A stretch of DNA of 64,000 nt from an uncultured bacterium (GTDB lineage: Bacteria > Bacillota_I > Bacilli_A > RFN20 > CAG-826). The notes below the pieces were generated by a model. That model saw only the letters and a program-made list of their open reading frames with translations. It searched no databases and had not been told where the DNA came from. Each line of letters begins with the position of its first letter. Positions within the stretch are counted from its first letter, which is position 1. Below, one piece after another: positions 1 through 64,000 of the stretch. The stretch lies in NCBI GenBank assembly GCA_949290395.1, contig CASERQ010000001.1:62001-126000 (forward strand). Reading direction: 5' to 3'. The translations under genes and the position numbers were made by a program.

Positions 1-569
1 TCGACTTCAAGCCATTCAGATAATGCGTTAACAACAGAAGCACCAACACCGTGTAAACCTCCGGAAACTTTATAAACGCTTCCTTGTCCAAATTTACCGC
101 CAGCGTGTAAAACAGTGTAAACAGTTTCTACGCCACTTAATTTTGTTTTTCCAACAACGTCGACCGGAATTCCTCTACCATTATCAATAACGGTAATTGT
201 GTTGTCTGGATTGATGTCAACTCTAATGGTGTCGCAGAAACCAGCAAGTGCTTCATCGATTCCGTTGTCAACAATTTCCCAAACTAAATGATGTAAACCT
301 GTCGAAGAAGTAGAACCAATGTACATACCTGGTCTTTTCCTAACGGCTTCAAGACCCTCTAAAACTTGGATAGCATTGCTATCGTATTTTTCATCACCTT
401 TTTCAAGAGCTCTCTCATCGTTAATATCAATAATTTCTGAAGAAATTTTAGAATCTAGATTTTCTTCTTGGACGTCAAACCCTTCGTTGACGTCAATTTT
501 TTCGTTTTCTAAATTTTCAGTTTCTTCAGCCTTTGTCTCTTTAATTTGCTCTTTGTTTTCTTCTGGCAT
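1..569 (-). CDS. gyrB: DNA gyrase subunit B, N-terminal part (cut by window edge)
   Basis: The 189 visible codons are the start of the GHKL ATPase domain of GyrB, which powers DNA supercoiling together with GyrA. Visible family motifs are RKRPGMYIG (ATP lid region), VDNGIDEAL (Mg-ATP Asn), DNGRGIPV and [15 protein letters not shown] (ATP-binding glycine loop). The start ATG (569-567) follows a strong AAGGAGGAG ribosome site that lies inside the end of recF, one base away, so the two are translationally linked. The conserved domain begins only at about residue 62 ([15 protein letters not shown]). The first ~60 residues are an acidic, Glu/Asn/Lys-rich extension absent from typical GyrB. ParE is the alternative, but the recF/dnaN context favours GyrB. 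The rest of the gene lies outside the window. Confidence 0.95.
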
Positions 570-570
570 C

Positions 571-1632
571 TTACTCCTCCTTTAAAACTTTGTTATCTAG
601 AAAGTAATATTTTCCGTGAAAATATTGGCTTTTTGCAGTGTTTGTAATAAAAACTTGGTTAAAATCAGCTAAATAATTAAGTAAATTTTCTTCATGTTTT
701 TCATCTAGTTCACTTAATACATCGTCAAGCACAATGATTGGTTTTGAATCACCAGCAAGAAAATATAAAGACAGCACAAGAGAAAGAACGCTCATTCTGT
801 TCTCACCTTGTGATCCGTAGAGACTTACATTTTTTGAATCAATATAGATTTCAAAATCGTCTTTATGAATTCCGATAAGTGTTTGCTTTCTTTTGTACTC
901 TTCCTCTTCGATATCCTTGAATTTATTTGCAATCACTCTCTCATCATCTTGCTCATTAATAAAACTTAAATATTTGATTTCGACATTATTGTCTTTTAAC
1001 GAAATGTTTTTATAAACCTCAGATAAGTTTTCGTTAATCTTTTTAATAAATTTATTTCTAAATTTAAACGCAAGTAAATTAAGTTCAATAAGTTTCCTAG
1101 TTAAAATCTCAATTAAAGTTTTATTAATGTTATAGGATTTAAAAGCGTCATTTCTTTCTTTCAAAATCTTTTGGTAATCCGAAATAACTTTTAGATAATT
1201 TGCGGAATATTTTGAGATGTAGATATCAAGAAATTTTCTTCTTTCCTTTGGCGCATCTTTTAATAGATTTGTGTTTTTAGGAATAAAACTTATTACGTTT
1301 ATAAACTTATTAAGTTCGCTTATCTTTGTGACTTTTCTATTATTGAGAAGAACCTTTTTTCTGTTTTTATCAAAAGATATTTCGATGTTTCTTTTAACGT
1401 TTTCTTCATCAATTTGAGCAAAAATCCTTGCAAAACCTTGGTCTTTTTTAATTAAACTATCAATTTCGCTTGTTCTAAACGATCTTGTTAACGATAAAAA
1501 ATATATCGCTTCAAGAATGTTTGTTTTACCACTCGCATTCTCTCCGTAGATATAATTAATTCCTTCGTTAAATGAAGCAGTTATTTTTTCGTAGTTTCGA
1601 AAATTACTTAATTCAAGTTTACGTATTATCAT
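571..1632 (-). CDS. recF: DNA replication and repair protein RecF
   Basis: RecF is an SMC-like ATPase that helps load RecA at gapped DNA. The 353-residue length fits the family. Walker A is GENASGKT (residues 30-37). The ABC-type signature is near [14 protein letters not shown] and Walker B is [13 protein letters not shown] (about 299-311). The start overlaps the end of yaaA by four bases (ATGA-type junction), and the stop is one base from the gyrB start, giving a tight yaaA-recF-gyrB transcription unit downstream of dnaN. The coding strand carries one copy of the window's dispersed GTTTTGC motif (1419-1441), where it encodes QGFARIF. Confidence 0.97.
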
Positions 1633-1850
1633 TTGCTGATTTCAAAGAACAATGAGTTTTCGATAACAATTTGATCGCCTTCTCTTAGTTTTTTACCTCT
1701 CTTTGAACAAAGTTCGCCGTTTACAAAAATCTTGTGCTCAGCAATGTAGCCTTTTACTTCGCCTCCATTGCTAATAACATCTGCAAACTTAAGTAATTGT
1801 CCAAGAGTAATAAACTCGCTTGAGATTTTGATTTTCTTAAATTTTGTCAT
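1629..1850 (-). CDS. yaaA: S4-domain RNA-binding protein YaaA
   Basis: A 73-residue protein made almost entirely of one S4 RNA-binding fold (FITLGQLLKFADVISNGGEVKGYIAE, then VNGELCSKRGKKLREGDQIVI). This small S4 protein is a constant member of the Firmicutes dnaA-dnaN-yaaA-recF cluster; its exact RNA target is not established. A ribosome site (GGAGTTTT) lies just upstream on the minus strand. It sits after a hairpin terminator that separates it from dnaN, so it probably has its own promoter in the short AT-rich gap or depends on readthrough. Confidence 0.9.
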   Translation of the reverse strand: MTKFKKIKISSEFITLGQLLKFADVISNGGEVKGYIAEHKIFVNGELCSKRGKKLREGDQIVIENSLFFEISK

Positions 1851-1893
1851 TTTAAAACTCCTTTAATATTATATATTAAAGGACCTTGTTTTT

Positions 1894-1925
1894 AAAGAAA
1901 AAAGACTACCCGTGTATAGGTAGTC
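1894..1925 (-). terminator. Rho-independent terminator after dnaN
   Basis: Reading the minus strand, GACTACC, an 8-base loop and GGTAGTC form a perfect 7-bp stem, followed by TTTTTTCTTT. It lies 22 bases past the dnaN stop and so should end or attenuate the dnaA-dnaN transcript before yaaA. Confidence 0.8.
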
Positions 1926-1946
1926 ATAATTTTCGTTTTTGTTCTT

Positions 1947-3071
1947 CTAATACGTTCTTACAGGGGTTATTAAGTGAACCGCTGTAGGGTTGTTTTTGTC
2001 TGTGATTGTAAACGGCTTCATTTCTCCGGTGAAAGAGAGAGTTACATCTTGACTTCCGAGAGCTTTAATTGCATCAACTACATAGTGATAATTGAAACTG
2101 ATTTCAAATCTTTCACCAGTGTATCTAAATAAACTCAATACTTTTTCGCCGCTTCCTGAAAGTTGAGATTTTGAAGAAACAACAACGTTTCCTTCAACCA
2201 TAGTGACTTTAACAATGTTTTCTCTGTCTAACGTAAACATTGCGACACTATTAATTGCATTTAAGAAGTCATTAGCGTTAACTTCTAGGACATAATAATA
2301 AACTTTAGGAATAATATTTTTTACTGAAGGATAATCACCACCAATTAAATTCGTGATTATTTTAGTTCTAGCATACTTAAACAAGACTTTTTTGTCTGAA
2401 ACATATATTTCAACATCTTCTTCGTTTTCGATTAATCTAGAAGCCTCTAAAAGAGTTTTGGCGTCAATATTGATTGAGAAAACACTTTGACAATCATTTG
2501 GAATTTCTTTTTTTGCAAGTCTAGATCCGTCTGTTGCAGTAAAGATTAAGTTTGTTCCATTACTTTCAAAATTGACCGCTTTTAATTGAACTCTTGTGTT
2601 TTTTTGAGAAGCCGCAAAAGCAACTCCATTAACTGCATCTTGGAATTCTTTAGCTTTAAGAACAATGCGGGTTCCATTTTCTTCAAAATTACAATCAGGA
2701 TATTCTTCAAATCTTGTTACGTTTAAAGAATATTTTGTGTTGTTATCGTTTTCAAGTTTAGCAAGACCATCTTCAACGATATCAAAAATGATTTCATCAC
2801 CATCAATTGTTTTAACAATTTCGTTTATAATTTTTGAATTAACTAAAATAGAGCCTTCTTTATAATCACGAATAATCTCTTCATCATTAATGATAAAAGG
2901 GATATGTGATTCTAAATAAACATCTCCATTACCACCATAAATGTAAAGACCAGATTCATTTAAAACAAAAGCTAAATCTAAAAGAATAGGATTTGTTGAA
3001 GAAGTAGGGACAAAGCGTGATGCTGCAAGAACGGCCTTAAGGAATTCGTTTCGTTTAATTGTAAATTTCAT
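1947..3071 (-). CDS. dnaN: DNA polymerase III sliding clamp (beta subunit)
   Basis: The ring-shaped processivity clamp that tethers DNA polymerase III and many repair factors to DNA. The 374-residue length matches the family, with three clamp folds. The N-terminus (MKFTIKRNEFLKAVLAASRFVP) and the C-terminal MKPFTITDKNNPTAVHLITPVR, the peptide-binding pocket ending, are typical. It lies downstream of dnaA on the same strand, 100 bases apart, with AGAGGT as ribosome site. It is followed by a hairpin terminator. Confidence 0.97.
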   Translation of the reverse strand: MKFTIKRNEFLKAVLAASRFVPTSSTNPILLDLAFVLNESGLYIYGGNGDVYLESHIPFIINDEEIIRDYKEGSILVNSKIINEIVKTIDGDEIIFDIVEDGLAKLENDNNTKYSLNVTRFEEYPDCNFEENGTRIVLKAKEFQDAVNGVAFAASQKNTRVQLKAVNFESNGTNLIFTATDGSRLAKKEIPNDCQSVFSINIDAKTLLEASRLIENEEDVEIYVSDKKVLFKYARTKIITNLIGGDYPSVKNIIPKVYYYVLEVNANDFLNAINSVAMFTLDRENIVKVTMVEGNVVVSSKSQLSGSGEKVLSLFRYTGERFEISFNYHYVVDAIKALGSQDVTLSFTGEMKPFTITDKNNPTAVHLITPVRTY

Positions 3072-3171
3072 ATATTTATACCTCTTTAAATATTTAATAA
3101 TAATAAGCAGTGTGGACTGTGTGGAAAAGTCAAAGTCTCATCCAAATTTAAAGCACAAATAAGTTAAATTT
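3072..3171. promoter_or_regulatory. dnaA-dnaN spacer with DnaA-box-like sites
   Basis: The 100-base gap between dnaA and dnaN holds two adjacent DnaA-box-like 9-mers, TGTGGACTG (3111-3119, weak) and TGTGGAAAA (3120-3128), plus an AT-rich stretch (3083-3109) next to the dnaN start. In Firmicutes with bipartite origins the second DnaA-box cluster and the unwinding element lie here; the small number of sites makes that role tentative. Confidence 0.5.
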
Positions 3172-4533
3172 TTACGATGATAATCGCTTTTTTAATTCGT
3201 TTACGGCGATTCGAGTTTGGTCATCACTTTTCAACAATTTATCCACTTTTTCAATCGAATGCATAATGGTTGTGTGGTCGCGTCCACCAAACAAAGAACC
3301 AATTTTCTTAAGTGGAAGGTCAAGTAAATCTCTGATCAAATAAATTGCGATATGTCGAGCGTTTACTATGTTACCCGATTTAATTTTTCCAGTAATTTGT
3401 GGAACGGAAAGTGAGTAATAAGAACTAACAGCGTTAAGAATTTTTTGTTCTGTGACTTTGCTTTTTGCATCGCTACAATCAATCATAGATTGAAGAGCTT
3501 CGGTGCAAAGATCTAAATTTATATGACTTGCTTTATTTATTGAAGCATAAAAATTAAGTCTAATAAGAGCGCCTTCAAGACTTCTAATGGATTCTTTAAA
3601 TTTATCAGCCATGAAGTATAAAACATCTTCGTCATATGTGTTTAAATCAGAGCCTGAAGCGGTGATTTTCGTCTTTAAAATGTTAACACAAGTTTCGGTA
3701 TCTGGTTTTGTAACTGATACGCTTAAGCCACTTGTAAAACGAGTTAAAATTCTTTGATCAATACCTTCAAGTTCGCCAGGAAGTCTATCACTAGTAAAAC
3801 AAATTTGTTTGTGGTTTTGACGAAAATCCTCGTAAATGTTAAAGAAAAATTCTTGAGTTTTGCGTTTGTCTTTTAACATTTGAATGTCGTCAATTAATAA
3901 AACATCAAACTTTCTAAGGAATTTAAAGAGCTGTTCTTTTTTGGTATCTCCATTCACAAAAGCAAGATACTCGTTTAAAAAATCTTGGCTTGAAAAATAA
4001 AGAACTTTCTTTTCAGGAAGAGTCTTCTTAATGTAATTTCCAATAGCGGTCAAAAGATGAGTTTTTCCTAAACCACTATCTCCGTAAATAAAAAGAGTTT
4101 GATAAATTCCGCCAGGCGCTGTTGCAGTATATAAAGCAGCTTTTTGAGCCTCCGAGTTGCAAGGTCCGACGACAAAGTTATCAAAAGTGTAATTAGGATC
4201 GAGTGAAACGTTTTTGAAATAGGTTGGCTCCACTGTGGAAATTTCAACGAATTTTTTCTTTCCTTTCAAATCTTCCTCTGTAACAAAAACAGGAACGTAA
4301 TTTGATGAGGTTTGTTCATAAATTTTTTGAGTTAAGTAATCGTAAAAGCGATCATGAAGAATTTCTTTCGAAAGTCTTGATTCACAAAGGATGTATATTT
4401 TATCTCCATCTACTTCATGAATTTTAGTATTTCTAAAAAAAGCATCGTATACTGTACGATCGTTTTCTTTAGAAATAATCGATAAAATTGAATTCCGTAA
4501 ATCTGCGTTTTGACTAATAGTATTAATATTCAT
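3172..4533 (-). CDS. dnaA: Chromosomal replication initiator DnaA
   Basis: AAA+ ATPase that binds DnaA boxes and melts the origin. I take the ATG at 4533 (453 residues, MNINTISQNADLRNS). A longer frame reaches 4659, but its extra 42 residues are hydrophobic, unlike any DnaA N-terminus, and would run through origin sequence. Visible features are Walker A GDSGLGKT (151-158), Walker B VLLIDDIQ and the C-terminal helix-turn-helix signature GGRDHTTIMHSIEKV for DnaA-box binding. No clear Shine-Dalgarno precedes the chosen ATG, which is odd; expression may be limited by this and by DnaA boxes upstream. Confidence 0.96.
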   Translation of the reverse strand: MNINTISQNADLRNSILSIISKENDRTVYDAFFRNTKIHEVDGDKIYILCESRLSKEILHDRFYDYLTQKIYEQTSSNYVPVFVTEEDLKGKKKFVEISTVEPTYFKNVSLDPNYTFDNFVVGPCNSEAQKAALYTATAPGGIYQTLFIYGDSGLGKTHLLTAIGNYIKKTLPEKKVLYFSSQDFLNEYLAFVNGDTKKEQLFKFLRKFDVLLIDDIQMLKDKRKTQEFFFNIYEDFRQNHKQICFTSDRLPGELEGIDQRILTRFTSGLSVSVTKPDTETCVNILKTKITASGSDLNTYDEDVLYFMADKFKESIRSLEGALIRLNFYASINKASHINLDLCTEALQSMIDCSDAKSKVTEQKILNAVSSYYSLSVPQITGKIKSGNIVNARHIAIYLIRDLLDLPLKKIGSLFGGRDHTTIMHSIEKVDKLLKSDDQTRIAVNELKKRLSS

Positions 4534-4934
4534 AATGCTTGAATATTCTAGTCTATAAAATAAAAAAATAATAGGCTTGAAAAAGCTAAAAAAGGATTTT
4601 TCCACATTAAAACTTTGAGAAACAGCGATAATAATCGAACAAGAAATTTTTATACACAATTTTAATGTGGAAAACTATGTGGATAAAAATATTACACGTT
4701 GAAACTGTGGAATGTGTGAACAGATATCCACAATAAAATATTTTATCCACATGAGATTTTATCGATTACTATCGTCAAAATTTGATTTATATCCACAGAA
4801 AATAACATCAAATCCACAAGATGTGTAATTGTTTTTAGAGTGTGAAGAGTTAAAGAACGCTAAAAACAACTTTTGTTGACTTATATGTATTTATACATAT
4901 ATAATTTCTTTTGCATATTTAGGAGGACTATATT
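4534..4934. other. oriC: Origin of replication (oriC) between dnaA and rpmH
   Basis: This 401-base gap is gene-free and separates diverging gene blocks, as expected at an origin. Eight DnaA-box-like 9-mers are visible: TTTTCCACA 4598-4606, TGTGGAAAA 4666-4674, TGTGGATAA 4678-4686 (perfect), TGTGGAATG 4706-4714, ATATCCACA 4724-4732, TTATCCACA 4743-4751 (perfect), ATATCCACA 4789-4797 and AAATCCACA 4810-4818. The first four alternate in orientation and the last four all read TCCACA. AT-rich stretches flank the cluster (4733-4742 and 4881-4907) and are candidate unwinding sites. The dnaA promoter must also lie here, so autorepression by DnaA is likely. Confidence 0.9.
4876..4905 (+). promoter_or_regulatory. 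rpmH operon promoter with palindromic spacer
   Basis: TTGACT (4876-4881), an 18-base spacer and TATAAT (4900-4905) make a near-consensus sigma-A promoter. The spacer is itself a perfect inverted repeat: TATATGTAT, TT, then its exact inverse (4882-4901). This could be a repressor site, a cruciform or an unwinding element. Confidence 0.75.
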
Positions 4935-5081
4935 ATGAAAAGAACATATCAACCAAGTAAATTACACAAAGCTAGAGTTCATGGCTTCAGAGCAAGAATG
5001 GCAACAGGACACGGAAGAAAAGTCTTGGCTTTAAGAAGAAAGAAAGGCAGAAAAGTTTTAGTTGTTAATACAAAACACTAA
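4935..5081 (+). CDS. rpmH: 50S ribosomal protein L34
   Basis: A 48-residue, very basic protein, start [18 protein letters not shown], with the family pattern [24 protein letters not shown]. It is a structural protein of the large ribosomal subunit. The ATG follows AGGAGG with an 8-base gap, and a strong promoter lies upstream. It ends three bases before rnpA, the near-universal rpmH-rnpA pair next to oriC. Confidence 0.98.
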
Positions 5082-5084
5082 TTA

Positions 5085-5426
5085 ATGAAAGCAATTAACC
5101 GAATTAAAAAATATCGAGAGTATAAAGAAATCTTTGATTTAAGAAAATTTAAAAGAAACGAAATCTTTACCGTTTACTATAGAAAAAACGAATTTGGATA
5201 CTCTCGAGTTGGACTACACGTTTCTAAGAAAAACGGAATTGCTGTCAAAAGAGTAAAAATTAAACGACAAGTTAGAGCGATCTTAGATAAATGTCTCAAT
5301 TACAAAAATTACAATCTAGATTTAGTTGTTGTAATTTCAAAAAAATACAACCCAGAAGAATTTAATCAAAACGAAAAACTTTTAGTTGATTTAATTAAGA
5401 AAATTACTTCTGTCGAGGAGAAATAA
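5085..5426 (+). CDS. rnpA: Ribonuclease P protein component
   Basis: Protein subunit of RNase P, which with the catalytic RNA matures the 5' end of tRNAs and also of tmRNA. The 113 residues match the family: a basic alpha-beta fold with FTVYYRKNEFGYSRVGLHVSKKNGIAVKRVKIKRQVRAIL-type order. The usual RNR signature in the long helix (AVxRNRxKR) reads AVKRVKIKR here, so Asn and the second Arg are replaced; charge is largely kept. It abuts yidC with no gap. Confidence 0.95.
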   Translation: MKAINRIKKYREYKEIFDLRKFKRNEIFTVYYRKNEFGYSRVGLHVSKKNGIAVKRVKIKRQVRAILDKCLNYKNYNLDLVVVISKKYNPEEFNQNEKLLVDLIKKITSVEEK

Positions 5427-7319
5427 ATGGAAAAGAAAAGTTTAAAGAAAATTTTCGGGGGAACTCTTGTAGCTGGAGCAGTATTGCTTCTAACTAGCTG
5501 CAATACTTTTTGTAGCAATTTAGATACATCTAACTACATGTTCGGATATAACGGTATGAATACCGTTTTTTTTGAAACTCCAGAACAAGGCGAACAATAC
5601 ATCCTTGATACTTTTAAAGCTCAAGCAAACGTTGATACAACTAAAGTTAACGCTGAATCTTTGATGCTTGAAGTTAATACTAGCGACAACAATGACAACA
5701 AAAACTATGTTAACTCTGAAACAAAAGAAAAAGATTACACCCTTTTCTTCAATAAAGTTAACGACAACCTTTATTCTTTAAAAAATGTCACTATATTCGC
5801 TAACGGCATTTCAACTGCTGAAAATACCAACGGCGTTTCTTATACCTTTGGTTTAAATGATTTCACAAAGAACCTAATTAACAACGCAGCAAACTATGGA
5901 ATGATTGCCCCAAGCGCATCTTATTGGGAAGCTTTAGATCAAAAACTTCTTGAAGAGATGATTAAAGAAGCTCCAAACACAGGAGTTGACGCTTTAAAAG
6001 ATGTAACTTTAGAAAATTTAACTTATGAAACCTTATATGGTTATACTGCCGAGCAACTTGCTGAATATAAAAGCGATACTTCTAACGAAGCTCTTTTAAA
6101 CGAGATGCTTGTGGGTGGCGAAAACAATATTGGAAGAAATAACGCTCTTATAGCAAGAACAGGGTTTGTTAAATTTTATGATGAAAATAACCCAACAGAT
6201 AAATTTGCAAATCTTAGAGTTTGGAATGACGAAATCATCAAAAGAGAAGGATTCAATTTTGATGATGGTATGTCTTCAAACTTCTTAAATTTAATGAACA
6301 CTACTTTAACTAACCAAGTTGCAAACTTAAGAACTTGTATCACTGTTGAAGATGGATTCTATGGACACGTTTCTAACGATCCACTCAATGACACAGTTTT
6401 AATCGAAGGTAAAGCAAGCGACTTCTATGGAGATTGGGGAAGAGCGTTTTCTGAACACGGCTTCCTTGAAGGACTTCTTGTTTATCCAATCGGTGTTATG
6501 GTTGAAAACTTCTCCCATATTTTTGGTATGAATGGTTATGGTCAAATTTTAGCGGTTTTACTTGCTACATTTATCATTAGAATTTTGTTCATGTTAGTTA
6601 CAATGCCATCAACACTTTCACAACAAAAAATGACTTTCTTGCAACCAGAACTTGCAAAACTCCAACAAAAATATCCAAATGCTAATACAAATAACTATGA
6701 AAAACAAAAATTAGCAACTGCTCAAATGGCTCTTTATAAAAAATATAAAGTTCATCCATTTGCTTCGCTTCTTGTTATTATTGTTCAATTCCCAGTGTTT
6801 ATTTGTGTTTGGAATGCATTACAAGGAAGCGCATCTTTATCTAGAGACGCAGTTTTAGGTTTAAGATTGTCTGATACAATCTGGAACGTTTTATCTAACG
6901 TTAATGGTTGGCCAAGCATACCTGGATGGTGGACTGCACTCGTTTTAATTATTCTCATGAGTGCTGCTCAAATTGTTTCGATGCTTTTACCACAATGGCT
7001 CAACAAAAAGAGAACTAAAAACATCACAAAACTCAATAACTCATCAACAATTGATCAACAAAATAAAACTATGAAAATTACACAATGGGTTATGACAATA
7101 TTCATTGTTATCATGGGCTTCACACTTCCAAGTGCCATGGGTGTTTATTGGTTAGCTGGCGCTATTATCTCTATTATTCAATCTCTTTTATTGCATGTTA
7201 TCTTCATTCAAAGATCAAAAAAGCAAGATAGACATGGAAATTATAAAAATGACAAAGTTAGTTTCTTTGAAAAAATGAAGAATTTATTTAAGAAGAAACA
7301 AAAAGAAGGGAGCATATAA
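5427..7319 (+). CDS. yidC: Membrane protein insertase YidC/Oxa1, with long extracytoplasmic domain
   Basis: Inserts and folds membrane proteins, alone or with SecYEG. At 630 residues it is more than twice the usual Firmicutes length. Residues 1-25 form a lipoprotein signal (basic start, GAVLLL core, lipobox LLTSC with Cys25). Residues ~26-345 are a hydrophilic extracytoplasmic domain I do not recognise. The conserved insertase core then follows (about 348-600): GLLVYPIGVMVENF, FIIRILFMLVTMP with the groove Arg, two central hydrophobic segments, and TLPSAMGVYWLAGAIIS. The C-terminal tail is strongly basic (KKMKNLFKKKQK), typical for ribosome contact. It starts right after rnpA and overlaps khpB by one base. 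Confidence 0.95.
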   Translation: MEKKSLKKIFGGTLVAGAVLLLTSCNTFCSNLDTSNYMFGYNGMNTVFFETPEQGEQYILDTFKAQANVDTTKVNAESLMLEVNTSDNNDNKNYVNSETKEKDYTLFFNKVNDNLYSLKNVTIFANGISTAENTNGVSYTFGLNDFTKNLINNAANYGMIAPSASYWEALDQKLLEEMIKEAPNTGVDALKDVTLENLTYETLYGYTAEQLAEYKSDTSNEALLNEMLVGGENNIGRNNALIARTGFVKFYDENNPTDKFANLRVWNDEIIKREGFNFDDGMSSNFLNLMNTTLTNQVANLRTCITVEDGFYGHVSNDPLNDTVLIEGKASDFYGDWGRAFSEHGFLEGLLVYPIGVMVENFSHIFGMNGYGQILAVLLATFIIRILFMLVTMPSTLSQQKMTFLQPELAKLQQKYPNANTNNYEKQKLATAQMALYKKYKVHPFASLLVIIVQFPVFICVWNALQGSASLSRDAVLGLRLSDTIWNVLSNVNGWPSIPGWWTALVLIILMSAAQIVSMLLPQWLNKKRTKNITKLNNSSTIDQQNKTMKITQWVMTIFIVIMGFTLPSAMGVYWLAGAIISIIQSLLLHVIFIQRSKKQDRHGNYKNDKVSFFEKMKNLFKKKQKEGSI

Positions 7320-7969
7320 TGAAACTTTATACTGCAAAAACACTTGAAGATTGCTTAGAGCAAGCAAGTAATGAAATAGGTGTTAACAAAGAAGATTTAA
7401 TGTATAAAATCGTTGAGGAAAAGAAGGGTCTTTTCTCAAAGAAAGTTACAATCTCTGTTGAAGAAACAAGCGATGTTATCTTATTTATTGAAGAATATAT
7501 AAGAGATATTTGTCACGCAATTAATTTAGACGCAAGCTTAAAAACTTTCTATAGAGAAAACTTAATCAAGGTTTTAATTGAAACAAACCACAACTCTATT
7601 TTAATTGGAAATAATGGTAAATCCCTTGAATCCTTAAATGAACTTGTTAAATTAGCTGTTTCTCAAAGATTTAAGAAGAAATTTAGAATTCTTCTTGATA
7701 TTGGAAATTATAAAGATAAAAAATATTCTCGTGTCATTCACGAAGCTAAAAAAGCAGCTAAAGAAGTTTTATCAACACACGTTGATACTAAACTTGAACC
7801 AATGACACCAGATGAAAGAAAGAAAGTTCATAACGCTCTTACAAATTGGAAAAATATTAAAACCGAATCTGTAGGAGATGGGAAAAATAGAGCTGTAGTT
7901 ATTAAATACGTTCCTGGCGAAGTTAAAAATAAGCCAGAAAACAAAGCTACCACAGCGGAAGAAGAGTAG
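7319..7969 (+). CDS. khpB: RNA-binding protein KhpB/Jag
   Basis: 216 residues with the three-part order of Jag/KhpB: an N-terminal Jag domain (residues 1-50, ending EEKKGLFSKKVTI), a KH domain (about 65-140; the loop ILIGNNGKSLESLNELVKL is the GxxG-type nucleic-acid loop) and a C-terminal R3H domain (about 140-200; MTPDERKKVHNAL and ESVGDGKNRAVVI). Known family members bind many RNAs and influence cell elongation and division. The start ATG shares its A with the yidC stop, so translation is coupled. Confidence 0.95.
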   Translation: MKLYTAKTLEDCLEQASNEIGVNKEDLMYKIVEEKKGLFSKKVTISVEETSDVILFIEEYIRDICHAINLDASLKTFYRENLIKVLIETNHNSILIGNNGKSLESLNELVKLAVSQRFKKKFRILLDIGNYKDKKYSRVIHEAKKAAKEVLSTHVDTKLEPMTPDERKKVHNALTNWKNIKTESVGDGKNRAVVIKYVPGEVKNKPENKATTAEEE

Positions 7970-7972
7970 TTA

Positions 7973-9298
7973 ATGTTTGAAACGATCGTTGCTCTTGCTA
8001 CTCCACCTTTAAAAAGTGCTTTAGCAATCGTCAGACTTAGTGGTGACGATTGTTTTTTTATTGTTTCAAAGTTCTTCACCAAGAATCTTGAAAAACTTCA
8101 AGGCAACAAGATTTTACATGGTTATATAAAAGACGAGGACGAAATAATTGACGAAGTTGTTTTATTAGCTTACAAAGCTCCTCATTCTTTTACAGGAGAA
8201 AACAGTGTTGAAATCATATCTCATGGTTCACCACTTATATTTAATAAGATTATCAAAACGGCTTTAAAATACGGTGCACGTCTTGCAACAAATGGAGAAT
8301 ATTCAGCAAGAGCTTATACTCATGGCAAGCTCAATTTAATGCAAGCTGAAGCAATCAATGATTTAATTAATGCTGAAACCGAAGAAAGCAAGAAGCTTTC
8401 TATGATGGCTTTAAAAGGCGATACCACAAAACTTATTGAACCATTAAAGAAGAGTCTAGGCGACATTTTATCTTTAATTGAAGTTAACATTGATTATCCT
8501 GAGTTTTTAGACATCGAAGAAGCAAATAATGAAAAAATAATCGAGATTTGCAAGGAAAACATAAAATATATCGATAAATTAATTCAAGATGGCAAAAAAG
8601 GAAACATCATTAAAGATGGTATAAACATCGCAATTGTTGGTAAACCTAATGTTGGGAAATCCTCAATTTTAAATGCTTTCTTAAACGAAGAAAAAGCGAT
8701 TGTTACAAACATTAAAGGTACTACTCGCGACGTTGTTGAAGGCAAAATAAACCTAAAAGGTGTTTTGATTAATCTTTTTGATACAGCTGGAATCAGAGAA
8801 TCAAGCGATGAAGTTGAAAGCATTGGAATTAAAAAGAGTATCGATAAATTAAAAGAAAGTGATCTTGTTTTATGTGTCTTTGATAGCGATGTTTTAGACG
8901 ACGAGGATAAAGAAATTTTAAGTCTTGTTAAAGACAAAAATACTATTTTTGTTTACAACAAAATGGATTTAAATAAAGATAATAACGACGATAAACTTCG
9001 TGTTAGTGCTTTAAACAAAAACATCGAACCACTTAAAGAAGAAATTTTAAAAAGATTGGGATTGTCGGAAGAAAATTACAACAACCCTTCTATTGCAAAC
9101 GCTAGAGAAATCGGGCTTCTTGAAAATGTTAAAGAAACCTTAAATCATGTATTATTTAATGTTGAAAACGAAGTTCCGATCGATATTATAAATAGCGAAC
9201 TAAAAAATGCATATCTTCAAGTTTTATCTATACTTGGTGAAGATAACGATTTTGATATTGCTAAAGAAATATTTTCAAGGTTTTGTGTAGGAAAATAA
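7973..9298 (+). CDS. mnmE: tRNA modification GTPase MnmE
   Basis: Works with MnmG to add the carboxymethylaminomethyl group to wobble U34 of certain tRNAs. The 441 residues show the tetrahydrofolate-binding N-domain (start MFETIVALATPPLKSALAIVRLSG), a helical region, an inserted G domain with G1 GKPNVGKSS (from about residue 223), G3 DTAG and G4 NKMD, and the C-terminal catalytic CVGK motif (CIGK in most members). It follows khpB by three bases and precedes tatD by one. mnmG is not in this window. Confidence 0.97.
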   Translation: MFETIVALATPPLKSALAIVRLSGDDCFFIVSKFFTKNLEKLQGNKILHGYIKDEDEIIDEVVLLAYKAPHSFTGENSVEIISHGSPLIFNKIIKTALKYGARLATNGEYSARAYTHGKLNLMQAEAINDLINAETEESKKLSMMALKGDTTKLIEPLKKSLGDILSLIEVNIDYPEFLDIEEANNEKIIEICKENIKYIDKLIQDGKKGNIIKDGINIAIVGKPNVGKSSILNAFLNEEKAIVTNIKGTTRDVVEGKINLKGVLINLFDTAGIRESSDEVESIGIKKSIDKLKESDLVLCVFDSDVLDDEDKEILSLVKDKNTIFVYNKMDLNKDNNDDKLRVSALNKNIEPLKEEILKRLGLSEENYNNPSIANAREIGLLENVKETLNHVLFNVENEVPIDIINSELKNAYLQVLSILGEDNDFDIAKEIFSRFCVGK

Positions 9299-9299
9299 A

Positions 9300-10103
9300 A
9301 TGATTTTTGATACACACATTCATTTAAACGAAGCAAGAATTTTAGAAAACCTAGATCGATATCTTTTGGAAGCACGTGAAAAGGGCGTTACTTCTTTTTT
9401 ATGTGTCGGACGGGATTTAGAAAGTTCAAAACTTGCTGTTAAAATCGCCGAAAAATACGAAGGAGTATATGCTGCAATTGGCGTTATTCCTACTGAACAT
9501 AAAAGCTATAAAACGTTAGAAGAAAACGAACCAACAGTAAAAGAACTTGAGAAACTTTTAGGTACTTCAAGTAAAATTCTCGCAATTGGAGAAATTGGCT
9601 TAGATTATTATTGGGAAAAGGAAGAGCAGATAAAAGCAAAGCAAAAAATAATGTTCTTAGAACAAATCGAACTCGCTAATAAATATAATTTGCCTGTTTC
9701 TATTCATACAAGAGATGCAATTCAAGATACTTTTGATATTTTAAAGAGCAATAAGGTAAAAGAAAGTGGAATCATGCACTGCTATTCTGGGAGCAAAGAA
9801 ATGGCTAAGGAGTTTATAAAACTTGGCTATAAAATTGCTTTTGGAGGTGTTTTAACTTTTAAAAACTCAAAAGAGACTAAAGAAGTTATTAAAAATATTT
9901 CTTTAGATGATATTGTTTTTGAAACCGACGCCCCTTATTTAGCGCCTGTCCCATATAGAGGTAAAATGTGTGAACCTTCATTTATTTTTGAGACTGTAAA
10001 ATATGCTAGTGAACTATTGAACGAAGATCAAGATGAACTTGAAAAAATCACTTTTAGGAACTCTTGCAAAATTTTACACGTGAAAAACTATGAACAAATT
10101 TAA
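9300..10103 (+). CDS. tatD: TatD-family metal-dependent DNase
   Basis: 267-residue TIM-barrel hydrolase of the TatD family (YabD in Bacillus), nucleases with a two-metal site. Metal ligands are visible: DTHIHL (residues 3-8), GEIGLDYYW (Glu), SIHTRDA (His), MHCYSG (His) and ETDAPYLAP (Asp). It lies ahead of rnmV and rsmA, the usual Firmicutes order yabD-rnmV-ksgA. Its end overlaps rnmV by 14 bases. Confidence 0.93.
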   Translation: MIFDTHIHLNEARILENLDRYLLEAREKGVTSFLCVGRDLESSKLAVKIAEKYEGVYAAIGVIPTEHKSYKTLEENEPTVKELEKLLGTSSKILAIGEIGLDYYWEKEEQIKAKQKIMFLEQIELANKYNLPVSIHTRDAIQDTFDILKSNKVKESGIMHCYSGSKEMAKEFIKLGYKIAFGGVLTFKNSKETKEVIKNISLDDIVFETDAPYLAPVPYRGKMCEPSFIFETVKYASELLNEDQDELEKITFRNSCKILHVKNYEQI

Positions 10104-10635
10104 AACTTTAATTGTTGTTGAAGGAAAAACCGATATAGACTTCTTATCAAGTTTTATTGATGCTGATTTTTATAGCGTTAATGGTTCTGCTGTTTCTCAA
10201 AAAGATATTAGTTTTATTAAAGAATATAAGAAAAAAGGCGAAGTTATTGTTTTAACTGATCCTGATTATCCTGGAACTAAAATTAGAAATTTTATAAACG
10301 AAAACATACCTGACTTAAAAAACGCCTATGTTAAAAAAGAACTTTCAATAAAAAGAAATAAGGTTGGCGTCGCTGAATCAACTATTGATGAAGTCAAAAG
10401 GGCGATAAACTCAGCTATCTCTTTTAAAATAGAAAAGTCTACTAATAACACCCTTAAAACCGAAGATTTATCTGAACTTGGTTTAGTTGGAAAAGAGAAC
10501 TCAAAAGAATTAAGAAACTTCGTCTCAGAAAAGTTTAATCTTGGCTATAATAATGGTAAGTCTTTGCTTAAAAAACTTAATATGTTAGGTATTGAAAAAA
10601 ACGAAATCAAAGAGGCTTTAAAAGATGTTAAATAA
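10090..10635 (+). CDS. rnmV: Ribonuclease M5 (5S rRNA maturation)
   Basis: 181-residue Toprim nuclease that trims 5S rRNA precursors in Firmicutes. Toprim residues are seen in LIVVEGKTDIDFL (catalytic Glu) and VIVLTDPDYPGTKIR (DxD). A C-terminal RNA-binding region follows (LGYNNGKSLLKKLNMLGI). It overlaps tatD upstream by 14 bases and rsmA downstream by 11, consistent with one operon. Confidence 0.95.
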   Translation: MNKFKTLIVVEGKTDIDFLSSFIDADFYSVNGSAVSQKDISFIKEYKKKGEVIVLTDPDYPGTKIRNFINENIPDLKNAYVKKELSIKRNKVGVAESTIDEVKRAINSAISFKIEKSTNNTLKTEDLSELGLVGKENSKELRNFVSEKFNLGYNNGKSLLKKLNMLGIEKNEIKEALKDVK

Positions 10636-11437
10636 AGAAGAAATTATAGATTACTTTAAATTAGTTAATTCTCATGCAAAAAAAGAATTGGGCCAAAACT
10701 TTCTTATTAATAAGGATATAGCAGAAAGTATAGTAAACGCCTTAGATATCAAAGAAAGTGATAAAGTTTTAGAGATTGGTCCAGGACTCGGAGCTTTAAC
10801 AGGTTTTGTTCTTGAAAAAACTTATGATACCTACAAAGTTGTTGAATACGATCAAAAGTTTGTTGAGTTTTTAACAAGAAGTTTTTCAGATAAAAAGATA
10901 GAAATCGTAAAGAATAATATTCTTAAAGAAAAAGATTTTTCTTTTAATAAAATTATTGGAAATTTACCTTATTATATTTCTAGTGAAATCATTTTAAAGG
11001 TTGCTTTAGAATATCCTCTTTTAGAAAAAGCAGTCTTTATGGTTCAAAAAGAATGCTACAAAAGAATCGTTGCAAAAAGTGGAAAAGATTATAATGCTTT
11101 AAACGTTTTGCTAGATTATTTATTTGTTATCAAGCAAGAGATAAATGTTGGAAGAGACAATTTTTTCCCAGCACCAAACGTTGACTCGCTAGTCTTTTCG
11201 CTGGCAAAAAAAGAAGAAATTAACATGAGTTTTGCAGGGTTTTTATATAAAATATCGAAAATTTGCTTTCAAAATAGAAGAAAAACTATCTACAATAATT
11301 TGCAATCTCTTGTTAAAAACAAAGAAGAATTAAGTTTAATTTTAAATAAAGCAAACCTTAAAGAAAAATTAAGAGCTGATGAGTTAACAACTTCTGATTT
11401 TATTAGATTGACTAGTGAAATTTATAAAAAAGATTAA
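10625..11437 (+). CDS. rsmA: 16S rRNA dimethyladenosine transferase
   Basis: KsgA/RsmA dimethylates two adjacent adenosines near the 3' end of 16S rRNA, a late small-subunit assembly step. The 270 residues hold the SAM-binding Rossmann motifs LGQNFLINK and LEIGPGLGALTG and the catalytic NLPYYISS. The sequence NMSFAGFL at 11227-11244 contains one of the window's GTTTTGC dispersed motifs. It ends the tatD-rnmV-rsmA overlap series; ispE follows after 30 bases. Confidence 0.96.
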   Translation: MLNKEEIIDYFKLVNSHAKKELGQNFLINKDIAESIVNALDIKESDKVLEIGPGLGALTGFVLEKTYDTYKVVEYDQKFVEFLTRSFSDKKIEIVKNNILKEKDFSFNKIIGNLPYYISSEIILKVALEYPLLEKAVFMVQKECYKRIVAKSGKDYNALNVLLDYLFVIKQEINVGRDNFFPAPNVDSLVFSLAKKEEINMSFAGFLYKISKICFQNRRKTIYNNLQSLVKNKEELSLILNKANLKEKLRADELTTSDFIRLTSEIYKKD

Positions 11438-11467
11438 TAATAAATAAAGATAAGTTAGGATGTTTAT

Positions 11468-12325
11468 ATGATTGAAAAAGCACACGCAAAAATTAATCTC
11501 TCATTAGATATTAAAAGCAAAAGAGATGATGGCTATCACAACTTAGAAACAATAATGCTTCCTTTAGAGATGCATGATACTTTAGAGGTCGAACTTTTAT
11601 CACCAGACGCAAAAGATGACTTCATTGTTTGTGATGATTTTACGCTTAAGATTACTAAATATAATTTAGTTCATAGAATAATTGATGAAGCTCGTAATTT
11701 ATGGGGATTTAAAGAACATTTTTTAATTAAAATTCATAAAAATATCTTTATTCAAGCCGGATTAGGTGGAGGAAGCGCAGACGCAGGGGCCGCTTTAAGA
11801 GCTATAATTAAACTCTTAAAAATCAACCCAACAAAAGAAGAACTTATCGAAATAGGAATTAATATTGGAAGTGACGTTCCTTGGGCGATATTTAATTCTC
11901 CTGCATTATTAAAAAGAAAAGGAGAAATTTTAGAATTTTTTGACCATGTCGCTCCATTTTATGTCTTACTTGTAAAGCCATTCGATGGTCTTTCTACTCA
12001 GGAAGTTTTTGGCGTTGCTGATAAATGCGAAAGCATTACTCATGGAGACATTGATTTAGTTAAAAAACTTTATGAAAATGATGATTTATCAGGATTAGGT
12101 GAACACGTATTTAATAGCCTTGAAAATCCTGCTATTGAGATTCTTCCTGAAATAAGTGCTGTTATTGAAAGTTTAAAAGATGATGGATTTGATTGCGTTA
12201 TGATGAGCGGATCTGGAAGTTGTGTTTTCGCGTTAACTATGGATAAGAAGCTTTGGAAAAAATGCGAGAAGAAATATACGCTAGAAAACTATCAAGTTTG
12301 TGCAACTAAGTTTTTGAGGAAATAA
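11468..12325 (+). CDS. ispE: 4-diphosphocytidyl-2-C-methyl-D-erythritol kinase
   Basis: GHMP kinase of the non-mevalonate (MEP) isoprenoid pathway. It phosphorylates the 2-hydroxyl of CDP-methylerythritol. The 285 residues show the start AHAKINLSLDI, a substrate motif DGYHNLETIM, the ATP loop GLGGGSADAGAA and the C-terminal MSGSGSCVFAL. Its presence implies the MEP pathway rather than mevalonate. Firmicutes carry ispE after rsmA. A separate AGGATG-type ribosome site precedes it. Confidence 0.95.
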   Translation: MIEKAHAKINLSLDIKSKRDDGYHNLETIMLPLEMHDTLEVELLSPDAKDDFIVCDDFTLKITKYNLVHRIIDEARNLWGFKEHFLIKIHKNIFIQAGLGGGSADAGAALRAIIKLLKINPTKEELIEIGINIGSDVPWAIFNSPALLKRKGEILEFFDHVAPFYVLLVKPFDGLSTQEVFGVADKCESITHGDIDLVKKLYENDDLSGLGEHVFNSLENPAIEILPEISAVIESLKDDGFDCVMMSGSGSCVFALTMDKKLWKKCEKKYTLENYQVCATKFLRK

Positions 12326-12327
12326 TT

Positions 12328-12603
12328 ATGTTATTTTTAGATTGTTACAATAAAAACGTTTTATTAGGTGACGAAATAGTCGGATATATTAATCATAATG
12401 GACTAATTTACATCAATAATCGAAGATTTGGAACTTTAACAGAAGAGGGAAAAATCTATGTTGAAAAGTTTCTTGCCGGATATATTGACGAAGCAGGAGA
12501 CGTTTATTTAAAAGACAAAAAAGTAGGACATATAACCGAAAACAACGATTTATATTTTCACCAAAAAGTTTATAGATTTTTAGAAAAGAGCGCAAAACCT
12601 TAA
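12328..12603 (+). CDS. Small beta-repeat protein, 91 residues, function unknown
   Basis: Starts two bases after ispE with AGGAAAT as ribosome site, so it is co-translated with ispE. The sequence is four copies of a 16-17-residue unit of the form hG-[YTH]-h-x-x-x-G-x-h-Y (VGYINHNGLIY, FGTLTEEGKIY, AGYIDEAGDVY, VGHITENNDLY), plus a short tail. Such units suggest a closed ring of beta-hairpins. This resembles proteins named '4-fold beta flower', which I recall only as a family name without known function. No signal peptide or membrane segment is seen. A strong hairpin terminator follows. Confidence 0.8.
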   Translation: MLFLDCYNKNVLLGDEIVGYINHNGLIYINNRRFGTLTEEGKIYVEKFLAGYIDEAGDVYLKDKKVGHITENNDLYFHQKVYRFLEKSAKP

Positions 12604-12616
12604 TTAAAATTAAAAA

Positions 12617-12643
12617 GAAGAGGATTTCTCCTCTTCCTTTTTT
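12617..12643 (+). terminator. Terminator between the ispE operon and convergent ppdK
   Basis: GAAGAGGA, loop TTTC, TCCTCTTC form a perfect 8-bp stem followed by CTTTTTT. On the other strand it is followed by a T-rich run (from 12605-12616), so it can also stop ppdK transcription. Confidence 0.9.
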
Positions 12644-12661
12644 GGCTAAATATATGCTTTA

Positions 12662-15328
12662 TTATTTGTTTTTCTTTTCAGCTCTTTTACGTAAGATTTC
12701 TGCTTGAGCAGCAGCAAGTCTTGCGATTGGGACTCTGAATGGAGAGCAGGAAACGTAATCTAAACCAACAGCGTTGAAGAATGTGATTGATTCTGGATCA
12801 CCACCGTGTTCACCACAAACACCACAGAGTAATTCTGGTCTTGCAGCTTTTCCATCAGCAACAGCCATCTTAATGAGTTTGCCAACACCTTTTTGGTCGA
12901 CGTGTTGGAATGGATCTTCTTCTAAGATCTTGTTGTCATAGTATGAACCTAAGAATTTAGAAGCATCATCTCTTGAGAAACCAAATGTCATTTGTGTTAA
13001 GTCGTTTGTACCAAATGAATAGAATTCAGCTTCTGTTGCGATTTCACCAGAGAGTAAAGCGGCTCTTGGGATTTCGATCATTGTACCAACATGGTATTTC
13101 ATCTTGATGTTGTTTTCAGCTAAGACTTTTTCAACTTCATCAACGATAATCTTCTTAACGAATTTGAATTCTTTTAAGTCGAGTGTTAATGGAATCATGA
13201 TTTCTGGTTCTATATCTTTACCAGTATCTTTGCTTGCTTTGATTGCAGCTTCAACAATAGCTCTTGCTTGCATTCTACCGATTTCTGGGTAGGTGACATC
13301 AAGTCTACATCCTCTGTGACCCATCATTGGGTTGAATTCGTGGAGATATTCAATTCTTGCTTTGATTTGATCAACTGTCTTGTTGAGTGAATCAGCAAGT
13401 TCTTTAATCTTATCTTCTTCTTGTGGTAAGAATTCGTGTAGAGGTGGATCGAGTAATCTGACGTTAACATTAATGTGTTTTAAGTCTTTCATGGACATGA
13501 ATAATCCATAGAAGTCATCTCTTTGATATGGGAGAAGTTCACTTAATGCTTGTTCTCTTTCCTCGACTGTATCAGCAAGGATCATTCTTCTCATATGGAA
13601 AATTCTATCACCAGAGAAGAACATGTGTTCTGTTCTACAGAGACCAATACCTTCTGCTCCGAATTCAGCTGCTTGTTTAGCATCTTTTGGAGTATCAGCG
13701 TTTGTTCTGATTGATAATCTTCTATATTTATCAGCAAGTTTCATAATTCTTCCGAAGTTACCTGCTTTTGTATCGGCTGGGATTAAAGCCATAGCACCTT
13801 CGTAAACACTTCCGGAAGAACCATCGATTGAGATAGTATCGTTTTCATGGAAAACTTTACCATTGATTGTTAATGTTCTAGCTTCTTCATCAACAACAGC
13901 AGCGGAACAACCTGTAACACAGCATTTACCCATACCACGAGCAACAACAGCTGCGTGAGAAGTCATACCACCTCTCATTGTTAAGATACCTTCTGCACTA
14001 ACCATACCTTCGATATCTTCTGGTGATGTTTCAGCTCTAACAAGAACTACTTTTTCACCTTTTTCTCTTCTAGCTTTTGCATCTTCTGCATCGAAGCTAA
14101 TGTGACCAACACCTGCACCTGGAGAAGCTGGGTTACCTTTTGCTAAAGGAGTAGCTTTCTTTAAAGCTGCTGGATCGAATGTTGGGTGGAGTAATGAATC
14201 AAGTAATTTTGGTTCAACTCTTAAGACTGCTTCGTCTTCTGTAATGACGCCTTCGTCTAATAAATCAAGAGCAATCTTTAAGGAAGCAGCAGCGGTTCTT
14301 TTACCGTTTCTTGTTTGTAAGAAATAGAGTTTTCCATTTTCAACGGTGTATTCCATATCTTGCATATCTTTATAGTGAGCTTCCATTGATTTGATTGTCT
14401 TTTCAAATTGAGCATATACATCTGGCATTTGTTCTTTTAAGTAGTCGATGTGGAATGGAGTTCTGATACCAGCAACGACGTCTTCGCCTTGAGCTTGTGG
14501 TAAGTATTCAGCATAGATTTTCTTTTCACCGCTGGATGGGTCTCTTGAGAAAGCAACGCCTGTACCAGAGTTAGCGTTTAAGTTACCGAAAACCATTGAT
14601 TGAACGTTAACAGCTGTACCCCATTCGTATGGAATAGAGTTCATTTGTCTATAAACGTTAGCTCTTGGGTTGTCCCATGATCTGAAGACTGCTTCGACTG
14701 CTTCATGTAATTGGACATATGGATCTGATGGGAAGTCTTCACCGAATTTTTCTTTGTAGTATGCTTTATAAGCTTTAACTAAGTCTTTTAATTGTTCGGT
14801 TGTAACTTCTGTATCGAGTTTGTAACCATTATCTTCTTTAATTTTATCGAGCATTCTGTCCATATCTGTTCTTGGCCAACCTTTTGCGATGTTGGTGAAC
14901 ATTAAGATAAATCTACGATATGAGTCAAATGCGAATCTTTCGTTACCACTAACTTTTGCGAGAGTTTCGACGGATTTATCATTTAAACCGAGGTTTAAGA
15001 TTGTATCCATCATACCTGGCATAGAAACTCTAGCTCCGGATCTAACAGAAACTAAAAGAGGAGTCTTTGTAGGATCGATTCCGCCAAAAGATTTTCCAGA
15101 TTCTTCTTCGACAGCGTGGATACTCTTATCGATTTCATCGATTAAACTTTCAGGTAATTTTTTTCCACTTTGATAATAGAGAGTGCATGCTTCAGTTGAA
15201 ATTGTGAAACCTTGTGGAATTGGGATGCCGATGTGGGTCATCTCTGCTAAGCCTGCACCTTTTCCTCCGAGAAGCTCTTTGCCTAAACCATAAGCTTCTT
15301 TAAAGAGGTAAACATACTTTTTAGCCAT
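12662..15328 (-). CDS. ppdK: Pyruvate, phosphate dikinase
   Basis: Interconverts pyruvate + ATP + phosphate with phosphoenolpyruvate + AMP + PPi. In anaerobic Firmicutes it can replace or complement pyruvate kinase. At 888 residues it is full length: ATP-grasp N-domain (LLGGKGAGLAEMT), central phosphohistidine domain with GGMTSHAAVVARGMGK (catalytic His) and C-terminal PEP/pyruvate TIM barrel with ELLCGVCGEHGGDP (catalytic Cys). It is a single-gene unit on the minus strand between plus-strand operons. GGAGG lies upstream of ATG. Its codon choices look less AT-biased than its neighbours, consistent with high expression. A perfect palindrome sits at its predicted transcription start. Confidence 0.98.
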   Translation of the reverse strand: MAKKYVYLFKEAYGLGKELLGGKGAGLAEMTHIGIPIPQGFTISTEACTLYYQSGKKLPESLIDEIDKSIHAVEEESGKSFGGIDPTKTPLLVSVRSGARVSMPGMMDTILNLGLNDKSVETLAKVSGNERFAFDSYRRFILMFTNIAKGWPRTDMDRMLDKIKEDNGYKLDTEVTTEQLKDLVKAYKAYYKEKFGEDFPSDPYVQLHEAVEAVFRSWDNPRANVYRQMNSIPYEWGTAVNVQSMVFGNLNANSGTGVAFSRDPSSGEKKIYAEYLPQAQGEDVVAGIRTPFHIDYLKEQMPDVYAQFEKTIKSMEAHYKDMQDMEYTVENGKLYFLQTRNGKRTAAASLKIALDLLDEGVITEDEAVLRVEPKLLDSLLHPTFDPAALKKATPLAKGNPASPGAGVGHISFDAEDAKARREKGEKVVLVRAETSPEDIEGMVSAEGILTMRGGMTSHAAVVARGMGKCCVTGCSAAVVDEEARTLTINGKVFHENDTISIDGSSGSVYEGAMALIPADTKAGNFGRIMKLADKYRRLSIRTNADTPKDAKQAAEFGAEGIGLCRTEHMFFSGDRIFHMRRMILADTVEEREQALSELLPYQRDDFYGLFMSMKDLKHINVNVRLLDPPLHEFLPQEEDKIKELADSLNKTVDQIKARIEYLHEFNPMMGHRGCRLDVTYPEIGRMQARAIVEAAIKASKDTGKDIEPEIMIPLTLDLKEFKFVKKIIVDEVEKVLAENNIKMKYHVGTMIEIPRAALLSGEIATEAEFYSFGTNDLTQMTFGFSRDDASKFLGSYYDNKILEEDPFQHVDQKGVGKLIKMAVADGKAARPELLCGVCGEHGGDPESITFFNAVGLDYVSCSPFRVPIARLAAAQAEILRKRAEKKNK

Positions 15329-15349
15329 TTAATAAAACCTCCAATTTTT

Positions 15350-15380
15350 GGCAGTTGTTTTAACAACTGCCTTGATTATA
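15350..15380 (-). promoter_or_regulatory. ppdK promoter with perfect palindrome at +1
   Basis: On the minus strand TATAAT (15380-15375) is followed within a few bases by GGCAGTTGTT, two bases, and its exact inverse (15371-15350). The palindrome would cover the transcription start and the 5' leader just before the GGAGG ribosome site. It could be a repressor operator or, in RNA, a hairpin that hides or stabilises the leader. No good -35 box is seen. Confidence 0.6.
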
Positions 15381-15639
15381 TCATAAAAATTCGAAGGTTT
15401 AATCTAGATAATAAAAAATTTCTATATATGGGTTTAAAAGAGGGTTAAAACTAAATGAACTTTTATCTTATAAGAAACTTGTGAAAAACAAATGCTGAGT
15501 TTTCTTAAGACTTGTGAAAATTAAATTCTATTAAAATATTTGAGATTTGCAGACTTTTTATATTTATATACAATGTAAAAGCCCATTCAATATGTAAAAC
15601 ACCCTTTTAAAAATAATCTTCTTCTTTATAATTGTATTT
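15381..15639. promoter_or_regulatory. Gene-free divergent region upstream of the FGGY kinase
   Basis: No ORF or structured RNA is visible here. Two pairs of direct repeats are: ACTTGTGAAAA at 15477-15487 and 15510-15520 (33 bases apart, about three helical turns), and ATGTAAAA at 15573-15580 and 15592-15599 (19 apart). A TATAAT at 15627-15632 lies 7 bases before the kinase ATG at 15640. Spacing of the repeats suggests protein-binding sites on one DNA face. The regulator is unknown; the nearby TetR gene is a candidate. Confidence 0.45.
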
Positions 15640-17217
15640 ATGGAAAACAAAACTGTTATTGCGATTGATTATGGAACTCAAAGCGTTAGAGTTTCTATCA
15701 TTGATCAAAAAGGAAAATTTTTAGCTTTCGAGCAAGTAAGATATGATAAACCATACTTTTCACCTGAACCCGGATATTGTGAACAATACCCAGATTATTA
15801 TTATGATTGCATGTGTAAAGCAGCAAAAAGATTGACTGAAAAACACCCTGAACTTGTTAATAAAGTGTCTAGTATTTCTTCAACTTGTTTTAGGGATACT
15901 GCTGTTTATTTAGACGAAAATTTTAATGTTATTAGACCATCTATTATTTGGCTTGATCAAAGACAGGCCGACTTAAAAAGAAAACTTCCTTTTTATCAAA
16001 ACGCAGCTTTTTATATTGTTGGAATGACTCAAACTGTTAACCTTAACAGAAAAAGAACACCAGCAATTTGGCTACAAGAAAACGAGACTGAAAATTGGAA
16101 AAAGATTAAGCATTATGTTCCTTTAAATGTTTATTTAAATTTTAGAATGTTGAATGTTTTAAGTGATAGTGCTTCTAACATGATTGGACATTATCCTTTA
16201 AATTTTAAAAAAGGGAAATGGTACAAAAATGGTGCTTTAAAAGGCGAACTTTATAACATTGATTCTAACTTAATGCCTGAGATTTCTCCTGTTGGTGCTG
16301 TAATTGGAAAAATTACAAAGAAGTGCTCATTTGAAACCGGTTTTCCTGAAGGACTTGAATATATTACAACTGGAAATGATAAATCTTGTGAGGCGCTTGG
16401 AAGTGGGCAAGTTGATTCTCAAAGCGCGCATGTTAGTTATGGGACGAGCTCTTCTATTGCGGTAATCAGTCAAAAGTATTTTGAACCAGAGAGGTTCTTG
16501 CCTTCTTATATTGCTTCTTTCCCGGGATGGTATAGTGGAGAAGTTCAAATTTATAGAGGATATTGGATGCTGACCTGGTTTGTTCAACAATTTGGACAGA
16601 ACGAGTCTCTTGAAGCACAAATTGAAAGAATTGCTCCTGAAGAAATTCTTAATGAAAAGATCATGGATATTCCACCAGGATCGAATGGACTAATTTTACA
16701 ACCATATTGGGGACCAGGATTAAGTAGGCCTTTAGCAAAAGGTGCTGTAATTGGTTTTTTTGATGTTCACACAAAATTTCATTTTTATAGAGCCATCATT
16801 GAAGGAATTGGTTTTGCATTAAAAGAAGGATTAGAAAGTATCGAAAAAAGAAGCGGACTAAAGGTTAAATATTTAACAATTAGTGGAGGTGGATCAAGAA
16901 GTGATGCTATTTGTCAAATTACCTCAGATTTATTTAACTTACCAGTATATAAAAGCGAAACCTGTGAGAACTCTTCTTTAGGGTGCGCTTGTGCTCAGTT
17001 TTTAGCTTTGGGTGTATATAAATCTTTAGATGAAGTTAAAAGAAATATGATTCGCTATAATAAAGCATTTACACCAAACAAAAAAGCTAGTGAAGAATAT
17101 AAGAAATTATATGACAGAGTTTATTTAAAGGTTTATCCAAGTCTTGAAAAGATATATAAAGAGTTAACAGAAATAGACGTAGAATTTGTAAAAAAACACA
17201 ATAAAGACAAAAAATAG
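15640..17217 (+). CDS. FGGY-family carbohydrate kinase
   Basis: 525-residue ATP-dependent sugar or polyol kinase with two actin-like domains. The N-terminal phosphate loop is IAIDYGTQSVRVSIID (residues 7-22). A substrate loop SIIWLDQRQAD is visible, and in the C-domain SYGTSSSIAV and LTISGGGSRSDAICQI form the adenosine site. The substrate cannot be read from sequence; xylulokinase, gluconokinase and glycerol kinase are relatives. The TATAAT box ends 7 bases before the ATG and no ribosome site is seen, so the mRNA is probably leaderless. The convergent TetR gene 19 bases downstream may control it. Confidence 0.85.
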   Translation: MENKTVIAIDYGTQSVRVSIIDQKGKFLAFEQVRYDKPYFSPEPGYCEQYPDYYYDCMCKAAKRLTEKHPELVNKVSSISSTCFRDTAVYLDENFNVIRPSIIWLDQRQADLKRKLPFYQNAAFYIVGMTQTVNLNRKRTPAIWLQENETENWKKIKHYVPLNVYLNFRMLNVLSDSASNMIGHYPLNFKKGKWYKNGALKGELYNIDSNLMPEISPVGAVIGKITKKCSFETGFPEGLEYITTGNDKSCEALGSGQVDSQSAHVSYGTSSSIAVISQKYFEPERFLPSYIASFPGWYSGEVQIYRGYWMLTWFVQQFGQNESLEAQIERIAPEEILNEKIMDIPPGSNGLILQPYWGPGLSRPLAKGAVIGFFDVHTKFHFYRAIIEGIGFALKEGLESIEKRSGLKVKYLTISGGGSRSDAICQITSDLFNLPVYKSETCENSSLGCACAQFLALGVYKSLDEVKRNMIRYNKAFTPNKKASEEYKKLYDRVYLKVYPSLEKIYKELTEIDVEFVKKHNKDKK

Positions 17218-17219
17218 TC

Positions 17220-17238
17220 GAGTTTTGCGAGGAATTTT
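17220..17238 (+). repeat. Copy of dispersed GTTTTGC motif (after FGGY kinase)
   Basis: GAGTTTTGCGAGGAATTTT begins two bases after the kinase stop. It matches other copies in the window (consensus about RGTTTTGCRRGGNTTTT). It lies where a terminator would be expected but forms no hairpin. Confidence 0.5.
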
Positions 17239-17881
17239 ATTGGTTTTCGAATATAAATGTCTCTTTACCTGCTTTAGCAAAAGCTAAAAGTCTGTTAAAG
17301 AAAACATATCCATCAAACTTTTTTTTAAAGAGTTTTGGGTATTTAATTTTTGCTAAAGATAAGCCGGAAATTAATGTTAAAAAAGTATAGTAAAGTCTTT
17401 TAAATTCAAAAACATTTTTTAAGTCAGGAAGGTCTTTTCTGATGCGAGAAAAAGATTCGACCAATGAATTTCTTATCTCTTTAGGGAAACTAAAAATAGA
17501 TGATCCACTATTAAGTTCCTCTAATTTTTTATTTGTATAAAAATAGATGTAATAATTTCTATTGTTTGCATCGTTAATAAAATCAAATATTGTGACTACA
17601 GCTTCTTGCAAAAAAGGATAGCCTGGTTCACATCTTTCTTTGATCTTTAAAAATTCTTCAAAGAAAAGTTGCTTACTTCTTCTCTCAACTTCCTTAAAGA
17701 CTTCGTTTTTTGAGGAAAAATAGTGATAAAAAAGTCCATGGCTGTATTGACACTCTTTAGTTATCATATCGATTGTAACTCTTTTATAGCCATATAAAGA
17801 AAATAGTTTCAAAGAAACATTCGCAATTGTGTCAATTCTTTTTTCTCTTAATTCTTTTGTCTCAAAAAACGTACGTGGCAT
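17237..17881 (-). CDS. TetR/AcrR-family transcriptional regulator
   Basis: 214 residues. The N-terminal helix-turn-helix is typical: RIDTIANVSLKLFSLYGYK, then VTIDMITKECQYSHGLFYHYFSSKNEVFKEV. The rest is a helical ligand domain without recognisable specificity. The gene is convergent with the FGGY kinase. Upstream, TTGACA (17919-17914, minus strand) with a 17-base spacer and TAGTAT makes a promoter. Its -35 lies in a perfect inverted repeat, indicating autorepression. The -10 ends about 9 bases from the ATG, so the transcript is nearly or fully leaderless. Targets are unknown. Confidence 0.9.
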   Translation of the reverse strand: MPRTFFETKELREKRIDTIANVSLKLFSLYGYKRVTIDMITKECQYSHGLFYHYFSSKNEVFKEVERRSKQLFFEEFLKIKERCEPGYPFLQEAVVTIFDFINDANNRNYYIYFYTNKKLEELNSGSSIFSFPKEIRNSLVESFSRIRKDLPDLKNVFEFKRLYYTFLTLISGLSLAKIKYPKLFKKKFDGYVFFNRLLAFAKAGKETFIFENQ

Positions 17882-17902
17882 ATTAACCTTATACTAGTTA
17901 AT

Positions 17903-17920
17903 ATTGACTAATTTGTCAAT
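17903..17920. promoter_or_regulatory. Putative TetR operator
   Basis: ATTGAC, six bases, GTCAAT: a perfect 6-bp inverted repeat overlapping the minus-strand -35 of the TetR gene. Size and position suit an autoregulatory TetR operator. Confidence 0.5.
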
Positions 17921-17960
17921 TTTAAAAAGCATTTTACACAATTATTTTTTAATAAATATC

Positions 17961-17979
17961 TAGGTTTTGCGATTTTTTT
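17961..17979 (+). repeat. Partial copy of dispersed GTTTTGC motif
   Basis: TAGGTTTTGCGATTTTTTT between the TetR gene and pth. It keeps the GGTTTTGCGA core and T-rich tail but lacks the GG. Confidence 0.35.
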
Positions 17980-18044
17980 AAATTATTTTAGTTTTTTTCC
18001 AAACGAAATCTTCTTATAATTGTATTAATAATGGAGGGATAAAA

Positions 18045-18602
18045 GTGTATTTAATTGTGGGGCTAGGAAATCCAGGAAAAGAGTATGAGCATACACATCA
18101 TAATATGGGATATGATGTTGTAGATAAGTTGGTGGATTCTCTTGGATTAACTTTTGATAGAGAAGGTTTTAAAGGGGTTTATGTTAAAGCTAAATTTATG
18201 GATGAGGATTTAGTTATTTTAAAACCAACAACATTTATGAATCTAAGTGGAGATTCAATTATTTTAGCCTTGAATTTTTTCAAGATTCCAATTTCAAATA
18301 TGATAGTTGTTTATGATGATATGGACACTCCTTTAGGACACATTAAGCTTAAAGTAAAAGGATCTAGTGGTGGACATAATGGGATCAAATCAATCATTAA
18401 AAATATTGCCACTGAAGAATTTAATAGAGTTAAGGTAGGAATAGGACATCCTGAAAGTAGAAATATCTTAGATTTTGTATTAACCAAGCCTACAAAAGAG
18501 GAAGAACCTTTAATTTATGAGGCACAAAAAAATGCTGTTGAAGCTATAAAAGTGGCTATTAAGGATAGTTTCAATAAAGCGATGACAATGTATAATAAAT
18601 AG
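18045..18602 (+). CDS. pth: Peptidyl-tRNA hydrolase
   Basis: Releases peptides from prematurely dropped peptidyl-tRNAs. The 185 residues match the family: GLGNPGKEYEHTHHNMGYDVVD with the catalytic His (in HHNMG), FMNLSG, DDMDTPLG and GSSGGHNGIKSI. It starts with GTG after GGAGGG. The promoter TATAAT at 18015-18020 leaves a short leader that also contains a three-codon ATG-GAG-GGA-TAA mini-frame overlapping the ribosome site. Together with mfd, rqcP and tilS it forms the pth-mfd-yabO-tilS order seen in Bacillus. Confidence 0.97.
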   Translation: MYLIVGLGNPGKEYEHTHHNMGYDVVDKLVDSLGLTFDREGFKGVYVKAKFMDEDLVILKPTTFMNLSGDSIILALNFFKIPISNMIVVYDDMDTPLGHIKLKVKGSSGGHNGIKSIIKNIATEEFNRVKVGIGHPESRNILDFVLTKPTKEEEPLIYEAQKNAVEAIKVAIKDSFNKAMTMYNK

Positions 18603-18610
18603 GGGCAAAT

Positions 18611-21600
18611 TTGACTAATTTATTAAAAAACGCAGAAAATTTATTTGAGGTCGAAAATTTAAAAGGCAACAAAACTTTTGTTACGGATGTTTTTGTTGGA
18701 ACAATTTTGCTATCACTTAAAAAATATAAAGAAAGTGATTCAAACATTTTAATTTATGCTGCCAATAATTTTGACGCAAATAACATCTACAACAAACTTT
18801 CTTCTTTAATTGATAAAAAAGATATATTACTTTTTCCTGGTGATGATATGATTCGCGTTGAATATATTAGCGAATCTAAAGAAATTAAAAGTGAACTTAT
18901 TTTCGGCTTATACGAAATGAGACATGCAAAACATAAAGTCGTTATTGTTACTCCATCGATTTTATATCGTTATTATCCATTAATTGAAACTTTTGATGAA
19001 TCATTTTTTGAACTTCATGTTGGCGATGACATTGATCTAAATTGGTTTAAACATAAATTAACTGAACTTGGTTATTTAGCTGTTTCCAAAATTGACCAGT
19101 CCCTAGAATACGCTGCTCGTGGCGGAGTTATTGACGTTTTCTCACTAAATTATGAAGATCCTATTAGAATTGAGTTTTTTGATACCGTCATTGAATCGAT
19201 ACGACTATTTAAAATTGAAACTCAAACAAGCTATAAAAAGCTTGATAAAGTTGTTGTCATTCCGGCCACAATTAATTTGCTTACCGAAGAAGAAAAGGAT
19301 AAAGCAAAAAGTAAAATTGAAAATCAACTTGCTAAAGATATATTAAATAAAGATGCAATAGATGCAGACGAATTAAAAGCTAATGTAAGTGAAGATATAG
19401 ATAGTATTTTAAATGGCTGCATCGAAAGTAAATCTTATAAATATTACGGATTTATCAAAGAAAAGTTTGCAGAATTCACAGATTATTTAAAAAATTTCAT
19501 TGTTATAGTTTCTGGCGAAGATGAATTTCAAAAGTCGAAAGAACTATTATTTAAAGAATCTTACAACTTCTTATTAGAACTTCAAACAAAAAATAAAAGC
19601 ATATCTCACCTTGCATACTTCAACGAAAGAGCAAGTGTTTTTAAAGGATCGATTGAAAACAACTATTTAAATTCTTTCTACCTGCAAAAGATCGACGTTT
19701 CAATCCCTATTCGAAGTTTGTCTTATTTAGACCCAAAAGGATCTACGGCTTTAATACTTTTAGAAACTTTATTGAAAGGCAAAGCAAATATTTTAATTGT
19801 TTACCATAATGATGATGAGAAAAAACAAATTAGTGCTTTGCTTGATAATTCTAATATTGAATATGTGGAAACAGAAAACTATTCGTTAGATCAAAACTTT
19901 AGAGTTTCTTTGACTTATGGAAGTTTTAATACTTCTTTCGAAATTCTTTCTGAAAACCTAATTCTTTTAGCAAGTGATGACTTGTTATTTGAAAAAAGAC
20001 GTTTAAAAACTTATTCAACGCATTTTAAAAAAGGGAAAATCTTAGAAAGTTATGAAGAACTTGAACCAGGTGATTATGTTGTTCATGAAAAATATGGTAT
20101 TGGAAAATTTATCAAAATAGAAACTATCGAACTCGATGGAAAACATAATGATTATCTAGAAATTCAATATGCAAACGATGATAAACTTTATGTCCCACTT
20201 TACCAATTTAATTTAATCAGAAAATTTGTTGGTAAAGAAGGAACAACGCCCAGGCTTACTAATCTCAACTCTAACCAACGGGAAAAAACCAAGAAAAAAA
20301 TAAAAGATAAAGTTAATGATTTAGCTGATAGATTACTTTCACTTTATCAAGAAAGAGCAAGTATTGCAGGGTTTTCTTTTGAAAAGGACGATGAAATTCA
20401 AAAAGCGTTTGAAAACGAATTTGAGCATGAATTAACCGAAGACCAAAAACAATCTGTTAAAGAAATAAAGGAAGATATGGAAGCACCACATCCTATGGAT
20501 AGACTTCTTTGTGGTGATGTTGGCTTTGGAAAAACTGAGGTTGCTTTTGAAGCTGCGATGAAGGCGGTTTTATCTGGCAAACAAGTTTGTATTTTATGCC
20601 CAACCACAGTTTTATCAATGCAGCATTATAAAGTTGCACTCAGTAGATTTTCTAACTTCAAGATTAATATCAAACTTCTTAATAGAATGGTTACTACTAA
20701 AGAGACTAACGAAATTCTAGAAGGACTAAAAAATGGGAACGTTGATTTATTGATAGGTACGCACAAAACTTTAAATAGTAAGGTAGTTTTTAAAGACCTT
20801 GGTTTACTTATTATTGATGAAGAGCAAAGATTTGGTGTTGAACAAAAAGAAAAAATAAAAGAAAGATATCCAAATGTTGACGTTTTAACTCTTTCAGCAA
20901 CTCCTATTCCAAGAACACTTCAATCAGGACTTGTAGGACTTAAAGCTATCTCTAAAATTGAAACGCCACCAATTGAAAGACTCCCTATTCAAACTTACGT
21001 TATTAATTATGATGAAAATATAGTAAAAGAGTTGATAAAAAGAGAGCTAGCGAGAAAAGGTCAAGTCTATTATATTTTTAATGACACCATCAGAATCTAT
21101 GAAAAACAATTAAAACTTCAAAACCTCGTTCCTGAAGCAAACATTGGGATAATTCATGGAAAAATGGATAAAGAAGATATTGACCTTGTAATGCACGCAT
21201 TTTATGAAGGAGAAATTGATGTTCTTTTAGCCACTACCATTGTTGAAAACGGAATCGATGTTAGAAACGCCAATCTTCTAATTGTGGAAGATGCTGATCA
21301 TTTTGGCTTGTCGCAACTTTATCAAATTAAAGGAAGAGTCGGAAGAGGCGACAAAATCGCTTACGCTTATTTAATGGTAAACGGAAACAAATCTTTGACT
21401 GACGAAAGTAAGAAGAGGTTAAAAGCTATTCAAGATTTTACTGAACTTGGAAGCGGATATAAAATTGCACAAAGAGATTTGCTGATTAGAGGAGCTGGCG
21501 ATATTTTAGGCAAAGAACAAGCTGGTTTTATTGATGAAGTAGGAATTGACATGTATATACGCCTTTTAAATGAAACAATGGCTGAAAGAAAAGGCGAAAA

Positions 21601-22099
21601 TAAACAAAACATATCCAAGGAAATTCATGCATTACAAGATATCGATGCTTACGTTCCAAAACAATTTGCTAAAAACGATGAGAAAATCGAAATTTATCAA
21701 AAAATTCTAGATTGCAAGGAGATTTCGAAATTATATCTTTTAAAGGATTCACTCAAGGATCAATATGGAAGTTTGCCTCAAAGTGTCGAACTTCTATTTA
21801 TCAAAAGAGAAATCAGCATTTTTTTAGATCAAGAGGAATTTGAATCTTATAAAGAATTTAGTAAGCACATTGATATAGTTTTAAGCGCTAAGTTTAGTGA
21901 AATTAAAGGCATTGGGACAACTCTTTTTACTAGTTTTTTGAAATTAATTAATAATTTGAAACTTTCTTACCACGATAAATTGATTTATATCTGTATTAAT
22001 AAAGAGGGGGATTGGATTAAAACCACTCTTGAAGTATTAAAAACCGTTTCTGAGATTTATAAGAACAAAAAGAGGGCATTAATTAAAGATGAGGATTGA
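18611..22099 (+). CDS. mfd: Transcription-repair coupling factor Mfd
   Basis: 1162-residue DNA translocase that removes stalled RNA polymerase from lesions and recruits UvrA. Domain order is as expected: UvrB-like N-terminal part (to ~residue 330), RNA-polymerase-interacting CarD-like domain (LEPGDYVVHEKYGIGKF, about 479-495), RecG-like motor with Walker A GDVGFGKTE, DEEQRFGV and LSATPIPRTL, then the TRCF C-domain. It starts with TTG, 5 bases after AGGGG, eight bases past pth. The TGA stop overlaps rqcP by 11 bases. Confidence 0.97.
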   Translation: MTNLLKNAENLFEVENLKGNKTFVTDVFVGTILLSLKKYKESDSNILIYAANNFDANNIYNKLSSLIDKKDILLFPGDDMIRVEYISESKEIKSELIFGLYEMRHAKHKVVIVTPSILYRYYPLIETFDESFFELHVGDDIDLNWFKHKLTELGYLAVSKIDQSLEYAARGGVIDVFSLNYEDPIRIEFFDTVIESIRLFKIETQTSYKKLDKVVVIPATINLLTEEEKDKAKSKIENQLAKDILNKDAIDADELKANVSEDIDSILNGCIESKSYKYYGFIKEKFAEFTDYLKNFIVIVSGEDEFQKSKELLFKESYNFLLELQTKNKSISHLAYFNERASVFKGSIENNYLNSFYLQKIDVSIPIRSLSYLDPKGSTALILLETLLKGKANILIVYHNDDEKKQISALLDNSNIEYVETENYSLDQNFRVSLTYGSFNTSFEILSENLILLASDDLLFEKRRLKTYSTHFKKGKILESYEELEPGDYVVHEKYGIGKFIKIETIELDGKHNDYLEIQYANDDKLYVPLYQFNLIRKFVGKEGTTPRLTNLNSNQREKTKKKIKDKVNDLADRLLSLYQERASIAGFSFEKDDEIQKAFENEFEHELTEDQKQSVKEIKEDMEAPHPMDRLLCGDVGFGKTEVAFEAAMKAVLSGKQVCILCPTTVLSMQHYKVALSRFSNFKINIKLLNRMVTTKETNEILEGLKNGNVDLLIGTHKTLNSKVVFKDLGLLIIDEEQRFGVEQKEKIKERYPNVDVLTLSATPIPRTLQSGLVGLKAISKIETPPIERLPIQTYVINYDENIVKELIKRELARKGQVYYIFNDTIRIYEKQLKLQNLVPEANIGIIHGKMDKEDIDLVMHAFYEGEIDVLLATTIVENGIDVRNANLLIVEDADHFGLSQLYQIKGRVGRGDKIAYAYLMVNGNKSLTDESKKRLKAIQDFTELGSGYKIAQRDLLIRGAGDILGKEQAGFIDEVGIDMYIRLLNETMAERKGENKQNISKEIHALQDIDAYVPKQFAKNDEKIEIYQKILDCKEISKLYLLKDSLKDQYGSLPQSVELLFIKREISIFLDQEEFESYKEFSKHIDIVLSAKFSEIKGIGTTLFTSFLKLINNLKLSYHDKLIYICINKEGDWIKTTLEVLKTVSEIYKNKKRALIKDED

Positions 22100-22364
22100 T
22101 AAGTATTTAAAACTAACAAGATTAATAAAAAGGAGAACTGTTGCTAAAGAATTATTAGATAGAGGAATTTTCTTAATTAACGGAAAAGTGGCGAAACCTT
22201 CTAGTGAAGTTAATGAAGGAGACATTTTAGTTCTTCAATTAGGAAGACATAAATTAACCGTTAAAGTATTAAAAATTGTTAATTACTCAAAGAAAGAAGA
22301 CTCACACGAACTTTATACAGTCATAAATGATGAAATTATTGAAGAAAGTAATGAAATTATCTAA
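22089..22364 (+). CDS. rqcP: S4-domain ribosome quality-control factor RqcP
   Basis: 91 residues, mostly one S4 domain (MRIDKYLKLTRLIKRRTVAKELLDRG, then INGKVAKPSSEVNEGDILVLQLG). RqcP (YabO) works with RqcH on obstructed 50S subunits during alanine tailing. Position between mfd and tilS matches Bacillus yabO, which separates it from the YaaA S4 protein. It overlaps mfd by 11 and tilS by 38 bases. Confidence 0.92.
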   Translation: MRIDKYLKLTRLIKRRTVAKELLDRGIFLINGKVAKPSSEVNEGDILVLQLGRHKLTVKVLKIVNYSKKEDSHELYTVINDEIIEESNEII

Positions 22365-23556
22365 AAGTGAAAAATATCTACTGACCTGTAGCTATGGGCC
22401 AGATTCAATGGCTTTGTTTTTTTACTTACTAGAAAATAACTTCGATTTTGAAATAGCACATGTTAATTATCATATTCTTGCGCAAGCAGATGATGATGAA
22501 AAAGGAATAAGAGAATTTGCAAATAAATACGACATCAAAATTCATGTTCTTTCGACTTACATGCCTGAAAATGTGAATGAAGAAATTTGGGCAAGAAATG
22601 TTAGATATACTTATTTTGAAGAACTTGCAAAGAAACTAGGTATAAAAAACGTACTTGTAGCACATAATGAGGGAGACTTGATTGAGACTTATTTGCTTCA
22701 AAAAGCAAGAGGTGGAGTTTTCTTTAAGTATGGCTTAAGTGAAGTTTCAGAAAGGGGCTATATAAAAATTATTAGACCTCTCTTAAAGATAAAAAAAGAC
22801 GATTTAGAAAAATATTGTATTTATAACAATGTTCCTTATTCAATCGATCCTTCTAACTTTGATTCAAAGTTCAAAAGAAACGCCATAAGAAAAGAATTAA
22901 AGTTAAAGAGCGATACAGAAATTGAACAAATAGTAAATGAAATTAATGAAAAAAACCTGCAAAACTCCCTTATAATTAAGAAATATAAAAAGCTAGGGTT
23001 ACCTAACAAACTCTATATTAATAAGGATTTACTTAAAGACATTACAGTTGAAGAATTCCAACTGCTCTTGATTTACATGCTTCTTAATAAAGGAATTTAT
23101 ACTTCTTTTAGTAAAGGAAGAGTTAAAAATCTTTTAGAAGTAATTTATAACAGCAAACTAAATCACAGGGAAAAAATTGATGACAATTATTACTTATCTA
23201 TTGATTATGGTGAATTAAAAATTGTGAAGAAAGGAACTCGTTACGAGTATTTCTTAAACGACAAAGAAGATGGGAATCCACTATTTAAGATTAATTCTGA
23301 TTCGGAAGATTTTGAATTAGTAAAAGATAATTTCCCAATCAAAATTAAACCAGCTCTAGAAGGTGTAAAGTATAGGAAAAATGGCAAAACTTTCAAGGTA
23401 AATAGAGAATTTATCTCTTGGAAGTTACCTTGGTATCTTAGAGAAGTTTGGCCTGGTATATACACTAAAAATGATGAGTTAATTTATGTGCCACGTTATC
23501 AAATTAAAGTTAAAAAGAACGGACTTTTACTTTTTAACCCAGATAGGCTTTTATGA
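22327..23556 (+). CDS. tilS: tRNA(Ile)-lysidine synthase
   Basis: Converts the wobble C34 of the AUA-reading tRNA-Ile to lysidine, letting it read AUA. The 409 residues include the N-terminal PP-loop ATPase and the C-terminal TilS domain (LPWYLREVWPGIYTKNDELIYVPRY). The ATP-binding PP-loop, usually SGGxDS, reads SYGPDS here, so the first Gly is replaced by Tyr. The motif HNEGDLIETYLL and the ribosome-to-start context are otherwise normal. The start ATG (or the next codon ATG) lies inside rqcP. The gene ends with TGA at the expected place, showing standard UGA use. Confidence 0.93.
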   Translation: MMKLLKKVMKLSKSEKYLLTCSYGPDSMALFFYLLENNFDFEIAHVNYHILAQADDDEKGIREFANKYDIKIHVLSTYMPENVNEEIWARNVRYTYFEELAKKLGIKNVLVAHNEGDLIETYLLQKARGGVFFKYGLSEVSERGYIKIIRPLLKIKKDDLEKYCIYNNVPYSIDPSNFDSKFKRNAIRKELKLKSDTEIEQIVNEINEKNLQNSLIIKKYKKLGLPNKLYINKDLLKDITVEEFQLLLIYMLLNKGIYTSFSKGRVKNLLEVIYNSKLNHREKIDDNYYLSIDYGELKIVKKGTRYEYFLNDKEDGNPLFKINSDSEDFELVKDNFPIKIKPALEGVKYRKNGKTFKVNREFISWKLPWYLREVWPGIYTKNDELIYVPRYQIKVKKNGLLLFNPDRLL

Positions 23557-23692
23557 ACATAGAGCAATAAGATTGAAAAAAATCAAACTTAGATTAAAAT
23601 AAACGAGAAACATTAAACGTGCTTTATGTAATAAAGCAAATAGTCTAAAATGTTTTTTATAACGAAATCTTAATTCAAAAAAAGGAGTTATT
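23557..23692 (+). promoter_or_regulatory. ftsH upstream region with small hairpin
   Basis: The 136-base gap holds GCTTTAT, GTA, ATAAAGC (23621-23637), a perfect 7-bp stem without a T-tail, so probably not a terminator. AAAGGAG precedes the ftsH ATG. No clear -35/-10 pair is visible. Confidence 0.3.
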
Positions 23693-25909
23693 ATGAATAA
23701 AGAAAAGAAGAAATCCAAATGGTTTAGTTTCTTAATATACTTTTTCATCATTGTACTTGGTATTTTCCTCATTTATTTCATTGTAAATCAAATGAACCAA
23801 AGATATACATCAATCGCCACAAGCGATATGGTGAACTTAGTATACAATCAAGAAGATAATTACGATGTCTTAAGTTTTGAAGCTGTTCAAAATGGAGATG
23901 AGACGACTTTAAATGTTACTTTTATTGACGAGAGCACTTACCAAGTTAATGAAAACGGACAAGTTAGTGGCGGTTCGTTATCTTATTACTCAACAACAAT
24001 TTTAAGTGAGCAATTTAACAATAGTAAGTTTGGCAATGGCGAAAACGCCAACACAATGTTTGATCAACTTTGTGCAGAAGTAAAAGCTTCAGAAGCTAAA
24101 TACCCTAAGCTTGTTGATGGAGGATATATTGGATACAATACCTCAATTTATGTCGAAAATCCTTTCTGGTCTTGGTTACCAACAATTATTTATATTGTAA
24201 TTATCATTATTATTGGTGTTTTCTTCTTCAAGATGCTTTCTGCAAGCGCTGGAGGAAACCAATCGGCTTTAGATTTCAGCAAATCAAAAGCTAGAAGAAT
24301 TGATGATAGCAAAGTTCGCTTTAAAGATGTAGCAGGATGTGACGAAGAAAAAGCGGAAATGATGGAAATTGTCGACTATCTTAAAAATCCAAAGAAATAT
24401 ACAAAATGTGGTGCTAAGCTTCCAAAAGGCTTCTTACTTGTTGGTCCTCCTGGTACCGGTAAAACTTTATTAGCAAAAGCTGTTGCTGGTGAAGTTGGTG
24501 TTCCATTCTTCTCGATTTCTGGTTCTGACTTCGTTGAAATGTTTGTTGGTGCTGGTGCTGGTAGAGTTAGAGATTTATTCAAGACCGCAAAACAAAATGC
24601 TCCATGTGTTATTTTCATTGATGAAATTGATGCTGTAGGTAGACAAAGAGGAGCTGGGTTAGGCGGTGGTAACGACGAAAGAGAACAAACTCTTAACCAA
24701 CTTTTAGTTGAACTTGATGGTTTCGAAGAGAACTCTGGAATTATTGTTATTGCTGCAACAAACAGATCTGATGTTTTAGACCCTGCTTTATTAAGAGCTG
24801 GGCGTTTCGACAGACAAATTACCGTTAATTTACCAAATAAAGAAGGCAGAGAAGCTATTTTCAAAGTTCATGCTGCAAACAAGAAATTAGAACCTAATGT
24901 TGATTTTGGTCAACTTGCAAAAAGAACTGTTGGCTTTAGTGGTGCAGATATTGCAAACATCTTAAATGAAGCTGCTATCCTTGCTGTTAGAGGTAACCGT
25001 GAGGCAATCTCTCTTGCTGATATTGATGAAGCAATCGACAGAAGAATTGCTGGACCTGCAAAAACAAGTAAAGGCTTAAATGATAAAGAAAGAAGACAAG
25101 TTGCTTATCACGAAGCAGGTCACGCTATTGTTGGTTTAACGTTACCACATGCTGAAAAAGTTAGAAAAATTACTATTATTCCACGTGGACAAACTGGTGG
25201 TCACGTATTAATGGGACCAGAAGACGATAGATTCCTTCTTACAAAGAATGAACTTGAAGCAGAAATTGCTGGTTTATTAGGTGGAAGAAGTAGCGAAGAA
25301 ATTTTCTTCAAAGACGTCTCAACTGGTGCAAGCAATGATATTGAAAGAGCAACACAAATCGCAAGAAGCATGGTTGTTGAATATGGTATGTCTAGCTTAG
25401 GACCTATTCAGTATGAAAGAAATACAGGAAGTGTATTCTTAGGAAGAGATTATACTAACGCTCAACGTAATTTCTCTGTAGCGGTTGCTGATGAAATAGA
25501 TAAAGAAATTAGAAAAATCGTTGAAAGAGCACATGCTCAAGCTCTTAAGATAATCACTGAAAGAAAAGATGATGTAATCTTAATTGCTGAAACATTGTTA
25601 TCACATGAAACAATTAACGAAGAAGAAATTGCTTATCTTTTAGAACACAGAGAACTTCCAAAAGAATCAGTTTCTCAAGCTCAAGCTGCTCATGAAGCAA
25701 GCTTCCATATCTTAAACGGAGCTAACAACGAGAAGGTAGAAGAAAATAAAGAAAGTAATCCTACTCAAGAAACAGCAGAAAATGTAGTTAAAGAAACAAG
25801 CGAAGTAAAAGAAAAAACTTCTTCAAAAGAGGAAATTAAAGAAGTTCCTCAAAGCGAAGAAATTAAAAAGGAAGAAAGTAAAGAAACTTCAGCGAAAGAA
25901 GAAAAATAA
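23693..25909 (+). CDS. ftsH: ATP-dependent zinc metalloprotease FtsH
   Basis: Membrane-anchored AAA+ protease that degrades unstable and misassembled membrane proteins. The 738 residues contain transmembrane helix 1 (about 9-33), an extracytoplasmic domain, helix 2 (about 163-187), the AAA module with Walker A GPPGTGKT (about 251) and Walker B VIFIDEID, the second-region FDRQ arginine, and the M41 site HEAGH (about 472). The last ~70 residues are a low-complexity Glu/Lys/Ser tail (repeats of SxEEIKE type), longer than in most FtsH proteins. ftsH after tilS is the common Firmicutes order (hpt is missing here). Confidence 0.97.
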   Translation: MNKEKKKSKWFSFLIYFFIIVLGIFLIYFIVNQMNQRYTSIATSDMVNLVYNQEDNYDVLSFEAVQNGDETTLNVTFIDESTYQVNENGQVSGGSLSYYSTTILSEQFNNSKFGNGENANTMFDQLCAEVKASEAKYPKLVDGGYIGYNTSIYVENPFWSWLPTIIYIVIIIIIGVFFFKMLSASAGGNQSALDFSKSKARRIDDSKVRFKDVAGCDEEKAEMMEIVDYLKNPKKYTKCGAKLPKGFLLVGPPGTGKTLLAKAVAGEVGVPFFSISGSDFVEMFVGAGAGRVRDLFKTAKQNAPCVIFIDEIDAVGRQRGAGLGGGNDEREQTLNQLLVELDGFEENSGIIVIAATNRSDVLDPALLRAGRFDRQITVNLPNKEGREAIFKVHAANKKLEPNVDFGQLAKRTVGFSGADIANILNEAAILAVRGNREAISLADIDEAIDRRIAGPAKTSKGLNDKERRQVAYHEAGHAIVGLTLPHAEKVRKITIIPRGQTGGHVLMGPEDDRFLLTKNELEAEIAGLLGGRSSEEIFFKDVSTGASNDIERATQIARSMVVEYGMSSLGPIQYERNTGSVFLGRDYTNAQRNFSVAVADEIDKEIRKIVERAHAQALKIITERKDDVILIAETLLSHETINEEEIAYLLEHRELPKESVSQAQAAHEASFHILNGANNEKVEENKESNPTQETAENVVKETSEVKEKTSSKEEIKEVPQSEEIKKEESKETSAKEEK

Positions 25910-25918
25910 TTTAGTTTG

Positions 25919-26905
25919 ATGGGCTTTTTCATTAAAGACAAAGAAATTAAAAGTAGAGTTATCCTCGCTCCAATGGCGGGGATAACTTCTTTTTCTTATA
26001 GAAATTTTATGCATAAGTTTGGCGCCGACCTTACTTATACTGAAATGATTAGTGACTATGGTTTGATATATAAAAATAAGAAAACCATAGATATGCTTTA
26101 TACTGATGAAAGTGATAGACCTCTTGCAATTCAACTATTTGGTGGAAGTAAGGAAACCATATTACAAGCAATTGATGTTTTGAATGATTTAAATCTTAAG
26201 TATGATTTCTTGGATTTAAATCTTGCTTGCCCAGTCCCGAAAGTTACAAAAAATAATGCTGGCAGCAAATGGCTAACAGACGAAGAAAAACTTTATGACA
26301 TGGTTTCAAGCGTCGTTAAAAGAAGTTCAAAACCTGTGACTGCAAAAATTAGACTAGGATATGAAGATATAAATGTTGATAGAATTGCTCCGCTTCTTGA
26401 AAAAGCAGGAGTTAGTTTTATTGCGATTCATGCTAGGACTAAGAAAGAACTTTATTTAGGAAAACCAAACTTCAATGCGTTATCTAAAATAAGAGATGAA
26501 ATATCAATTCCCTTCTGTGTAAGTGGAAATATTTACACAGTTGAAGATGCTTTAGAAGCTTTAAATATAACTAGGGCCGACGCTGTAATGGTTGCAAGAG
26601 GTGGAATTGGCAACCCCTTACTTGTTACAAACATTAATAAAGCGTTGAACGGTGACTGTGATTATTTAATTCCAGATTTTGATGGTCAAAAAAGATATTT
26701 ATTAGAATTTGCAGAGACACTCATTAAGGAAAAAGGAGAAAGAAACGCTTTTGCAATTTTAAGAGGTGTTGCCCCTAAATTCTTTAATAATTTAAATTTA
26801 CCAAACATAAAAGAATTAAGAAGCGCATTAACAAAAGAAATTTTATCTTTGAAACAGCTTGATGAAGTTGTTGAAGATTATAGAAACGCGAATCTTACCT
26901 TGTAA
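25919..26905 (+). CDS. dusB: tRNA-dihydrouridine synthase
   Basis: FMN-dependent enzyme reducing specific uridines in tRNA to dihydrouridine. The 328 residues start at ATG 25919 (a TTG three bases earlier is also in frame). Motifs are VILAPMAGITSFSYR (FMN loop), LDLNLACPVPKVTKNNAGS with the catalytic Cys, KIRLGYE and IHARTKKELYLGKP, then VMVARGGIGNP. It lies nine bases after ftsH, as in Bacillus (yacF). Its own first codons form a terminator-like hairpin, and a second terminator overlaps its stop codon. Confidence 0.94.
   Translation: MGFFIKDKEIKSRVILAPMAGITSFSYRNFMHKFGADLTYTEMISDYGLIYKNKKTIDMLYTDESDRPLAIQLFGGSKETILQAIDVLNDLNLKYDFLDLNLACPVPKVTKNNAGSKWLTDEEKLYDMVSSVVKRSSKPVTAKIRLGYEDINVDRIAPLLEKAGVSFIAIHARTKKELYLGKPNFNALSKIRDEISIPFCVSGNIYTVEDALEALNITRADAVMVARGGIGNPLLVTNINKALNGDCDYLIPDFDGQKRYLLEFAETLIKEKGERNAFAILRGVAPKFFNNLNLPNIKELRSALTKEILSLKQLDEVVEDYRNANLTL
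25958..25997 (+). terminator. Terminator-like hairpin inside the start of dusB
   Basis: GTTATCCTCGC (25958-25968), a 7-base loop and GCGGGGATAAC (25976-25986) form an 11-bp stem (one G-T pair), followed by TTCTTTTTCTT. It encodes conserved residues VILAPMAGIT, so the pairing might be coincidence, but it has every feature of an intrinsic terminator and could attenuate ftsH-dusB readthrough. Confidence 0.45.
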
Positions 26906-26917
26906 GATTGCTTTTTC
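26891..26917 (+). terminator. Terminator overlapping the dusB stop codon
   Basis: AATCTTAC, CTT, GTAAGATT (perfect 8-bp stem) followed by GCTTTTTC. The stop TAA at 26903-26905 is inside the 3' arm. Confidence 0.75.
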
Positions 26918-26978
26918 AAAATAGTGAAAAGTTTATTGTATTTTTGTATAATACAACAGCCAAAGAAGGAGAGTTATT

Positions 26979-28463
26979 ATGGAAGAAAAGTTAAACGATC
27001 AAGAACTTGCTAGAAGAGAAAAACTTAAAAAACTTGCTGAATTAGGTGTGAATCCTTGGGGAGAGGCTTATAAAAGAACTGATACAACTCTTACATGCAG
27101 AGAAAAATCTGAAGGCAAAACAAACGAAGAACTCGAAACGAACCACATTTATGTAGATGTTGCAGGAAGAATTATGTTCTTAAGAAAGATGGGAAAAGCA
27201 TCTTTTGTTAATATTCAAGATAAATTTGGAAAGATTCAAATCTATATTTCTATTGATACGGTAGGAGAAGAATCCTACAACATTTTTAAAGTCTGTGATA
27301 TCGGAGATATCGTCGGATTTTATGGAAGATTAATGCTTACAAGAACTGGCGAACTTACAATTAGAGCTGAAAAATTTGCTTTCTTAACAAAGTCTTTAAA
27401 ACCATTACCAGAAAAGTTCCATGGTCTTACTGATGTAGAAGAAAGATGTAGACATAGATATGTTGATTTAATTATGAATGAACAATCAAAACGTACTGCA
27501 CTTTTAAGACCACAAATTATTAGAAGTATGCAAAGATTCTTTGATGCAAGAGGATTTGTTGAAGTTGAAACAAGCGTCTTACAACCTATTTTAGGTGGAG
27601 CTAATGCACGTCCATTCATTACTCATCACAACACCTTAAATAAAGATTTCTATTTAAGAATCGCTACTGAACTCCAACTTAAGAGACTTATTGTTGGTGG
27701 GCTAGAAAAAGTTTATGAATTTGGTAGACTTTTTAGAAACGAAGGAATGGATACAAAACACAATCCAGAATTTACAACAGTAGAAGTTTATGAAGCTTAT
27801 GGCGATCTTCAAAGCATGAGAGAGTTAGCTGAAAACGTTATCAGAAATACATGTAAAGAGGTTTTAGGAACAACAAAAATTAATTACCAAGGAATTGAAA
27901 TTGATTTTGGTCCTGAGTTTAGATGGGTCTCAATGGCTGAACTTGTAAAAGAAAAGACAGGTCTTGATTTTACAGGCGACATTAAATTTGAAGATGCTGT
28001 TGATTTTGCTAAGAAACACGGAATCAAAGTTGAACCACACTGGACAAGTAATGGTTATATCTTAAATGCATTATTTGAAGAGTTCTGTGAAAAGGATTTA
28101 GTACAACCAACATTCGTCTATGGACATCCAATAGAAATCTCTCCTTTAACCAAAAAGTCTGCAGATCCTAGATTTACTGAGAGATTTGAACTTTATATCA
28201 ACACTACAGAATATGCAAATGCTTATAGTGAGCTAAATGATCCAATTGATCAAAAAGAAAGATTTATTGCTCAACTTAAAGCTAAAGAATTAGGTGATGA
28301 TGAAGCAAACGAAATGGATAGCGACTTCATCGAAGCATTAGAATATGGAATGCCACCAACAGGCGGAATAGGTATTGGTATTGATAGACTTGTAATGCTT
28401 TTATTAGACCAACCATCAATTAGAGAAGTTATATTGTTCCCTTGCATGAGAGACGAAAAATAA
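26979..28463 (+). CDS. lysS: Lysyl-tRNA synthetase, class II
   Basis: Charges tRNA-Lys. The 494 residues have an N-terminal OB fold for the anticodon (VDVAGRIMFLRKMGKASFV) and the class II core with motif 1 near RPQIIRSMQRFFDARGFVEVET, motif 2 GRLFRNEGMDTKHNPEFT and motif 3 GIGIGIDRLVMLL. A TATAAT at 26947-26952 and AAGGAGAG before the ATG indicate its own promoter after the dusB terminator; no T-box leader fits in the short gap. A strong terminator follows. Confidence 0.97.
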   Translation: MEEKLNDQELARREKLKKLAELGVNPWGEAYKRTDTTLTCREKSEGKTNEELETNHIYVDVAGRIMFLRKMGKASFVNIQDKFGKIQIYISIDTVGEESYNIFKVCDIGDIVGFYGRLMLTRTGELTIRAEKFAFLTKSLKPLPEKFHGLTDVEERCRHRYVDLIMNEQSKRTALLRPQIIRSMQRFFDARGFVEVETSVLQPILGGANARPFITHHNTLNKDFYLRIATELQLKRLIVGGLEKVYEFGRLFRNEGMDTKHNPEFTTVEVYEAYGDLQSMRELAENVIRNTCKEVLGTTKINYQGIEIDFGPEFRWVSMAELVKEKTGLDFTGDIKFEDAVDFAKKHGIKVEPHWTSNGYILNALFEEFCEKDLVQPTFVYGHPIEISPLTKKSADPRFTERFELYINTTEYANAYSELNDPIDQKERFIAQLKAKELGDDEANEMDSDFIEALEYGMPPTGGIGIGIDRLVMLLLDQPSIREVILFPCMRDEK

Positions 28464-28481
28464 AATATTTTTAATTAATTT

Positions 28482-28520
28482 GACCTTACACTATTTTGTA
28501 ATAGTGATAAGGTCTTTTTT
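28482..28520 (+). terminator. Terminator after lysS
   Basis: GACCTTA plus CACTATT pairs with AATAGTG plus TAAGGTC (one bulged A) around a TTGT loop, followed by TTTTTT at 28515-28520. Confidence 0.9.
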
Positions 28521-28536
28521 GTTAAAGTACTTTTTC

Positions 28537-28642
28537 TTTACTTTGCGGGGCGGTTTGTATATAATACAAAAGCACTTTAGGGTGTCTTCTCTGCTCTAAC
28601 TTATTTGATTAGAGCCAGATTGTCCAGAGGGAGGTAAGGTAA
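28537..28642 (+). promoter_or_regulatory. rpsF operon promoter and leader
   Basis: TTTACT (28537-28542), 17 bases, TATAAT (28560-28565) is a good promoter. The ~70-base leader contains GCTCTAA (28593-28599), a 9-base loop and TTAGAGC (28609-28615), then GGGAGG before the ATG. Many bacteria autoregulate this operon through an S6:S18-binding leader RNA; a hairpin at this place fits, but I cannot confirm the conserved bulge by eye. Confidence 0.5.
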
Positions 28643-28930
28643 ATGAAAAAGTACGAAATTATGTACATTCTTAAAGCCGGCCTTGATGATGCTGCAAGAA
28701 AAGCAGAAGTTGACAAATTACATGGAGCAATCACTTTAAAAGGTGGTAAAGTTCTTGATGTTAATGAATGGGGACTTCGCGAATTTGCATATCCTATCAA
28801 AAAAGAAACAAAAGGATATTATGTTGTCATCAAAATTGAAGCTGATAGTGTCGCTCTTAACGAATTTGATCGTATCACAAGATTCGACAACAATGTTTTA
28901 AGAACATTAGTTACTGTCGATCATCAATAA
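28643..28930 (+). CDS. rpsF: 30S ribosomal protein S6
   Basis: 95 residues. Start MKKYEIMYILKAGLDDAARKAEV is the S6 hallmark, followed by GGKVLDVNEWGLREFAYPIKKETKGYYV. It binds 16S rRNA as a pair with S18. It is first in the rpsF-ssb-rpsR operon, with spacing of 13 bases to ssb. Confidence 0.98.
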   Translation: MKKYEIMYILKAGLDDAARKAEVDKLHGAITLKGGKVLDVNEWGLREFAYPIKKETKGYYVVIKIEADSVALNEFDRITRFDNNVLRTLVTVDHQ

Positions 28931-28943
28931 TAAGGAGACAGAC

Positions 28944-29393
28944 ATGATTAACAGAGTTATTTTAGTTGGTAGAATTACCAAAGAACCAGAACTTAGAACG
29001 ACAGGAACTGGTGTTAACGTATTAAGTTTTACATTAGCTTTTGATAACAAAACAAAAAACGCTGATGGAACACGTTCTAGCAGTTTTATTAACTGCACTG
29101 CTTGGAGAAATAATGCTGATATTATTTCAAGATATTGCCATAAAGGTAGCCAAATCGGAATTGATGGTTCTTTACAAGAAAGAAGATATCAAAGAAGAGA
29201 TGGAACAAACGCAAGCGTAATTGAAGTTGTTGTAAGTGAAGTTACTTTACTCGGTTCAAAAGGAAATAATACCTCTAGTTATAACTCACAACCTGAACCA
29301 GCCGCTCAAGGTTATTCACAAGATGAAGAACCTATCGATGATGTTATGAGCGTTGGTGATGGAGATTTAGCAGACGACGATTTACCATTCTAG
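28944..29393 (+). CDS. ssb: Single-stranded DNA-binding protein
   Basis: 149 residues: an OB fold (MINRVILVGRITKEPELRTTGTGVNVLSFTLAFDN, then FINCTAWRNNADIISRYCHKGSQIGIDGSLQ), a flexible Ser/Asn/Gln linker and the acidic C-terminal tip DDDLPF that recruits replication and repair partners. It is located between rpsF and rpsR as in most Firmicutes; AAGGAG precedes the start. Confidence 0.97.
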   Translation: MINRVILVGRITKEPELRTTGTGVNVLSFTLAFDNKTKNADGTRSSSFINCTAWRNNADIISRYCHKGSQIGIDGSLQERRYQRRDGTNASVIEVVVSEVTLLGSKGNNTSSYNSQPEPAAQGYSQDEEPIDDVMSVGDGDLADDDLPF

Positions 29394-29412
29394 GTAAATA
29401 GAAAGGAAAGGT

Positions 29413-29643
29413 ATGGCAGGTTATTTAAAGAAAAAACCTAAGAAAAAGGTTTGTTATTTTACAAAAAATAAGATCAAACACATTGATTATAAAGATGTCG
29501 AGTTATTAAAGAAATTTATTACTCCAAGCGGAAAAATCAGTGCACGTAGAATAACTGGTACAAGTGCTAAGTATCAACGTCAATTAGCTCGCGCTATCAA
29601 AAACGCAAGATACATGGCTTTATTACCATATATTCAAGACTAA
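29413..29643 (+). CDS. rpsR: 30S ribosomal protein S18
   Basis: 76 residues. Core motif [47 protein letters not shown] is that of S18. An N-terminal [15 protein letters not shown] segment with a single Cys replaces the cysteine-rich zinc start of some S18 forms. Third gene of the operon, followed by a terminator. Confidence 0.97.
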
Positions 29644-29652
29644 TATAAATTA

Positions 29653-29677
29653 AGGCGAGTCAAATCGCCTTTTTGTT
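29653..29677 (+). terminator. Terminator after rpsR
   Basis: AGGCGA, GTCAAA loop, TCGCCT followed by TTTTG. It has a short but GC-rich stem. Confidence 0.8.
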
Positions 29678-29696
29678 TACTCAATTTGCTTCAAGT

Positions 29697-29750
29697 GTAT
29701 ACATATTACATATGTATACTATTTTTAAATATCCCAAATTAAGATATAAT
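29697..29750 (+). promoter_or_regulatory. gdpP promoter with upstream palindrome
   Basis: GTATACATA, five bases, TATGTATAC (29697-29719) is a perfect 9-bp inverted repeat directly upstream of the -35 region; TATAAT is at 29745-29750. Candidate operator for the gdpP-rplI-dnaB operon. Half-sites resemble those in the rpmH promoter palindrome but in the opposite order. Confidence 0.5.
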
Positions 29751-29767
29751 AATTAAAGGTTTTTAAT

Positions 29768-31795
29768 ATGCAAAAGAAAATTAAACGATTAAAAATAGAA
29801 GTATTAATTGTAACTTTAACTCAACTAGCATTTGCTGGAACTTTTTTAACACTTTACTTATTTAATGCTTGGAACATGGATGATGTGATTTTACCTGAAA
29901 CCATGGCTTATGTATTTTCTTTTTTAGCAATCGCTGACTGTTTTTATATTTGGAGAATTATTTTTGGTATTCTAAAAAACCGTCAACAAAGAGATATTAA
30001 ATCTGGAGATGCTATTGGAAGCGGCATCGAAGACGCTTACACTTTTGGAAATATTGGTTTTATGGTTGTTGACGAAACTGGAACAGTTTTATGGGAAAGC
30101 GACTATTTATTACAAAGAACCGAAAACGTTATTGATGAGTCTATTTATGAATGGTGTCCAAAACTTAAAAATTTATTAGATAAAGATGTTGGTAACGTTA
30201 TTGATGTTTTGATTAATAATGTTTCTTATTCTGTAAAATTCCTTAGAAATGCGGGACTTTTTATATTTAAGAACACTTCTGAGTATGAAGATTTAAGAAA
30301 AGAGCATGTAAATCAAGCAACTTGTGTTGGTATTATGAACATTGATAACTATAACGATGTTACTGCAACAAGTGAATCAAATAGCGATCTTATTGCAAAG
30401 GTTAAACTTGAGATTAGTAAATATGCTAATAAGTTTAAAATCTTGTTAAGACCGGTTAGAAGTGATTCTTATTTCATGGTTTGTAACTTCGAAGATCTTG
30501 AAAGAGTAAAAAAAGATAAGTTTTCAATTTTAGATAAAGTAAGACAAATTGGTGAAGAAGAAGGAATAAACGTTATACCAACTTTATCAATTGGCTTCGC
30601 ACATGATTTCCCAGATGTTAATAAACTTAATGAGATGGCATCGACCGCTTTAGAAATCGCTATGTCTAGAGGCGGGGACCAAGCTGTTGTTCAAAAATTT
30701 GGAAGCGAAATTGAATTTTATGGCGGTAAGACTGAAGCTCAAGAAAATACTTCAAAAGTTAAAGTTAGAGTTTTTGCTAATTCACTCCTTAATTTAATTA
30801 GAAAAAGTACCGATGTTCTTATTATGGGCCACAAGAATAGCGATATGGACTCATTAGGAAGTTGTTTAGGAATTAAAGAAATCTGTGATTATTGTGAGAA
30901 GAAAGCGCGTGTTCTCTTTGATTTCCAATCAGTTGAAAAGAAAACTGGCGCTGTCTTAAAAAGCGCACTTGATAGTGAAAAGTTCAAAACAACATATATA
31001 AACTGCCAAGAAGCTTTAAAATCAGCTAAAAATACTACACTTATAATTGTTTGTGACGTTTCTAGACCAAATATGACTTTGTGTCCTGAACTTTTGGAAA
31101 AAACTGAAAAAATTTGTGTTATTGATCATCACAGAAGAGCTGAAGATTTTATTGAAAAACCTGTTATATCGTTAATTGAAACAAGTGCTTCTAGTGCATC
31201 AGAACTTATTGTTGAAATTGCTAAATATAATAGTGAAAAATCACGTATTAGATTTTCGCCAGAAATTGCAACAATTATGTTAGCTGGAATATTTGTTGAT
31301 ACAAACTACTTTAAATCAAAAGGAGTTGGATCAAGAACGTTTGAAGCCTGTTCTGTTTTAAAAGATTGTGGAGCAGATAATGGCAAAGCGGACAACTACT
31401 TAAAAGATGATAGAGAAGAAATTGCTATAGTAAACTCTTTCCTCGATAACTATAAAACCATTTCTTATGGAATTGTTATGTGCTATGGAAGAGAAGAAAA
31501 TAGATTTACCTCAACTGATATTGCAAAAGCAGCAAACGCTTGTATGCAAATTAATGGTGTAAATGCGGCTTTTTCGTTTGCTAGAGTTAATGAAAATACG
31601 ATTCACATTTCTGGACGAAGTGATGGAACTGTTAATGTTCAAATCTTATGTGAGAAGCTTGGCGGCGGTGGACATTTCTCGATGGCTGCTGCTCAAATCA
31701 AAGATAAATCCATGAAAGAAGTTGAAGCTCTTATTAATGAAGTTGTTTTAGAAAATGCCGATTCTGCAAGGAAATTAAAAGAAAAGGAGAGATAG
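29768..31795 (+). CDS. gdpP: Cyclic-di-AMP phosphodiesterase GdpP
   Basis: 675-residue membrane protein that hydrolyses c-di-AMP, the messenger controlling potassium and osmolyte balance in Firmicutes. Order: two transmembrane helices (about 12-33 and 40-63), a PAS-like sensor (FGNIGFMVVDETGTVLW), a degenerate GGDEF domain (about 170-310), a DHH phosphoesterase (ADVLIMGHKNSDMDSLGS-type motif and VCVIDHHRR) and DHHA1 with GGGGHFSMAAAQ. All metal-binding Asp/His are present, so it should be active. It is followed by rplI after three bases, as in Bacillus (yybT-rplI-dnaC). Confidence 0.96.
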   Translation: MQKKIKRLKIEVLIVTLTQLAFAGTFLTLYLFNAWNMDDVILPETMAYVFSFLAIADCFYIWRIIFGILKNRQQRDIKSGDAIGSGIEDAYTFGNIGFMVVDETGTVLWESDYLLQRTENVIDESIYEWCPKLKNLLDKDVGNVIDVLINNVSYSVKFLRNAGLFIFKNTSEYEDLRKEHVNQATCVGIMNIDNYNDVTATSESNSDLIAKVKLEISKYANKFKILLRPVRSDSYFMVCNFEDLERVKKDKFSILDKVRQIGEEEGINVIPTLSIGFAHDFPDVNKLNEMASTALEIAMSRGGDQAVVQKFGSEIEFYGGKTEAQENTSKVKVRVFANSLLNLIRKSTDVLIMGHKNSDMDSLGSCLGIKEICDYCEKKARVLFDFQSVEKKTGAVLKSALDSEKFKTTYINCQEALKSAKNTTLIIVCDVSRPNMTLCPELLEKTEKICVIDHHRRAEDFIEKPVISLIETSASSASELIVEIAKYNSEKSRIRFSPEIATIMLAGIFVDTNYFKSKGVGSRTFEACSVLKDCGADNGKADNYLKDDREEIAIVNSFLDNYKTISYGIVMCYGREENRFTSTDIAKAANACMQINGVNAAFSFARVNENTIHISGRSDGTVNVQILCEKLGGGGHFSMAAAQIKDKSMKEVEALINEVVLENADSARKLKEKER

Positions 31796-31798
31796 TTT

Positions 31799-32254
31799 AT
31801 GGAAGTAATTTTATTAAAAGATGTTAAAGGTGTTGGAAAAAAAGGCGAAAGTAAATCTGTCTCTGACGGGTATGCTAAGAATTTTTTAATACCAAGAAAA
31901 CTTGCTGTTAAAAAAACCGAAGAAAGTTTGGCCGCTTTAAATAAAGAAAAAGCTCTCGAAGCAAAAAGACAAGAAGAGTTAAAAGATGAAGCTTTAAGAG
32001 CAAAAGAAAAATTAGAAAATATTGTAGTTGAATTTAAGTTAAAAGCTCACGCTGACAAAACTCCTGCCGGAAGCATTTCAACAAAAGAAGTTGAAAAAGA
32101 ACTTAAAGATAAATATGGAATCACAATCGATAAAAGAAAATTTATTGATAAATATCCAATGAACGCTTTTGGTTATACAAATTTAAAAATTGAACTTTAT
32201 AAAGATGTAATTGGTGTTGTAAGAGTCCATTTAGTCGAGGATACAAGTAAATAA
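31799..32254 (+). CDS. rplI: 50S ribosomal protein L9
   Basis: 151 residues, start [37 protein letters not shown], the L9 N-domain, then a long charged helix and the C-terminal RNA-binding domain. It sits between gdpP and dnaB with gaps of three and two bases, the standard Firmicutes arrangement. Confidence 0.97.
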
Positions 32255-32256
32255 GT

Positions 32257-33750
32257 ATGATTAAAAATTATCCTTCAGATGAATTTAGTGAAAATACACT
32301 TTTAGGTATTTGCTTGCTTGATAGCAAAAATGCTGCTGAGATTTTAGTTTCTTTAACTGAAAATGATTTTTATGCTGCAGATTTAAAAAATCGTTCTGTT
32401 TTTAGAGCGATGAAAACTTTATATGATGCAGGAACCGCAATTGATGTTACAACCGTCACAAACCAACTTACTAATACCAAAGAATTAACAAAAGTTGGTG
32501 GTGTTGACTATTTAATGAAATTAGCAAGATGTGTTACAACGTTCCAAAATGTAGATTTTTATATTAAAAACGTAAAAGAACAAACACTTTTGAGAAACTT
32601 ACTTGTTGAAATTAATCGTATTGAAACTGATTACAACAATAAAGAAATTAAAGATGTTAATGCTTTTGTTGCAGATTGTGAATCTCGCATCAATAAAATT
32701 ACGGAAAATAGAAGAGTTAGTGATTTTATCAGTACAAAAGAAGCTGCTCGTATTGTTGGGGAAAAAATCCAAACCAGCCATGGTGTTGAAGGTTCAATTA
32801 CTGGTATTTCAACTGGTTTTGAAAAGTTAGATGGAATTATTAATGGCTTAAATAAAAACGAACTTGTTATTTTAGCTGCAAGACCATCTGTTGGTAAATC
32901 AGCTCTAGCTTTAAATATTGCCTATAATGCTGCCGCAAGAACTGGAAGACCTGTTGCTTTATTCTCTTTAGAAATGTCTACTGACATGATTTTAAAAAGA
33001 CTTTTCGCTTCTCAAAGCAGCATTGGTTTTGATTATATTCAAAAAGGTATTTTATCTAAAAATGATAGGTTAAAATTAAAAGAAGTTGAAAACGATTTAG
33101 CTTCTATTCCTTTATATATCGATGATAACAGTGGTTCTTCAATCGATGATATTGTTTTAAAATCTAGAAAATTGAAAGAATCTAGAGGAGACCTTGCTTT
33201 AATTATTGTCGACTACATTGGTTTAATCAATGATCCTAAAAATATCTATAAAGATAATGAACAAGCAAAAGTTTCGTTCTTCTCTCGTAGACTTAAGATG
33301 CTAGCCGGTGAACTTGCTTGCCCGGTTTTGTGTTTGTCTCAGCTTAATAGACAAACCGAAGGAAGAGAAAATAAAAGACCTCAACTTTCTGATTTAAGAA
33401 GTAGTGGTGCAATCGAACAAGACGCTGATAAAGTTCTTTTCCTTTATAGACCTCAATATTATAAAAACCAAGGCATCTCTTTAGGTGGAGCAAAAGATAA
33501 AAACAAAAACGAGGACGAACCACCAAAACTTAACGCAACTGCTGAAATTAGTGATGATAGAAAGAGCGATATTGTCGATGTAATTATTGCTAAAAATAGA
33601 AGTGGACGAACCGGTTCAACCGGACTTTGCTTTATGCCTGCCTATGGAAGGTTCTTTACTCCTCAAAATGAAGATTTATTAAGAAACCCAGGACAAATGC
33701 CAGGCTCTAATTATTCAGATAAATTTAAAGACGCTGATTCAAATGATTAA
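32257..33750 (+). CDS. dnaB: Replicative DNA helicase DnaB (DnaC in Bacillus)
   Basis: Hexameric 5'-3' helicase of the replication fork. The 497 residues comprise the N-terminal domain (ENTLLGICLLDSKNAAEIL), a linker and the RecA-like motor with Walker A ARPSVGKSALALNIA, Walker B LALIIVDYIGLI, LSQLNRQTEGR and LRSSGAIEQDADKVLFLYR. The C-terminal part has an extra ~45-residue charged insert (GGAKDKNKNEDEPPKLNATAEIS) before IVDVIIAKNRSGRTG. It overlaps walJ by eight bases. Confidence 0.97.
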   Translation: MIKNYPSDEFSENTLLGICLLDSKNAAEILVSLTENDFYAADLKNRSVFRAMKTLYDAGTAIDVTTVTNQLTNTKELTKVGGVDYLMKLARCVTTFQNVDFYIKNVKEQTLLRNLLVEINRIETDYNNKEIKDVNAFVADCESRINKITENRRVSDFISTKEAARIVGEKIQTSHGVEGSITGISTGFEKLDGIINGLNKNELVILAARPSVGKSALALNIAYNAAARTGRPVALFSLEMSTDMILKRLFASQSSIGFDYIQKGILSKNDRLKLKEVENDLASIPLYIDDNSGSSIDDIVLKSRKLKESRGDLALIIVDYIGLINDPKNIYKDNEQAKVSFFSRRLKMLAGELACPVLCLSQLNRQTEGRENKRPQLSDLRSSGAIEQDADKVLFLYRPQYYKNQGISLGGAKDKNKNEDEPPKLNATAEISDDRKSDIVDVIIAKNRSGRTGSTGLCFMPAYGRFFTPQNEDLLRNPGQMPGSNYSDKFKDADSND

Positions 33751-34483
33751 TGCTTTTATTTTAGCAAGTGGATCTAAAGGCAATGCCACTCTTGTTTTTA
33801 ATGAGGATACAACAATCTTAATTGATTTAGGAATTTCAAAGAAAGAATTATGTTTTAAATTGAGCGAATTAAACAAAAAGCTTGCAGATATCAATTATTT
33901 TTTCTTTACTCACTCTCATTCTGATCACATTAAATCATATGAAGTTGTGCCAATTGAGAAACGTTTTGCTTTAAGAAACGTAGTCGAATTAATGAAGGGT
34001 CACGAATTAAAATATTTTAATGAATATAATTTTGGCTCTTTAGTAGTTATACCAATTAAAGCTTCACATGATGCCGGACCAACTTGCGGTTACTTAATAA
34101 AAGATAAAGATGAAGAATTAGTATATCTTACTGATACTGGAATGATTCCTAAGAGAACATTAAGTTTTATTGAGAATAAAGATTTCTATATTATTGAATC
34201 TAACTATGATTTCGATATGCTTTTTAATAGCTCTAGACCAGAATTTTTAAAGGCTAGAATAGATTCAACTAAAGGCCATTTATCAAACGAAGATAGTGCT
34301 TTTTATATGGCTAACTTAATTGGTGATAAAACTAAAAAGATAGTTTTAGCTCATTTAAGTGAGGAATGTAATACTCCAGAAAAAGCGCTTGAAACATATG
34401 ATGATGTTTTCTTAAAAAATGGTTTAATTATCGACCAATTCGATATTAAATGCGCTAACCAATGGGAGACAGTTCAACTATGA
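33743..34483 (+). CDS. walJ: Metallo-beta-lactamase-fold hydrolase WalJ (YycJ)
   Basis: 246 residues with ASGSKGNATLV at the start and the metal motif THSHSDHI, then HDAGPTCGYLI and the late LAHLSEECNTPE. This is the YycJ/WalJ branch of the fold, a probable 5'-3' DNA exonuclease linked to cell-wall and replication coordination in other Firmicutes. Here it follows dnaB directly, while the WalRK kinase genes that usually accompany it are absent from the window. The TGA stop overlaps the rlmH ATG (ATGA). Confidence 0.9.
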   Translation: MINAFILASGSKGNATLVFNEDTTILIDLGISKKELCFKLSELNKKLADINYFFFTHSHSDHIKSYEVVPIEKRFALRNVVELMKGHELKYFNEYNFGSLVVIPIKASHDAGPTCGYLIKDKDEELVYLTDTGMIPKRTLSFIENKDFYIIESNYDFDMLFNSSRPEFLKARIDSTKGHLSNEDSAFYMANLIGDKTKKIVLAHLSEECNTPEKALETYDDVFLKNGLIIDQFDIKCANQWETVQL

Positions 34484-34950
34484 TTAAAATTAGACTTGTT
34501 ACGGTTGGCACTTTAAAAGAAAAATTTTTAAAAGATGCAATTAATGAATATTTAAAAAGATTGTCTCGCTTTGCTAAAGTCGAAATTGTTGAACTTGAAG
34601 AATCTAAAATTCAATCAAAAAGTGAAGAACAAATTAAAAAAGAAGAGGGTGAGAGAATTTTAAAAAGAATAAAAGAAAGCGACTATCTTATAATTTTAGA
34701 TTTAAAAGGTGAAATGCTATCAAGTGAAGAGTTTTCTACTAAATTAAAAAATTTAATTGATAAAGGGGTTTCTCCACTTACCTTTGTGATCGGAGGAACG
34801 CTTGGCTTATCAGAAGAAGTTAGAAAAAGAGCAAATTTAAGTATTTCGATTTCAAGAATGACATTTACTCATCAAATGTGTAGAGTTATTTTGTTAGAAC
34901 AAATTTATCGCGCATTTAAGATTATAAATAACGAAGAATATCATCATTAG
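34480..34950 (+). CDS. rlmH: 23S rRNA (pseudouridine1915-N3)-methyltransferase
   Basis: SPOUT-class methyltransferase acting on helix 69 of 23S rRNA in assembled ribosomes. I choose ATG 34480 (156 residues, MIKIRLVTVGTLKEKFLKDA), which has GGGAGA 11 bases upstream and forms an ATGA overlap with walJ. A frame 18 bases longer (from 34462) lacks a ribosome site. SAM knot motifs LIILDLKGEMLSSEEFS, FVIGGTLGLSEEV and the C-terminal MTFTHQMCRVILLEQIYRAFKI are all present. Confidence 0.96.
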   Translation: MIKIRLVTVGTLKEKFLKDAINEYLKRLSRFAKVEIVELEESKIQSKSEEQIKKEEGERILKRIKESDYLIILDLKGEMLSSEEFSTKLKNLIDKGVSPLTFVIGGTLGLSEEVRKRANLSISISRMTFTHQMCRVILLEQIYRAFKIINNEEYHH

Positions 34951-34963
34951 GAGGAAAAAGTTT

Positions 34964-35305
34964 ATGGAAATGAAAGAATTCGATTCATTTAAAAAAGTTA
35001 TTGATGAAAATTATAGCCACATAAATCTATATGAATTAGAGGATGGTTCTAGATTTTATGTTGAACCTAATTTTTACACCCAGCTTCACTATGTAAAAGA
35101 TCATTTTTATGATTTTTATGAGCAAATCATCGAAAAGATGATTGAAATTGTAAAAAGAAACAAGAAAATGATTTTTACTGCCGACTTTGAAAACCCTGTA
35201 GTCTATAAACATGATTATTTTTATAGAGAACTTGATGATGTTTTAGGCGAACTTCGTTTAAGTTTTGATAATAAAGGTAACCCAGATAGCGATTGGAAAG
35301 ATTAA
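34964..35305 (+). CDS. Hypothetical protein, 113 residues
   Basis: Not recognised. A strong AGGAGG site precedes ATG and it is the last gene of the gdpP-rlmH operon, 13 bases after rlmH. The protein is soluble, rich in aromatic and acidic residues, with a likely alpha/beta start (HINLYELEDGSRFYVEP) and a central helix (DFYEQIIEKMIEIVKRNKKM). No signal peptide or membrane segment. A bidirectional terminator follows. The clear ribosome site and open frame support a real gene; its function is unknown. Confidence 0.75.
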   Translation: MEMKEFDSFKKVIDENYSHINLYELEDGSRFYVEPNFYTQLHYVKDHFYDFYEQIIEKMIEIVKRNKKMIFTADFENPVVYKHDYFYRELDDVLGELRLSFDNKGNPDSDWKD

Positions 35306-35324
35306 TTAATAAAAATATTAAATA

Positions 35325-35360
35325 AAAAGCTCACTTCCGAATTTATTGAAGTGAGCTTTT
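35325..35360. terminator. Bidirectional terminator
   Basis: AAAAGCTCACTTC, a 10-base loop and the exact inverse GAAGTGAGCTTTT (13-bp perfect stem with A/T ends). It serves the plus-strand 113-residue gene and the convergent minus-strand membrane protein gene. Confidence 0.92.
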
Positions 35361-35383
35361 AAAATGCTTTTTAATAGTTAAGA

Positions 35384-36520
35384 TCAATTATAAACAGGTC
35401 TTAATTGTCTCATTGAGAGGAACATTGCTCTGAATGCATAGAGCATAATGAAGATCATCATACCCATTGAAGGCATTAAGAAGCCAAATAATGAAAGGAT
35501 TGCTGGAGATGTTGAAGCCCAGAAAGCCATTGAGTATGTTTCCCAAATTTTGATTTTGTTATTAGGATTATTTTTGCCTCTTGTCATTAACCAGAGAATT
35601 AAGCCCATTAAGATGATGATTGATCCATTAACGCCACAATAGATACCAAATGAAATCCATGTAGAATCGAAGCGAGGATCAATATAAACTTGATCACAAT
35701 ATTTTAAGAAGTTTTCAAAAATTGCGTTTTGTTCATCTAAGATTGTGCTTGTAGATGGTAAGTTGTAGTTTAAAACATCTCTAAATGTATAAGTTGAACT
35801 TGCTCCAAGCTCTGTAAATATTTCAAGAATGTGATTGTAATTTCCATTTAATGCGGTTGAACCGTTTGCGGAATAATTAACTGCATAGAAACTATCATTT
35901 GTGAAAAGAATATAAGGAGTTGTACGTGTATATCTAGCTTCAGCTGCTTGAGTATATCCATCAGCAAAGTTTGTATTTGTTCCTTGAATTTGGGCAATGT
36001 AAGTATTTAAATTTGCTGTTTCACTTTCGTCATAAATTACATAAATATCTAATAAATTAGAAGTTGTAATTGAGCCCGTTGTAGTTGTAATTGTTCTTTT
36101 GTAAGAATATAAAGGTCTTGGTGCTTTTGTGCCATCACTTAAAAGATAAGAATTGCCATAATCTGTGCTTCTATTTGTGGTAGAAGAAAGTTTATTTGTT
36201 TCTTTATCAAAAATAATTTCGCTTGTTTCAGAGTTTTCATGATGTAAATAAGCGTAAAGTCCATTTAAAAATGGATCAGAGTAGTTGACATTAGTTCCAC
36301 TTAAAAAGTTTCTTCCTTGAGTTGTAGCTTGTGTAACTGTTGTTGGTAAAACAGAAATAACAAGAGAGACAACAAAAACAATAAGTGACCAATACCACTT
36401 TGTTGTAGTAGCAACTTCAACAACTGCGTCGTTTTTCCAGAGAGTTCTTACAAATTTCATCACAGTTGCAAAGTTAAATTTCTTCTTAGGTTTAATAATT
36501 TTAGCTTTTTCTTTTGCCAT
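35384..36520 (-). CDS. Multi-pass membrane protein with large extracytoplasmic loop (DUF1189-like?)
   Basis: 378 residues. A basic cytoplasmic N-terminus (KEKAKIIKPKKKFNF) leads to transmembrane helix 1 (about 44-62). A Thr/Ser/Asn-rich extracytoplasmic region follows (about 65-295). Three hydrophobic segments form the end (about 297-316, 330-350, 352-370). The layout of one N-terminal helix, an outside domain and a helical C-terminal block is that of DUF1189-type proteins, but I match only the general form. AGGA precedes the ATG. Single-gene unit; its promoter contains a perfect 22-bp palindrome. Confidence 0.8.
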   Translation of the reverse strand: MAKEKAKIIKPKKKFNFATVMKFVRTLWKNDAVVEVATTTKWYWSLIVFVVSLVISVLPTTVTQATTQGRNFLSGTNVNYSDPFLNGLYAYLHHENSETSEIIFDKETNKLSSTTNRSTDYGNSYLLSDGTKAPRPLYSYKRTITTTTGSITTSNLLDIYVIYDESETANLNTYIAQIQGTNTNFADGYTQAAEARYTRTTPYILFTNDSFYAVNYSANGSTALNGNYNHILEIFTELGASSTYTFRDVLNYNLPSTSTILDEQNAIFENFLKYCDQVYIDPRFDSTWISFGIYCGVNGSIIILMGLILWLMTRGKNNPNNKIKIWETYSMAFWASTSPAILSLFGFLMPSMGMMIFIMLYAFRAMFLSMRQLRPVYN

Positions 36521-36556
36521 TTAAGATTCCTCGTTTTTTTGAATTGCAAGTAATAG

Positions 36557-36584
36557 TATAAACTATTAATAGTTTATAAACAAA
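36557..36584 (-). promoter_or_regulatory. Promoter with 22-bp perfect palindrome for the 378-residue membrane protein
   Basis: On the minus strand TTGTTT (36584-36579), exactly 17 bases, then TATACT form a promoter. TATAAACTATT and its exact inverse (36557-36578, no spacer) fill the region between the two boxes. This is the classical location for a repressor operator. Confidence 0.6.
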
Positions 36585-36662
36585 TTATTTTAATAATCGA
36601 AATTTTGAGCATTTGGTTATAAAGTTTTAAATTTTTAAGAGTCGAAAATAAGTCAAAAATCA

Positions 36663-36691
36663 TTGACTAAAACCCTCAAAATAAATAATAT
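36663..36691 (+). promoter_or_regulatory. ssrA promoter
   Basis: TTGACT (36663-36668), 17 bases, TAATAT (36686-36691), ending 10 bases before the mature tmRNA 5' end. Confidence 0.75.
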
Positions 36692-36701
36692 ATTTTCACT
36701 T

Positions 36702-37055
36702 GGGGATGTACTGGTTTCGACATGTATTCCTTGGCATTGATTGCAGTCGAGTTGTGACGTAATCACAAACAAAAATTATCTGGCAACAGAAATTACAATT
36801 ACGCATTCGCTGCTTAGTCAGCACTCATTAAGAGTTAGCGTGGGGTTAGATTAAATTTCTCTCGTTTAATCATAACTTCTCAATTTAGAGAGATAGGTTT
36901 TACTTGATGATTATAAAGTAAGAATGAAAATCAATAATCTAGTGGTGTAAAGTTCGTTAAGATTGATAAGCCACGAAATTTAAATCTTAACTAAACTGTA
37001 ATAGTCATTGTAGAAGAGTATGTGGACCGGAGTTCGACTCTCCGCATCTCCACCA
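36702..37055 (+). ncRNA. ssrA: Transfer-messenger RNA (tmRNA)
   Basis: Rescues stalled ribosomes and tags the nascent chain for proteolysis. The ends pair as a tRNA-like acceptor (GGGGATG at 5', CATCTCC then ACCA at 3'), with the conserved 5' ACTGGTTTCGACA and the 3' T-arm GGAGTTCGACTCTCC. CCA is encoded. The tag reading frame ends NYNYAFAA at 36791-36814, stop TAG 36815-36817. The frame upstream reads KQKLSGNR, so the tag is probably about 16-17 residues; I could not fix the resume codon. Length about 354 bases. Pseudoknot positions were not resolved by eye. Confidence 0.95.
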
Positions 37056-37292
37056 AGTAAATTAGTGTGTTTTTTAATAAAACCTTGCAAATCATCGGTT
37101 TTTTTAATAAATCTAGGATTTTAAGGATTAATTAGATAAAAGTCTGGTTCCCTTGTGGAGCCTATTTTATTTGTTTTTTTATAAAATTTTGTTGTTTAAA
37201 AATTGCAGTAATTCTCGATTTTTCCTTTTAAATTAAAAAGCCAAAAAGTAAAATATTTTTAGAGAAATTAGAAATATTTTGGGAGATTTAAA
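37056..37292 (+). other. tmRNA-glk spacer with weak terminator
   Basis: 237 bases without a gene. GGTTCC, CTTGT, GGAGCC (37146-37162) followed by a T-rich stretch to 37177 is a possible tmRNA terminator about 90 bases downstream of the RNA. 37079-37090 holds, in reverse, part of the dispersed GTTTTGC-type motif (TTTGCAAGGTTTT). GGGAG precedes the glk ATG. Confidence 0.5.
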
Positions 37293-38258
37293 ATGAAAGA
37301 AGTTTTTATTGGTGTTGACGTTGGAGGAATGTCTATTAAAGCAGGTTTGGTAGATGAAAAAGGCAATATTTTATTTAAAGATTCTGTTAAAACCAATAGT
37401 AAGGATGGAGGCAAAGAAGCTTTACTTAAAGACATTAAATCTTTAATGATTGAGATGATAGATAAAGCCAAAGAAAATAATTTAGACTGTAAAGCGATTG
37501 GCTTTGGAATTCCTGGTGTCGTTAATAATAACTTAGGAACTATTGATTATGCTTGCAATTTATATGTTGAAGATGTTCCTCTAAAAGATTATTTAAAAGA
37601 CCTCGGCTTACCGGTTTTCTTATCAAATGATGCTAACGTTGCTGCTTTAGCTGAAGAAAGATTTGGAGCTGGAAAAGGTTATACTGACGTTATCCTTGTT
37701 ACTCTTGGAACTGGAGTTGGCGGCGGAATTGTTATTGGCGATAAATTATTCGAAGGTATCGATGGAAAGGGAGCTGAAATTGGCCACACTGTAATTGTAG
37801 TTGATGGAAAAGAATGTAGCTGTGGAAGAAGAGGATGCTTTGAAGCTTATGCTAGTGCAAGCGCACTTTTAAGACTAACAAGAGAAGAAATGATTAATAA
37901 TAAAAATTCAAAAATGTGGGAGTATTGCGGGCATAATTTAGAAAATGTCAGTGGTTTAACAAGTTTTGAATGTGCAAAAGCTGGCGATGAGGCCGCAAAT
38001 AAAGTCATCGAAACCTATGTTAAATATTTAAGTGAAGGTATCTTAAATCTCTGTAATACTTTTAGACCACAAGTTATTTTAATTGGTGGTGGAATCTCTA
38101 ACCAAGGCGATTATTTATTAAATAAAATTACAGCTTATTGTGAAAAATTCCATTATGGATATTCTCATACTCCAAAAGTTGAAATTAAGATTGCTTCATT
38201 AAAAAACGATGCCGGAATTATTGGTTGCGCTTGTTTAGCAATGGATAACCTAAAATAG
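37293..38258 (+). CDS. glk: ROK-family glucokinase
   Basis: 321-residue ROK sugar kinase, likely phosphorylating glucose to glucose-6-phosphate for glycolysis. ATP motif is GVDVGGMSIKAGLVD, catalytic Asp in FLSNDANVAALAEERFGAGKG, and the zinc motif ECSCGRRGCFEAYAS plus the upstream GHT His. No DNA-binding N-terminus, so it is a kinase rather than a ROK repressor. Sugar identity is inferred from the family. It stands alone between tmRNA and pyrG. Confidence 0.9.
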   Translation: MKEVFIGVDVGGMSIKAGLVDEKGNILFKDSVKTNSKDGGKEALLKDIKSLMIEMIDKAKENNLDCKAIGFGIPGVVNNNLGTIDYACNLYVEDVPLKDYLKDLGLPVFLSNDANVAALAEERFGAGKGYTDVILVTLGTGVGGGIVIGDKLFEGIDGKGAEIGHTVIVVDGKECSCGRRGCFEAYASASALLRLTREEMINNKNSKMWEYCGHNLENVSGLTSFECAKAGDEAANKVIETYVKYLSEGILNLCNTFRPQVILIGGGISNQGDYLLNKITAYCEKFHYGYSHTPKVEIKIASLKNDAGIIGCACLAMDNLK

Positions 38259-38298
38259 TCTAAATTTCCTATTTAAAATTAAATATAGTTTTTGAATT

Positions 38299-38338
38299 AA
38301 AGGGTGCTTTAATTTATGATTAATAAGGGCACCCTTTT
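38299..38338 (+). terminator. Terminator after glk or pyrG leader attenuator
   Basis: AAAGGGTGC (38299-38307), a 21-base loop and GCACCCTTT (38329-38337) with a short T run. A TATAGT at 38284-38289 would start transcription close to AGGG, so the hairpin could also lie in the pyrG leader. Confidence 0.6.
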
Positions 38339-38376
38339 AAATAGTTTAATTTTTATATATATATCGAGGTTTTCTT

Positions 38377-40002
38377 ATGGATAAACAAATGAAATTTATA
38401 TTTGTTACAGGCGGCGTTGTATCAAGTTTAGGAAAAGGAATTAGTGCAGCTTGCATTGGCCGTCTTTTGAAAAGAAGAGGACTTAAAGTTTTTTCAATGA
38501 AACTTGATCCATATTTAAACATCGATCCAGGCACCATGTCTCCTTATCAACATGGAGAAGTTTTTGTTACAAAAGATGGAGCAGAAACTGACCTTGATTT
38601 AGGCCATTATGAACGTATTATTAACACCTCTTTAACTAAAGAAAGTAGTGTAACAAGCGGAAAAGTCTATAGTGCTGTTCTTGAAAAAGAAAGAAGAGGT
38701 GTTTATTTAGGTGCTACAATTCAAATTATTCCTCATATCACTAACGAAATTAAAAGTAGACTCTATGAAGCTTTTAAAGCAAAGGGCGATACTGATGTTT
38801 GTATTGTTGAAATTGGCGGAACAGTTGGTGATATTGAATCACTCCCATTTTTAGAGGCAATCAGACAATTAAGAAGAGAACTTGGTTATGAAAATACATT
38901 TTACGTTCATAACACTTTAGTTCCTTATCTTAAAACAACAGGAGAAATTAAAACTAAGCCAACTCAACATAGTGTTAAAGAATTAACTGGTTTAGGAATT
39001 CAACCAGATGCTCTTCTTTTAAGGTGTGAAAATAATATCGACATAGAATCAAAAAGAAAAGTTGCTTTATTCTGTAACGTAAGTGATGAAGCTGTCATTA
39101 GCGTAAAAGATGTTCCAATCATTTATGAAGTTGCTTTAAATTTACAAAAACAACATCTTGATGACTTAATTGTTAAACATATGCAGCTTAAATGTGCTGA
39201 AACAAGCGACATGACTGATTGGGTTAAATTAATTGAAAAAATTAAACGTATTAAAAAGTCTGTTAAAATTGCTCTTGTTGGAAAATATGTTTCTTTACAT
39301 GACGCTTATATATCGGTTGTTGAATCTATAAAATATGCAGGTTATGCAATTGATAGAAACATCGAAATTAAATGGATAAATAGCGATAACTTGAATGATG
39401 AAAATATTGGAGAATATTTACACGATGTTCAAGGCATTATAGTTCCAGGTGGATTTGGTAAAAGAGGAACTGAAGGAAAGATCACTGCAATAAAATACGC
39501 AAGAGAACATAACATCCCATATTTAGGTCTTTGTTTAGGTATGCAACTTAGTTTAATTGAATACGCAAGAAATGTTTTGCATATTGAAGATGCAAATTCT
39601 ACTGAGTTTGATGAACATTGTAAAAACAACATTATTGATTATTTACCTAATCAATATAAAGGAATTAAGATGGGTGGAACAATGAGACTTGGTGAATATG
39701 ATTGTGAACTTCTTGAAGGAACAAAAACATTTGCTTTATATGGAGAGAAGAACATCAAGGAAAGACATAGACATAGATATGAATTTAATAATAAATATAA
39801 AGAAATGTTTAATGATGGCAATTTAAGTTTTAGTGGAATTAACCCACAAACCAATTTATGTGAAATTGTTGAACTTAAAAACCATTCATTCTTTATTGCT
39901 TGTCAATTCCATCCAGAATTCTTATCAAGACCATTAAAAGCTCATCCATTATTTTTAGGCTTTATTAAAGCTGCAAATGAAATTAAATTAGAAAATGAAT
40001 AA
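38377..40002 (+). CDS. pyrG: CTP synthase
   Basis: Makes CTP from UTP, ATP and glutamine. The 541 residues contain the synthetase domain (FVTGGVVSSLGKG P-loop, then LDPYLNIDPGTMSPYQHGEVFV) and the C-terminal class I glutamine amidotransferase with nucleophile Cys in YLGLCLGMQ and His in QFHPEF. Nothing is missing. It overlaps the pseudouridine synthase gene by eight bases. Confidence 0.98.
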   Translation: MDKQMKFIFVTGGVVSSLGKGISAACIGRLLKRRGLKVFSMKLDPYLNIDPGTMSPYQHGEVFVTKDGAETDLDLGHYERIINTSLTKESSVTSGKVYSAVLEKERRGVYLGATIQIIPHITNEIKSRLYEAFKAKGDTDVCIVEIGGTVGDIESLPFLEAIRQLRRELGYENTFYVHNTLVPYLKTTGEIKTKPTQHSVKELTGLGIQPDALLLRCENNIDIESKRKVALFCNVSDEAVISVKDVPIIYEVALNLQKQHLDDLIVKHMQLKCAETSDMTDWVKLIEKIKRIKKSVKIALVGKYVSLHDAYISVVESIKYAGYAIDRNIEIKWINSDNLNDENIGEYLHDVQGIIVPGGFGKRGTEGKITAIKYAREHNIPYLGLCLGMQLSLIEYARNVLHIEDANSTEFDEHCKNNIIDYLPNQYKGIKMGGTMRLGEYDCELLEGTKTFALYGEKNIKERHRHRYEFNNKYKEMFNDGNLSFSGINPQTNLCEIVELKNHSFFIACQFHPEFLSRPLKAHPLFLGFIKAANEIKLENE

Positions 40003-40984
40003 AAATTATAAAGAGAACATTAAAAATAGATTTAAAGGAAAATCCTTAGAAGAATATCAGGCTAAAAAAGAATTAGATATTAAAGAATATAAGGTAGAAG
40101 AGAACTCTGAACTTTTAAAGTATTTAATTGAAAAACTTCATTTTTCTAGAAATACTGCAAAGAGTCTTCTTTCTCATAAGTTAATCTCTATTGATGGGGC
40201 GCCTGTCAGCCAATTTGATTTTAAGTTATCAAAAGGTGATTCTTTAATAATTTCTAAAAAACCTATTAGAAGAAAAGCCAGAAAAGATTTACCTATTATT
40301 TTTGAAGACAAAGATATAATTGCTATTAATAAACCTTATGGTTTGTTAAGTGTTGCAAGTGATAAAGAAAAATCTTCGACAGCCTATAGAATGGTCATGG
40401 ATTATGTTCAAGCAAAAGATAAACATAACCGTGTTTTTGTAGTCCATAGACTTGATAAAGAAACAAGTGGCGTTTTAATTTTTGCAAAAAACGAGAAGAT
40501 TAAAGAAGAGTTTCAAAACGACCGGAATAATTTAGTTACAAAAAGAGGATATTACGCAGTTGTTGAAGGAGTAATGGATAAAAAAGAAATGCATATTGAA
40601 AATTATTTAAAGATGAATTCTTTAAATTTAATGTATGTTTCTTCTTCAAAAGATAAGAACGCACAAAAGTGTATTACCGAATATAAAGTTTTAAAAGAAA
40701 ACGATAAATATTCCTTACTCGATGTAAATATTTTTACGGGTCGTAAAAACCAAATTAGAGTAACCTTAGGAAGTTTAGGTCATTTTGTGCTTGGTGACGA
40801 TAAATATGGCGAACCAGAAAACCCAATTGGCAGACTTTGTTTGCACGCTTATGAACTTGATATCAAAAACCCATTTACAGGTAAATTATATAAACTTAGT
40901 TCAAAAATTCCTGAAGAATTTGAAAAGCTTTTAAAAAGCGGGAATATTTCAAAATCAGCAAACAGAAATATAAGAAAAAAATAG
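39995..40984 (+). CDS. RluA-family 23S rRNA pseudouridine synthase
   Basis: 329 residues. N-terminal S4-like RNA-binding segment (LIEKLHFSRNTAKSLLSHKLISIDGAPV) followed by the RluA catalytic domain: INKPYGLLSVAS, VVHRLDKETSGVLIFAKN with the catalytic Asp, and GRKNQIRVTLGSLGHFVLGDDKYG. It modifies uridines in large rRNA; the exact position is not readable. Its start overlaps pyrG, suggesting co-transcription. The dispersed GTTTTGC motif follows at the stop. Confidence 0.9.
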   Translation: MNKNYKENIKNRFKGKSLEEYQAKKELDIKEYKVEENSELLKYLIEKLHFSRNTAKSLLSHKLISIDGAPVSQFDFKLSKGDSLIISKKPIRRKARKDLPIIFEDKDIIAINKPYGLLSVASDKEKSSTAYRMVMDYVQAKDKHNRVFVVHRLDKETSGVLIFAKNEKIKEEFQNDRNNLVTKRGYYAVVEGVMDKKEMHIENYLKMNSLNLMYVSSSKDKNAQKCITEYKVLKENDKYSLLDVNIFTGRKNQIRVTLGSLGHFVLGDDKYGEPENPIGRLCLHAYELDIKNPFTGKLYKLSSKIPEEFEKLLKSGNISKSANRNIRKK

Positions 40985-41001
40985 AGTTTTGCAAGGATTT
41001 T
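40984..41001 (+). repeat. Copy of dispersed GTTTTGC motif (after RluA-family gene)
   Basis: GAGTTTTGCAAGGATTTT begins at the last base of the stop codon. No hairpin terminator is seen at this end. Confidence 0.5.
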
Positions 41002-41055
41002 GTATAATTTTCTTTACAAAAATTTATTTTTTTAAACTATAAAAAATAATCAAAA

Positions 41056-41073
41056 TGCTTTATAATTAAAGCA
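41056..41073 (+). promoter_or_regulatory. Promoter of the DUF1538-PII-MFS/GH2 operon, with palindrome
   Basis: TGCTTTA, TAAT, TAAAGCA is a perfect 7-bp inverted repeat that straddles the -10 box TATAAT (41061-41066) and ends on the A of the ATG at 41073. Six bases from -10 to ATG imply a leaderless message and an operator at the start site. Confidence 0.5.
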
Positions 41074-42611
41074 TGTTAAAGGAAGCAGCCTTAAAACTTA
41101 GAGAGGCTGCGATTAGTGTCGTACCAATCGCCCTCTTTGTTATAGTAATATTTGCTTTGCAATATTCTTTTGTAATGCCTTCCGACATGATTTCTGTTTC
41201 GACATTAATCACTTTTTTAATTTGTTTAATTTTTCTAGTGTTTGGAATGGCGACGTTTTCTTTAGGCGCTGAAATTTCCATGAGCAAAGTTGGTTCTTAT
41301 ATCGGCTCTAGTATAACTAAAAAACAATCAATAATTTTTATGATCGTTATTGCCTTTTTGTTAGGTGTTATGATTACTATAGCTGAGCCTGATTTAACGG
41401 TTTTAGGTGACCTACTTTCTGCTTCAATTAATCCGTGGGTTTTAAAGGTTTGCATTGGAGTAGGGGTTGGATTTTTTCTTGTTATTGGTTTATTAAGAAT
41501 TATTTTTCAAAAGAGTTTAAAACTTTGGATTATTTTCTTCTATTTTATAGTTTTTGCTTTAGCAGCGATGTTAGATGGAAAAAATGGAGAAGCTATTTTA
41601 TCTATTTCTTTTGATTCAGGTGGTGTAACAACTGGTCCTGTTACAGTTCCTTTTTTGTTAACTTTTGGTGCTGGCGTAGCCGCGGTTAGAGGTGGCAAAA
41701 ACTCATCTAGTGACTCTTTTGGTATTACTGGTTTATGTTCAATTGGACCTCTTATTACAACAATGACTTTACTTTTAATAATGAGTAATTTTGTTGATTT
41801 TTCAACTTTAAAAAATTCAATTGAAATTGATCAAGCAATTTTAGATGTTCTTTCTTCTTCTTGCTTAGATGTTTTATTAGCAATAGCTCCATTATTTATT
41901 TTCTTTTTAGTTTATGAGTTGATTTTTATTAAACTTTCAAAAAGAGAGTTACTTAAAATTATTTTAGGTTTTATCTATACATATATTGGACTTACAATAT
42001 TTTTAACAGCTGCGAATGCAGGTTTAATTCCAATCGGATTTGCTCTTGGAAATCATCTAGGAGACCCAATTCATGCTGGTGAATATAGTTATCTTTTAAT
42101 AATTATAGGTTTAGTTATCGGAATAGCTGTTGTTCTTGTTGAACCTGGTGTACATGTTCTTACTGAACAAGTTGAAGAAGTAAGCGGAGGAACAATTTCT
42201 AAAAAGAAAATGTTAATTACATTATGTATTGGCGTTGCTTTTGCAATTGTTTTAGAAGTTGTACGAGAAGTTTATGGTAATTTTTCAATTGTTTATTATT
42301 ACGCGCCACTTTATTTAATTTGTATTATTTTAGCTTTGATTGTTCCTGATATTTATGTTGCGATTGGATTTGACTCTGGTGGCGTAGCAAGTGGAACAAT
42401 GTCTTCTTGCTTTGTTTTGCCATTTATTATGGGAATAGCTTCAATCGCTGGAGATAATAGCGGATTCGGAGTAATTGGCTTAATTAGTGTTATGCCAGTA
42501 ATTTCTATTGAACTACTTGGTTTACAATCAGCAATCAGCATTAAAATTAGAACAAAAATTGTTTCGAAACATGTTCGTGAGACAAACGATGCCCAAATTA
42601 TTCATATGTAG
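41073..42611 (+). CDS. DUF1538-family multi-pass membrane protein
   Basis: 512 residues, about 12-14 hydrophobic segments, built as two related halves (PVTVPFLLTFGAGVAAVRGGKN in half 1 matches the GFDSGGVASGTMSSCFVLPFIMG region in half 2; both halves carry SFDSGGVTTGP- or GFDSGGVASG-type loops). This is the DUF1538 pattern, probably a transporter or channel of unknown substrate. No ribosome site: the promoter -10 ends six bases before ATG. Two PII-like proteins follow immediately, which suggests nucleotide-controlled transport by analogy with AmtB-GlnK. Confidence 0.85.
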   Translation: MLKEAALKLREAAISVVPIALFVIVIFALQYSFVMPSDMISVSTLITFLICLIFLVFGMATFSLGAEISMSKVGSYIGSSITKKQSIIFMIVIAFLLGVMITIAEPDLTVLGDLLSASINPWVLKVCIGVGVGFFLVIGLLRIIFQKSLKLWIIFFYFIVFALAAMLDGKNGEAILSISFDSGGVTTGPVTVPFLLTFGAGVAAVRGGKNSSSDSFGITGLCSIGPLITTMTLLLIMSNFVDFSTLKNSIEIDQAILDVLSSSCLDVLLAIAPLFIFFLVYELIFIKLSKRELLKIILGFIYTYIGLTIFLTAANAGLIPIGFALGNHLGDPIHAGEYSYLLIIIGLVIGIAVVLVEPGVHVLTEQVEEVSGGTISKKKMLITLCIGVAFAIVLEVVREVYGNFSIVYYYAPLYLICIILALIVPDIYVAIGFDSGGVASGTMSSCFVLPFIMGIASIAGDNSGFGVIGLISVMPVISIELLGLQSAISIKIRTKIVSKHVRETNDAQIIHM

Positions 42612-42620
42612 GTGAAAAAT

Positions 42621-43067
42621 ATGTTTTCAAAGTTAAAGAAAAAAAGAGTTGAATTAAAAGAAGGTTCGGAGCATTACGATAAGGATTTTGAGATTACTAA
42701 ACTTAAAATAATGTTCATCATTGTTGATCGTGGACAAGGCGACTATTTTATAAAAGAATTTGAAAAACAAGGCGTCGCCGCATCTTTTAAACTTTATGGA
42801 ACAGGTACTGCGACAAAAGATATTTATGAACTTTTAGGAATTGGTGAAACGAAGAAAGATATTGTTTTATCTGTTGTAAAAGTGAGTGACATAGAGAAAC
42901 TTAAAGAGATTGTACAAGAGAGGTTTGCAATCAACAAAAAATTTAAAGGAGTAAGTTTTTGCGCCGAAATTAATTCAGTTGCTGGCGTTTTAGTTTATAA
43001 ATATTTAGCTAATGTGAGAGAAAACAAAAGGAGGAACGATGATGGAAGAAAACAAAAAGAATTATGA
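42621..43067 (+). CDS. PII-superfamily signalling protein (first of two)
   Basis: 148 residues from ATG 42621, which has AGGTGA 6 bases upstream; a GTG at 42612 is also in frame. After a basic N-terminal stretch comes a PII-like ferredoxin fold: ITKLKIMFIIVDRGQGDYFIKEFEKQGV, then KLYGTGTATKDIYELLGIGETKKDIVLSVV and VSFCAEINSVAGV. PII proteins sense ATP/ADP and 2-oxoglutarate and gate transporters. The central T-loop is short and differs from GlnB, so this is a PII relative rather than a nitrogen regulator. It overlaps the next PII-like gene by 29 bases. Confidence 0.78.
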   Translation: MFSKLKKKRVELKEGSEHYDKDFEITKLKIMFIIVDRGQGDYFIKEFEKQGVAASFKLYGTGTATKDIYELLGIGETKKDIVLSVVKVSDIEKLKEIVQERFAINKKFKGVSFCAEINSVAGVLVYKYLANVRENKRRNDDGRKQKEL

Positions 43068-43413
43068 GTTAATCATCGTAATAGTTAATCAGGGATTTAC
43101 TGGAGCGGTCATGGATGCGGCGAAAGAATGTGGTGCAAGAGGCGGCACAACTTTTGTTGCTCATGGAACTGGAAATAAAGAATTAGGATCTTTCTTTGGA
43201 ATTGTTATTCAACCTGAAAAAGAGGTTGTTTTAATTCTTGTTGATGAAGAAATAAAAGATCAAGTAATGCTAAATATTTATAAAGCAGTTGGGCTTGATA
43301 CTAAAGGAAGTGGAATTGCTTTTTCAATCAAAGTAAGTGATGTAATTGGGTTAACTCCTTTTGAAAAGTTAATAAATAAAGAAGGCGATAATAATGAAAA
43401 CCATCAAGAATAA
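43039..43413 (+). CDS. PII-superfamily signalling protein (second of two)
   Basis: 124 residues. The PII likeness is clearer than in its neighbour: ELIIVIVNQGFTGAVMDAAKECGARGGTTFVAHGTG, then FFGIVIQPEKEVVLILVDEEIKDQVM and GSGIAFSIKVSDVIGL, which matches the C-terminal KIFVxxVxxVIRI end of GlnB. Start ATG 43039 or 43042; AGGAGG lies 4 or 7 bases upstream. It overlaps the first PII gene by 29 bases and the MFS-GH2 fusion by 20. The pair could form a hetero-trimer, which is speculation. Confidence 0.85.
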   Translation: MMEENKKNYELIIVIVNQGFTGAVMDAAKECGARGGTTFVAHGTGNKELGSFFGIVIQPEKEVVLILVDEEIKDQVMLNIYKAVGLDTKGSGIAFSIKVSDVIGLTPFEKLINKEGDNNENHQE

Positions 43414-46400
43414 CTCTAGCAAAATAGGTTGGAGAATGTGGTTAATCGTAATTTTGATTGGTCTAGCAGGTCAATTTGCATGGTCAATTGAAAATATGTA
43501 CTTAAACACATACATTGCTTATTTAAATTTTAACGCACCTGCAAATGAAAAATTTGATTACAATACTTTGATCGCTGTTACTACAGCTTTAAGTGCTATC
43601 ACTGCGACTTTAACCACCATCTTTATGGGTGGTTTAAGTGATAAACTTAGAAAAAGAAAAATATTTATTTCTCTCGGATATATTCTTTGGGGCGTAGCAA
43701 CTGCATCTTTTGGATTATTAAATGTTTATGGTGCTGTTGAAATAATTCCAATTTCAATGAGTGCAGTAACTGCAGCGATTATGGTTATTGTAATTGATTG
43801 CATAATGACTTTTTTTGGATCAACAGGAAATGATGCTGCTTTTAATTCTTATATAACTAAAAATATAAAAGATGAAAATAGAGGTAAAGTTGAAGGAGTA
43901 TTAGGAATTTTACCTCTAGTTGCGATGCTTATAATTTTTGTAGGACTCAATGGACTTACAACTGAAGCTAGCGGAAATAGATGGGACTTATTCTTTTATA
44001 TAGTTGGTGGAATCGTTCTTTTGGTTGGCGTTTTTTCAATTTTCTTATTACCAAAAGAAAAGAAAGAAGAAAAAGTTAAAGAAAAATATTTTTCTTTATT
44101 ACTTGAAGGATTCAAAGTAAAAACAATAAAAGAAAATAAACTTCTTTATATCGCTTTGATTGCTTACTTTATTTTCAATATTTCAGTACAAATTTATTTT
44201 CCATATTTGATGATTTATGTTGAAAGAACATGTGAAATTTCAAATGTTGGTGACTCTTTCATCACACCTTTTGCTATAGTTATGGCGGTCGCTTTGCTCG
44301 TTGGAAGTGTATTAAGCGTATTAATTGGCTTTAGAGCTGATAAAAAAGGAAAATTATCAATGTTAGTTCCAACTTTATTTATTACTGGAGTTGGACTCTT
44401 TATGATGTTTTTCTGTCCAATGGTGCCGGAAGGAGTTGGAAGAATAATTTATACTGCAATAAGTGGACTTATAATGATTTTAGGTTATGTAAGTTTCCCT
44501 GCAATTTTAAATTCCTTAATTAGAAGTTATATTCCTGAAGGGAAAGAAGGAATTTTCATGGGCATCAGAATGATATTTGTTGTTGCTCTTCCAATGTGTA
44601 TTGGCCCATTCATTGGTAGCGCATTAAATAATGCTTATGGTGAAATTTATTATGATCAATTTAATGTAGCCAATCCTCTTCCTTCAAATTATGGATATTT
44701 AGTTGGATTAATTGTTTTACTTTTAGTGTTAATTCCAATTTACTTTTTAATCAAGTATTCTAAAAAAACTCCGCAAAACAAAGGTTTTTTAGTAAAAGAT
44801 TTGTTGGAAAAGCAAAATAAAACATATGAAGAAAATGTAGAAAACTTTACTCTTTATCCTCGTCCAAATTTAGTTCGTGATTCATTTGTTAACTTGAATG
44901 GGGAATGGGATTTAAAGATTGTAAAGGAAGGAGACGTTGAAAAAGAATTTGATAAAAAAATAATCGTTCCGTATCCTTTAGAAGCTCCTTCTTCAAAAAT
45001 TAACCATCTTTTAGAAGTCGATGAAACTGCGGTTTATAAAAGAAGCTTCAATATTCAAAATCTATCTAAAGACAAAAAATATATTTTACATTTAGATGGC
45101 GTGGATCAAGTTTTTGAGCTTTATATTAATGGTGAATTTGTTGTTTCAGGTGATTCACCATACGCTAAAAATTCAATCGATATTACTGATTTTATTAAAG
45201 AAGAAAACGAAATTGTAGTTAAAGTAAGAGACTTTACAGACGCATCTTTTTACTCTAGAGGAAAACAAACTTTAAAACCATTTGGATGTTTTTATTCTTC
45301 AAGTAGTGGAATTTATAAAAATGTTTGGTTAGAAGAAGTTCCAAACGTATACATAAAAGATGTTAAGTTTAATATTTACTTTGATGAAAATGAAGTCGGT
45401 GTGTTAATTAAAACTAATAATGAAGTACAAGAAGAAGTTAATTTAACAATTGAAAACAAAATTTTTAAAGTTTTAACAAATAAGGAAAGAAGAATCAAAT
45501 TAGAAAATCCAAAATCTTGGAGCTATAAAGAACCCTATCTTTATGATGTTTCAATAAATTATAAAGAGGATAAAGTAAAAACGTATTTCGGCTTTAGAAA
45601 AATCGAAGTAAAAGAAGTTAATGGCAAAAATGCAATTTGTTTAAATAACAACGAAGTTATTTTAAATGGGCTTTTAGATCAAGGTTATTATTATCCAAAT
45701 TCTTTAACACCATCAAGTTATGAAGATTATAAAAAAGATATTCTTAATCTAAAAAATCTAGGTTTTAATACAATTAGAAAGCATATTAAAACTGAAATGG
45801 ATTATTTTTATTATCTTTGTGACAAACTTGGAATGCTTGTTATTCAAGATATACCATGCGGTGGTTATAAATATGAATTCTGGAATACCGCTTTTCCTCG
45901 TTTTAACATTAAGCTTTTTAATAAATTAAGTTTATTAAATGAAAAGAAACTTGGAAGAAAAGATGAAGAAAGTAAAAACAAATATAAAAAAGAACTAGTT
46001 CAAATTATTGATGAACTTTATAACTATCCTTCAATAATTTGCTACACATTATTTAATGAAGGATGGGGAGAATTTGATCCTGATAATATTTATGAACTAG
46101 CTAAAAAATGCGATAACTCTCGTATTTATGATTCAACAAGTGGTTGGTATATAGGAAACAAAAGAGATCTTTATTCAATTCACGCCTATATTTTCCAAGC
46201 AAGAAAAAGAAAGGATAAAGCTTTAAATAAACCTTACATTCTTTCTGAATGTGGTGGTGCTGGATTAAAAGTAAATGGCCATTCTTTGTTCCCTGGATTT
46301 TTCTCTCATTCTTTATCTTTGTCCACTAAGGGTTTAACAAAAAGATATAAAAAACTTTACACCAAACTTATTAAAGAAATAGAAGCTGGAAGATTGAAAG

Positions 46401-46534
46401 GCATTATTTATACTGAACTTTCAGATTGTGAAACAGAATATAATGGAATTTACACTTTTGATAGAGAAGTGTTGAAAATTGACGAAAAAACTATCAAAGA
46501 TTTAAATGAAAAGATAGAAAAGTTTAATAATTAA
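43394..46534 (+). CDS. MFS sugar transporter fused to GH2-family glycosidase
   Basis: 1046 residues in one open frame. Residues ~13-455 are a 12-helix MFS transporter related to sugar/cation symporters (MGGLSDKLRKRK between helices 2 and 3; FRADKKGKL in the second half). After a ~30-residue charged linker, residues ~485-1040 are a glycoside hydrolase family 2 protein: jelly-roll start (YPRPNLVRDSFVNLNGEWDL), Ig-like domain, then TIM barrel with acid/base Glu889 in LFNEGWGE and nucleophile Glu952 in ILSECGGAG. A beta-glucuronidase or beta-galactosidase-type activity is likely. With 12 helices the C-terminus faces the cytoplasm, so import and hydrolysis would occur on one polypeptide. Last gene of the operon; ends one base before convergent rsmI. 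Confidence 0.9.
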   Translation: MKTIKNNSSKIGWRMWLIVILIGLAGQFAWSIENMYLNTYIAYLNFNAPANEKFDYNTLIAVTTALSAITATLTTIFMGGLSDKLRKRKIFISLGYILWGVATASFGLLNVYGAVEIIPISMSAVTAAIMVIVIDCIMTFFGSTGNDAAFNSYITKNIKDENRGKVEGVLGILPLVAMLIIFVGLNGLTTEASGNRWDLFFYIVGGIVLLVGVFSIFLLPKEKKEEKVKEKYFSLLLEGFKVKTIKENKLLYIALIAYFIFNISVQIYFPYLMIYVERTCEISNVGDSFITPFAIVMAVALLVGSVLSVLIGFRADKKGKLSMLVPTLFITGVGLFMMFFCPMVPEGVGRIIYTAISGLIMILGYVSFPAILNSLIRSYIPEGKEGIFMGIRMIFVVALPMCIGPFIGSALNNAYGEIYYDQFNVANPLPSNYGYLVGLIVLLLVLIPIYFLIKYSKKTPQNKGFLVKDLLEKQNKTYEENVENFTLYPRPNLVRDSFVNLNGEWDLKIVKEGDVEKEFDKKIIVPYPLEAPSSKINHLLEVDETAVYKRSFNIQNLSKDKKYILHLDGVDQVFELYINGEFVVSGDSPYAKNSIDITDFIKEENEIVVKVRDFTDASFYSRGKQTLKPFGCFYSSSSGIYKNVWLEEVPNVYIKDVKFNIYFDENEVGVLIKTNNEVQEEVNLTIENKIFKVLTNKERRIKLENPKSWSYKEPYLYDVSINYKEDKVKTYFGFRKIEVKEVNGKNAICLNNNEVILNGLLDQGYYYPNSLTPSSYEDYKKDILNLKNLGFNTIRKHIKTEMDYFYYLCDKLGMLVIQDIPCGGYKYEFWNTAFPRFNIKLFNKLSLLNEKKLGRKDEESKNKYKKELVQIIDELYNYPSIICYTLFNEGWGEFDPDNIYELAKKCDNSRIYDSTSGWYIGNKRDLYSIHAYIFQARKRKDKALNKPYILSECGGAGLKVNGHSLFPGFFSHSLSLSTKGLTKRYKKLYTKLIKEIEAGRLKGIIYTELSDCETEYNGIYTFDREVLKIDEKTIKDLNEKIEKFNN

Positions 46535-47353
46535 CTATTTAATTAATTCTTTATAAATTTGGTTTTTATTTAATTTAAATAAGGTTGCTAAAATAGCGGA
46601 TGCGTCTTTTTTAGAATATCCTAATTTTTCTAATTCTTTAGCTTTCTGTAAGATTTCGTTATCAATTTTATTATCTTCATTTAAGGTTTTGTTACCCTCT
46701 AAAACAAGCACTAACTCACCCTTATATTCTCTAGGATTTTCAGCTAATTCTTTTAAAGATGAGCGAATAAATTCTTCATACATTTTTGTTAGTTCTCGAA
46801 CAATAACAATTTTTCTATCGCCTAAAACTTTATATAAGGACGCGATAGTTTCGTTGATTCTATGAGGAGCTTCATAAAGGATAATTGTATATGGAAAATT
46901 TAAAAACCCTGCAATTTCAGCTTCTTTTTTATTAGTTTTAGAATCTAGGAAACCATAAAACAAAAAATGATCGGTGTCTAAACCACTACCAACAAGAGCT
47001 AAAAGTGCCGCGTTAGGACCACTTAAAGGAACAACCTTAATATTATTTTTTATGCACTCTTTAACAAGCAAAAATCCTGGGTCACTAATACATGGGAAAC
47101 CAGCATCACTCATGTATGCGCAGTCTTCGCCATTAAGAACTCTCGCAATTATTTTTTCGCTTTCATTTTTTTCGTTATGTTCGTGACAAGAGACACAACT
47201 TTTTTTGATGCCAATTAAACTTAAAAGTTTTTGGGTGTTTCTAGTATCTTCACACGCGATAAAAGAAACAGAAGAAAGAGTCTCTTTTATTCGAGGAGAT
47301 ACTTCTGAAAGATTACCAATTGGAGAAGGAACAAGGAATAAAGTGTTAGCCAT
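46535..47353 (-). CDS. rsmI: 16S rRNA (cytidine1402-2'-O)-methyltransferase
   Basis: 272 residues with the SAM-binding LFLVPSPIGNLSEVSPRI start, CEDTRNTQKLL, YMSDAGFPCISDPGF and SGPNAALLALVGSG. RsmI methylates the ribose of C1402 in the decoding centre. It is the last gene of the dnaX-rsmI block and overlaps ricT by eight bases. Its stop is directly adjacent to the stop of the convergent MFS-GH2 gene, with no space for a terminator. Confidence 0.96.
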   Translation of the reverse strand: MANTLFLVPSPIGNLSEVSPRIKETLSSVSFIACEDTRNTQKLLSLIGIKKSCVSCHEHNEKNESEKIIARVLNGEDCAYMSDAGFPCISDPGFLLVKECIKNNIKVVPLSGPNAALLALVGSGLDTDHFLFYGFLDSKTNKKEAEIAGFLNFPYTIILYEAPHRINETIASLYKVLGDRKIVIVRELTKMYEEFIRSSLKELAENPREYKGELVLVLEGNKTLNEDNKIDNEILQKAKELEKLGYSKKDASAILATLFKLNKNQIYKELIK

Positions 47354-48212
47354 TTGCTTTTTGGTTTTTATTTTCCTTCTTTGGAGGGAATTTTCCGCTT
47401 TGTTTTATGTATTTTTGAACTTCGTTAAGTGGTAAAAATTCAACTGTGTCAGGACTTACACATTTAACGATTTTTGTCATAACGTTATAACTTGAAACTT
47501 TAAATTCAGCGTCTTGATATTTAAAAGTTGTATTAATTGGTGGGAATTCTTTTTTAATTTCGGTATATAAATCATCTTCGTACTTTAAGCAACACATTAA
47601 TTTGCCACAAACACCACTAAGTTTAGGAATATTAATTGTTAACATTTGGTTTTTAGCTTTATTTAAAGAGATACCTTCTTGATTTGAGTACATATAGGCG
47701 CAACAAAGTGGTAAACCACAAACTCCATACCCGCCAACTAGCATCGCTCTTTCTCTAGCTGTAATTTGTCTTAATTCAATTCTACATCTTAAAAGAGTAG
47801 CGAGTTTTTTAAGAAGTTCTCTAAAATCAATACGTGCTTCGCTAAAGTATGTAAAAAGAATTTTTTCTTTATCAAGAGTATATTCGCTTCTAATTAAACG
47901 CATATCAAGATTTAATTCTTCAGTTAGCTGGTTAAAAATTGTACCGGCCTTATTTGCAGCTTCTTTGTTGTTTATAAATGCTTCAAGCTCTTTTTTGCTT
48001 GCTAAACCAATAATTGGTTTAATTTCTTTATCAAATTTCATCTCTTCAAGACGTTGAGGAGAAGTAACGACTTTTCCAATTTCTTTTCCAACGACTGTTT
48101 CGACAACAACAAAATCACCGATTTTAATTTTTGGGTCCTCGGTTTTAAAGTAATAACTCTTTTTTGAGTCTTCAAATCTAACGCTTATGCAATATTCCAT
48201 ACTAGTTTTCAA
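47346..48212 (-). CDS. ricT: PSP1-domain protein RicT (YaaT)
   Basis: 288 residues. Cysteines GVCGLPLCC and GVCGKLMCCLKYE are those of the YaaT/RicT family, which in Bacillus forms the RicA-RicF-RicT complex with iron-sulphur clusters and helps RNase Y mature mRNAs. I take the TTG at 48212, five bases after AGGA; a later ATG at 48200 is also possible. The start overlaps holB by 11 bases, the usual Firmicutes holB-yaaT order. ricA/ricF are not in the window. Confidence 0.92.
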   Translation of the reverse strand: MKTSMEYCISVRFEDSKKSYYFKTEDPKIKIGDFVVVETVVGKEIGKVVTSPQRLEEMKFDKEIKPIIGLASKKELEAFINNKEAANKAGTIFNQLTEELNLDMRLIRSEYTLDKEKILFTYFSEARIDFRELLKKLATLLRCRIELRQITARERAMLVGGYGVCGLPLCCAYMYSNQEGISLNKAKNQMLTINIPKLSGVCGKLMCCLKYEDDLYTEIKKEFPPINTTFKYQDAEFKVSSYNVMTKIVKCVSPDTVEFLPLNEVQKYIKQSGKFPPKKENKNQKANG

Positions 48213-49173
48213 ATATATCCTTAATTGTTTTGTAAGTTAATAGGCTAAAGTTAAGATTATAATTAATTTCATTTCTTGCGTTCATTAAGATTAGCACTTT
48301 ATCTTCAAGATCATTTATCCTAACTAACTTAAATAGTATTTTATCATAATTTTGAAGGTAAGATTGTTCTTTAAATTTAATTTTTAAAGCTTCTTTAAAA
48401 AAGATGATTAATAAATCGTAAAATTCTCTATACTCTGTTTTATCTTTAAGTGATTTAAAAATTGTATTTAATAGATAAGTTAAAAGAAGTGGGTAGGTAT
48501 CGCTAAGATCTAAAAGATTTATTCCTAAACCAATAATCTTTTTAAGTTTAGTGTTGTTTTCGTTTTCTTTAATAAGTTCAGGATTATTGAAGAAGAAAGA
48601 TAATATTTGAGCATCTTCCTCTTTGACGCCTAAAGAGATGGCATTATCTATTAAATCTTGTTGTGGTAAAAGGGAAAAGTGGACAGTTTGAACTCTACTT
48701 ATGATAGTTGGTAAAAGTGATTTTTCGTTTTCTGTTGTTAAAATAGCGTAAGTATCTTTTAATGGTTCTTCTAAAAATTTAAGAAGAGCATTAGTTGCAT
48801 CAAGCGATAAGTTTTCAACAAGATTAATAATATAAACTTTCTTAGAACTTTTTTCAGATCCGGTCTTAGAAAAATCAAATTCAAGATTTCTTATTTCATC
48901 AATTTTAATTGAACGTGTTTTTGTATCAAAAACTCGCAAATCGACGTAATTTTCATCAAAAACTCTTTTAAAAATCAAAGAATCTTGATCAATAAAAGTA
49001 GAAGTTGAATCATCTATAATACTTGCTGCTAAAAACTTCGCAATGTTTAAAAGTGGAGTTCCTTTTTCTCCAACAAGAAGATAAGCATGAAAAATCTTAT
49101 TACTTTTTAAAGCGTTTTCGAAAATATGATATGGGATTTCTTGATATGTTTTTAAATAGTTAACGTAATCCAT
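48202..49173 (-). CDS. holB: DNA polymerase III delta prime subunit
   Basis: 323-residue clamp-loader subunit. AAA+-like start IFHAYLLVGEKGTPLLNIAKFLAAS has a degenerate Walker A (no GKT), as expected for the non-hydrolysing delta prime, and the conserved LLKFLEEPLKDTYAILTTENEKSLLPTIISRVQ sensor region. It lies between tmk (14-base overlap) and ricT (11-base overlap). Confidence 0.93.
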   Translation of the reverse strand: MDYVNYLKTYQEIPYHIFENALKSNKIFHAYLLVGEKGTPLLNIAKFLAASIIDDSTSTFIDQDSLIFKRVFDENYVDLRVFDTKTRSIKIDEIRNLEFDFSKTGSEKSSKKVYIINLVENLSLDATNALLKFLEEPLKDTYAILTTENEKSLLPTIISRVQTVHFSLLPQQDLIDNAISLGVKEEDAQILSFFFNNPELIKENENNTKLKKIIGLGINLLDLSDTYPLLLTYLLNTIFKSLKDKTEYREFYDLLIIFFKEALKIKFKEQSYLQNYDKILFKLVRINDLEDKVLILMNARNEINYNLNFSLLTYKTIKDIFEN

Positions 49174-49795
49174 CTAATTTTGTTTTGATAACTTTATAAG
49201 CAGCTTCAATGACCTCTTCAAGAGGTTTAGAAGCATCAATAATTACTGTTCGCTCTTTATAAGTTTTAACGATGTCTTTAAATGCATTATAAACTTTTTC
49301 GTGGAAGTTTTCGTTTTCATTATCAAGTCTATCAGCAACACGTTTTTTGTCGTGGCTTACTCTTGATAGACCAATTTCGGGGGAAACATCAAAGAAAAGT
49401 GTTAAATCAGGGTAAGTATTTTCGGTCGCAAAAAGATTAATGTTTAAAACGTTTTCAATTCCTAAATTTCTGCCACCACCTTGGTAAGCTAAACTAGAAT
49501 CCAAAAAGCGGTCACATAAAACAATTTTTCCTTCTTTTAAAGCTGGCCAAATTTTTTCAACAAGATGTTGTCTTCTTGAAGCAGCATAAAGAAGGGCTTC
49601 GGTTCTTGCATCAATTGCTTGGTTAGAATTATCTAAAATGATATCTCTAATTTTCTCAGCAATAGGAGTACCGCCTGGTTCTCTAGTAAGAACGATGTCG
49701 TAGCCATCGCTTGATAATTTTTCATAAACTTTTTTGATAACAGTGGACTTTCCGCTGCCATCAGGACCTTCAAACGTAATAAACATCTCTTTCAC
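49160..49795 (-). CDS. tmk: Thymidylate kinase
   Basis: 211 residues. Phosphorylates dTMP to dTDP. P-loop FEGPDGSGKST, the DR(F/Y) motif CDRFLDSSLAYQGGGR and LTREPGGTPIAEKIR are present. It follows recR by one base and overlaps holB, in the common Firmicutes recR-tmk-holB series. Confidence 0.97.
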   Translation of the reverse strand: MKEMFITFEGPDGSGKSTVIKKVYEKLSSDGYDIVLTREPGGTPIAEKIRDIILDNSNQAIDARTEALLYAASRRQHLVEKIWPALKEGKIVLCDRFLDSSLAYQGGGRNLGIENVLNINLFATENTYPDLTLFFDVSPEIGLSRVSHDKKRVADRLDNENENFHEKVYNAFKDIVKTYKERTVIIDASKPLEEVIEAAYKVIKTKLDGLR

Positions 49796-49796
49796 C

Positions 49797-50396
49797 TCAT
49801 TTTATTTTGGTTCTGCCTTTCAAGGCTTTATCTAAAGTTAAGGAATCAATATATTCAAATGAAGCGCCAATTGGCATTCCATATGCAAGTCGTGTGATAT
49901 TAAGATTAAATTCACTCATAATTTTAGAAAGATATAAAGCTGTAATTTCACCTTCTGGAGTAGCGCTAGTTGCAATAATTAATTCTTTAATGTTTTCTTT
50001 AACAATTCTTTCTTTGAGCTTATCAATTGAAAGAGTCTCAGGAGTTATATTTTTGCTTGGGTTAATCAAGCCACCTAAAACATGATATACCCCATTATAA
50101 TTTCCAATTTTTTCAAAAGGTAAAATATCTTTAGATTGAGCGACGACGATACATTCTTCATGATTACGATCTTCAGAAGAACATATTGAACATTTTTCTT
50201 CATCCGTTAAAATTCCACAAACAGGGCAAGGATGGATTTTTTCTTTAACTTCCTCAATACGTTTTATCAAAAGATCGACATCGTTTTCGTCCATATCTAA
50301 AAGAGCGTATGCCATACGCTCTGCTGTTTTTTCTCCAATTGATGGAAAAAGCGAAAAGGAATCCGCAAGTTGTTCAACAGCTTTTAAATCTTTCAT
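49797..50396 (-). CDS. recR: Recombination protein RecR
   Basis: 199 residues. Helix-hairpin-helix start (LFPSIGEKTAERMAYALL), a four-cysteine zinc finger (CPVCGILTDEEKCSIC) and a Toprim domain (CIVVAQSKDILPFEKI, then VYHVLGGLINPSKNITPE). RecR joins RecF and RecO in loading RecA at gaps. It sits directly after ebfC (three-base gap). Confidence 0.97.
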   Translation of the reverse strand: MKDLKAVEQLADSFSLFPSIGEKTAERMAYALLDMDENDVDLLIKRIEEVKEKIHPCPVCGILTDEEKCSICSSEDRNHEECIVVAQSKDILPFEKIGNYNGVYHVLGGLINPSKNITPETLSIDKLKERIVKENIKELIIATSATPEGEITALYLSKIMSEFNLNITRLAYGMPIGASFEYIDSLTLDKALKGRTKIK

Positions 50397-50399
50397 TTT

Positions 50400-50705
50400 T
50401 TAAAATGGGAATCCACCTTTACGGTTAGCTTGTTGAAATTTATCGGCTAATTCTTCTTCGGCGTCGTTGATTTGATCTTTGCAGCCGTTATAAGCGATCT
50501 TAATCATTTCAACTAAGTCTTCTTTTTCTTTTAAAAGTTCATCGTCAAGAATTTCAACATCAATCATCTCAAGATTGCCTTTTAAAGTAACTTTAATTGC
50601 TCCATTAGCAGTATAAGAAAATTCTTTTTCTTCTAATAGTTTATGTTCTTTTTCATATTGTCTTTGAAGTTTTTGCATGGCTTGGACCATTTGTTGCATA
50701 TTCAT
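50400..50705 (-). CDS. ebfC: Nucleoid-associated protein EbfC/YaaK
   Basis: 101 residues of the YbaB/EbfC family, a small dimeric DNA-binding protein. Start MNMQQMVQAMQKLQRQYEKE, then GAIKVTLKGNLEMIDVEI and a C-terminal ANRKGGFPF. It is found between dnaX and recR in almost all bacteria. AAGGAGAT lies upstream of ATG; 14 bases separate it from dnaX. Confidence 0.95.
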   Translation of the reverse strand: MNMQQMVQAMQKLQRQYEKEHKLLEEKEFSYTANGAIKVTLKGNLEMIDVEILDDELLKEKEDLVEMIKIAYNGCKDQINDAEEELADKFQQANRKGGFPF

Positions 50706-50719
50706 AAATTAATATCTCC

Positions 50720-52405
50720 TTAAAATATTTTTTTATCTTCAACATCGCCTTTTTTAGGAAGGTGGTTAAGTTCTTCCAAGTTACGATATTTTTTAATTAA
50801 TTCAGTAGATTCATCTCTATTTAAAGCATATAAACAAACTTTTCTGCCAAGAATACGCTTTACAAGATGAGATAATCCTTCTTGGTTTTGAATAATGTTA
50901 ATCTTTTTCGCTGTTGTTTTATAGTCACAAAGAAGAATTAAATTAAAGTTTGTGACTATATAAGGGCGGGAATCAAGAAGTAAAGAAGCGTAAGACCCAT
51001 CATTTGGATCATTGATTAATTGAGACAAAGCACTCCATTTATTTAGGAGAACTTTTCGTTCTTCTTTATTAGAGATAATTGTAAGTTCAATTAATTGATC
51101 TTGAGAAATCTCTCTTGTCTCACCTTCATTAACAAGGGTTGAAAATTCAACTGTTGAAGGTTTAAGTTTTGGAGGTACAATATCTTGTTTTTGTGGCTCT
51201 GGTTCAACCTTCTTTTCAACAAAAAAAGTAGGTTTTGCAGACTTTTCATGAGAAACTTCAATGTTTTGTGCTTTAATTTCAGGTTGTTTATCGACAACAA
51301 TTTCTCTATTAACACTTGGCTTGGCATCGTCAACAAAGCTAAGCATTTTTAGTAAATAAATCTCAAATAAGAAATTTGGATCACTTGTTGTTTTAAATTC
51401 GTTTTGACACTTTAATAAAAGATCAATATAGGAAGCAAGTTCGTTTTCACTAAACTTAAGCATTATTTCTTTCGCATCCTCTTCTTTAGAAGAAGTGATT
51501 AAATTTTTATCTCTTGTTTTTGAATAAACTAAGCCGTCTTTTAATAAAGCAAGAAGTTCACGAACAAGGCGAGGAAGATCAATGTTTCTACTTAAAAATT
51601 CTTCATAAGTCTTTAAAACTTTTAAACTGTTACGTGATTTAATGTCTTCAAGTAATCTGATTTTTTCACTACTAGAAATTAAACCAAACATTTTAATCAC
51701 GTCTTTTTCTTCTATATTTTGACCAGCATAAGAAATAACTTGGTCAAGTATGGATAGAGAATCACGCGCGCCACCATTTGATAATTCAACAATCAAATTT
51801 AATGCATCATTTGAACACATTACGCCTTCATTTTTTAAGACTCTAACGAGAAGGTTTTTAAGTTCCGAATCAGAGATTTTTTTAAATTCATATCTTTGAC
51901 AACGACTTAAAATTGTTGGAAGTAATTTATAAGGTTCAGTTGTACATAAAATAAAGATTACATAACTTGGTGGTTCTTCTAATGTTTTTAAAAGTGCATT
52001 AAAAGCGTTGTTGGTCATCATATGGACTTCATCAATAATATAGATTTTATATCTACTTTGAATTGGTGCATATTTTACTTTTTCAATAAGTTCTCTAACT
52101 TCATCGACTCCACTATTACTAGCTGCGTCAATTTCAATAACATCTGGGTGAGAACCTTCATTTATTGCATTACAACTAGGACAATCGTTACAAATTTCTC
52201 CAATTCCATGTTCGCAATTTAAGGCTTTAGCAAAAAGTCTAGCAACACTTGTTTTACCGGTTCCTCTTGGGCCACTAAATAAGTAAGCATGAGAAATCTT
52301 TTGAAGTTTTAAGGCGTTCATCAAAGTTTGCTTAACTGCATCTTGACCAACAAGTTCTTCAAAATTTTTACTTCTATATTTTCTGTAAAGAGCTAAATAA
52401 GACAT
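50720..52405 (-). CDS. dnaX: DNA polymerase III gamma/tau subunit
   Basis: 561-residue clamp-loader motor. N-terminal AAA+ module: YRSKNFEELVGQDAVKQTL, Walker A GPRGTGKTS, a four-cysteine zinc finger (CEHGIGEICNDCPSC), Walker B YIIDEVHMM and LKTLEEPPSYVIFIL. The C-terminal third is variable (Lys/Pro-rich linker) and would be the tau part. On the minus strand TATAAT (52427-52422) starts a transcript with a leader of about 10 bases and no ribosome site. It is first in the dnaX-ebfC-recR-tmk-holB-ricT-rsmI unit. Confidence 0.96.
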   Translation of the reverse strand: MSYLALYRKYRSKNFEELVGQDAVKQTLMNALKLQKISHAYLFSGPRGTGKTSVARLFAKALNCEHGIGEICNDCPSCNAINEGSHPDVIEIDAASNSGVDEVRELIEKVKYAPIQSRYKIYIIDEVHMMTNNAFNALLKTLEEPPSYVIFILCTTEPYKLLPTILSRCQRYEFKKISDSELKNLLVRVLKNEGVMCSNDALNLIVELSNGGARDSLSILDQVISYAGQNIEEKDVIKMFGLISSSEKIRLLEDIKSRNSLKVLKTYEEFLSRNIDLPRLVRELLALLKDGLVYSKTRDKNLITSSKEEDAKEIMLKFSENELASYIDLLLKCQNEFKTTSDPNFLFEIYLLKMLSFVDDAKPSVNREIVVDKQPEIKAQNIEVSHEKSAKPTFFVEKKVEPEPQKQDIVPPKLKPSTVEFSTLVNEGETREISQDQLIELTIISNKEERKVLLNKWSALSQLINDPNDGSYASLLLDSRPYIVTNFNLILLCDYKTTAKKINIIQNQEGLSHLVKRILGRKVCLYALNRDESTELIKKYRNLEELNHLPKKGDVEDKKIF

Positions 52406-52561
52406 AAATTAACCAATATTTATTATACACATTAAAGCACACTTTAAATAATCTTAATTCTCATAAACTTATATTACTTTTTTGATAAGAGGAGTTTATT
52501 AAAAATAGAAAGCACTAAAAAAATATAATAAAATTATGAATTGGAAGAAGAAGGTCGAGCT

Positions 52562-54331
52562 ATGGATAACTTAAAAAGATTTATTGTTTATTATAAACCA
52601 CACAAAAAGATATTTGCGTTAGACATGCTTGCGGCCTTTTTGGTTGCTCTTATTGGCATGGGTTATCCAATTATAACTAATTTAATGCTTGATGATTTTA
52701 TACCAAATCAAAGAATAGAACTTGTTATAATTTGCGCAATTTCCTTGCTAATTGTCTATATTTTTAGAATGTTCCTTAGATATTTCATTCAATATTATGG
52801 CCACATTATGGGTGTTAGAATGCAAGCACAAATGAGGTCTGATCTTTTTAATAAATTAGAGAAACTTCCTTACACATATTATGATGAACACAAAACAGGA
52901 AACTTGATGTCGAGAATGACAAATGATCTTCAAGATATTTCTGAACTCGCTCATCACGGTCCTGAAAATATTTTTATTGCTGGATTTACTCTTATCGCAA
53001 GTTTTATTTATCTTTGTTTTATAAATTGGATTTTAGCTTCAATTATTTTTGCTTGTCTCCCTTTTTTGGTTTTTGTAACTTCTCATTTTCGCAAAAAAAT
53101 GAGAAAAGCGATGATGGAATCACGTATTGCTATTGCTAACGTTAACTCATCATTAGAATCTTCAATTTCTGGGATTAGAGTTACAAAAGCTTTTACGAAT
53201 ACTGAAAAAGAGAAAGAAAAATTTGAAATTACAAATAATGAATTTGTTAGAGCAAGATCGTCAGCTTTTAATGCGATGGGTAAATTTTTTGCTTCTTCTC
53301 AATTTATAACTGATGCATTTAATATTCTTGTTTTATTAGCTGGCGGCATTTTCTTATATAATGGACAAATTGATTTCGCAGGATATTCAACTTTTATTGT
53401 TTCTGTAAATATGTTTATAAGCCCAATCAATCAACTCATTAACTTTGTTGAACAATTCCAAAATGGTACAACTGGATTTAAACGTTTCCTTGAAATCATG
53501 GATGAAGAAGAAGAGACAATGCACGATGGAACAATCGTTTGCGACAAGTTAAATGGTGAAATTGTTTTCAAAAATGTTGGCTTTCGTTATAAATCTTCAA
53601 AAGAAATTTTAGATAATATCTCTTTCACTGTTAAAAAAGGTGAAAAAATAGCACTTGTTGGACCAAGTGGCGGTGGAAAAACTACAATTTGCCACCTGAT
53701 CCCTAGATTTTATGATATTGAAAGCGGAAAAATCTCAATTGATGGAATAGATATTAGAAATTTCACTTTAGATTCTTTAAGAAAACAAATTGGAATAGTT
53801 CAACAAGATGTCTTCTTATTTGGAGGAACTATTAAAGATAATATTTTGTATGGAAGACTTGATGCAACTGATGAAGAAGTTATTGATGCAGCTAAAAAAG
53901 CGAATATTTATGATTATATAACTTCACTACCAGAAAGATTTGAAACTGAAATAGGTGAAAGAGGTGTTAAACTTTCAGGCGGACAAAAACAAAGAATTTC
54001 TATCGCTAGAATTTTCTTAAAAAATCCATCAATCTTGATTTTAGACGAAGCAACTAGCGCTTTAGATAACACAACTGAAATGTTAATCCAAAATGCTTTA
54101 GATGAATTATCTAAAGGAAGGACAACAATTATTGTTGCTCATAGATTATCAACAATTAAAAGTGCTGATGAGATCATGGTTATCTCAAGTGGTCATATTT
54201 TAGAAAAAGGAAGCCACGAAGACCTTATAAAATTAAATGGTGCTTACAAGACTTTGTATGATTTACAATTTAGAGATAGCGATTCAAAAGAATTTAAAAA
54301 TTTACACGAAAAAATTGAGATTACACGATAA
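52562..54331 (+). CDS. ABC exporter, fused permease-ATPase
   Basis: 589 residues from ATG 52562 (a TTG at 52541 is in frame upstream but less likely). Six-helix transmembrane domain (about 15-310) and nucleotide-binding domain with Walker A GPSGGGKTT, signature LSGGQKQR, Walker B ILILDEATSALD and switch His in VAHRLST. It is an MsbA/LmrA-type half-exporter, probably homodimeric; the substrate is not readable. A TATAAT at 52524-52529 lies upstream. An ATG at 52536 opens an out-of-frame 12-codon frame that overlaps the true start. Confidence 0.93.
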   Translation: MDNLKRFIVYYKPHKKIFALDMLAAFLVALIGMGYPIITNLMLDDFIPNQRIELVIICAISLLIVYIFRMFLRYFIQYYGHIMGVRMQAQMRSDLFNKLEKLPYTYYDEHKTGNLMSRMTNDLQDISELAHHGPENIFIAGFTLIASFIYLCFINWILASIIFACLPFLVFVTSHFRKKMRKAMMESRIAIANVNSSLESSISGIRVTKAFTNTEKEKEKFEITNNEFVRARSSAFNAMGKFFASSQFITDAFNILVLLAGGIFLYNGQIDFAGYSTFIVSVNMFISPINQLINFVEQFQNGTTGFKRFLEIMDEEEETMHDGTIVCDKLNGEIVFKNVGFRYKSSKEILDNISFTVKKGEKIALVGPSGGGKTTICHLIPRFYDIESGKISIDGIDIRNFTLDSLRKQIGIVQQDVFLFGGTIKDNILYGRLDATDEEVIDAAKKANIYDYITSLPERFETEIGERGVKLSGGQKQRISIARIFLKNPSILILDEATSALDNTTEMLIQNALDELSKGRTTIIVAHRLSTIKSADEIMVISSGHILEKGSHEDLIKLNGAYKTLYDLQFRDSDSKEFKNLHEKIEITR

Positions 54332-54337
54332 ATAATT

Positions 54338-54355
54338 GAGTTTTGCTGGGTTTTG
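54338..54355 (+). repeat. Copy of dispersed GTTTTGC motif (after ABC exporter)
   Basis: GAGTTTTGCTGGGTTTTG begins six bases past the exporter stop, at the start of a 288-base gene-free gap. The rest of that gap (54356-54549) shows no ORF, RNA gene or hairpin terminator. Confidence 0.5.
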
Positions 54356-54549
54356 TAGAATTTCCGATAATTTTACTTCTCAATTTTTTTGGGATCTCCC
54401 TTAAAAACAGGACTTTATAATTTCAATAGTTTTTTAAAATTGTCATGGCTATTTTAATCAAAATCTTTTCCTGGCAAATTTGTTAAACCTAATATTACCT
54501 GGAGTTTTCTTTTGCTCAGTTGGGATTCTTATAGTTAGTCATTGTGGCT

Positions 54550-54594
54550 ATTTAAACATAAATGTTTAAATATGAAGTAATTTTATATATAATT
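54550..54594 (+). promoter_or_regulatory. prfA operon promoter with 11-bp palindrome
   Basis: TATTTAAACAT, AA, then its exact inverse (54550-54573) overlaps the -35 position of a promoter whose -10 is TATAAT (54589-54594). It suits a repressor or activator dimer controlling prfA-prmC-tsaC-rpiB. Confidence 0.5.
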
Positions 54595-54619
54595 TTTGGG
54601 CTTAAGGAGGTATCGCGCG

Positions 54620-55705
54620 ATGGATAAAAGCATGAGAGATAGATTAGTGACAAGCGAAAAAAGATTAAACGAAATTGATGATTTATTATTACAACCAGAA
54701 ACATCAAGCGATATGAATCTTTTTAAAAAGCTAAGTAAGGAAAGAAGTCAACTCGAACCTATTGTTGATAAATTTAATGAATTCAAATTCGCAGAGCAAA
54801 ATAAGAATGATGCACTTTTAATGTGCAATGACAAAGATCCAGAAATTGCACAAATGGGTAAAGAAGAACTTAAAAGAAACGAAGAAGCACTTGAAAATAT
54901 TGAAGGAGAACTCAAAATTCTTTTAATTCCAAAGGATCCTAATGATGGAAAAGATATTATTTTTGAAATCAAAGGCGCTGTTGGAGGGGATGAAGCAAAT
55001 ATTTTTGCTGGAGACCTTTTTAGAATGTATATCCGTTATTGTGAAACAAAAGGTTGGCACGTGAAGGTTTTAGATGAATCTCCAACTGGAGTTGGCGGAT
55101 ATTCATATGTATCTTTTGTTGTTAGTGGCGATGATGCTTATTCAAGATTGAAATTTGAAAGCGGTGTTCATAGAGTTCAAAGAGTTCCAAAGACTGAAGC
55201 AAATGGTAGAATTCATACATCAACTGCAACAGTTGTCGTTATGCCTCAAGTTGAAACTAATGAAATTAATATTAGAACAGAAGATTTAAAAGTTGATAGA
55301 TATCGTTCGCAAGGAGCTGGCGGACAAAACGTTAATAAAACAGAATCTGCTGTTCGTATTACACATATTCCAACAGGAATTGTTGTTTCTTGTCAAACTG
55401 AAAAATCACAAATTCAAAACCATGAAATCTGTATGCAAATGTTAGCTTCAAAACTTGCTCAACTTGAAGAAGAAAAGAAAGAAAAAACAGAAGCTCAATA
55501 TAGAAGCAAAATTGGAAGTGGCGATCGTAACGAAAAAATCAGAACTTATAACTATCCACAAAATAGAGTTACAGATCATAGAATTGGATTTACAATTCAA
55601 CAACTTGATAGAGTAATCAATGGAGATTTAGATGCCATTGTTGATGCTTTAATTAACTACGATCAACAACAAAAAATTGCTGGTAATGCAAATGGAATTA
55701 ACTAA
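54620..55705 (+). CDS. prfA: Peptide chain release factor 1
   Basis: 361 residues from ATG 54620, which follows AAGGAGG; an upstream TTG frame would place that ribosome site inside the gene. GGQ loop is RSQGAGGQNVNKTESAVRI. The codon-recognition region reads HRVQRVPKTEANGRIHTST, keeping the P-x-T of RF1 (usually PAT, here PKT) rather than the SPF of RF2. It ends translation at UAA and UAG. It overlaps prmC by 14 bases; PrmC methylates its GGQ glutamine. Confidence 0.96.
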   Translation: MDKSMRDRLVTSEKRLNEIDDLLLQPETSSDMNLFKKLSKERSQLEPIVDKFNEFKFAEQNKNDALLMCNDKDPEIAQMGKEELKRNEEALENIEGELKILLIPKDPNDGKDIIFEIKGAVGGDEANIFAGDLFRMYIRYCETKGWHVKVLDESPTGVGGYSYVSFVVSGDDAYSRLKFESGVHRVQRVPKTEANGRIHTSTATVVVMPQVETNEINIRTEDLKVDRYRSQGAGGQNVNKTESAVRITHIPTGIVVSCQTEKSQIQNHEICMQMLASKLAQLEEEKKEKTEAQYRSKIGSGDRNEKIRTYNYPQNRVTDHRIGFTIQQLDRVINGDLDAIVDALINYDQQQKIAGNANGIN

Positions 55706-56546
55706 TAGAAAATTATTTTTTGTAACAAGAAACGAAGCAAAGGAGAAAGGTCTTGATATTTCTAGTAGTGAAATTTATTTATTATTAGAAAAGACAAATA
55801 ACTTTAAAAATAAAACGGAGTTAGTTTTAAATTTTGATAAAAACCACGCAAATCCTAAGTATTTTTGTGAATTAAAAGAGAAAATATTTAATAATGTCCC
55901 TATCCAATATGTTCTAAATAGCGCTCCTTTTTTAGATTTAGATTTATATGTCGACGAAAGAGTTTTAATTCCTAGAGTTGAAACCGAAGACCTTGTAAGT
56001 CGTATCATTAAAATGATTAAAGATAAAAATTTTAATCATAAAGTTATCGCTGATATGTGTACTGGAAGTGGATGTATTGCTTTATATTTAAAAAAGACCT
56101 ATCCAGATTCCAAAGTTTACGCAAGCGATATTTCTTTAGATGCTCTTGATGTTGCTAAATCCAATGCAAGCAAAGCGAACATCGATGTCGAGTTTCTTCA
56201 TGGAGATAAAACAGAGCCATTTATCACTTTAAAAGAAAAAATAGATTTATTTGTTTCTAATCCACCATACGTTGAGAAAATGGAAGATATTGAGGAACGC
56301 GTTAAAAAGCATGAACCAATGAATGCGATTTATGTTAAAGACGGCGTGTCTTTTTATGAAAACGTTTTTAAAGAACATAAAAAGTTTATGAATGATAAAT
56401 TTTTCATGGCTTTTGAGATTAATTATGATCAACAAGATCAATTAACAGAGTTAATTGCTAAATATTTTGATGATGATACTGAATTTTCTTTTGTAAAAGA
56501 TATTTTTGATAGAACCAGATTCCTATTTATCTTAAAAGGTTATTAA
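55692..56546 (+). CDS. prmC: Release factor glutamine methyltransferase
   Basis: Methylates the GGQ glutamine of release factors. 284 residues from ATG 55692 (earlier ATG at 55686 and TTG at 55677 are in frame). It has the PrmC N-domain (VPIQYVLNSAPFLDLDLYVDERVLIPRVETEDLV), a SAM site (ADMCTGSGCIALYL) and the catalytic NPPYV. The position directly after prfA is the usual one. Confidence 0.95.
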   Translation: MELTNRKLFFVTRNEAKEKGLDISSSEIYLLLEKTNNFKNKTELVLNFDKNHANPKYFCELKEKIFNNVPIQYVLNSAPFLDLDLYVDERVLIPRVETEDLVSRIIKMIKDKNFNHKVIADMCTGSGCIALYLKKTYPDSKVYASDISLDALDVAKSNASKANIDVEFLHGDKTEPFITLKEKIDLFVSNPPYVEKMEDIEERVKKHEPMNAIYVKDGVSFYENVFKEHKKFMNDKFFMAFEINYDQQDQLTELIAKYFDDDTEFSFVKDIFDRTRFLFILKGY

Positions 56547-56547
56547 T

Positions 56548-57150
56548 ATGAAGTTATTAAGTAAGAGCGATTTAAAAGAGTGTGTTGAGATTTTAAAAAA
56601 AGATGGAATTATAGCTTTTCCAACTGAAACTGTTTTTGGACTTGGGGTAAAAGCTGATTCAGAAAAAAATTACGAAAATCTTGTCAGAGTTAAACATAGA
56701 CCAAGCGACAAACCTTTTACTTTAATGTGTTCAAGTATTAAAGATTTTGAAAAGTTTGTTGAAATCGATGCCAAAACTAAAAGAATTATTGATAAATATA
56801 TGCCTGGCCCAATCACTTTAATATTAAAAACAAAAATTGATGTTCCATATTATATAGATTTAGGAACTGGTTTTGTTGGAGTAAGGATTCCTGATGATAA
56901 ATTTGTTTTAGAAATGATAAAAGAAGCAGGTGAACCTTTACTTGTTCCCAGTGCCAACATTTCTTCTTTTCCACCTGCTAAAAACCATCGAGAAGTCATT
57001 GAATACTTTAAAGACACGATTGATGGTGTTGTTGAAGGAGAATGCAAGGATGGTGTTCCTTCATCAATTTTTAAAATTGAAAATGATAAAATAACTTTGA
57101 TAAGAAAAGGACCAATAAGTCTTGAAGAAGTGGAGGAAATTTATAAATGA
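56548..57150 (+). CDS. tsaC: Threonylcarbamoyl-AMP synthase (Sua5/YrdC family)
   Basis: 200 residues. First step of t6A37 formation in ANN-reading tRNAs. Motifs GIIAFPTETVFGLGVKAD, VKHRPSDKPFTLM and LVPSANISSFPPAK are those of YrdC/Sua5. It is YrdC-only in length, without the C-terminal Sua5 domain. It follows prmC by one base and overlaps rpiB by four, the Firmicutes prfA-prmC-ywlC-rpiB order. Confidence 0.95.
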   Translation: MKLLSKSDLKECVEILKKDGIIAFPTETVFGLGVKADSEKNYENLVRVKHRPSDKPFTLMCSSIKDFEKFVEIDAKTKRIIDKYMPGPITLILKTKIDVPYYIDLGTGFVGVRIPDDKFVLEMIKEAGEPLLVPSANISSFPPAKNHREVIEYFKDTIDGVVEGECKDGVPSSIFKIENDKITLIRKGPISLEEVEEIYK

Positions 57151-57584
57151 AAATTTCATTAGGTTGTGATCATGGCGGATTTAACTATAAAGAAGAAATT
57201 AAAAAATATTTAATTGAACACAATTATGAAGTAATTGATGAAGGAACAAATTCATTAGATTCATGTAATTATGCTGAGTTTGCAATCAAAGCGGCTGAAG
57301 ATGTTGCAAATGGTAAGGCCGATTTAGGAATTTTAGTTTGTAGCAGTGGAGAAGGCGTAACAATTGCTGCTAATAAAGTTAAAGGCGTTAGATGTGGAAT
57401 TGGTTATAACGATAAAGTTTCTGAACTTTTACGAGTTCATAATAATGCTAATATGATTGCTTTTGGTGCTCTTTATATGGATTTAAAAGACGTCATTAAA
57501 AGAGTTGATATATTTTTAAATTCTGATTTTGAAGGCGGAAGACATCAAAAAAGAGTTGATACTATTATTAGTTACGAAAAATAA
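57147..57584 (+). CDS. rpiB: Ribose 5-phosphate isomerase B
   Basis: 145 residues. Interconverts ribose- and ribulose-5-phosphate (pentose phosphate pathway); some members act on other sugar phosphates. Motifs: ISLGCDHGGFNYKEEI, GILVCSSGEGVTIAANK with the catalytic Cys, and HNNANMIAFGA. Start overlaps tsaC with ATGA. The gap after it (57585-57672) contains only a TATAAT at 57635-57640. Confidence 0.95.
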   Translation: MKISLGCDHGGFNYKEEIKKYLIEHNYEVIDEGTNSLDSCNYAEFAIKAAEDVANGKADLGILVCSSGEGVTIAANKVKGVRCGIGYNDKVSELLRVHNNANMIAFGALYMDLKDVIKRVDIFLNSDFEGGRHQKRVDTIISYEK

Positions 57585-57672
57585 GAGACCTTAAAATTTA
57601 CAATATATTTACAATCGCCAAACTTTTTATTCGCTATAATTTTCTTGGTTAAATCCTCTTACTTAGAAATTT

Positions 57673-58410
57673 ATGGTTGAAATAAAATCTTTAAATAAAA
57701 AATTTAAGAAAAAGCTTGCTCTTAAAAACATTAACATAAAGTTAAACAATACAGGATTTATCTCAATAGTTGGGGAATCCGGAAGTGGTAAAACCACTCT
57801 TTTAAAATGCATAGGTCTATCTCTTAAATTTGATGGCGAAATTCTTGTTAATGATTATTCTCTATTAAAACCATCAAAAACCTCGCAAAACCTGTATAAA
57901 AATAAATTTATTTCCTTTTTGACACAGGACTTTTCTTTAATTGAAGAACTTAATATTAAAGAAAATATTGAACTTCCGTTTTTATTAAGAAAAGAAAAAA
58001 TTGACTTAAATGTAATAGAAAAAGGTTTAATTGATGTTGGGCTTGATAGAGATTTTTTAACAAAAAAGATTAATGAATTATCTCAAGGCGAAAGGCAAAG
58101 AATTGCTTTATTGAGAGCTATTTTGAATCAACCAAAAATTCTTCTTTGTGATGAACCGACCGGCAACTTAGATAGTAAAAATAGCAAAATAATTTACGAC
58201 ATTTTAAAGAAATTGTCCCAAAAAATTTTAGTACTTGTTGTCTCGCATAGTGAAGATCTAAATAGAGAATACTCCGATAGAATTATTACTCTTGAAAAAG
58301 GTGAGATTTTAAGTTATGAAGTTCTTAGTGAAATCAAAGAAAGTGAAGAAAATATTTTTAAGGTTGAAAATATTAAATTAAAGCAAGATTTATTACTACG
58401 AATAAATTAG
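57673..58410 (+). CDS. ABC transporter ATP-binding protein, MacB/LolD type
   Basis: 245 residues. Walker A GESGSGKTT, Q-loop FLTQDFSLI, signature LSQGERQR, Walker B ILLCDEPTGNLDS and switch His in VVSHSED: a complete MacB/FtsE-like ATPase. Residues after ~215 are an extra tail (SEIKESEENIFKVENIKLKQDLLLRIN). Frame-0 codons immediately downstream continue as NKLGLKILLSKPF, the usual linker of fused ATPase-permease proteins. The gene is therefore probably the front of an originally fused protein that has been cut by a frameshift near 58402. The ATPase lacks an intact partner here. Confidence 0.85.
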   Translation: MVEIKSLNKKFKKKLALKNINIKLNNTGFISIVGESGSGKTTLLKCIGLSLKFDGEILVNDYSLLKPSKTSQNLYKNKFISFLTQDFSLIEELNIKENIELPFLLRKEKIDLNVIEKGLIDVGLDRDFLTKKINELSQGERQRIALLRAILNQPKILLCDEPTGNLDSKNSKIIYDILKKLSQKILVLVVSHSEDLNREYSDRIITLEKGEILSYEVLSEIKESEENIFKVENIKLKQDLLLRIN

Positions 58411-59629
58411 GCCTTAAGATTTTGCTTTCTAAACCATTTTTTACAATTATCTTATGTCTTTTGAGTTCAATTTGCTTTGGGATAATATCTTCATCAAGCG
58501 ACTTAAATCATTTTAATAAATATAAAAGTACGCAAGAATGCATGAACGTAAATCACGATAAAGTTATCGAAGTAACTGGAACATATATTGAAGAAGAAGG
58601 CAGCACATTATTTTATAGCGAGCTTGATGAAAGCGAAATTAATAATGTCGCTTCTTATTTTCTAAATGAAAAAGTCACTTACATGCCTATTTTTAATTCT
58701 TCTAATATTGATGAATTTATTTAAAATGCAAGCACAGGCGGTAATTTTAGTTTTGATTCCAATTTTTCTTTTATCAATTTAGATGTTTATACAGGATTTA
58801 ATTTTGACATTTTTGGAAGTTTCCCAGATGAAAACGAATTTTTAATTAGTCAAGATTTCTTGTTGATTTGAATGTTATTAATAAAGAAGAAAAAATAGAT
58901 GAAGAAGAGGCGAAAATTTTGATTGATCAATTAAATGTTAATCTAAAATATAGTGAAAATAATACATATGGACTTCAGGTTTCCGGAATTATTAAAAATA
59001 TAGTTTCTGAAAACACGACAATTATTCAAAATTTATATCAGTTAGATAACTTTGTTCTGTTTAATGAAAAAGTCTGTTCTACAATTATGAATGAAATAGA
59101 TTCTAAAGCGTCAGGATTAATCTTTAGTTCAAATAATGATGGCTATCTAAAGGCTATAAATTTTATAAATAACGATAAAAAATTATTGCTTGAGAATTAT
59201 GTTATATTAGAAGGAAACCAAAAAGAGATGCAAACAACCGTTCTTAGTATTTTTCTTAACTTTATTACGGTTCTTATTTTAATTTTAGAGTTTGTGATTC
59301 TATTTAATTATGTTTATACACTTAAGGCATACCACAACAAAACATTAGAGATTTTAAATAATAATGGCGCAAATTCTATATTTTATTTTTGGATTTTTCT
59401 TTCAATGATTCTTCTGGTTTTTTTAATTACTATTGGATTAGGAATAGGTGCTGGTTCGATTTTAAATGTAATATTAAATGCAATTTCAACCAACGCTTAC
59501 ATCAAAACAATTTTTCCAATTGCTTCGTTTCATCCTTTATCGATACTTTTTTCTTCAGGTGTTAGCGCAGTTATTTTTCTAATAGGTTTTGCTTTTCTCT
59601 TTTTCAGTAAAAAAGTTAAAAAAATATAA
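58411..59629 (+). pseudogene. Degraded MacB/FtsX-type ABC permease
   Basis: Reading 58411-58724 gives one transmembrane helix (SKPFFTIILCLLSSICFGII) and an outside domain, then TAA at 58722-58724. The same frame continues open (NASTGGNFSFDSNF, then DENEFLISQDF) until about 58862, where a one-base shift is needed to continue as LVDLNVINKEEKIDEEEA. That part runs to 59629 with three final hydrophobic segments ending LFFSKKVKKI. So one nonsense and one frameshift lesion separate the pieces, with a further probable frameshift joining it to the ATPase. Total length suits a four-helix MacB-type permease. Sequencing or assembly error is possible instead of real decay. Confidence 0.8.
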
Positions 59630-59689
59630 AAATATTTTTAAGAAAATTAACAATACCTTCTTTTGTATATAGTGAAAGGAGGTTTTTAA

Positions 59690-60826
59690 ATATTTAAGTG
59701 TCCATATTGTGGTAATGAAGACGAAAAATATATTGGCTATAAAAACGGCGAACCATATTGTAGGCGCTGCATCTCATTTAGAGGAGAGGAAGCTCAAGAA
59801 GATTATGAAGTTTCATCTTTTGGGCATTTAGAAATTGATTACGATTTAAGTGAAGATCAAAAGAGAGTATCTAATGAGATACTAGAAGGCTTTAAAAGTC
59901 ATAAAAACACGCTTGTTTATGCTGTTTGTGGTGCTGGAAAAACCGAACTTGTTTATCAAGTAATTGATTTTTGTCTAAAAAAGAAATTGAAAGTAGGTTT
60001 TGCAATTCCAAGGCGAGATGTTGTTATGGAACTTGCGGAGCGCTTAAAAAACGCATTTAAAGGGTATAATGTAATCTCGGTTTACGGAGGTCATAATTCT
60101 CTTTTAACTGGAGACATAATTTGTCTAACAACTCATCAGCTTTTTAGATATCAAAATTATTTTGATCTTTTAATATTAGATGAAGTAGATGCTTTTCCTT
60201 TTAAAGATGATTTTGTATTAGAAAATTTCTTTGAAAAAGCAACTAAGGGTAATCATGTTGTAATGTCGGCGACGCCATCTGAAAAATTAATTAAAAAGTA
60301 TAGTAGTGATAATAATCAAATAGTAAAACTATTTAAAAGATATCATGGGAAGAAAATTCCAGAACCGGAAATTTTTGTAAATTTAAGTTTGTTTAATTAT
60401 CTTTATCTCTTTTATAAGTTTTGCAAAATTTTAAAAAATAATAAACCTTTGCTGGTTTTTTCACCAACAATTGAGGAATGTGAGAATCTATATTTAATTT
60501 TAAAGTTATTTCCTTTCAAAGGAAATTATGTTCATTCTAAATGTAAAGATAGAGGTGAAAGAATACAAAAATTTCGTGATGGTGAATATAAGTATTTAGT
60601 GACGACAGCTGTTTTAGAAAGAGGAGTTACTTTAAAAAATCTTCAAGTCATTATATTTAACGCATCTTCGTTTATATACACAAAAGAAGCTTTGATTCAA
60701 ATATCTGGGCGCGTTGGAAGAAAAAAAGATGCTACAGATGGAGAAGTTATTTTTATCGGGACTAGAAAAAGTAAAGAAATGGTTTCAGCAAGACAAACAA
60801 TTATCGACATCAACAAAAGTGTGTAA
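59690..60826 (+). CDS. comFA: Competence helicase ComFA, apparent AUA start
   Basis: Cytosolic DEAD-box-like ATPase that helps pull transforming DNA in. The full frame is 378 residues: zinc finger CPYCG then CRRCI (residues 4-32), LSEDQKRVSNEIL, Walker A VCGAGKTE, Walker B ILDEVDAF, VMSATPS, and QISGRVGRKKD near the end. The only plausible start is ATA at 59690, 7 bases after a perfect AAGGAGG; TAA lies in frame just before it and no ATG/GTG/TTG exists between it and the zinc finger. A start at TTG 59987 would lose the zinc finger and Walker A. Either AUA initiation or a start-codon mutation. Confidence 0.82.
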   Translation: MFKCPYCGNEDEKYIGYKNGEPYCRRCISFRGEEAQEDYEVSSFGHLEIDYDLSEDQKRVSNEILEGFKSHKNTLVYAVCGAGKTELVYQVIDFCLKKKLKVGFAIPRRDVVMELAERLKNAFKGYNVISVYGGHNSLLTGDIICLTTHQLFRYQNYFDLLILDEVDAFPFKDDFVLENFFEKATKGNHVVMSATPSEKLIKKYSSDNNQIVKLFKRYHGKKIPEPEIFVNLSLFNYLYLFYKFCKILKNNKPLLVFSPTIEECENLYLILKLFPFKGNYVHSKCKDRGERIQKFRDGEYKYLVTTAVLERGVTLKNLQVIIFNASSFIYTKEALIQISGRVGRKKDATDGEVIFIGTRKSKEMVSARQTIIDINKSV

Positions 60827-61460
60827 AGTTTGTTTTAAAGAAATCAAAAATGGATGTTACCACGACTTTTTAAATAGTGGAATTATTTGTTACAACTGCT
60901 TAAACGCACTAAATCCGGAATTTATTGAATTTAAGATTGATGATGTTGATGCTTTAGCAATTTACGAATATAGCGATTTTGTTAAGGATAAAATTTATGC
61001 TTATAAAGGTTGTGGAGATTTTGAACTTAATAATATTTTTGTTGGGCCATTTATAAATGAGTTAAGAGCCCTTTATTTTAATTATGAAATTGTTCCTGTG
61101 CCATCTCATAAAAAGGGCAATCATGTAGTTTATATGTTTAGCTGTTTAGGGCTAAAAATTAACGATATATTCTATAAAAGTAATGAACATAAACAATCAG
61201 ATCATAGTTATCTTGAGCGAAAAGAAGTTGGAAATTATATTCATTTAAAGGACGAAAAAACAAGTCTTGAAGGAAAAAATATTTTACTTGTTGATGATAT
61301 TTGTACAACAGGTTCTACGTTAAAAGCGTGTTTAAAAATGCTAAAAGAATTAAGGCCAAAAAGGATTAAAATTTTAGTAGTTGCAAAAAGGGTTTTCACT
61401 GAAGAAGAAATTGAAAATATGAAGAAGTCGGAAAACTATGAAAAACTAGAAATAGTTTAG
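60819..61460 (+). CDS. comFC: Competence phosphoribosyltransferase-like protein ComFC
   Basis: 213 residues from GTG 60819, which overlaps the comFA stop (GTGTGTAA). A longer open frame upstream (to 60714) lies inside comFA and is unlikely. N-terminal cysteines CKVCFKEI and CYNCL suggest a zinc site; the C-terminal PRT motif LLVDDICTTGSTLKACLKMLKELRPKRI is typical of ComFC/GntX. It acts with ComFA in DNA uptake. secA follows; the usual hpf gene between comFC and secA is absent. Confidence 0.9.
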   Translation: MCKVCFKEIKNGCYHDFLNSGIICYNCLNALNPEFIEFKIDDVDALAIYEYSDFVKDKIYAYKGCGDFELNNIFVGPFINELRALYFNYEIVPVPSHKKGNHVVYMFSCLGLKINDIFYKSNEHKQSDHSYLERKEVGNYIHLKDEKTSLEGKNILLVDDICTTGSTLKACLKMLKELRPKRIKILVVAKRVFTEEEIENMKKSENYEKLEIV

Positions 61461-61476
61461 TTTTGCAAGGTTTTTG
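61458..61476 (+). repeat. Copy of dispersed GTTTTGC motif (after comFC)
   Basis: TAGTTTTGCAAGGTTTTTG starts at the comFC stop codon itself. No hairpin terminator follows. Confidence 0.5.
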
Positions 61477-61590
61477 AATTAAATTTCATAAGTTTTGATT
61501 TTCTAATTATTGTTAAAAAATGAAAGAAATTTCTTAAATGAAAGACTTTTTAAGAAAATCGGACTTTTTTAGAGAGTGAAAAAACTTTAA

Positions 61591-61610
61591 TAACATTATG
61601 TATAATGTTA
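61591..61610 (+). promoter_or_regulatory. secA promoter with inverted repeat over -10
   Basis: TAACATTA, TGTA, TAATGTTA is a perfect 8-bp inverted repeat; it contains an extended -10 (TG then TATAAT at 61601-61606). The ATG is at 61639 after GTAGGAAA. No good -35 box is visible. Confidence 0.5.
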
Positions 61611-61638
61611 AAATCTTAAAATGCGTAGGAAATAAATT

Positions 61639-64000
61639 ATGGGAAATGTTATTGAGAAGATTTTTAGAGTTGATCAACATATTTTGAAAAAATATGGAAA
61701 AGAAGCCAAAAAAGTTATGGCTTTAGCTGATGATATGAAGAAATTAACGGATGATCAACTCCGTGGAAAAACAAATGAATTTAAAGACAGATTAAAAAAA
61801 GGCGAAACTCTAGCTGATATCAAGATAGAAGCTTTTGCTGTTTGTAGAGAATCCGCCAGAAGAGTCTTGGGTTTATACCCTTTTGAATGCCAAGTTATTG
61901 GTGGTCTTGTTTTAAATGATGGCGATGTTGCTGAAATGAAAACTGGTGAAGGTAAAACTTTAACCGCAACAATGCCAGTTTATCTTAATGCTCTTGAAGG
62001 CAAAGGTGTTTATGTTGTTACTGTTAACGAATACTTAGCTCAAAGAGATGCTAACGAAATGGGCCAAATTTATCGTTGGTTAGGTTTAACGGTTGGCGTC
62101 AACCTTCATAGTTTAACAACTCAAGAAAAGCAAAAAGCTCATCTTTGTGATGTTACTTACACAATTAACTCTGAATTAGGCTTTGATTACTTAAGAGACA
62201 ATATGGCTCCAAGCAAAACTCAAAGAGTTTTAAGAGGTTTGAATTTCTGTATTGTTGACGAAGCTGATAGTGTTTTAATCGATGAATCTCGTACGCCTCT
62301 TATTATTTCTGGTGGTGCTAAAGCTTCCATGTCTCAATATCAAATAGCTGATCGTTTTGTAAAAATGTTAAAGAAATCAACTGATGTTGATGAAGAATAC
62401 AAAAGAAAACACCCAGAATATATTCCAGATGGTGACTTTGTCGTAGATGTTAAAACAAAATCTTGTACTTTAACCGATAAAGGCGTTGATAAAGCTGAAA
62501 AGATGTTTGGAATTCCAAATCTTTATGCTCCACACCTTCAAGATTTAGTTCATAGAATTCACCAAGCCTTAAAAGCAAACTACATCATGACACGTGATGT
62601 TGAATATTTAGTCGATCAAGATCAAACCATTCAACTTATTGACCAATTTACAGGCCGTGTTCTTAAAGGTAGAGAATATAGTGATGGTTTGCAACAAGCT
62701 ATTCAAGCTAAAGAAGGCGTAAAAATTAAAGAAGAGACAGTTACTCTTGCTACTATTACGTATCAAAACTTCTTCAGATTGTTCAAGAAGATTTCTGGTA
62801 TGACTGGTACTGCAAAGACAGAGGAAGAAGAATTTAGAAAGATTTACAACATGAAAGTTGTTTGTATTCCTCCAAATAGACCTGTTATCAGAAAAGATGA
62901 ATTAGACTATATTTTCGCTACAAAAACAGCAAAAATTAGAGCTTTAGTTAAAGAAGTTGCTGAAAGACACGCTAAAGGACAACCAATCCTTATTGGTACT
63001 CCAAGTGTTGAAGCCAGTGAAGAAGTTGCAAAATATTTAGATGAAGCTGGCTTAAAATATGAAATGTTAAATGCCAAAAACCATGCTCGTGAAGCTGAAA
63101 TTATTTCTCATGCTGGCGAAAAAGACCACATTACTTTAGCTACTAACATGGCTGGTAGAGGTACTGATATTAAATTAACTGAGGAAACAAGAAACCTTGG
63201 TGGATTATGTGTTTTTGGTTTAGAAAGACACGAATCAAGACGTATTGATAACCAATTAAGAGGTAGATCTGGTAGACAAGGTGATCCTGGTTTCTCAAGA
63301 TTCTATGTCTCTTTAGAAGATGAATTAATGGTTCGTTTTGCTAGCGATAGTTTAAGAAAAACATTCGCAAGTTATGGTGATGAAGCTATTGAAAGTAGAA
63401 TGTTAACAAGCGCAATTACAAGTGCTCAAAAACGTATTGAAGGTCAAAACTTTGATATTCGTAAAAATTTACTTGATTACGATGATGTCTTAAGTAAACA
63501 AAGACAAATTATGTACGCAAAAAGAGACCAAATCTTATTTGCTTCTGATATTAACGAACTTTTAAGTGAAACATTTAAAGATTGTGGTGTCGCTCTTTGT
63601 AAGAGAAGCGTTTATGATGAACAATCTAATAAGATTGTTAGTGCTAAAAAACTTCATGATTTATCTGTTCCAAGATTCTTACAAGAAGATTCAATAAACT
63701 TTGATTTATTTGATGAAGCTATACCAGAAGAAGCTGGAGAAGATATTGCTGATGTTCTTGCTCATGCTTATAGACTTAAAAAGAACGAATGGGATGAAGC
63801 AACGGCTAACCAAATTGAAAGACAAATTACTTTAAGATGTATTGATAGAAACTGGACTCAACAAATTGATAATATGTCTCGTTTTAGAGAATCAGTTTCA
63901 TTGAGAAGTTATGGTCAAATTAACCCATTACAAGATTACGTTAATGAAGGTTGGGCAATGTTTAGAGAAATGCTTGAAACAATTTCTCTTGAAGTTGTTT
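61639..64000 (+). CDS. secA: Preprotein translocase ATPase SecA (3' end outside window)
   Basis: 787 codons visible. Motor that drives proteins through SecYEG. NBD1 has Walker A MKTGEGKTLTATMP and DEADSVLIDE; the preprotein cross-linking domain follows; NBD2 has GTPSVEASEEVA, TNMAGRGTDIKL and QLRGRSGRQGDPG; then the helical scaffold (NLLDYDDVLSKQRQIMY). The start MGNVIEKIFRVDQHILKKYGKEAKK is typical. The C-terminal zinc region would lie beyond the window. Located after comFC as in Bacillus (there with hpf between). Confidence 0.98.
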   Translation, partial: MGNVIEKIFRVDQHILKKYGKEAKKVMALADDMKKLTDDQLRGKTNEFKDRLKKGETLADIKIEAFAVCRESARRVLGLYPFECQVIGGLVLNDGDVAEMKTGEGKTLTATMPVYLNALEGKGVYVVTVNEYLAQRDANEMGQIYRWLGLTVGVNLHSLTTQEKQKAHLCDVTYTINSELGFDYLRDNMAPSKTQRVLRGLNFCIVDEADSVLIDESRTPLIISGGAKASMSQYQIADRFVKMLKKSTDVDEEYKRKHPEYIPDGDFVVDVKTKSCTLTDKGVDKAEKMFGIPNLYAPHLQDLVHRIHQALKANYIMTRDVEYLVDQDQTIQLIDQFTGRVLKGREYSDGLQQAIQAKEGVKIKEETVTLATITYQNFFRLFKKISGMTGTAKTEEEEFRKIYNMKVVCIPPNRPVIRKDELDYIFATKTAKIRALVKEVAERHAKGQPILIGTPSVEASEEVAKYLDEAGLKYEMLNAKNHAREAEIISHAGEKDHITLATNMAGRGTDIKLTEETRNLGGLCVFGLERHESRRIDNQLRGRSGRQGDPGFSRFYVSLEDELMVRFASDSLRKTFASYGDEAIESRMLTSAITSAQKRIEGQNFDIRKNLLDYDDVLSKQRQIMYAKRDQILFASDINELLSETFKDCGVALCKRSVYDEQSNKIVSAKKLHDLSVPRFLQEDSINFDLFDEAIPEEAGEDIADVLAHAYRLKKNEWDEATANQIERQITLRCIDRNWTQQIDNMSRFRESVSLRSYGQINPLQDYVNEGWAMFREMLETISLEVV

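Follow-up and report, generated by a model that had tools for sequence, protein, structure and literature searches.

The hand-over of a substrate from a transporter to the enzyme that consumes it is usually argued from co-expression and from engineered fusions. In the window, a stretch of 64,000 nucleotides from an uncultured bacterium, one uninterrupted frame raises the question of whether an MFS transporter and a GH2 glycosidase have been joined in nature, and, if so, on which side of the membrane the enzyme sits, what it cleaves and whether the cell gains anything from the union.

Architecture and distribution of the fused gene

The fused gene (43394-46534, + strand) runs from an ATG start to a TAA stop over 1046 codons with no internal stop, and its open frame, Pfam matches and AlphaFold2 model place an MFS carrier and a complete GH2 hydrolase in a single polypeptide of 1046 amino acids. 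The carrier occupies residues 1-456 (43394-44761, +), as judged from the Pfam family MFS_1 (PF07690; residues 50-405, E 2.9e-28, above cut-off), hydropathy, the positive-inside pattern, the AlphaFold2 helices and conservation. A linker, predicted to be cytoplasmic, spans residues 457-487 (44762-44854, +); it lacks a usable internal start and has low pLDDT at residues 458-463. Pfam and structure matches then identify residues 488-1046 (44855-46531, +) as a GH2 glycoside hydrolase, assigned below to group III. Its three-domain core, recovered by Pfam, AlphaFold2 and fold search, follows the canonical order: an N-terminal sugar-binding jelly-roll domain at residues 536-650 (PF02837, E 1.7e-15; 44999-45343, +), an Ig-like domain at residues 665-735 (PF00703; 45386-45598, +) and a TIM-barrel region at residues 773-1046 (PF02836 over residues 773-959, and AlphaFold2; 45710-46531, +). 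The AlphaFold2 model, built from a 28-sequence alignment, has a mean pLDDT of 83.5 and shows twelve transmembrane helices followed by the GH2 fold; at a pTM of only 0.63, it is no reliable guide to how the two halves lie relative to each other.

The catalytic pair named in the initial annotation has been confirmed in position. Glu889, the putative acid/base of the NE motif (codon 46058-46060, +), lies within FNEGWG, and Glu952, the putative nucleophile (codon 46247-46249, +), lies within LSECGG; these motifs align with NEGWG and LGEFGG of the solved β-D-galactofuranosidase 9J6N. Within the family, both Glu889 and Asn888 are conserved in 61/61 sequences and Glu952 in all 60 that are ungapped at that position.

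The survey for the same architecture covered relatives, the order, a class sample and a phylum sample, together with a scan of named genomes, which confirmed the Bacilli bins and yielded one more, labelled Lachnospiraceae. Altogether, a stop-free fusion was found in 25 genomes; the survey's group codes place them in five or more families, not counting the Lachnospiraceae-labelled bin. Sixteen belong to the window's genus, four to family f5 (one of which, RUG11704, has an incomplete MFS 5' end), one to f2, two to f25 and one to f23, making 24 with the window's own genome. The gene in the Lachnospiraceae-labelled bin (L041, 5992-9213) is a full MFS-GH2 fusion with about 31% identity, for which class-to-class transfer or misbinning is possible. 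No viral relative was confirmed, and plasmid records held the GH2 half only, with no fused record. Both halves are still intact in fused genes as divergent as about 40% identity. Among close fused pairs, dN/dS is 0.04-0.12 for the MFS half and 0.06-0.12 for the GH2 half, indicating purifying selection on both; wider pairs, which are nearer synonymous saturation, reach about 0.26. The same selection analysis shows the linker to be less constrained, and only weakly so.

Since stop-free, full-length fusions occur in many other genomes, the joined frame cannot be put down to chance or to a slip in sequencing at 44750-44900, and a chance ORF is ruled out by the domain matches and selection. A missed indel joining two genes in error can be dismissed for the family: the sequences come mostly from draft or metagenome assemblies and the fused and split states differ by about a single-base change, but the fusion recurs in independent assemblies of 25 genomes, the fused state is clustered on the tree (0/500 shuffles as low) and the GH2 start codons and ribosome sites are gone from the fused genes. 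The covalent union proposed in the initial annotation is thus borne out by the open frame, Pfam, AlphaFold2 and the same fusion elsewhere, and relatives, which would have counted against it had they always kept transporter and hydrolase as separate genes, do not always do so.

Membrane topology and probable substrate

Membership of the MFS is indicated by twelve helices, both ends in the cytoplasm, the MFS fold and structure matches at Z 31-34. Hydropathy averaged over about 60 family members gives twelve hydrophobic peaks, and on family average the cytoplasmic loops carry about 2.8-4.1 K/R against 0.5-1.3 in the outer loops. Because this positive-inside pattern puts both MFS ends in the cytoplasm, the hydrolase very probably faces the cytoplasm as well (N-in/C-in), as had been argued earlier from the even number of helices alone. 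A hydrolase outside the cell was rejected on the twelve helices and the same charge pattern.

In the carrier itself, a helix 1 motif around Q27, W30, E33, N34 and N38, plus D135, is invariant or near-invariant across the family. It has no close solved relative among the structures searched. The NCBIfam search gave no match for the MFS half, and the PDB sequence matches were weak (YajR, an anhydromuropeptide permease). The top structure matches, including OxlT, VMAT, NorA and SotB, are tied, which reflects the common fold only and does not allow a substrate to be named from structure. We therefore infer the substrate and direction of the carrier from its partner enzyme and not from its own sequence or fold. 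Direction is not given by the MFS fold alone and drug exporters are among the best structural matches, so that the MFS half might be a sensor or exporter, with the fused hydrolase serving a regulatory role or acting on an internal glycoside; this is nevertheless very improbable, as a carrier that is fused to a cytoplasmic catabolic glycosidase, or shares an operon with one and with genes of the galactose pathway, fits uptake.

Turning to the hydrolase, the best GH2 structure matches, in sequence as well as in fold, were 7SF2 (Z 42.5), 9J6N/9J6M (Z 41.8) and 7XYR (Z 38.6), with the next GH2 listed at 31.8; there is a clear drop from these to glucuronidases and galacturonidases. Structure 9J6M belongs to GH2_18 and 7XYR to GH2_19, which together make up group III, the furanosidase group (PMC12243196). 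Members of this group are marked by a Thr at the -1 subsite position that is otherwise a Trp (PMC12243196). The corresponding residue here would be Thr1007 (codon 46412-46414, +), which is Thr in all 59 ungapped sequences, and whose match to the Trp position of other GH2 groups depends on how it aligns to the 9J6N motif YTE. Taken together, fold and marker residue indicate that the hydrolase half is probably a furanosidase of GH2 group III. In NCBIfam, the best scores were 112-115 bits, and every glycosidase family listed fell below its cut-off (544 to 2000). With no whole-protein score over a curated cut-off, a β-glucuronidase, a LacZ-type galactosidase and a mannosidase were set aside. The pyranosidase- and glucuronidase-type substrates proposed for assay in the initial annotation accordingly lost ground to the furanosides of GH2_18/19, and gene context points to galactofuranosides among them.

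That context comes from relatives. Of 70 genomes, 21 (about 0.6 expected) have a galactokinase-like gene no more than 5 kb from GH2, although these 21 come from four genera in two families, are not independent, and carry split versions of the pair rather than the window's gene. The galactokinase-like neighbours bear a galactose-binding signature, and some of the loci also encode an aldose-1-epimerase. They form a divergent family (L179 2910-4046, L198 3822-4982 and similar genes beside split pairs) that scores 145-165 bits against the TIGR00131 cut-off of 226.65. About 2.5 kb past the split pair of L198, a UDP-galactopyranose mutase gene (10559-11686) suggests that this organism may also make galactofuranose. 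L-arabinose isomerase (AraA) was absent from all ten genomes searched, on which ground arabinose catabolism was rejected, and galT is present in the window's genome.

On the strength of the group III assignment, the galactokinase and mutarotase neighbours and the missing AraA, a β-D-galactofuranoside would be the likeliest substrate and galactose the product, a reading in which we have moderate confidence. The same architecture might instead serve an α-L-arabinofuranosidase or act on another glycoside, pyranosides included. Group III also includes α-L-arabinofuranosidases (PMC12243196), the closest solved relative, 7SF2, is labelled a β-galactosidase, and the operon of the window's gene has no sugar-specific neighbour. 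Weighed against these are the absence of AraA from ten genomes while galT is present, the galactokinase and mutarotase neighbours in relatives, and the replacement of the -1 Trp by Thr, which leave another substrate rather unlikely.

The junction and its evolutionary history

Relatives with separate genes bear out the earlier remark that MFS and GH2 genes are common neighbours and offer an indication of how the fusion arose. The two genes of an adjacent split pair overlap by 4-26 nt, GH2 starting before the MFS gene has ended, and GH2 is read in frame +1 in 30 of the 31 pairs. Among these pairs (L161-L199), the thirty +1-frame overlaps span 8-26 nt across families and vary by multiples of three; the remaining overlap is 4 nt. 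With the GH2 frame at +1, a net one-base deletion (or two-base insertion) is enough to join the frames, and from nucleotide alignments the fusion event appears to have been such a change within the overlap. In keeping with this, the fused linker consists of the MFS tail and the old GH2 N-terminus (NKGFL...YPRP in the window's protein; NKGYL...EYPRP for the fused proteins).

The signals for separate translation of the hydrolase differ sharply between the two forms. An in-frame start preceded by anti-SD pairing at least as good as -5 kcal/mol is present in 23 of the 31 split genes but in none of the 24 fused ones, ten of which lack every type of start codon over the stretch examined. A free hydrolase made from an internal start of a fused gene was considered and rejected, as there was no candidate with good ribosome-site pairing. 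Because the fused genes lack the internal Shine-Dalgarno sequence and start of the split GH2 genes, their hydrolase is probably made only in membrane-tethered form. Where MFS and GH2 are split (for example in G009, G015, L039 and L040), the proteins are orthologous to the fused halves; the split operon yields two polypeptides, with the GH2 ribosome site and start inside the MFS 3' end, whereas the fused gene yields one.

Fused and split versions also meet at one locus. Upstream of the window's gene, 41073-43413 holds three genes that overlap or abut one another and the fused gene: the first encodes a DUF1538 membrane protein, and of the two small genes after it one is P-II-like (PF00543) and the other has no Pfam match. 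This block is conserved beside MFS-GH2 in eight genomes. The P-II-like gene (43039-43413, +), a conserved neighbour, shares 20 nt with the start of the fused gene, and the 3' end of the fused gene adjoins a convergent gene that we take to be rsmI. At this syntenic locus (DUF1538, P-II genes, rsmI), the genes are fused in the window's genome and in G001, G013 and G025, and split in the sister species G009 and G015. In a further genome, G012 (L164 2991-5100), the MFS gene is lost from the locus and GH2 starts inside the P-II-like gene, leaving the hydrolase free of the carrier.

The number of changes between the fused and split states is eight on the GH2 tree, eight on the MFS tree and seven on the concatenated tree, in which well-supported branches require every one of the seven. 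The AU test rejects a tree with all fused genes in one clade (p 4.7e-18), which makes the fused state polyphyletic and rules out one ancient fusion. Judged from these trees, fusion (or fission) is a recurrent event, for which parsimony counts do not separate gains from losses. Since distant split pairs share the +1 overlap, the split operon would be the likelier ancestor.

Tethering, precedents and significance

The model as a whole, a single-chain galactofuranoside importer and hydrolase produced by recurrent fusion of overlapping genes, is favoured on balance. The twelve-helix MFS half would import a small β-D-galactofuranoside, such as a Galf-containing disaccharide or Galf-glycerol, by cation symport. 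At the cytoplasmic face, beyond the linker of about 30 residues, the C-terminal GH2 half would carry out a retaining cleavage in which E889 acts as acid/base and E952 as nucleophile, a step for which fold, residues and cytoplasmic side were computed and the substrate deduced. As the neighbours in relatives suggest, the freed D-galactose would undergo mutarotation and then enter the Leloir pathway through one of the divergent galactokinases. The gene itself probably arose from an ancestral two-gene operon with an overlapping +1 GH2 start, in which repeated indels fused the frames. With the start signal for a free hydrolase gone, the capacities for import and hydrolysis would be locked at 1:1 and the enzyme fixed at the membrane. 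Import followed by cleavage in the same molecule, suggested from the outset, is supported as the likely job of this protein.

Whether tethering brings anything further is a separate matter. The fusion may simply be a tolerated one-indel mutation, the hydrolase acting as if free in the cytosol with no gain from its tether, and we regard this as a strong contender at a probability somewhat below even. The out-of-frame overlap makes fusion easy; fusion recurs while split sisters persist at the same locus; the linker sequence varies freely; and G012 has dropped the MFS gene and keeps a free GH2 at the locus. On the other hand, both halves remain intact under purifying selection through deep divergence (about 40% identity), and an internal start is retained in no fused gene. 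A measurable coupling benefit of tethering is put forward tentatively. Slightly more doubtful is a natural single-chain transport metabolon for galactofuranosides, in which selection would have repeatedly fixed the importer-glycosidase union and vectorial uptake with cleavage would stop back-leak of the glycoside. Substrate channelling is a possibility only, as no sequence result can establish a channel.

The nearest precedent, and the closest analogue in its way of working, is LplT-Aas, which likewise pairs an MFS transporter with a cytoplasmic enzyme that uses its cargo, encoded as a two-gene operon or apparently as one ORF. E. coli has two separate proteins and other bacteria apparently a fused one, and a functional complex of the separate proteins has been demonstrated (PMC11416262). 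The natural fused forms are described there as uncharacterised, and attaching a partner artificially to the C terminus of LplT disrupted its expression (PMC11416262). Unlike the present protein with its GH2 glycosidase, LplT-Aas has a lipid cargo, its MFS half being a flippase, and its enzyme is an acyltransferase; the enzyme parts are not homologous. The GH2 half resembles ORF1110 of Streptomyces sp. JHA19 (GH2_18; 9J6M/9J6N) in fold, catalytic motifs and the Thr marker (Z 41.8, rmsd 2.4, 29% identity over 544 residues), and its closest solved structure is 7SF2, a GH2 protein of Bacteroides cellulosilyticus (domain E 9e-78, Z 42.5), but both were solved as chains without an MFS domain. Members of GH2_18 are mostly secreted and those of GH2_19 mostly lack secretion signals (PMC12243196). 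No description of a natural MFS-glycosidase fusion was found in the open literature searched, where an unseen paper or database architecture is possible. Each component is known; the novelty would lie in how they are combined, in the recurrence of that union and in the disappearance of a start for the free enzyme.

Orthologous fused and split versions that occupy the same locus in sister species, about one base apart, provide natural pairs with which the benefit of tethering could be tested. The analysis also shifts the probable substrate away from the common pyranosides and towards furanosides. For the host, a gut or rumen bacterium in which importer and inner-side enzyme are one protein, the gene would represent a likely route for the use of galactofuranose by small-genome gut and rumen Bacilli.

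Follow-up and report, generated by a model that had tools for sequence, protein, structure and literature searches.

A recurrent AUH start codon and a hairpin over the Shine-Dalgarno sequence may restrain comFA in a candidate competence gene set of uncultured Bacilli

How can translation of comFA begin when the first in-frame ATG, GTG or TTG of the gene stands at codon 100 or later, beyond the zinc finger and the Walker A motif? The question arises in an uncultured bacterium of the Bacilli (assembly GCA_949290395.1), of which a stretch of 64,000 nucleotides, called the window below, was analysed. The comFA frame opens with ATA directly after a TAA at 59687-59689, 7 nt from the last G of the Shine-Dalgarno sequence (SD) AAAGGAGG, and ends with the stop codon at 60824-60826 (Table 1). 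The initial annotation had read the leader in this way and had placed the finger and the Walker A motif ahead of any normal start. Both points held, as did its forecast for automated callers: an ORF caller restricted to normal starts gave comFA from TTG 59987, 3' of the Walker A motif. It left two explanations, namely rare initiation at AUA with weak or conditional translation, or an ATG mutated to ATA that disables competence.

Table 1 Features of the comFA region, in window coordinates.
Feature	Position	Strand	Basis or remark
Promoter-like element TTTTTAAGAA (possible -35 region)	59635..59644	+	18 nt 5' of TTGTAT
Hairpin 5' arm ACCTTCTTTT, complementary to SD	59655..59664	+	Fold, terminator scan, SD-stem test
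TTGTATA box (putative -10, candidate competence promoter)	59663..59669	+	Spans hairpin 5' arm and loop
Hairpin 3' arm containing SD	59674..59683	+	Fold, terminator scan
Shine-Dalgarno sequence AAAGGAGG	59675..59682	+	Read from sequence and congener comparison
comFA AUA start codon (well supported)	59690..59692	+	Sequence and congener comparison
comFA, 378 aa	59690..60826	+	Four-Cys zinc finger, Walker A GAGKT, helicase C-terminal domain
comFC	60819..61460	+	Probable GTG start overlapping comFA stop; no own SD by eye

The product of the full frame carries an N-terminal zinc finger of the form C-x2-C ... C-x2-C (C4, C7, C24 and C27), a Walker A motif in the context VCGAGKTE, and a superfamily 2 helicase core matched above cut-off by the Pfam families PF00270 (DEAD), PF04851 (ResIII) and PF00271 (Helicase_C). 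It is 35-36% identical to loci of named Bacillus genomes; no ComFA-named family was found among its Pfam or NCBIfam matches and no solved chain named ComFA among 25 structure matches. The product of the adjoining comFC matches TIGR00201 (comF) below cut-off (66.1 of 233.55 bits) and contains a Pribosyltran domain above its own cut-off. Judged from the finger, the helicase core, the adjoining comFC and the Bacillus matches, the name ComFA seems appropriate. Translation of comFC is probably coupled to that of comFA. Codons 2-99 differ from those of the closest relative at 19, 18 and 49 first, second and third positions, respectively, with 30 of the 97 aligned codons changing the residue, and the four finger cysteines are invariant among 22 aligned ComFA sequences. 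Because of this third-position bias and the invariant cysteines, the stretch ahead of TTG 59987 looks translated. Farther upstream, an ABC permease gene (58422-59629) is interrupted, with an in-frame stop near 58722 and a frame change before 58868. In two other loci, L013 and L030, the finger is preceded by an rpiB-like ORF at a distance of 63 and 124 nt, which suggests that the ABC genes were inserted 5' of comFA.

A protein search returned a ComFA match in 94 of 96 genomes, the genome of the window included, three of the 94 (G035, G040 and G046) being weak matches and probably other helicases; among genomes at least 90% complete, the match was found in 73 of 73. From 150 loci, 22 without the finger pattern and 16 duplicates were removed to leave 112, and 5' ends were read after the minus-strand loci had been reverse-oriented. 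The genus of the window is represented by 26 genomes, one of which (52% complete) gave no match, leaving 25 comFA loci. In 16 of these the start codon at SD-linked spacing is ATA (L001, L002, L004, L010, L011), ATT (L003, L005, L006, L009, L018, L022, L023, L026, L029) or ATC (L012, L017), collectively AUH, or ATH at the DNA level. The others start with ATG (six: L007, L013-L016, L019), TTG (L008, L030) or GTG (L021), from which it follows that AUH is not essential.

The reading frame itself distinguishes these codons from chance. A script called an SD in 23 congeneric comFA loci, seven of them with NTG, 16 with ATH only and none with neither. All 16 SD-bearing loci lacking NTG at spacing 4-12 have an in-frame ATH at spacing 5-10, against 4/16 and 3/16 for the other two frames of the same stretches, although the 16 congeners are related species and do not count as 16 independent trials. 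The alignment of orthologous start regions, a check proposed in the initial annotation, agrees with AUA initiation: L002, with 75% protein identity, has the identical ATA TTT AAG TGT in the same context, and most congeners have AUH. The aligned position is occupied by TTG in the congener L030, and L025, from another genus, reads ATG TTT AAG TGT with ATG at the same codon and without an SD. A stop codon stands directly 5' of ATH in L001, L002 and L023. Among the 16, possible alternative starts are an in-frame TTG upstream of the SD in L004, a GTG at the SD in L005 and a GTG just ahead of the first Cys in L029. Close pairs swap the third base (ATT in L003 and ATA in L004; ATA in L010 and ATC in L012), and a tree of 30 ComFA proteins contains seven changes between AUH and NTG, at least five of them forced by well-supported branches, with AUH kept in nine of the ten rows of the window's own clade. 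The tree changes and the swaps in close pairs indicate that AUH is recurrent and mostly retained rather than a single accident. AUH clusters only modestly on the tree, with as low a value in 22 of 500 shuffles, and selection against ATG cannot be proved from so small a number of third-base changes.

Outside the genus, AUH appears to be a tendency and not a universal trait. The 36 SD-bearing comFA loci there comprise 7 with ATH only, 16 with NTG and 13 with neither, and in another 51 the script called no SD. The ATH-only loci are L020, L044, L049, L062, L084, L086 (doubtful) and L120; NTG occurs farther upstream in L049, L062, L084 and L086, and L046 and L056 have ATG where L049 has ATA. Distant comFA loci of Erysipelotrichia type (L087, L092, L100 and L094) have an SD-like sequence, no NTG near the finger and no usable ATH; the first three share CAR TGC AGT AGR at the finger, and L104 is alike but has ATT. 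The congeneric comFA of G005 (L007/L267) is interrupted: its match contains one TGA and the ORF falls into two pieces.

The neighbourhood of comFA lends no support to the idea that the clade is lax in its start codons overall. The control sample combined the window with stretches of at most 20 kb surrounding comFA, taken from 20 congeners. It yielded 333 non-overlapping ORFs of 90 aa or more that were conserved (matched in at least four other genomes); they belong to 20 families, comFA accounting for 22 of the rows. The test flagged 16 of the 333 for want of a normal start, 11 of them comFA; another was the downstream piece of the interrupted G005 gene. The remaining flags, 4 of 311 non-comFA ORFs, each had another explanation: prfB after its frameshift, which we take to be programmed, two comFC and one other ORF with NTG a few codons inside. 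Thus, in this one neighbourhood and its 20 families, 0 of 311 non-comFA ORFs look AUH-started. The test recovers 11 of the 13 AUH comFA in the set and misses those with NTG farther upstream.

A second control was infC, an AUU/AUA/AUC-initiated gene in E. coli. Its 5' ends were read in 30 loci, 15 congeners among them. All 15 congeners have ATH and none has NTG 2-13 nt after the SD; thirteen have ATA, 8-9 nt from the SD, L162 has ATC and L176 ATT, and the infC of the window's genome reads as AUA. The clade thus appears to use AUH where it is known to matter. Taken with the comFA comparison, initiation at AUA 59690 is well supported, in keeping with the proposal of the initial annotation, and weak or conditional translation of ComFA would follow from what is known of AUH starts. 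The initial annotation had not seen that a terminator-like hairpin has the SD as its 3' arm, nor that comFA shares a box with other competence genes.

The box, TTGTATA, lies just ahead of the SD. A 22-nt pattern around it has six matches with up to three mismatches in the genome of the window, against none for the reversed control. It is exact at comFA and dprA; at two mismatches it gives one site from which no gene reads, and at three mismatches comEA, a gene for a small bacteriocin-type membrane peptide (by eye, with no Pfam match) and one site without a gene. In the 64-kb window a shortened pattern matched comFA only, with 0 mismatches, where 0.42 chance matches are expected at up to three. 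By eye, an element resembling TTTTTAAGAA stands at a similar distance 5' of three other boxes of this genome, those at comEA, at the bacteriocin-like gene and at an ABC gene, and at 57 anchored box sites only an A at -22 reaches a frequency of 0.75 (0.89) upstream of the box. A scan of 59550-59800 found no sigma-70 consensus promoter. The streptococcal cin-box, TACGAATA, is absent from the plus strand of 59400-59710, with a single one-mismatch match at 59439. Judged from its recurrence and position, the TTGTATA box may be a promoter. Four Sigma70_r2 proteins are encoded in the genome; the one of 431 aa is the primary sigma factor by eye, and the three small ones (L387, L388 and L389 of G000) are candidate readers of the box.

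In 23 genomes of the genus a shorter gapped form of the pattern is barely enriched (102 matches against 74 for the reversed control, totals added by hand). We fetched 40 box sites, 38 of our own choice from the gapped-pattern matches and two from the window's genome. Twenty-seven stand ahead of an ORF whose ATG has a spacing of 4-11, and 13 have no plausible ORF. The 27 ORFs comprise comEA (8), recA (3, with agreeing coordinates), a type found upstream of comGA (4), bacteriocin-like genes (4), C39-peptidase exporters (3, with PF03412 in the one scanned), ABC ATPases (2) and others (3). The comEA genes were named by eye, and by coordinates lie upstream of comEC matches in G003, G010 and G016. 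The comGA-upstream type lies about 2 kb 5' of a comGA-like match in G003 and G017 and has look-alikes in G021 and G014, the latter not beside comGA. The start codons of these genes form the contrast to comFA. The dprA gene of the window's genome has the same leader, CTTTTGTATTAAGTGAAAGGAG, but an ATG start, and of 15 congeneric dprA loci 14 were read (L242 was left out), 13 having ATG and one being unclear. For recA, ATG is the start as printed in 22 of 26 congeners, and in the other four an in-frame ATG follows next; the SD-to-ATG distance in two recA genes is 14 and 34 nt. Among the competence genes read, comFA thus stands out by having AUH where the others have ATG.

The hairpin over the SD is unremarkable at the window's site by folding alone: the RNA folds at -9.5 kcal/mol with this helix (z -1.16), a stability that 26 of 200 shuffles also reach. 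In the SD-stem test the site gave p 0.02, and a terminator scan returned one site, 59655-59683 (12 pairs, 3 counted G-C), against 0.1 expected, the comFA hairpin being followed by a T run that would form a U-rich tract. No Rfam family was found at 59400-59900 at E≤1. For the box sites as a set the pairing is clearer. We gathered 66 sites and tested 61, 58 of them without recA; left out were those with no box by script (comFA L006 and L010, dprA L249 and L252) and the mis-located dprA L253. A stem score of at least 14 was reached by 33 of 58 non-recA sites against 5 of 77 control genes, which come from one neighbourhood and 20 families (Fisher 7e-11, the sites being related), and by gene it was reached by comFA at 13/23, comEA at 7/8 and dprA at 6/11 sites. 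Of 16 recA sites, 10 of the 26 congeneric recA not having been located by script, two reached it against 33/58 of the non-recA sites (p 0.0017, with related sites treated as independent). By shuffling, p≤0.05 was obtained at 26/58 non-recA sites against 2/77 controls, comFA contributing 10/23 (13/23 fail) and dprA 3/11. Pairing of the SD thus exceeds that of the controls for the set of box sites. The C39 exporter sites, though not housekeeping, have a strong stem in 0 of 3 cases, which insulation against read-through does not predict.

The position of the 5' arm shifts with respect to the box (loops of 4 to 24 nt), yet its complementarity to the SD is kept. A table of hairpin pairs was built from stems chosen for their pairing and is therefore no test, and a MAFFT alignment of 13 leaders misaligns the 5' arms. 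In a best-stem test around comFA starts, 45 of 112 unique loci were equalled by at most 5 of 100 shuffles; many of the 45 belong to other genera, with the ATG itself in the loop. Read-through into comFA is possible, because in 23 of 24 congeners the 700 nt ahead of comFA have their longest ORF on the comFA strand.

From these results, a model of comFA control may be proposed. Translation would start at AUA 59690, guided by a strong SD at good spacing, as also appears to be the case for the organism's own infC, and the AUH codon would hold ComFA and the overlapping comFC low relative to the AUG-started competence proteins that have the same type of box and SD. The 5' arm, upstream of or across TTGTATA, would pair with the SD, followed by the U-rich tract, so that RNA reading in from upstream would be terminated or would have its SD hidden in the hairpin. 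RNA begun at the box would have its 5' end beside the SD and, without the 5' arm, could be translated. The resulting dose of ComFA and ComFC would be low and possibly tuned by IF3. We place the probability of this reading, a competence gene set in which a weak infC-type start limits ComFA and coupled ComFC and a hairpin acts on read-through, at roughly 0.7. Sequence and comparison establish the position of the start, the recurrence of AUH, the contrast with the sister genes, the set-wide SD pairing beyond controls and the shared box; a promoter at the box, an RNA start beside the SD, an action of the hairpin on read-through RNA, the low yield, the comFC coupling and the sensitivity to IF3 are inferred. 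A further proposal, that the level of IF3, itself set by an AUH codon, gates transformation through the comFA start, together with silencing of read-through RNA of many genes of the set by a design with the promoter lying within the hairpin, is tentative and in our judgement probably goes too far.

Several other accounts of the locus were weighed. The start may have been lost by mutation or sequencing error, leaving a gene that is dead or mis-assembled; ATA is one step from ATG, the draft genome is in 21 contigs and the upstream permease gene is itself broken. Yet the same ATA context occurs in a related genome, AUH is found in 16 of 25 congeners, the frame is open with third-position bias through the first 99 codons, and every genome at least 90% complete has a ComFA match. 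The AUH starts of the relatives and the third-position bias largely rule out sequencing error and pseudogene status, and we give this account virtually no weight. The suggestion that ATG mutated to ATA and disabled competence is not supported, given the same 16 congeners and bias, the third-base swaps and the ATG of L025. Initiation may instead use another codon, be it the TTT or AAG after ATA or an upstream start with a frameshift, the isoleucine codon being incidental. The ATH lies a slightly long 10 nt after GGAG in 4 of the 16 congeners, and a few distant Erysipelotrichia loci (L087, L092, L100) have neither NTG nor ATH near the finger. Set against this are the in-frame excess of ATH (16/16 at spacing 5-10, against 4/16 and 3/16), the stops directly before ATH in three loci and the alignment of ATH with the ATG or TTG of relatives, which make such a start improbable.

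Harder to dismiss is that AUH is real but a tolerated drift, permitted by a strong SD and a possible need for few ComFA copies, and that the hairpin is a terminator for the upstream gene, its overlap with the SD being a coincidence. The five to seven interchanges of AUH and NTG on the tree, the terminator score of the hairpin with its T run and the nine of 25 congeners that do without AUH are all consistent with this; however, box and SD are the same at dprA and comEA, for which ATG was read, and arms that pair with the SD also occur at comEA, dprA and bacteriocin-like genes. We regard drift as possible, though doubtful. The inverted repeat may also be a DNA operator or part of the promoter rather than an RNA hairpin, as TTGTATA is also found where a strong stem is absent (e.g. 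L011, L014-L017). A 5' arm that slides fits pairing with the SD and not a fixed protein site, albeit with stems picked for pairing, and we consider an operator rather unlikely.

The preferred reading, a weak AUH start within a box-sharing gene set, resembles several known systems in part. In the available part of PMC13009471, the infC of S. aureus starts with AUA, and AUU-started cvfC1 and AUA-started ccpN and citZ give about 10% of the AUG yield in poor medium, ccpN reaching up to 30% in rich medium; the title of a reference therein places E. coli pcnB among the AUU/AUA/AUC-initiated genes. Like infC-type genes, comFA has a conserved AUH as the only SD-linked start, and a strong SD. The differences are that reduced yield was measured in these S. 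aureus cases, whereas the yield and IF3 response of comFA are predicted; that comFA encodes a DNA-uptake motor and not a translation factor or repressor; and that its AUH alternates with ATG, TTG and GTG inside a genus. The Streptomyces sigR gene, whose GTC start is repressed by IF3 according to the accessible portion of PMC5472188, is similar in that, within a group of genes under common regulation, a non-canonical start may fix how much of a single product is made; it differs in its codon and in that partner stoichiometry and IF3 dependence were shown for sigR, the IF3 dependence of comFA being a prediction. For the hairpin, the closest likeness is gene e (lysozyme) of phage T4, in which, per the excerpt of PMC3014915, long transcripts hide the ribosome-binding site in a hairpin and late-promoter transcripts lack the 5' arm. 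There too the SD lies in the 3' arm with a promoter-like box just 5' of it; comFA differs by the terminator-like U tract and by a design that recurs over a bacterial competence set.

A box common to comFA, dprA, comEA and recA recalls, as far as the available text on them goes, the ComX and SigH regulons of streptococci and Lactobacillus sakei, but the box here is TTGTATA beside the SD and not the cin-box. In the part of PMC6560143 at hand, pneumococcal comFA is strongly induced from a low level and recA is high before induction; the first column of its table, which we take to be the basal level as the heading falls outside that part, gives 3 for comFA against 391 for recA. In L. sakei, sigma-H strongly induces comFA and dprA and has little effect on recA (available part of PMC3364868). 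Most recA box sites here lack the SD-pairing arm, which may be compared with the high pneumococcal recA level before induction (PMC6560143, same part). A literature search returned no paper that joins comFA, translation initiation and a non-canonical start; among the matches listed, none ties a DNA-uptake programme to start-codon discrimination and none deals with AUH starts in competence genes.

Callers that assume ATG, GTG or TTG miss or truncate AUH genes, and truncation at a normal start costs comFA its zinc finger and Walker A motif. The locus also provides a natural contrast for testing the purpose of weak starts, a single type of box and SD being combined with AUH at comFA and with AUG at the other genes read, as well as a proposed competence box and gene set for uncultured Bacilli and a simple proposed way of keeping such genes silent against read-through.

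Some minor observations concern other loci. The Pfam Competence domain had no match in G000, G001, G006, G008, G011, G012 and G014, of which G000 and G014 have a visible comEA; these seven genomes probably encode a divergent ComEC. At L284 (G000:C3:34935), TTGTATATAGTGAAGGAGG stands 5' of an ORF that resembles transposon-type OrfB/TnpB by eye. Ten comFA loci (L114, L118, L119, L122, L053, L058, L059 and L041 from other genera and the congeners L013 and L019) have ATG without the usual SD, the ATG lying in or beside the AT-rich loop of an inverted repeat with its 3' arm over the first codons, which suggests a near-leaderless comFA mRNA. Finally, the box precedes small membrane peptides with the pattern GEAITL...PGGYxFxW (L343, L347, L349 and L355) and C39-peptidase exporters (L323, L327 and L353), and this sharing suggests a co-regulated peptide export or bacteriocin system.
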